Assembly: GCA_030824835.1 (NCBI GenBank)
Contig: JAPJRA010000015.1
Location: 2,369 to 17,929 of the forward strand
Origin: Geminicoccaceae bacterium
GTDB taxonomy: Bacteria; Pseudomonadota; Alphaproteobacteria; Geminicoccales; Geminicoccaceae
Length of the DNA: 15,561 nucleotides
Direction: 5' to 3'
A model generated the notes under the pieces. That model saw nothing but the letters and a program-made list of their open reading frames with translations, did no database searches and had not been told where the DNA came from. A program made the position numbers and the translations under genes. The number at the start of each line of letters is the position of its first letter. Position 1 is the stretch's first letter. Positions 1 to 15,561 of the stretch are shown one piece after another.

Positions 1-262
1 GCAGCGTGTGGAAGGCATCGCGCACCATGGCAGCGATGCGCGCCTGCTGCCGGGGCAGCAGAGCGGCCAGCGCGTCGACCGTGCGCGACCGCTGCTTGAC
101 CTCGACGAAGACGACGAGATCACCACGTCTGGCCACGAGATCGATCTCGCCCACGGGCGAGCTGTAGCGACGGGCGAGAATGGTGTAGCCACGCAGCCGA
201 AGCAGCCAGGCGGCAATGGTCTCGGCCAGCCGTCCCGCCCGCTCGCGCTGCTGTCGGCTCAC
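1..262 (-). CDS. yraN: YraN/UPF0102 family protein, C-terminus off the window
   Basis: The first 87 residues of a YraN (UPF0102) protein are visible; the family is about 120 residues long, so the C-terminal third lies beyond position 1. The diagnostic core is present: an N-terminal helix with RAGRLAE, then SPVGEIDLVARRGDLVVFVE followed by VK. This is the GEIDLV...VEVK signature of a Holliday-junction-resolvase-like PD-(D/E)XK fold. The cellular role of YraN is not firmly established; nuclease or recombination functions have been suggested from the fold. The GTG start overlaps the rsmI stop codon by four bases (GTGA), which implies translational coupling in an rsmI-yraN operon. That gene order is common in proteobacteria and supports both calls. 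No ribosome-binding site of its own is needed in this arrangement. Confidence 0.9.
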   Translation of the reverse strand, partial: MSRQQRERAGRLAETIAAWLLRLRGYTILARRYSSPVGEIDLVARRGDLVVFVEVKQRSRTVDALAALLPRQQARIAAMVRDAFHTL

Positions 263-1140
263 CCGCGCTCCTGCGGCAGGGCCAGGGCGCGCCGGTACAG
301 CTCGTTGGCGGTCCGGCCGGTGGCGGCGGCGACGGCCGCCGCGGCGACCCTTGGCTTGTCCGACCGCAACGCCTCGCGCAGCAATGCATCGACGGCGGCG
401 TCGTCAAGTCCGCCCGTGGCGAGGTCAGGCGGCCCGATCACCACCACGACCTCGCCCTTGGGCGGCCCGCTGGCCGTGTAGGCGGCAGCGAGCTTGTCCA
501 GGCTGCCGCGCCGATGCTCCTCGTGCAGCTTGGTCAGCTCCCGTGCCACGCTCGCCGGCCGAGGGCCGAGCACGGCCGCGGCGTCCGCCAGCATCTCGGC
601 CAGGCGTTGCGCCGATTCGAACAGGATCAAGGTCGCCGGCACCGCGGCCAGTTCCTCCAGGACGCGCTGCCGGCCGGCCGAACGGGGTGGCAGGAAGCCC
701 TGGAACAGGAACCGGTCGGTCGGCAGTCCCGACGCCACCAGTGCGGCCAGCGTCGCCGACGGCCCGGGAATGGGATAGACGGCAACACCCTGCGCCACGG
801 CCTCACGCACGAGCTTGTAGCCCGGGTCGGAGACAGCCGGTGTGCCGGCATCGCTGACCAGGGCCACGGACTGGCCCGCCTGCAGCCGGGCCAGCAGCTC
901 CGGCCGGGCCGCCGCCGCATTATGCTCGTGGTAGAGGGCCAGCGGCCGGCGCAGACCCAGATGCTGCAGCAGGCGGCTGGTGACGCGGCGATCCTCGCAG
1001 ACCAGATGATCGGCGGTGGCCAGCACGCGCTCCGCCCGCCGCGTGATGTCCTCGAGGTTGCCGATGGGCGTCGCCACGAGATAAAGCCCGGCGGCGAGTT
1101 TACGGTGGGCGGGGCTTTCGGTACGGTCGCTCGAGTCCAA
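259..1140 (-). CDS. rsmI: 16S rRNA (cytidine-1402-2'-O)-methyltransferase RsmI
   Basis: RsmI uses S-adenosylmethionine to 2'-O-methylate C1402 in the decoding centre of 16S rRNA. Numbered from the chosen start, the family blocks appear in order: ATPIGNL at 23-29, VSDAGTPAVSDPG at 95-107 (glycine-rich SAM-site loop), PIPGPSA at 123-129 and LPTDRFLFQGFLP at 139-151, with a helical C-terminal domain after them. The TTG start at 1140 gives 293 residues, near the family norm. An open frame continues upstream to a GTG at 1269, but that would add 43 non-conserved residues and run into the divergent lipoprotein gene. No strong Shine-Dalgarno marks the TTG, so the exact start is uncertain (CTG at 1149 is another option). 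It is coupled to yraN by a four-base overlap. Confidence 0.92.
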   Translation of the reverse strand: MDSSDRTESPAHRKLAAGLYLVATPIGNLEDITRRAERVLATADHLVCEDRRVTSRLLQHLGLRRPLALYHEHNAAAARPELLARLQAGQSVALVSDAGTPAVSDPGYKLVREAVAQGVAVYPIPGPSATLAALVASGLPTDRFLFQGFLPPRSAGRQRVLEELAAVPATLILFESAQRLAEMLADAAAVLGPRPASVARELTKLHEEHRRGSLDKLAAAYTASGPPKGEVVVVIGPPDLATGGLDDAAVDALLREALRSDKPRVAAAAVAAATGRTANELYRRALALPQERG

Positions 1141-1195
1141 GGTGCTCAGCTCGTGTGGCGGCGTGCCGCCGTCTGCCGACCCGGTGAGGTGGCTT

Positions 1196-2446
1196 GTGCG
1201 CTCTCGTCTTACGCTCAGTCTGATTGTCCTGCTGCTCGTCGGTGCCTGTGCCGGCCGAGAGGAAACCACGGTGTCGGTGGCTTCGCAACCGACCGCTACC
1301 GGACCGGTGGCGCCACCGCCGGCCTTGGCGCCGGCGCGTGTGGGATTGCTGCTGCCGCTCAGCGGCCCAGCTGCCGGCTTGGGCCAGGATCTGTTGGACG
1401 CGGCCCAACTCGCACTGTTCGACGCGGGCCGGAGCGACCTCCAGCTCCTGCCGCGCGATACCGGCGACAGGCCGCAACAGGCGGAAGCTGCGGCGCGTTC
1501 GGCTCTCGACGCAGGCGCTGAACTGCTGATCGGGCCGCTCTATGGCCGATCGGCGGTGGCGGTGGCCCCGCTCGCGACGGCGCATGGCGTCAGCGTCATC
1601 AGCTTCTCCAATGACGCGACGATCGCGCGGCCCGGTCTCTTTGTGCTGGGTTTCCGCCCCGAGGAGCAGATCCAACGCATCGTGCGCTATGCCGGAGCCC
1701 AAGGCCGGACACGGTTTGCGGCGCTGGCGCCCGAGGACGCCTACGGTACGCGGGCGATCGGCTCCTTCCGTGACGCCGTGGCGGAGGTGCCGGGCGCCAC
1801 GCCGGTGATCGCCCAGACCTTTCCGGCGGACAGCGACAGCCCGATGTCGGCGGTCGAGGCGATCGCCGCCTTTGGCCGGCCAGGGGGGCTGCCGGTGCAG
1901 GTGACCAATCCGGACGGCTCCGCCGCTGCGCGGCCAGCCTTGCCTCCACCGGGGTTCGATGCGCTGTTGATCGCTGACGGAGGCCCACGCGTCGGCTCGA
2001 TAGCACGGCTGCTCGCTGCGTACGACGTGACCCCCGGAACGACGTCGATGCTGGGCACGATGCGTTGGCAGGACGATCCGGCGTTGCTGGCCAGCCCTGG
2101 ACTGCAGGGTGCCTGGCTCGCGTCATGGCCGCCGGACGCGCTCGCAGCCTTCGCCAATCGTTTCGCCGGTGTCTATGGCCGGGAGCCGGCGCCCTTGGCC
2201 GTGCTTGCCTATGATGCCACCGCCCTGGCCGTCCTGCTCGGTTCCGTGCAGCCGCGTTTCACCACCGCGCAGCTGACCGATGCGCAAGGGTTTGTGGGCG
2301 GCGCCGGCATCTTTCGGCTCCGGCCCGACGGCTTGGCCGAGCACGGGCTGGCCGTGGTTCAGGTGGAGGACGGTGGAAGCCGGGTCATCGACGCCGCACC
2401 GGTGTCGTTTGTCGAGGGTCACGAATCAGAGCAGCCCGCTTTCTGA
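1196..2446 (+). CDS. Penicillin-binding protein activator-like lipoprotein (LppC/LpoA family)
   Basis: This is a predicted outer-membrane lipoprotein of 416 residues. Residues 1-17 form a lipoprotein signal peptide (Arg-rich start, leucine-rich core) ending in the lipobox LVGA-C18. The mature part resembles a periplasmic-binding-protein fold (Peripla_BP_6/LppC type): RVGLLLPLSGPAAGLGQDLL near the start, then LLIGPLYGRSAVAVAPLA, GVSVISFSND and FVLGFRPEEQIQRIVRYA. In E. coli LpoA, this domain activates the peptidoglycan synthase PBP1A. The protein here has no long N-terminal TPR domain and matches the shorter alphaproteobacterial form. GTG 1196 is chosen because GAGG at 1186-1189 is well spaced from it and it yields the best signal peptide; in-frame GTGs at 1184 and 1142 are alternatives. 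Divergence from rsmI-yraN is the usual context for this family. The enzyme partner is inferred. Confidence 0.85.
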   Translation: MRSRLTLSLIVLLLVGACAGREETTVSVASQPTATGPVAPPPALAPARVGLLLPLSGPAAGLGQDLLDAAQLALFDAGRSDLQLLPRDTGDRPQQAEAAARSALDAGAELLIGPLYGRSAVAVAPLATAHGVSVISFSNDATIARPGLFVLGFRPEEQIQRIVRYAGAQGRTRFAALAPEDAYGTRAIGSFRDAVAEVPGATPVIAQTFPADSDSPMSAVEAIAAFGRPGGLPVQVTNPDGSAAARPALPPPGFDALLIADGGPRVGSIARLLAAYDVTPGTTSMLGTMRWQDDPALLASPGLQGAWLASWPPDALAAFANRFAGVYGREPAPLAVLAYDATALAVLLGSVQPRFTTAQLTDAQGFVGGAGIFRLRPDGLAEHGLAVVQVEDGGSRVIDAAPVSFVEGHESEQPAF

Positions 2447-2747
2447 TCGGGATCCTGCCGCCTGCTGGTGACATCGGGCAGCAGATCCTTGCGCCCACTT
2501 GAGGGCGCGCGCCGGGGCCACACCATGGTGTTGCATGGGTCGGAGATGCTGATGGCCCTGAGCGTGGAACCAGGTCTTGTGGCGCTGCCTGTGAAACACC
2601 GTTCCAGCAGGAACTGCCGTCGGCTGTCGCGGTGATGGCGGTCAGCCGCCTTCCCAGCAGATGCACGGCTGGAGGATTGCGCTGCGCCCCAGGGGGCAGG
2701 TGACGGCAGCCCACTCCGCGGCCCGCCGTCGTTTCGATGACGGCAGG
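2447..2747. other. Gap between convergent genes, no gene recognised
   Basis: About 300 bases separate the convergent lipoprotein and GGDEF genes. All open frames here, on both strands, are short, rich in Arg/Pro/Ser and match no family I recognise. A small hairpin GCCGTC/GACGGC (2725-2730 with 2739-2744) lies just past the GGDEF stop and may help end that transcript, but it has no T-run. Confidence 0.5.
2450..2488 (+). terminator. Imperfect hairpin after the lipoprotein gene
   Basis: GGATC-CTGC (2450-2458) can pair with GCAG (2478-2481) and GATCC (2484-2488), leaving a two-base bulge. It starts four bases after the stop codon. No T-run follows, so intrinsic termination is doubtful. Confidence 0.28.
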
Positions 2748-3824
2748 TCATGGGTGCATGGAGCCGGTCTGATGTCGTCTCTCGGGTTCGCTCCGGAGGC
2801 TTGGGGCCAAGGCCACACGGTTGCGACCCGCACGCTTGGCATCGTACAAGGCGGCATCGGCACGCGCGACCCAGGCCGCGCAGGGCTCGCCGGGGACAAA
2901 CTCGCTCAGGCCTATCGACAGCGTGATCCGACCCAGGGACTGGCTGCGGTCGCGGAGTTGAATGCGGCGTGAGGCCACCAGCTCGCGCAGACGGTCGACG
3001 AGGATCGAAGCGTCGTGCAGTCGGGTCGCCGGCAGGATCACCGCGAATTCCTCGCCGCCATAGCGGGCAACCAGGTCCTGACCCTTGACGTTATGCCGCA
3101 GCAGGCCGGCCACGAGCTTGATCACCTGGTCGCCCAAAGCGTGCCCGTACTGATCGTTGAATTGCTTGAAGTGGTCGATGTCGGCCAGCATCAGGCAGGC
3201 TGGCGCCTGATGCTCGATCGCCTGGGCGGCTGCGACGCGCAAGGCCTGATCGAAATGCTTGCGGTTGGCGAGGCCGGTAAGGCCGTCGGTCCGTGCCTCG
3301 CTCCAGGCTGCCTGCAGGTCTCGCCGCAGGGTGTCGATCTCCGTCATGCTGGCGCGCAGCTGTGCATCGACGCTGCCGGCATGGTTCCGCATCTGCGTGG
3401 TCTCGTCGACGATGCCGCGTACGATCGACCAGATGCGCTGAGCGTTGGGGGACGCCTGGACCTGCTCACGCGCTTCGTCCAGTGACGAGCCGAAGCGTGC
3501 CGCCTGGTCACTGAAAGCCACCACCTCCTGCGTCAGTTCGGACGCCAGCTCGCTCAATCGCTGGCCGGCGCGCAACAGCGCGCGCTCCTCGGCCGCTCGG
3601 ATGAAGAATCGTTCGTAGATGTCGGCGCATTGATCGTCGTCGATAGCTCCGCCGTCATCCAGCAGCCGGTTGAGCGCTCGGGACAGCGCTGGATCATCCC
3701 CCGAAAGGTGCACGTACCAGATACGATAGTTCTCGGGGCTGGGGATGAGCCGGTACACGGCCAAGGCTGCCACCACCTGCTCCGCCAACCCGCATGCCTG
3801 CTCGTAGTGTCGCGCACTCACCAT
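2748..3824 (-). CDS. Diguanylate cyclase, GGDEF (GGEEF) domain
   Basis: A 358-residue protein predicted to condense two GTP molecules into cyclic di-GMP. The C-terminal GGDEF domain (about 175-340) is intact: RTDGLTGLANRKHF at 178-191, DIDHFKQFNDQYGH at 215-228 (metal and GTP binding), ARYGGEEF ending at 260 with the GGEEF active-site loop at 256-260, and ADAALYDAKRAGRNRV near 322-337. The allosteric inhibitory site, normally RxxD just before the loop, reads KGQD (247-250), so product inhibition may be weakened. Residues 1-175 are predominantly helical with no transmembrane segment or recognised sensor domain; 75-175 could be a coiled-coil or helical signalling region. The protein is therefore probably cytoplasmic. 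The ATG at 3824 is immediately followed by GTG, so the start could be one codon later. It is a single-gene unit; the input signal is unknown. Confidence 0.93.
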   Translation of the reverse strand: MVSARHYEQACGLAEQVVAALAVYRLIPSPENYRIWYVHLSGDDPALSRALNRLLDDGGAIDDDQCADIYERFFIRAAEERALLRAGQRLSELASELTQEVVAFSDQAARFGSSLDEAREQVQASPNAQRIWSIVRGIVDETTQMRNHAGSVDAQLRASMTEIDTLRRDLQAAWSEARTDGLTGLANRKHFDQALRVAAAQAIEHQAPACLMLADIDHFKQFNDQYGHALGDQVIKLVAGLLRHNVKGQDLVARYGGEEFAVILPATRLHDASILVDRLRELVASRRIQLRDRSQSLGRITLSIGLSEFVPGEPCAAWVARADAALYDAKRAGRNRVALAPSLRSEPERRHQTGSMHP

Positions 3825-3899
3825 CCTGCGGCCCCGCCGATCGGCCCGTATCGCTGGCCGTGAAGCGCAAGCCTAGCGGAAGGGCGTCAACGCGAGGTT

Positions 3900-3915
3900 A
3901 AGGAGGCACCTCCTT
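3900..3915. repeat. Perfect AAGGAGG/CCTCCTT inverted repeat
   Basis: Seven-base arms (3900-3906 and 3909-3915) flank a two-base centre, CA. The arms contain Shine-Dalgarno-like AGGAGG on both strands, but no start codon is suitably placed on either. It lies in the divergent region between the GGDEF gene and the secreted-protein operon and could be an operator. Confidence 0.4.
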
Positions 3916-3993
3916 CAACTGTCGCCACTCGGCCCTGGATTCGCCACCCTATATCCACGGTTGCCAAGCATGGCCGCCCGGTAAGAAAACCCC

Positions 3994-4022
3994 TTGCCAT
4001 ACTGCGCTGCACAACCTATGGG
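3994..4022 (+). promoter_or_regulatory. Weak promoter candidate for the 4054-5614 unit
   Basis: TTGCCA (3994-3999) and TATGGG (4017-4022) are separated by 17 bases. The -35 is close to consensus; the -10 matches only its first three bases. It lies about 30 bases upstream of the ATG at 4054. Confidence 0.28.
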
Positions 4023-4053
4023 TATTTTCAGCTTTAGCGTTAGGGGAATCGCC

Positions 4054-4434
4054 ATGAACAGGCTTGGCAAATCGGTGTGCGCGCTGGCGGTCATGGCCGG
4101 TGTGATTGGGGTGTCAGGGTACGCGTCGGCGGCGCTCGTCCAGACGCGCATTTCTTTGGATGCCTTCAAGAAGGCATTGGGCGTTCGCAGCATTGGCGTG
4201 CTGACCACGCAGACCCCGATTCCGGGCGTCAAGTTCTGGATCAACAAGAAGCAGGGTACGGTGACCTTCCGTATCGACAACTCGATATATAAGGGTGGTG
4301 TGATCAACTTTACGGCCAACGCTACGAAGAAGGGCCAGACGACGCGCAGCACCGTTGCGGCTACCATGTCCGGTGATCCGGCTGGGGGCATCAATATCGT
4401 GACTGGCAGCGGCGGCTCGGTCAGCCCCACCTAA
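4054..4434 (+). CDS. Small secreted protein, function unknown
   Basis: 126 residues; not recognised as a known family. Residues 1-26 are a clear Sec signal peptide (MNRLGK, hydrophobic core, then ASA before Ala27). The mature ~100 residues are rich in Thr, Ser, Gly and Lys and have no cysteine, which suggests a beta-rich extracytoplasmic protein. They include GVKFWINKKQGTVTFRIDNS (59-78) and a Gly/Ser tail (119-126). The ATG at 4054 is chosen over an upstream in-frame start at 3994 because AGGGG (4042-4046) lies at good spacing and the signal peptide begins exactly there. It is the first of three plus-strand genes (4054-5614) that all encode export or membrane signals, so a shared envelope role is plausible. 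Its bases are less GC-rich than those of the flanking housekeeping genes. Confidence 0.75.
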   Translation: MNRLGKSVCALAVMAGVIGVSGYASAALVQTRISLDAFKKALGVRSIGVLTTQTPIPGVKFWINKKQGTVTFRIDNSIYKGGVINFTANATKKGQTTRSTVAATMSGDPAGGINIVTGSGGSVSPT

Positions 4435-4480
4435 TTTGGGCGCTCCGTCGGCGGCGTATAGTTCTGTCAGAGGATTGAGC

Positions 4481-5164
4481 ATGGGCCGGTTATGGTCCAT
4501 GCCCGCTCTTATTTTGTGCGCGTTGCTGTTTTTCCTTGCAGTCCCACGGTTGTGGGTTGCGTTGGCGTTGCTGCCGGGTAACTCGGCGCTCGAATTGATC
4601 GAGTCCAACACAGCGCCGACCCGTTCGGGCGCGCTGCGTGCGGTCTCCGCGCAAGAAGCGGCGCTGGATATCCTCCCCGGCCCGATTCCCCATCTCAACG
4701 TCGCCCTCATCGCGCTCTCCATGTACGAGACGGTCTCGAACGGGGTCGACGAGGAAGCCGACCTTCTTCAGGTCGCGACCTATCATCTGGCCCGGTCGCT
4801 TGCGCTCGCGCCTGGCCAAGCGCGGGCTTGGTCGATGCTGGCTGGGGCCCGCCTGCGCGATGGCGATACGGCAGGGGCCGCAAATGCCCTCACCCTGTCC
4901 TTTCAGGCCGATCCGCACGCCCCATTTCTGGCTTCGGCACGCTGGCCGCTGAGCTTTCTGATCCAGGACCGGCTGGATCGCGAGACGCGTCAGTGGGCCA
5001 ACCTGGAGTATATTGCCCTCTTCCGTTCACAGCCGGAGGCGACGACGCGACTGGCGCTCCGTCAGGGGCGGATCGACGAACTGCGTGCGCTGGCTCTCGA
5101 CTCCGAAATGGACACTGCGCGGCTGGCTGTTATCCTGCGACGGATGCAGCCGGGTGGAGCATAG
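4481..5164 (+). CDS. Membrane-anchored TPR-like protein
   Basis: 227 residues. A hydrophobic segment at about 7-30 would anchor the protein in the inner membrane, probably with the bulk in the periplasm. The rest is helical, with a TPR-like repeat near 96-145: ATYHLARSLALAPGQARAWS, then a second helix pair containing AGARLRDGDTAGAANALTLS. Such repeats usually bind partner proteins; no catalytic motif is seen. The ATG at 4481 has AGAGGA at 4469-4474; an open frame reaching back to 4436 adds 15 poor residues and is rejected. It sits 46 bases after the small secreted-protein gene and three bases before the next start, so it is almost certainly co-transcribed with the latter. TPR assignment is moderate; the specific role is unknown. 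Confidence 0.78.
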   Translation: MGRLWSMPALILCALLFFLAVPRLWVALALLPGNSALELIESNTAPTRSGALRAVSAQEAALDILPGPIPHLNVALIALSMYETVSNGVDEEADLLQVATYHLARSLALAPGQARAWSMLAGARLRDGDTAGAANALTLSFQADPHAPFLASARWPLSFLIQDRLDRETRQWANLEYIALFRSQPEATTRLALRQGRIDELRALALDSEMDTARLAVILRRMQPGGA

Positions 5165-5167
5165 GGC

Positions 5168-5614
5168 TTGAAAGATCGGCGTTTCTGGATCGCTTTGGTG
5201 ATGGCGTGTGGCCTTGGCCATCCGGCAGCAGCCCTCGATATCATGACGGGCGATGGCTTTCTGATCGCGATGTCCCAAGACGAGGCCGCCAAGACCGGCG
5301 CCAGACGCTATATCGTCGGCACGATGGAGACTCTCATCGTCCTGAATGAGGTGCTGTACGCGGAAGGTGCGCCGCTATTCTGTCTGACCGACGATCGTGC
5401 GGCCGTGCTGGACACGGGTCGGCTGAGTGACGAATTCGTCGACTGGCTGAAGCAGCCAGCCAAGGGCAATGTGTCTAACGAGCAGTTGGGCGCGCTGCCG
5501 GTAAGCGTGCTGAGCTGGGGGTTCCTCGGCGCCAAGTTCGCCTGTGAGCAGGGCGAGGATCGCAAGACGGATTCCGATATCCGCTCCCGCTTGCTGGATT
5601 CGATGCGCAAGTAG
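5168..5614 (+). CDS. Rap1a/Tai-like secreted protein
   Basis: 148 residues, with a Sec-type signal peptide over about 1-22 (KDRRFWIALVMACG... AAA). The mature part fits the layout of the Rap1a/Tai family: a DGFL segment near the N-terminus, RRYIVGTMET (46-55), FC at 71-72, a VDWLK segment (91-95) and FAC at 124-126, giving two cysteines (C72, C126) able to form a disulfide. Characterised Rap1a/Tai members are periplasmic immunity proteins against type VI amidase effectors, but many relatives sit outside such loci and no secretion-system gene is present here, so immunity is not claimed. The TTG start lies three bases after the previous stop, with GGTGGAG (5154-5160) as ribosome-binding site. 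It is the last gene of the unit and is followed by a strong hairpin. Confidence 0.72.
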   Translation: MKDRRFWIALVMACGLGHPAAALDIMTGDGFLIAMSQDEAAKTGARRYIVGTMETLIVLNEVLYAEGAPLFCLTDDRAAVLDTGRLSDEFVDWLKQPAKGNVSNEQLGALPVSVLSWGFLGAKFACEQGEDRKTDSDIRSRLLDSMRK

Positions 5615-5617
5615 CTT

Positions 5618-5639
5618 GGCGCGGCCGCCCGGCCGCGCC
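5618..5639. terminator. Strong shared hairpin between convergent genes
   Basis: GGCGCGGCCG (5618-5627) and CGGCCGCGCC (5630-5639) are perfect ten-base arms. The hairpin lies four bases after the Rap1a/Tai-like stop and five before the glyA stop, so it can serve both strands. There is no T-run, as is common in very GC-rich genomes. Confidence 0.65.
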
Positions 5640-5644
5640 CGCTG

Positions 5645-6952
5645 TCAGACGTAGATCGGGAAGCGGCGGCAGAGGTCGGTGACGCGGCCCGCGACCTCGC
5701 GCTCGGCGGCCGCGCTGTCGCTGGCGGCCAGCCCGTCCAACACGTCGCTGATCATGTGGCCGATGGCCCGGAACTCCTCGACCCCGAAGCCACGCGTGGT
5801 ACCGGCGGGTGTGCCCAGGCGGATGCCGGAGGTGACGGTGGGCTTTTCCGGGTCGAACGGCACGCCGTTCTTGTTGCAGGTGATGCCGGCGCGCTCGAGG
5901 CTCTGCTCCGCGGCATTGCCCTTCACGCCCTTGGGCCGCAGGTCGACCAGCATCAGGTGGTTGTCGGTGCCGCCGGAGACGACGGCGCAGCCGCGCTCCG
6001 TGACCACCTCGGCCAGCGCCTTGGCGTTGGCGACGACACTCTGCGCGTAGAGCTTGAACTCGGGCCGCAGCGCCTCGCCGAAGGCCACGGCCTTGGCGGC
6101 GATGACATGCATCAGCGGGCCGCCCTGCAGGCCGGGGAACACGGCCGAGTTCATCTTCTTGCCCAGGGCCTCGTCGTTGGCGAGGATCATGCCGCCGCGC
6201 GGGCCGCGCAGCGTCTTGTGCGTCGTCGTGGTCACCACATGGGCGTGCGGCAGCGGCGAGGGGTGCAGGCCGGCCGCGACCAGGCCGGCGATATGCGCCA
6301 TGTCGACCAGGAAGTAGGCGCCCACGGCATCCGCGATCGCTCGGAAGCGGGGAAAGTCGATGATGCGCGAATAGGCCGAGGCGCCGGCGATGATCAGCTT
6401 GGGCTTGTGCTCGCGCGCCAGCCGCTCGACCTCGTCATGGTCGATCAGGCCATCCGCCTCGCGCACGCCGTATTGCACCGCGTTGAACCACTTGCCGGAC
6501 ATGGCCGGCCTGGCGCCGTGGGTCAGGTGGCCGCCCGCGTCCAGGGACATGCCGAGGATGGTGTCGCCGGGCTGCAGCAGGGCGAGCTTGACGGCGCCGT
6601 TGGCCTGGGCGCCGGAATGGGGCTGGACGTTGGCGTAGGCGCAGCCGAACAGCCGCTTCGCCCGCTCGATCGCCAGGCTCTCGGCGACGTCGACATGCTC
6701 GCAGCCGCCATAGTAGCGCTTGCCCGGATAGCCCTCGGCATATTTGTTGGTGAGCACCGAGCCCTGGGCCTCGAGGACGGCGCGGCTGACGATGTTCTCG
6801 CTGGCGATCAGCTCGATCCCGTCCTGCTCGCGGCCGAGCTCGGCCCGGACGGCATGGGCCACGTCGGGGTCGACCTCGGCAAGAGAGGCCGAGAAGAAGC
6901 CGGGCCAACGCTGCTCGGTGGTAGCCGGGGCCGTCTTCGCCGCATCTGCCAT
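5645..6952 (-). CDS. glyA: Serine hydroxymethyltransferase GlyA
   Basis: GlyA is a cytoplasmic PLP enzyme that interconverts L-serine plus tetrahydrofolate with glycine plus 5,10-methylene-tetrahydrofolate, the main entry of one-carbon units. The 435-residue protein is full length. Family blocks include [11 protein letters not shown] (46-56), [16 protein letters not shown] (68-83), [12 protein letters not shown] (110-121), [13 protein letters not shown] with D217 and H220, and [14 protein letters not shown] (241-254), where K246 is the PLP Schiff-base lysine. The ATG at 6952 is chosen because CTCC at 6961-6964 gives a GGAG ribosome-binding site at eight-base spacing, and MADAAK is a typical short leader. 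An open frame upstream to 7072 adds non-conserved sequence. A hairpin upstream (7039-7081) separates it from the preceding gene, so it probably has its own promoter. Confidence 0.98.
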
Positions 6953-7038
6953 GGTCAGCACTCCACCCTCGTCAAGGCCACCGGCCCGCCACATCTCTCG
7001 CGGCCCGTCTCTCGCACCGATTGGGCCGGCTTGTCGAG

Positions 7039-7081
7039 AGCCTGCCGGTGCAGGTGCCCCCACGGGTCGCACCGGCAGGCT
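7039..7081 (-). terminator. Hairpin after the small exported protein gene
   Basis: Perfect 13-base arms, AGCCTGCCGGTGC (7039-7051) and GCACCGGCAGGCT (7069-7081), enclose a 17-base loop. It begins six bases past the stop of the 7088-7423 gene and would insulate glyA. No T-run follows, so the mechanism is uncertain. Confidence 0.6.
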
Positions 7082-7087
7082 GCGGGC

Positions 7088-7423
7088 TCAGTTGGTCAGC
7101 GGCGCCGCGTGGACCAGCACCTCGTCGTTGCGGCGGCTGATCTCGATCCGGTCCGTGGCGAAGCCGACATCGGCGGGGGTCGAGAGGGTGACGGTCTGGC
7201 CGGGGGTGAGCACGGCCTCGAACCGGACCGGCGTGCCGGCCTCGCCCTGCGCCAGGGTGGCGACCACGCGGTAGCCGTCCTGGTCGACGGTGTAGTAGGC
7301 GGTGCCGGTGACGGCGCCCAGGTCGATGGGGCGGGCCTCGATCGGGCGCAGCCCGTCGGCATGGGCCGCGGCGGCGGTGGTCAGCGCCAGGACGGCGGCG
7401 AGGAGGGTGGGGCGCAGTTCCAT
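7088..7423 (-). CDS. Small exported protein, function unknown
   Basis: 111 residues; no family recognised. Residues 1-22 form a Sec signal peptide (MELRPTLLAAVLALTT, then AHA before Asp23). The mature ~89 residues alternate polar and hydrophobic positions as in a small beta-sandwich, for example TGTAYYTVDQDGYRVVATLA (39-58) and VRFEAVLTPGQTVTLST (66-82). There are no cysteines, so it is likely a soluble periplasmic or secreted protein. The ATG at 7423 is preferred over starts further up (to 7507) because the signal peptide begins there; the ribosome-binding site is weak (GAGAGA). It diverges from a LysR-type regulator across a 107-base region containing two palindromes, which makes it the most likely target of that regulator. 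Confidence 0.72.
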   Translation of the reverse strand: MELRPTLLAAVLALTTAAAAHADGLRPIEARPIDLGAVTGTAYYTVDQDGYRVVATLAQGEAGTPVRFEAVLTPGQTVTLSTPADVGFATDRIEISRRNDEVLVHAAPLTN

Positions 7424-7474
7424 GATGGTCTCTCGGCGTTGGGCGTCGCCGGGCCCGATGCCCAGCGCTGCTTC

Positions 7475-7489
7475 TGTTGCAATGCAACA
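7475..7489. promoter_or_regulatory. Palindromic operator candidate, distal
   Basis: TGTTGC-AAT-GCAACA is a perfect inverted repeat with six-base arms in the divergent region upstream of the LysR gene. LysR regulators bind dyads of this size and usually hold two sites in such regions. Its centre lies about 35 bases from that of the second palindrome. Confidence 0.55.
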
Positions 7490-7510
7490 TGGGCCGGCCC
7501 ACATCATTGT

Positions 7511-7524
7511 TCCAATCGATTGGA
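7511..7524. promoter_or_regulatory. Palindromic operator candidate, proximal
   Basis: TCCAATCGATTGGA is a perfect 14-base palindrome ending six bases before the LysR start codon. Binding here would block the LysR ribosome-binding region or promoter, so autorepression is a plausible inference. Confidence 0.5.
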
Positions 7525-7530
7525 TCGCTG

Positions 7531-8487
7531 ATGGCCATCGACCACGTCAATCTAGCCCGGATCGACCTCAACCTGCTGGTGGCGCTCGACGCGCTCTTGA
7601 CCGAGCGCAGCGTCACCCGCGCCGCGGCCCGGATCGGCCTCGGCCAGTCGGCCATGAGCCACAATCTCGCCCGCCTGCGCGCGCTGTTCGACGACGAGCT
7701 CCTGACGCGCGGGCCGGACGGGATGCGGGCCACGCCGCGGGCCCTGGCCCTGACCGATCCCGTGAGGGTGGCGCTGGCGCAGATCGAGTCGCTGGTACGG
7801 CACGACCAGGCGTTCGAGCCCGCCACCGCGGAGCGGCTGTTCCGGGTCGGCCTGCCGGACAGCATCGAGGTGCTGCTGGGGCCGGCTCTGCTGGCCCTGC
7901 TCTGCGCGGAGGCCCCCGGCGTCCGCGTCCGGTTTTACTCGACCGACCGGCTGCAACTGCTGGACGAGCTGGATGCCGACCGCCTGGACCTCGGTATCGG
8001 CATCGGCACCTTCCCGGCCGGGCGGACCCACCACAAGCGCCGCCTGCTCGCCACCGACACCTATCTGTGCATGTTCAGCGCCGAGCGGGTCGGGCTGCAG
8101 CCGCCGATCTCGCTCCAGGACTATGTACGGCTGCCGCACGTGCTGACCAGCCTGCGCCAGGGCGAGCGCGGCGTGGTCGACGAGGCGCTGGGCCAGCTCG
8201 GGCTGGAGCGCAAGGTCGTGCTGACGACCCCGCGCTTCGTGGCCGTGCCGTTCCTGGTCGCCGGCGCGCCGGTGATCACGACGATGCACACCAAGCTCGC
8301 CCGGTTCTTCGCGGCCGCCCTCGGCCTGAGCCTCAGCCCGACGCCGCTGGAGCTGCCGGAGGTGTCGATCTCGCTGCTCTGGCACGCCTCCTACGACCAC
8401 GACCCGGCACATCTCTGGCTGCGACGGCTGGTGACGCGCGTCGCGGCGGCGACGGCGGCCGGGACTCAGCCCGCCCCGGCGCCGTAG
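7531..8487 (+). CDS. LysR-family transcriptional regulator
   Basis: 318 residues. The N-terminal winged helix-turn-helix spans about 8-66: IDLNLLVALDALLTERSVTR, then AAARIGLGQSAMSHNLARLR with the recognition helix, then LFDDELLTRGPDGMRATPRA. The C-terminal region from about 100 fits the two-lobed LysR substrate-binding fold; the effector cannot be read from sequence. The 'LARIDLNLLVALDALL' start is typical of the NodD/NahR-like side of the family. The ATG at 7531 is chosen over an ATG at 7489 and a TTG at 7477 because MAIDHVNLARIDLN is the usual length before the helix-turn-helix. It diverges from a small exported protein gene, with two palindromes between, and its last 22 bases overlap the end of the opposite-strand gene. 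Confidence 0.93.
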   Translation: MAIDHVNLARIDLNLLVALDALLTERSVTRAAARIGLGQSAMSHNLARLRALFDDELLTRGPDGMRATPRALALTDPVRVALAQIESLVRHDQAFEPATAERLFRVGLPDSIEVLLGPALLALLCAEAPGVRVRFYSTDRLQLLDELDADRLDLGIGIGTFPAGRTHHKRRLLATDTYLCMFSAERVGLQPPISLQDYVRLPHVLTSLRQGERGVVDEALGQLGLERKVVLTTPRFVAVPFLVAGAPVITTMHTKLARFFAAALGLSLSPTPLELPEVSISLLWHASYDHDPAHLWLRRLVTRVAAATAAGTQPAPAP

Positions 8488-9197
8488 CCGCGGACGGCCG
8501 GGGGCTCCGGTGCCGCCGGCGCCGCCTCCGCCTCGCCCCAGAGGCCGAACACACGGCTGCCGGCCACCAGCCGCGGGTCGCCGAGGGCGATCTCGACCGC
8601 CTCGCCGGGTTCGTTCTGCAATCCCGACTCCCGGGCGAGCCCGTCGTCGTTGGCAGGCGGCGGCGGGGCCTCGGGTTCGTTCTGCAACAGCCTCTCGGGT
8701 TCGTCCGTGCACGATTCGAGCGGCTCGCGGCGCAGCTGGCGCAGCTCCTTCAGGCAGCGCGACAGCTCGCGGCCCTGCTGGGCCTGGTAGCCGCGGACGG
8801 CGTTGAAGCGCTTGACGTCGAAGGTGGTCAGCGGGTCGGCCTGCTCCCACTGGAAGCCGTGCGCCGGCGGGCGGACCTTGGGGGCGGAATCGAGGATGGC
8901 GACCTCCATCCGCTCCGCCCGCTCGCCCTTCCAGAACGCGACCGCCATGCGGCGGACGAGCCTGGCCTCGATCTCGCTCTCGGGGCCGACCTCCGCCATC
9001 AGCCGGGCGGTCAGGGCCTCCAGCTCGGCCGCGTCCTCGCCGTCGAGGACGAGGTGCTCCATGGCGGCAAGGCCGTGCTTGAGGGCGTTGCGCGAGGCGC
9101 GCGCCTTGCCCTCGGCGGTCACGGGACCGCGCGAGCGGGCGCCGTTGCGGCGGGCGGCCTCGATCTGAGCGGGGGAGCGCGGGCGGGGTTCGGGCAT
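8466..9197 (-). CDS. Conserved hypothetical protein with RNGARSRGP...NALKHGL N-terminus
   Basis: 243 residues. The N-terminus carries a motif I recognise from many hypothetical proteins of high-GC proteobacteria: SPAQIEAARRNGARSRGPVT (8-27) followed by EGKARASRNALKHGL (29-43). Its function is unknown. The basic, Arg/Lys-rich N-terminus would suit nucleic-acid binding, but that is inference. Residues 55-160 are mostly charged helix (ARLVRRMAVAFWKGERAERM near 78-97). The C-terminal third is low complexity, Pro/Glu/Ala-rich, with the pentapeptide LQNEP twice (171-175, 193-197). There is no signal peptide or membrane segment. The ATG at 9197 is used because the preceding in-frame residues (to 9245) are not conserved in style and AGGA lies upstream. 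It converges with, and overlaps by 22 bases, the LysR gene. Confidence 0.8.
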   Translation of the reverse strand: MPEPRPRSPAQIEAARRNGARSRGPVTAEGKARASRNALKHGLAAMEHLVLDGEDAAELEALTARLMAEVGPESEIEARLVRRMAVAFWKGERAERMEVAILDSAPKVRPPAHGFQWEQADPLTTFDVKRFNAVRGYQAQQGRELSRCLKELRQLRREPLESCTDEPERLLQNEPEAPPPPANDDGLARESGLQNEPGEAVEIALGDPRLVAGSRVFGLWGEAEAAPAAPEPPAVRGYGAGAG

Positions 9198-9604
9198 GGC
9201 GGCGGTCCTGTGGGTTGCAGGCGATCTGCAGCCAGTATAGCGCAACGAGGAATTTCAGCCTAGCCCGATCGCTTGCACCCGCCGGGCGGCGCACGTAGAT
9301 CACCGGTGATCGTCGAGGAGCCTGCCGGACCGTCGTCGGAGACCCCGCCGCGCCCGGCTCGTGACGAGGCCGGTGCGCATCGGGGGCGACCACGGGGGCC
9401 GGCCAATCTCCGTCGCGATCGTGCCGGAGGAACGGTGGGCGAGCTCGGCGACGCAGCTGCCGGCGGGTTGGATCGCGTGATGTCGGTGTTCCTGGGGCGC
9501 GTGCGGCAGGCCGAGGTCGGCGCGCTCCGAGGTGGTTACCGACCGTTCATCGAACATGGTATGGCGACGGCGCACACGAGATGGAAACAGCAGGGAATGA
9601 TGCC
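9198..9604. other. Gap between divergent genes with one perfect palindrome
   Basis: About 400 bases without a supported gene. A 14-base perfect palindrome, GATCACCGGTGATC (9298-9311), stands out and could be an operator. Open frames on both strands (plus 9273-9608, minus 9300-9575) are Arg/Pro/Gly-rich, lack domains and look like GC-driven chance frames. Confidence 0.5.
9234..9239 (-). promoter_or_regulatory. Possible -10 element for the 8466-9197 gene
   Basis: On the minus strand this reads TATACT, placed about 37 bases before the ATG at 9197. No convincing -35 element is seen at 16-18 bases. Confidence 0.28.
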
Positions 9605-10006
9605 ATGAGGCGGAAAGGCCAGCTCGCCCGGATCGGGCGACCGATGCGTGGAGCCGGCCGCCGGCTCCGGGCGGCCACGCTCGCCGCTGCTCTGGCGCTG
9701 GGCGGCCTGGCGGCGGCGACGCTGCCGCGGGCGGCGGCCGAGGCGGCGGAAGCCAGGAACCCGAAGAAGCAGGTCGTCGTGATCTGGAAGGATTTCGAGG
9801 CCCAGAACCAGGCGCGGAAGCTCATCGACAGCGGTGCCCTGAAGTCCAATCCCGATGCGGTCAACAGCCTCGTCGCCTGCATCGTGCCGAACGGCACCCA
9901 GCTCACCGTCGTCAACTGGGGCCAGGCCACCGACGACGTGCAGGTGACGTCCGGCCCGTTCAAAGGCTGCTCCGGCAACGTCATGAAGGACTATGTCGAC
10001 GAGTGA
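9605..10006 (+). CDS. Secreted two-cysteine protein, possibly SH3-like
   Basis: 133 residues, not assigned to a named family. A long basic n-region (MRRKGQLARIGRPMRGAGRR) precedes a hydrophobic stretch (about 22-40) and an Ala-rich cleavage region, so the protein is predicted to be exported; a shorter start at Met14 (9644) would also work. The mature ~83 residues contain KKQVVVIWKDFEAQNQARKL, then two cysteines, C92 (VACIVPNGTQL) and C122 (GPFKGCSGNV), which could pair in the periplasm. The 'VPNGTQLTVVNWG ... GPFKGCSGNV' pattern recalls small bacterial SH3-like barrels, but this is a weak structural guess. The ATG at 9605 follows AGGG at nine-base spacing; an ATG at 9581 adds eight residues. 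The gene stands alone. Confidence 0.72.
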   Translation: MRRKGQLARIGRPMRGAGRRLRAATLAAALALGGLAAATLPRAAAEAAEARNPKKQVVVIWKDFEAQNQARKLIDSGALKSNPDAVNSLVACIVPNGTQLTVVNWGQATDDVQVTSGPFKGCSGNVMKDYVDE

Positions 10007-10224
10007 GGCCTCGGGCGCGCGATGGCGTGGGCGGCCGCTCGTGCGGCGGCTGCGTCCCACACCGGTCAGAGTTTGGGGTGGCGTCGGTTTGGTCCATCGG
10101 TGAGGACATGGACGATCGGGGCGACGGCGGCGTGCATTCCTAAGAGGAACGCGTCGGCTTTCCGTCCTTCATCGTGACCACGACCAATGTTTGGCATGCA
10201 TCGAGCGCTCATAGGAGAACGTCC
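10007..10224. other. Gap with a possible decayed coding remnant
   Basis: No supported gene. A minus-strand frame ending at 10066 has a coherent-looking short tail (AFLLGMHAAVAPIVHVLTDG near 10080-10140) that could be debris of an older gene, but I cannot assign it. Confidence 0.3.
10027..10060 (+). terminator. Nested hairpin after the two-cysteine protein gene
   Basis: Outer arms GTGGG (10027-10031) and CCCAC (10056-10060) enclose an inner stem GCCGC-TCGT-GCGGC (10034-10047). It lies 20 bases after the stop codon. The two stems are not continuous and no T-run follows. Confidence 0.35.
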
Positions 10225-10329
10225 ATGGCGCGCAACACGCCAGTCTCGCTCCGCGATCATTTCGCCGACTTCGTCGACCGGCAGGTGGCGGGCGGGCGCT
10301 CCGGGTCGGTCATCGTCCACGGCCAGTGA
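10225..10329 (+). pseudogene. Truncated ParD-like antitoxin gene
   Basis: The ATG at 10225, with AGGAG upstream (10213-10217), opens a 34-codon frame whose start, MARNTPVSLRDHFADFVDRQ followed by VAGGRSGS, is the ribbon-helix-helix N-terminus of ParD-family antitoxins (usually about 80-90 residues; typical relatives read MARNTSVSLGDHF...FIDRQ). After the GRSGS segment the reading frame runs into TGA (10327-10329), and no frame downstream restores the helical, toxin-binding C-terminus, although a different frame (SEQVVEEQA...) keeps a faint resemblance. No parE toxin follows. The gene is therefore read as a decayed antitoxin left beside a functional-looking mazEF pair. A 34-residue DNA-binding peptide could still be made, because the start and ribosome-binding site are intact. 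Confidence 0.7.
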
Positions 10330-10413
10330 GCAGGTGGTCGAGGAGCAAGCCTTCGTGGACGCCATCGCCGATCCCCGGGAGGCCCGAAGCACGGCGGGAT
10401 CTGCGGACCGAGC

Positions 10414-10447
10414 TTGCGGCGCCGGTCGCATCACTGGTAACATGTTA
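10414..10447 (+). promoter_or_regulatory. Promoter with overlapping palindrome for mazEF
   Basis: TTGCGG (10414-10419) and TAACAT (10438-10443) are 18 bases apart. The -10 is embedded in the perfect palindrome TAACATGTTA (10438-10447), 24 bases before the mazE start. An operator on the -10 fits antitoxin autorepression, which is usual for type II toxin-antitoxin operons. Confidence 0.45.
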
Positions 10448-10471
10448 TCCGCACATCGGGAGCATGGGCCT

Positions 10472-10690
10472 GTGGCCGAGCCAGCGACACGCAAGATGGC
10501 GAGCTATCGGGGGCGGTTGCGCGCGCGCGGGCTGCGGCCGGTGCAGGTCTGGGTACCGGACCTGCGCGATCCTGCCGTGCGCGATCGGCTTCGGGCGGAC
10601 GCGGCGCTGGTTCGTGGCCATGCCAGCACGGTTGAAGGTGACAGCTTCGTCGACGCGGCCCTGGCCGATCTGGCGGACTGGCAGGGTTGA
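10472..10690 (+). CDS. mazE: MazE-type antitoxin (DUF3018 family)
   Basis: 72 residues. It matches the DUF3018 antitoxin family, whose hallmark is a basic helix followed by GLRPVQVWVPDLRDP (here 20-34), and it ends in an acidic, helical tail (ADLADW) of the kind that wraps the toxin. It is predicted to bind and neutralise the MazF encoded directly downstream and, with it, to repress the operon. The GTG at 10472 is chosen because GGGAG (10458-10462) lies nine bases upstream; an internal ATG (10496) would cut off the first eight residues, and an open frame reaching back to 10187 runs through the parD remnant and is not credible. The stop overlaps the mazF start by four bases (TTGA), so translation is coupled. 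A promoter and palindrome lie just upstream. Confidence 0.88.
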   Translation: MAEPATRKMASYRGRLRARGLRPVQVWVPDLRDPAVRDRLRADAALVRGHASTVEGDSFVDAALADLADWQG

Positions 10691-11016
10691 GGCGCGGGGA
10701 TCTGGTGCTGGTGGCGCTGCCGGGCGACTACGGCAAGCCGCGCCCGGCGCTGGTGATCCAGGCCGACGCCCTCACCGTCGACGATTGCGGCAGCGTCGTG
10801 GTCTGCCCGCTCACCACCCACCTCACCGGTGCTGCCAGCTTCCGGGTCGTCGTCGACCCGACCGAGGCCAACGGGCTGCACCATCGCTCGGAGGTCATGG
10901 TCGAGAAGCTGGCGGGTGTCGCCCGGGCGCGGCTGCGCGAGGTCGTCGGGCAACTCGACCGCGCCAGCATGAGTGCTGTCGAGCGCGCGCTCCTGCTGGT
11001 GCTGGGATTTGCGTAG
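10687..11016 (+). CDS. mazF: MazF/PemK-family endoribonuclease toxin
   Basis: 109 residues, full length for the family. It shows the MazF landmarks: RRGDLVLVALPGDYGKPRPA (2-21), with R19 at the conserved PRPA position, VVCPLTT (38-44) carrying the candidate catalytic Thr, and ANGLHHRSEVMVEKL (61-75). MazF toxins cleave single-stranded RNA at short motifs and slow translation when the antitoxin decays; the cut site of this one cannot be predicted. The TTG start sits within the mazE stop (TTGA). A strong hairpin with a T-run follows 36 bases after the stop. All key residues are present, so it looks functional, unlike the second mazF at 13362-13686. Confidence 0.92.
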   Translation: MRRGDLVLVALPGDYGKPRPALVIQADALTVDDCGSVVVCPLTTHLTGAASFRVVVDPTEANGLHHRSEVMVEKLAGVARARLREVVGQLDRASMSAVERALLLVLGFA

Positions 11017-11052
11017 ACCTACGGGCGGTGGGGGATCAAGGACCGCGGGAGA

Positions 11053-11098
11053 CTGCCGACCCATCGGTGGAAACCGCTATGGTCGGCAGCGCCTTTTT
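11053..11098 (+). terminator. Intrinsic terminator after mazF
   Basis: Perfect nine-base arms, CTGCCGACC (11053-11061) and GGTCGGCAG (11081-11089), enclose an inner stem CGGT-GGAA-ACCG (11065-11076), and TTTTT follows at 11094-11098. This is the best intrinsic terminator in the window. Because it also precedes the DUF2283 gene, attenuation of read-through is possible. Confidence 0.68.
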
Positions 11099-11116
11099 GG
11101 ACAGGAGTTTCGTGCC

Positions 11117-11368
11117 GTGAGCGATGATTCCGTTCGCTACGACCCGATCACCGACACGTTGTGGGTGGAGCTGCGCCCCTGGCCCGGCGGGTCTGCGACC
11201 GAACCGGCCGCCGGCGGCGAGGATGCGGCCGAGGATCTGGTCATCCACTACGCACCGGACGGGCGCCCCTGGGCCTGGGAGATCGAGCACGCCTCCCGGC
11301 ACACTGAACTGGTGGGCGAGGCGCTACGCACGTTGCGCGAGATGCGGGGATTGCTGGACGCGGCGTGA
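11117..11368 (+). CDS. DUF2283 family protein
   Basis: 83 residues. It follows the DUF2283 plan: a first strand pair VRYDPITDTLWVELRP (6-21), a middle linker, then LVIHYAPDGRPWAWEIEHAS (41-60), corresponding to the family's 'D-x-x-G-x-x-x-x-IE-x-x-AS' segment. The C-terminal tail is helical. The molecular function of DUF2283 proteins is not established; they are often seen near toxin-antitoxin genes. The Gly/Ala/Glu-rich linker (23-40) is longer than I expect for the family. The GTG at 11117 has AGGAG at 11103-11107 with nine-base spacing; upstream frame sequence overlaps mazF and is rejected. It lies 100 bases after mazF, beyond a terminator, so it may be expressed only by read-through or from an unseen promoter. 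Confidence 0.8.
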   Translation: MSDDSVRYDPITDTLWVELRPWPGGSATEPAAGGEDAAEDLVIHYAPDGRPWAWEIEHASRHTELVGEALRTLREMRGLLDAA

Positions 11369-11385
11369 CGCACAAAACTCAGGAG

Positions 11386-11460
11386 GGCGCAGGCCGGTGT
11401 GGTTTGGGTATGTGATCGGTGGGAAGATTGCGTAAGCCTGCCTGCGCCAAGATCTTTTTT
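11386..11460 (+). terminator. Long-loop hairpin with T-run after DUF2283
   Basis: GGCGCAGG (11386-11393) can pair with CCTGCGCC (11441-11448), followed six bases later by TTTTTT (11455-11460). The 47-base loop is unusually long; GCAGGC/GCCTGC is an alternative pairing. It marks the point where the sequence becomes AT-richer. Confidence 0.35.
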
Positions 11461-11513
11461 CAAGGTATTCGATAACGCCCGCTTGCCCGCCTTAATGTCT
11501 TGTTAAGGTGATC

Positions 11514-11522
11514 TGGTACAAT
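11514..11522 (+). promoter_or_regulatory. Extended -10 promoter candidate
   Basis: TGG-TACAAT forms an extended -10 element. Just upstream is the inverted repeat CCTTAA/TTAAGG (11490-11495 and 11503-11508), a possible operator. No gene of normal size follows on this strand; the only candidate is the 45-codon frame at 11538. Confidence 0.35.
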
Positions 11523-11537
11523 AGACCCCGGGAGTCG

Positions 11538-11675
11538 ATGGGCGTGGGGCTGTGGATTTGCGGTCGAAGCAGAAATTACTTGATGCAGCTTTATCGATCA
11601 CCTGCAGATAGACGTAAGCCAGCAAACTTCAGCATAGTATTTGTGACAACGGTGCGGATTGCTAAGCTCTGCTAG
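11538..11675 (+). CDS. Possible 45-residue small ORF, unrecognised
   Basis: An ATG preceded by GGGAG (11530-11534; spacing only three bases) opens a 45-codon frame ending at TAG. The peptide is basic, begins MGVGLWICGRSRN and ends with a hydrophobic stretch SIVFVTTVRIAKLC. It sits 16 bases downstream of the extended -10 candidate, so the leader would be very short, and it ends 18 bases before the stop of the convergent nuclease-like gene. I recognise no family. Chance is a real possibility in this AT-richer stretch, where short frames are common. The rest of the 325-base gap (11369-11693) holds the hairpin and promoter candidates listed separately and nothing else that I can see. Confidence 0.25.
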   Translation: MGVGLWICGRSRNYLMQLYRSPADRRKPANFSIVFVTTVRIAKLC

Positions 11676-11693
11676 CGAATGGGTTGCTATCGT

Positions 11694-13274
11694 TTAATCG
11701 GATCTAGTACGGTGGATTGCAGGCTGTCTCAAAGACTGGCCGATGCGGCTCCACCATGGCAACACCTCAACCATGCGGCCTTCGAAGGGGTAGCCATTGC
11801 TCTCATAAATGTCGGGTGAGATATTGCTGTGAACACTTGACAACTGCCAGCCCTGGAAACGTTCCTCAGTTGCCGCATTGACCGCCCCAAAGAACGATGC
11901 CTCAGTTGCCAAACTAAGTGTCAACTCGAGTTCGTCGATGGGACAGAAAATCACTGGAATTTGGTCTTCTTCGATAATTTCAGGGTCCCGACTGATAACC
12001 ATTGCCCTCGCAATATTTACTACATCATCCTGTATTGTGTTGGCCATCGAGAGCCAAGCATTCAAGGTCAGAACAATCCCTTTTACGTCTTTCTTCAGCC
12101 GCTCTTGTCTGAGAAGGCCACGGCGATAGTGCGATGCAAAGCGCCAAATCTGAGAGACACCCTTCGCCATCTCATCGTAGCCCCTACGTGCATCGGCGAT
12201 GGGCTTCTCTGAGTATCGAGCTTCATAACTCATTCGGGTGGCCTTGCATTCCAAGATAAGGCAAACTCCATCATTGTCATTTACCAAAATATCTGGAGAA
12301 TCTATTTCATTCTTCCGGATATGGTACTTGAAGCTGCTCCTGACAGTGTACGATGGAAGCATGCTACTAAGAAATTCTAGGGAGTATGTCTCGAAGCGGC
12401 CAGATATCTCGTTTCTGACATCATCATTTCCCTTAACTAAGTCGTAGAATAAGCCGGACGTACTTCTCAGAATGAGAAGATCGGGGAGGGGCGCATTTAG
12501 ACGCTCTCCGGCGCGCCCGAACGCAATGCAGGGATATTCGCGGAACAGGCTGCGCTTGTAACTCGTATGACCAAATCCGGAGCGAAGTTCTGATGCTCTC
12601 TTCCGTGCTCTGGCATGGGGGATGGAGACCAAGTCAAGGATCGCGTCGAGTGTCCGCTTAGAGATCCCGATTTCTTCCATGACGATCCCGCGCCCAATTG
12701 CTGGCTTGTCTAGGTACATTGTTCGCAGGGCGAAGCATGCCAAGGCAAAATCATCTATAGTGAAACCGTTTGCCCCGTGGAAGAACGCTCGCGCTAAGCT
12801 GCCGCCGTAGATGAATCCAGCTCGGTAGATCTGAGAATATGAAAGAAAACCGCGCTGCCATTCGAACTGACGCTGTGCAAGTCTGTGAAGCTCTCGGAGC
12901 ACATTAATGCGTTTGAGTGTGAAGCTATCCTCAGCGTTTTCAAGACCTGTGAGTGCGTTCGTGACGCGGGCCATGGCCTCAAATCTCCCGCAGTTGAGAT
13001 GTCTACTAGGCCGATCAGTCGGAAATTTTGACTTAGGGGTTGCTAAAAGTTCATTCAGTATTGTCTCAATCTTCCACGGATGCACGGCATAACCTGATGT
13101 CATGTCATTGGTTGCTGCTTCCTCGGGAAACACCAGAAATGGCGCCGCCTTTTCCGGCCTCCCAGACTGGGCCGCGAACGTCGCCCAGGCCATGACAAAA
13201 AATGCCTCATCGTCCGCTATAGCAAGAAGATCAGCAAGCTTTTTCTTATATAAGTTACGACGGATATGGCTCAT
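11694..13274 (-). CDS. Unrecognised protein with PD-(D/E)XK nuclease signature
   Basis: 526 residues; no named family recognised. The N-terminal ~290 residues are mostly helical and soluble, with a helix-turn-helix-like stretch near 201-230 (EIGISKRTLDAILDLVSIPH). The C-terminal half carries a PD-(D/E)XK pattern: SPDILV with D328, then a strand VCLILECKAT with E342 and K344, and GVSQIWRF with Q375, a position often conserved in restriction-type nucleases; E295 or E300 could supply the first acidic residue. A metal-dependent DNase is therefore likely; the substrate is unknown. There is no membrane segment. The ATG at 13274 has GAGA six bases upstream. The gene is visibly AT-richer than all its neighbours and lies 87 bases downstream, on the same strand, of a mazE-mazF pair, which suggests horizontal acquisition into a defence or toxin-antitoxin region. 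A restriction or phage-defence role is inference. Confidence 0.7.
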   Translation of the reverse strand: MSHIRRNLYKKKLADLLAIADDEAFFVMAWATFAAQSGRPEKAAPFLVFPEEAATNDMTSGYAVHPWKIETILNELLATPKSKFPTDRPSRHLNCGRFEAMARVTNALTGLENAEDSFTLKRINVLRELHRLAQRQFEWQRGFLSYSQIYRAGFIYGGSLARAFFHGANGFTIDDFALACFALRTMYLDKPAIGRGIVMEEIGISKRTLDAILDLVSIPHARARKRASELRSGFGHTSYKRSLFREYPCIAFGRAGERLNAPLPDLLILRSTSGLFYDLVKGNDDVRNEISGRFETYSLEFLSSMLPSYTVRSSFKYHIRKNEIDSPDILVNDNDGVCLILECKATRMSYEARYSEKPIADARRGYDEMAKGVSQIWRFASHYRRGLLRQERLKKDVKGIVLTLNAWLSMANTIQDDVVNIARAMVISRDPEIIEEDQIPVIFCPIDELELTLSLATEASFFGAVNAATEERFQGWQLSSVHSNISPDIYESNGYPFEGRMVEVLPWWSRIGQSLRQPAIHRTRSD

Positions 13275-13361
13275 TATAGTTCTCGCGGCAATGCGTGGAC
13301 GCTATGTGGAATCAACTGTCTGGCATCTGATCTGCTACAAATTAGTGCTTTAATAGCTGTC

Positions 13362-13686
13362 TCAAGCAATCCCAACAAACACGGCGAGCACACGCGTCGT
13401 ACCGAGCAGGACGTCATCTTCGAGCCGCCCGATTGGGTCGCTCAACTTCTCCCGTGGAACGGTGTGTGCTTTGTCGACCAGCACCTGGGACGACTTGTAT
13501 AGCCCATTCTCGGCGGTCGGCGCGATCGCGATTCGGAACATATGGGTGTCGCGCAGCTCGCTGGTGATGGGCAGTATCGTGACCGAAGGATGCAGGTCGA
13601 ACAGGTCGGATTGGGTCATCAGGGCCGACCGCGGCTTGCCGTAGGCGCCCCGGTGGTGCGACGATGAGCAGGTCGCCACGGCTCAA
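13362..13686 (-). pseudogene. Second mazF toxin gene, frameshifted
   Basis: The TTG at 13686, overlapping the mazE stop (TTGA), starts LSRGDLLIVAPPG, the usual MazF N-terminus. After a run of four C (plus strand 13648-13651) the reading frame is wrong. The neighbouring frame continues the protein exactly: AYGKPRSALMTQSDLFDLHP, then VTILPITSELRD, ENGLYKSSQVLVDKAH and a normal C-terminus (AVFVGIA) at 13362. The span is 325 bases, one more than a multiple of three, so a single inserted base in the homopolymer explains everything. Downstream residues of the active-site region are conserved (GKPRSA in place of GKPRPA; T in LPITS), so decay is recent, or the shift is a sequencing error. As written, the toxin is inactive. 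Downstream on the same strand lies the nuclease-like gene. Confidence 0.85.
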
Positions 13687-13895
13687 CGCCAGCCTTCCGT
13701 TTCGGCTGTGGCAGCGAGCCGGTCCACCGTCTCGCGCTCTTGCGGATCGTCGCGCAGCATAAGTGACTGGCGGCGGCATTCGGCGGCGAAGCCCTCACGG
13801 CGGGTGTCCGGCACCCAGATCTGGATCGGGCGGAGACCGGCCGCGCGCAGGTCGGCGCGATGGCGCTTCGTACATCCAGTCAAGGGCGTCGGCAT
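13683..13895 (-). CDS. Second MazE-type antitoxin (DUF3018 family)
   Basis: 70 residues with the same plan as the antitoxin at 10472: a basic helix KRHRADLRAAG (10-20), the DUF3018 core LRPIQIWVPDTRREGFAAEC (21-40) and an acidic tail. The two antitoxins differ widely outside the core, so this is not a recent duplication. The stop overlaps the TTG start of the second mazF by four bases, the same coupling as in the first pair. The ATG at 13895 lacks a clear ribosome-binding site, and no strong promoter is seen in the 90 bases upstream. If the downstream toxin really is broken, this antitoxin is no longer needed for self-protection but could still act on the operon or on the other MazF. Confidence 0.85.
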   Translation of the reverse strand: MPTPLTGCTKRHRADLRAAGLRPIQIWVPDTRREGFAAECRRQSLMLRDDPQERETVDRLAATAETEGWR

Positions 13896-13987
13896 CGAGC
13901 AACTTTCTGCATGACACGTAACAATAGATCGTCAGCAGAGGCCGCCGTAAACCGGAAACTTGGTCCCGAAAAAGCCCAGGGGTGGGT

Positions 13988-14019
13988 GCGGGAGGGGCGC
14001 GGGCTCGCGCCCCTCCCGC
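13988..14019 (-). terminator. Very strong hairpin after sdaA
   Basis: Perfect 14-base arms, GCGGGAGGGGCGCG (13988-14001) and CGCGCCCCTCCCGC (14006-14019), enclose a four-base loop. It begins nine bases past the sdaA stop. In the direction of transcription a TTTTT run occurs about 15 bases after the stem, rather far for a classical terminator. Confidence 0.75.
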
Positions 14020-14028
14020 GGCGCAGCC

Positions 14029-15408
<1,380 letters not shown>

Positions 15409-15472
15409 GGCACCCTCCTGGCCGAGCGTCCCCGCTTCTAGCCGATCCGGCGCCCCGGCGCACGTGTCGGGC

Positions 15473-15561
15473 TCAGCCGCGGCGGGCGGCCGCCGGCAAC
15501 AGCCACGTGCGGAAGCGGCGCAGCCCCCCCGCCACAGCCCGCCACCACACGAATATAAACA
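15473..15561 (-). CDS. C-terminal tail of an unidentified minus-strand gene
   Basis: A frame open from the window edge ends at TGA (15473-15475) and encodes [20 protein letters not shown] followed by LPAAARRG. The hydrophobic start and basic end look like the last transmembrane helix and cytoplasmic tail of a membrane protein. Only 29 codons are visible, so this could be chance. Its end is 64 bases before the sdaA start. Confidence 0.35.

Follow-up and report, generated by a model that had tools for sequence, protein, structure and literature searches.

A distant relative of the antiphage protein GapS1 with a predicted PD-(D/E)XK nuclease site, encoded between sdaA and glyA in a Geminicoccaceae bacterium

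What is the role of a single low-GC gene that lies between two toxin–antitoxin loci in a Geminicoccaceae bacterium? The gene occupies nt 11694–13274 (minus strand) of the window, by which is meant the whole stretch of DNA analysed (15,561 nt). Its ORF is intact, encodes the 526 residues given in an earlier note on this DNA, and has a start consistent with the start in related genes. The deviant base composition described in that note is confirmed by GC and GC3 values of 0.503 and 0.541, compared with 0.58–0.75 and 0.73–0.97 for the 16 other measured ORFs of the window, the first genes of which we take by eye to be rsmI and an LpoA-like gene. The protein has no Pfam match at E ≤ 1, and the PemK domain was found by Pfam in its neighbours only. 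Searches of PHROGs gave nothing below E 0.1 (best E 0.17), and neither PADLOC nor a PDB sequence search returned a firm match. A single PADLOC match to Csx1 (E 0.054) was taken as chance.

NCBIfam provided one match, to GapS1 (NF047931, antiphage_GapS1; E 1.8e-20, 73.3 bits), covering residues 100–457. The score is below the curated cut-off of this model (320 bits), so the protein was not filed as GapS1. A first profile comparison with six GapS1-type proteins gave a probability of 98.6% (E 5.3e-16), and an hhalign run that set 30 window-protein relatives against 24 GapS1-type proteins gave 99.1% (E 4.5e-19) over 386 columns. In the profile alignment, residues D328, E342-C-K344 and Q375 coincide with the D, (D/E)xK and Q of GapS1. 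Two further residues, Q136 and Q140, align to a helical QxxxQ motif that is present in all 30 rows of the window-protein branch and all 23 GapS1-type rows, and is incomplete in three of four outlying rows (L040, L041 and L042 lack one or both Q). Judged by these alignments, the protein belongs to a GapS1-type superfamily that is wider than the NCBI model, with homology along most of the chain.

A FastTree reconstruction of 57 sequences (midpoint root) placed the window protein in a branch of 33 taxa with support 0.999, and GapS1 in a branch of 23 taxa with support 0.984. One outlier, L042, grouped with the window-protein branch at a support of only 0.389, and L043 (30 bits; no protein obtained) was excluded from the tree. 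Because both branches are supported, the window protein is a sister of GapS1 and a distant relative, outside the curated subfamily. The earlier note had called it an orphan of no recognised family and a candidate for an undescribed system; the NCBIfam match, hhalign and the tree overturn the first description, and kinship with the GapS1 kind, which is already described, leaves the second unsupported.

The GapS1 cut-off was passed by three proteins from the genomes searched (541, 404 and 359 bits) and by one Klebsiella prophage protein (393 bits). The latter, annotated as hypothetical, is encoded in a P2-like prophage (L044, nt 35848–37398) and adjoins an integrase gene. A search with it retrieved 31 relatives, several of them named GapS1 family protein at source, and 18 of the 31 were used in alignments A5 and A6, in which rows L038 (272 bits) and L039 (154 bits) are under the cut-off. 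Among 398 sampled genomes of the phylum, the GapS1 model matched ten, three of them over the cut-off. At E 1e-5 it also matched 22 of the 30 genomes that carry a relative of the window protein, all of them below the cut-off, and two of these genomes (G024 and G026, with loci L024 and L026) each have two GapS1-type matches. The remaining eight gave no match at E 1e-5. Since the window protein scores far under the cut-off and these eight genomes are unmatched, its function may have drifted from that of GapS1. According to an excerpt of a meeting report (PMC12908700), GAPS1 of K. pneumoniae is protective against many phages, and an excerpt of a second paper (PMC12774648) describes a Klebsiella prophage protein that was structurally matched to GAPS1. 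A literature search, with most subscription papers outside its reach, found no account of the window-protein branch or of the link to Upx discussed below.

The predicted active site had been placed at D328, E342-x-K344 and Q375, in the spacing of PD-(D/E)XK nucleases, and these positions proved right. Codons 328–344 fall at nt 12245–12293 and the Q375 codon (the third motif) at nt 12150–12152, both on the minus strand, as computed from the ORF coordinates. All four residues are present in 111 of 115 aligned family members; individually, D is found in 113, E in 112, K in 112 and Q in 113, with a gap at Q in the other two members. The exceptions are P0057 (N at position 344), P0114 (D at 342), and the short sequences P0065 and P0109, whose site region is unaligned. 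P0057 is a full-length relative in which N replaces the conserved lysine, possibly a natural inactive variant. In the tree set, D and K are kept in all 57 sequences. The conservation of D328, E342 and K344, on which the proposal of a nuclease had been staked beforehand, shows that the PD-(D/E)XK pattern in these sequences is not a product of chance.

An AlphaFold2 model of the protein (pLDDT 92.1, pTM 0.89) displays a restriction-endonuclease-like core around the D, E, K and Q residues, and structure comparison gave fold matches to restriction endonucleases, so that a PD-(D/E)XK fold is predicted by structure as well. The core spans residues ~284–403, preceded by a mostly helical N-terminal part (~1–231) and followed by a helical C-terminal part. 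Of the helical N-terminal part with a helix-turn-helix-like stretch that had been proposed, the helical character is thus seen in the model; the helix-turn-helix, with no Pfam match at E ≤ 1, is unsupported. A separately built model of GapS1 has the same order of elements. No fold match below E 0.001 was found for the nuclease model in a viral structure library.

One alternative is a restriction endonuclease (type II-like, or type IV of the Mrr/McrC kind) whose direct target would be incoming DNA, recognised by its sequence or its modification, and which would leave the host unarrested. Such an activity is considered unlikely. The match to restriction enzymes is that of the nuclease part, whereas the helical N-terminal part is common to GapS1 and, by fold, perhaps to Upx. 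Nor was a companion DNA methyltransferase recognised in the window; one locus of a relative (L004) has one, and among the matches listed (25 of 263 families) no methyltransferase model matched at least three of 131 neighbour proteins.

A protein search found 114 relatives at E 0.001 (7,994 candidates scored), mostly unnamed, the names among the matches listed being hypothetical protein. Scanning GTDB genomes with one peptide pattern located 30 loci, all alphaproteobacterial by the genera in their titles. Distant relatives (22–24% identity) are also carried by plasmids of Pseudomonas, Cupriavidus and Caballeronia, so the family as a whole extends beyond this class. A crude ORF caller missed the relative in L024, and that of L029 is a fragment; both rows were dropped. 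The L029 sequence (Sphingomonas, nt 10001–10453) retains the first third of a relative only and looks decayed. GC content of the relatives is below that of their surroundings in 22 of the 30 loci, with a median difference of −0.05. Relatives were found on 24 plasmid records, 14 of them typed as conjugative, and in six viral contigs. Genes in L089, L090 and L093 are taken, from translations read by eye, to be integrase, terminase and capsid-like. INPHARED phages yielded no relative.

Plasmids and viral contigs are also where one might expect a nuclease that serves some purpose besides phage defence, be it plasmid exclusion, DNA repair or competition among mobile elements, and some chromosomal relatives (L003, L005) stand alone among housekeeping genes. 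The family occurs patchily and its neighbours vary, which is at odds with a housekeeping role, and both the kinship with GapS1 and the defence genes near some relatives point to defence, so a non-defence role is judged improbable, slightly more so than restriction. Confinement of the relatives to housekeeping contexts, named beforehand as evidence against a defence protein, was not seen; relatives occur near defence genes and in viral contigs as well.

Defence genes lie near the relative in nine of the 30 loci, about seven of which are independent. Ten neighbour proteins from nine loci were chosen by eye as likely defence genes, and PADLOC named LmuB (L019, L011), PtuA (L021), TIR-APAZ (L025), Dsr1 (L012) and a methyltransferase (L004); given the choice by eye, six of nine is not a rate. 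PADLOC had no name for the checked neighbours in L001, L014 and L017, or for the L011 neighbour that we took by eye to be SIR2-like. Among two-member matches, PtuA was also seen in L022 and Dsr1 in L023, and matches to AbiEi and AbiEii fit L014. In some loci, relatives adjoin genes of Lamassu, Septu, TIR-Argonaute and Dsr1.

The control consisted of 17 stretches on contigs from 17 of the same 30 genomes, in which 137 of 197 called proteins were scanned (60 were dropped at random). Among the matches listed (25 of 33 families), it showed an SspC/SspD locus and a match to BrxC, perhaps a single locus. The excess of defence genes near relatives over this control is only suggestive, because the control also holds defence genes and, in five of the 17 genomes sampled for it, the relative itself has a defence neighbour (L004, L014, L019, L021 and L025). 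Totals of PADLOC families (263 near relatives, 35 farther off and 33 in the control) were not used as a measure, because 41 models match a single PtuA protein. The control also contains matches to the mad2 and mad3 models, and such matches were therefore regarded as noise.

None of the neighbouring genes is conserved as a partner across the 30 loci. Neighbours vary, and those that recur are limited to pairs of similar loci (L011/L014, L012/L023 and L021/L022). A 456 aa ORF (nt 11514–12884 in both L011 and L014) was considered as a partner because in these two loci it runs across the end of the relative, overlapping its stop codon. It was rejected: the copies are 99% identical, and the ORF is absent from the other loci of the 30. 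It has no Pfam, PADLOC or NCBIfam match. Several single neighbours were recorded in passing. In L017, a 1281 aa protein with no Pfam or PADLOC match (nt 6148–9990) directly precedes the relative; a reverse transcriptase (PF00078) is encoded next to or near the relative in L018 (nt 11614–13314), and a PDDEXK_4 protein (PF14281) in L028 (nt 12010–13104).

In the window itself, MazE-like and PemK/MazF ORFs are found on both sides of the nuclease gene, at nt 10460–11016 (plus strand; PF11455 E 1.6e-19, PF02452 E 4.5e-22) and nt 13362–13895 (minus strand; PF02452 E 4.9e-14, PF11455 E 3.6e-25). The gene had been said to lie between two mazEF modules, which is correct as to position, but the second mazF (nt 13362–13679) carries a frameshift close to its start: this frame resembles mazF1 from residue 13 onward only, and the N-terminal residues that it lacks can be seen by eye in an overlapping ORF (nt 13414–13779). 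Its MazE-like partner looks intact. Directly after mazF1 is an ORF (nt 10973–11368) with a borderline Pfam score for DUF2283 (22.7 bits vs 23). Only one pair of repeats stood out in the window, an inverted pair within the two mazF genes (nt 10722–10767 and 13605–13650; 46 bases, 83% complementary), which flank the nuclease gene.

The flanking position is what would suggest a toxin–antitoxin unit in which the nuclease acts with the mazEF genes. As mazF2 is frameshifted, a partnership with mazEF is unlikely, and neighbours change across the 30 other loci, recurring in pairs of similar loci only. A joint unit is thus highly improbable, the earlier suggestion that the protein might act with the linked mazEF finds no support, and the MazE-like/MazF loci are probably outside the nuclease mechanism.

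Both mazEF loci, the nuclease gene and a LysR gene are contained in a block of 7,073 bases (nt 6956–14028) between sdaA and glyA. The nearest relatives found by glyA (79% at best) and sdaA (78% at best) belong to one small order. Adjacency was checked in nine of the 31 genomes of one order that match sdaA at E 1e-195: the two genes are adjacent and on the same strand in all seven contigs of closer relatives that hold both, and two further contigs end too early. The proteins encoded between sdaA and glyA in the window have no match in these nine contigs at E 1e-6. Two genomes farther away, G003 and G277, have sdaA and glyA on separate contigs, so the adjacency belongs to the closer group. GC3 is host-like (0.91–0.93) in the genes next to glyA but not in the nuclease gene. 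Because host-like and low-GC genes are both found inside it, the block may have been built up stepwise. Neither insertion ends nor a tRNA or integrase gene were found, and Rfam gave no match at gathering score.

Taken together, the protein is most readily seen as a divergent GapS1-type protein with a predicted PD-(D/E)XK site, likely a lone, phage-triggered effector that would stop growth of the infected cell, a reading to which we give a probability of about 0.65. A defence role is favoured because of the kinship with GapS1, the conserved site, the predicted fold, the defence-gene, viral and plasmid contexts of the relatives, and the lack of a conserved partner; the assignment to phage defence is itself drawn by analogy with GapS1. 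The earlier proposal of a PD-(D/E)XK nuclease that is probably a defence protein acting alone agrees with the predicted fold, with the conservation of the site and with the lack of any partner gene common to the 30 loci. In the proposed mechanism, the helical half would keep the enzyme inactive, and binding of a phage product would release it. Residues D328, E342 and K344, together with Q375, would coordinate a metal ion for the cleavage of nucleic acid, and the cell would turn dormant or die before phage release. GAPS1 is reportedly triggered by a phage capsid protein, with dormancy as the outcome (the work is said to be that of Mahata et al., 2024).

Upx (PDB 9wuf) was the sole PDB match of Foldseek below E 0.001, both for the model of the window protein (361 residues aligned to Upx 768–1272) and for that of GapS1 (371 residues aligned to 754–1272). 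The rmsd values are large (8.2 and 9.2, respectively), and the Z scores are tied with those of nicking and restriction enzymes. Sequence profiles fail to retrieve Upx. Armadillo-repeat matches of profile A1 and three weak matches of profile A7 were taken as chance. Upx was reportedly described by Gao et al. An excerpt of a published list (PMC10855318) includes it among nuclease-type phage-defence systems. GapS1, the window-protein branch and Upx, the last by its C-terminal half, might form one superfamily of infection-sensing nucleases, in which a helical sensor is built into a PD-(D/E)XK core, carried as single-gene cargo or, in Upx, placed behind a further large N-terminal part. We put the odds of this at about even, a small step down prompted by the tie between Upx and BspD6I in both VIA-align lists.

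If this common superfamily exists, two separately described defence systems would share one effector engine, and Upx could be a structural template for proteins that have no solved relative by sequence. The kinship with GapS1 would broaden what had been a narrow curated family into a superfamily. Hypothetical proteins of Rhizobium-type symbionts, sphingomonads, Rhodospirillales and others, some of them encoded on conjugative plasmids, would become likely products of phage-defence genes, with a named predicted active site. From sequence, the window protein appears to be a new branch of the known GapS1 kind, with the link between GapS1 and Upx unproven.

Compared with known systems, the restriction-endonuclease-like nucleases (BspD6I, FokI, NucC, SduA and McrBC) match mainly the nuclease part of the window protein and, unlike these, its gene was seen with no methyltransferase, cyclic-nucleotide or AAA partner. 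A fold shared with Upx may reach beyond the nuclease core; the Upx chain is much longer (1,212 vs 526 residues). The window branch differs from GapS1 in having ECK where most GapS1 rows have DxK, and in that the genome loci of its members (30 of 30, found with one peptide pattern) are alphaproteobacterial by their titles. Like GapS1, the window protein is a single protein of ~500–530 aa with the same order of predicted elements, and both kinds occur as prophage or mobile cargo.
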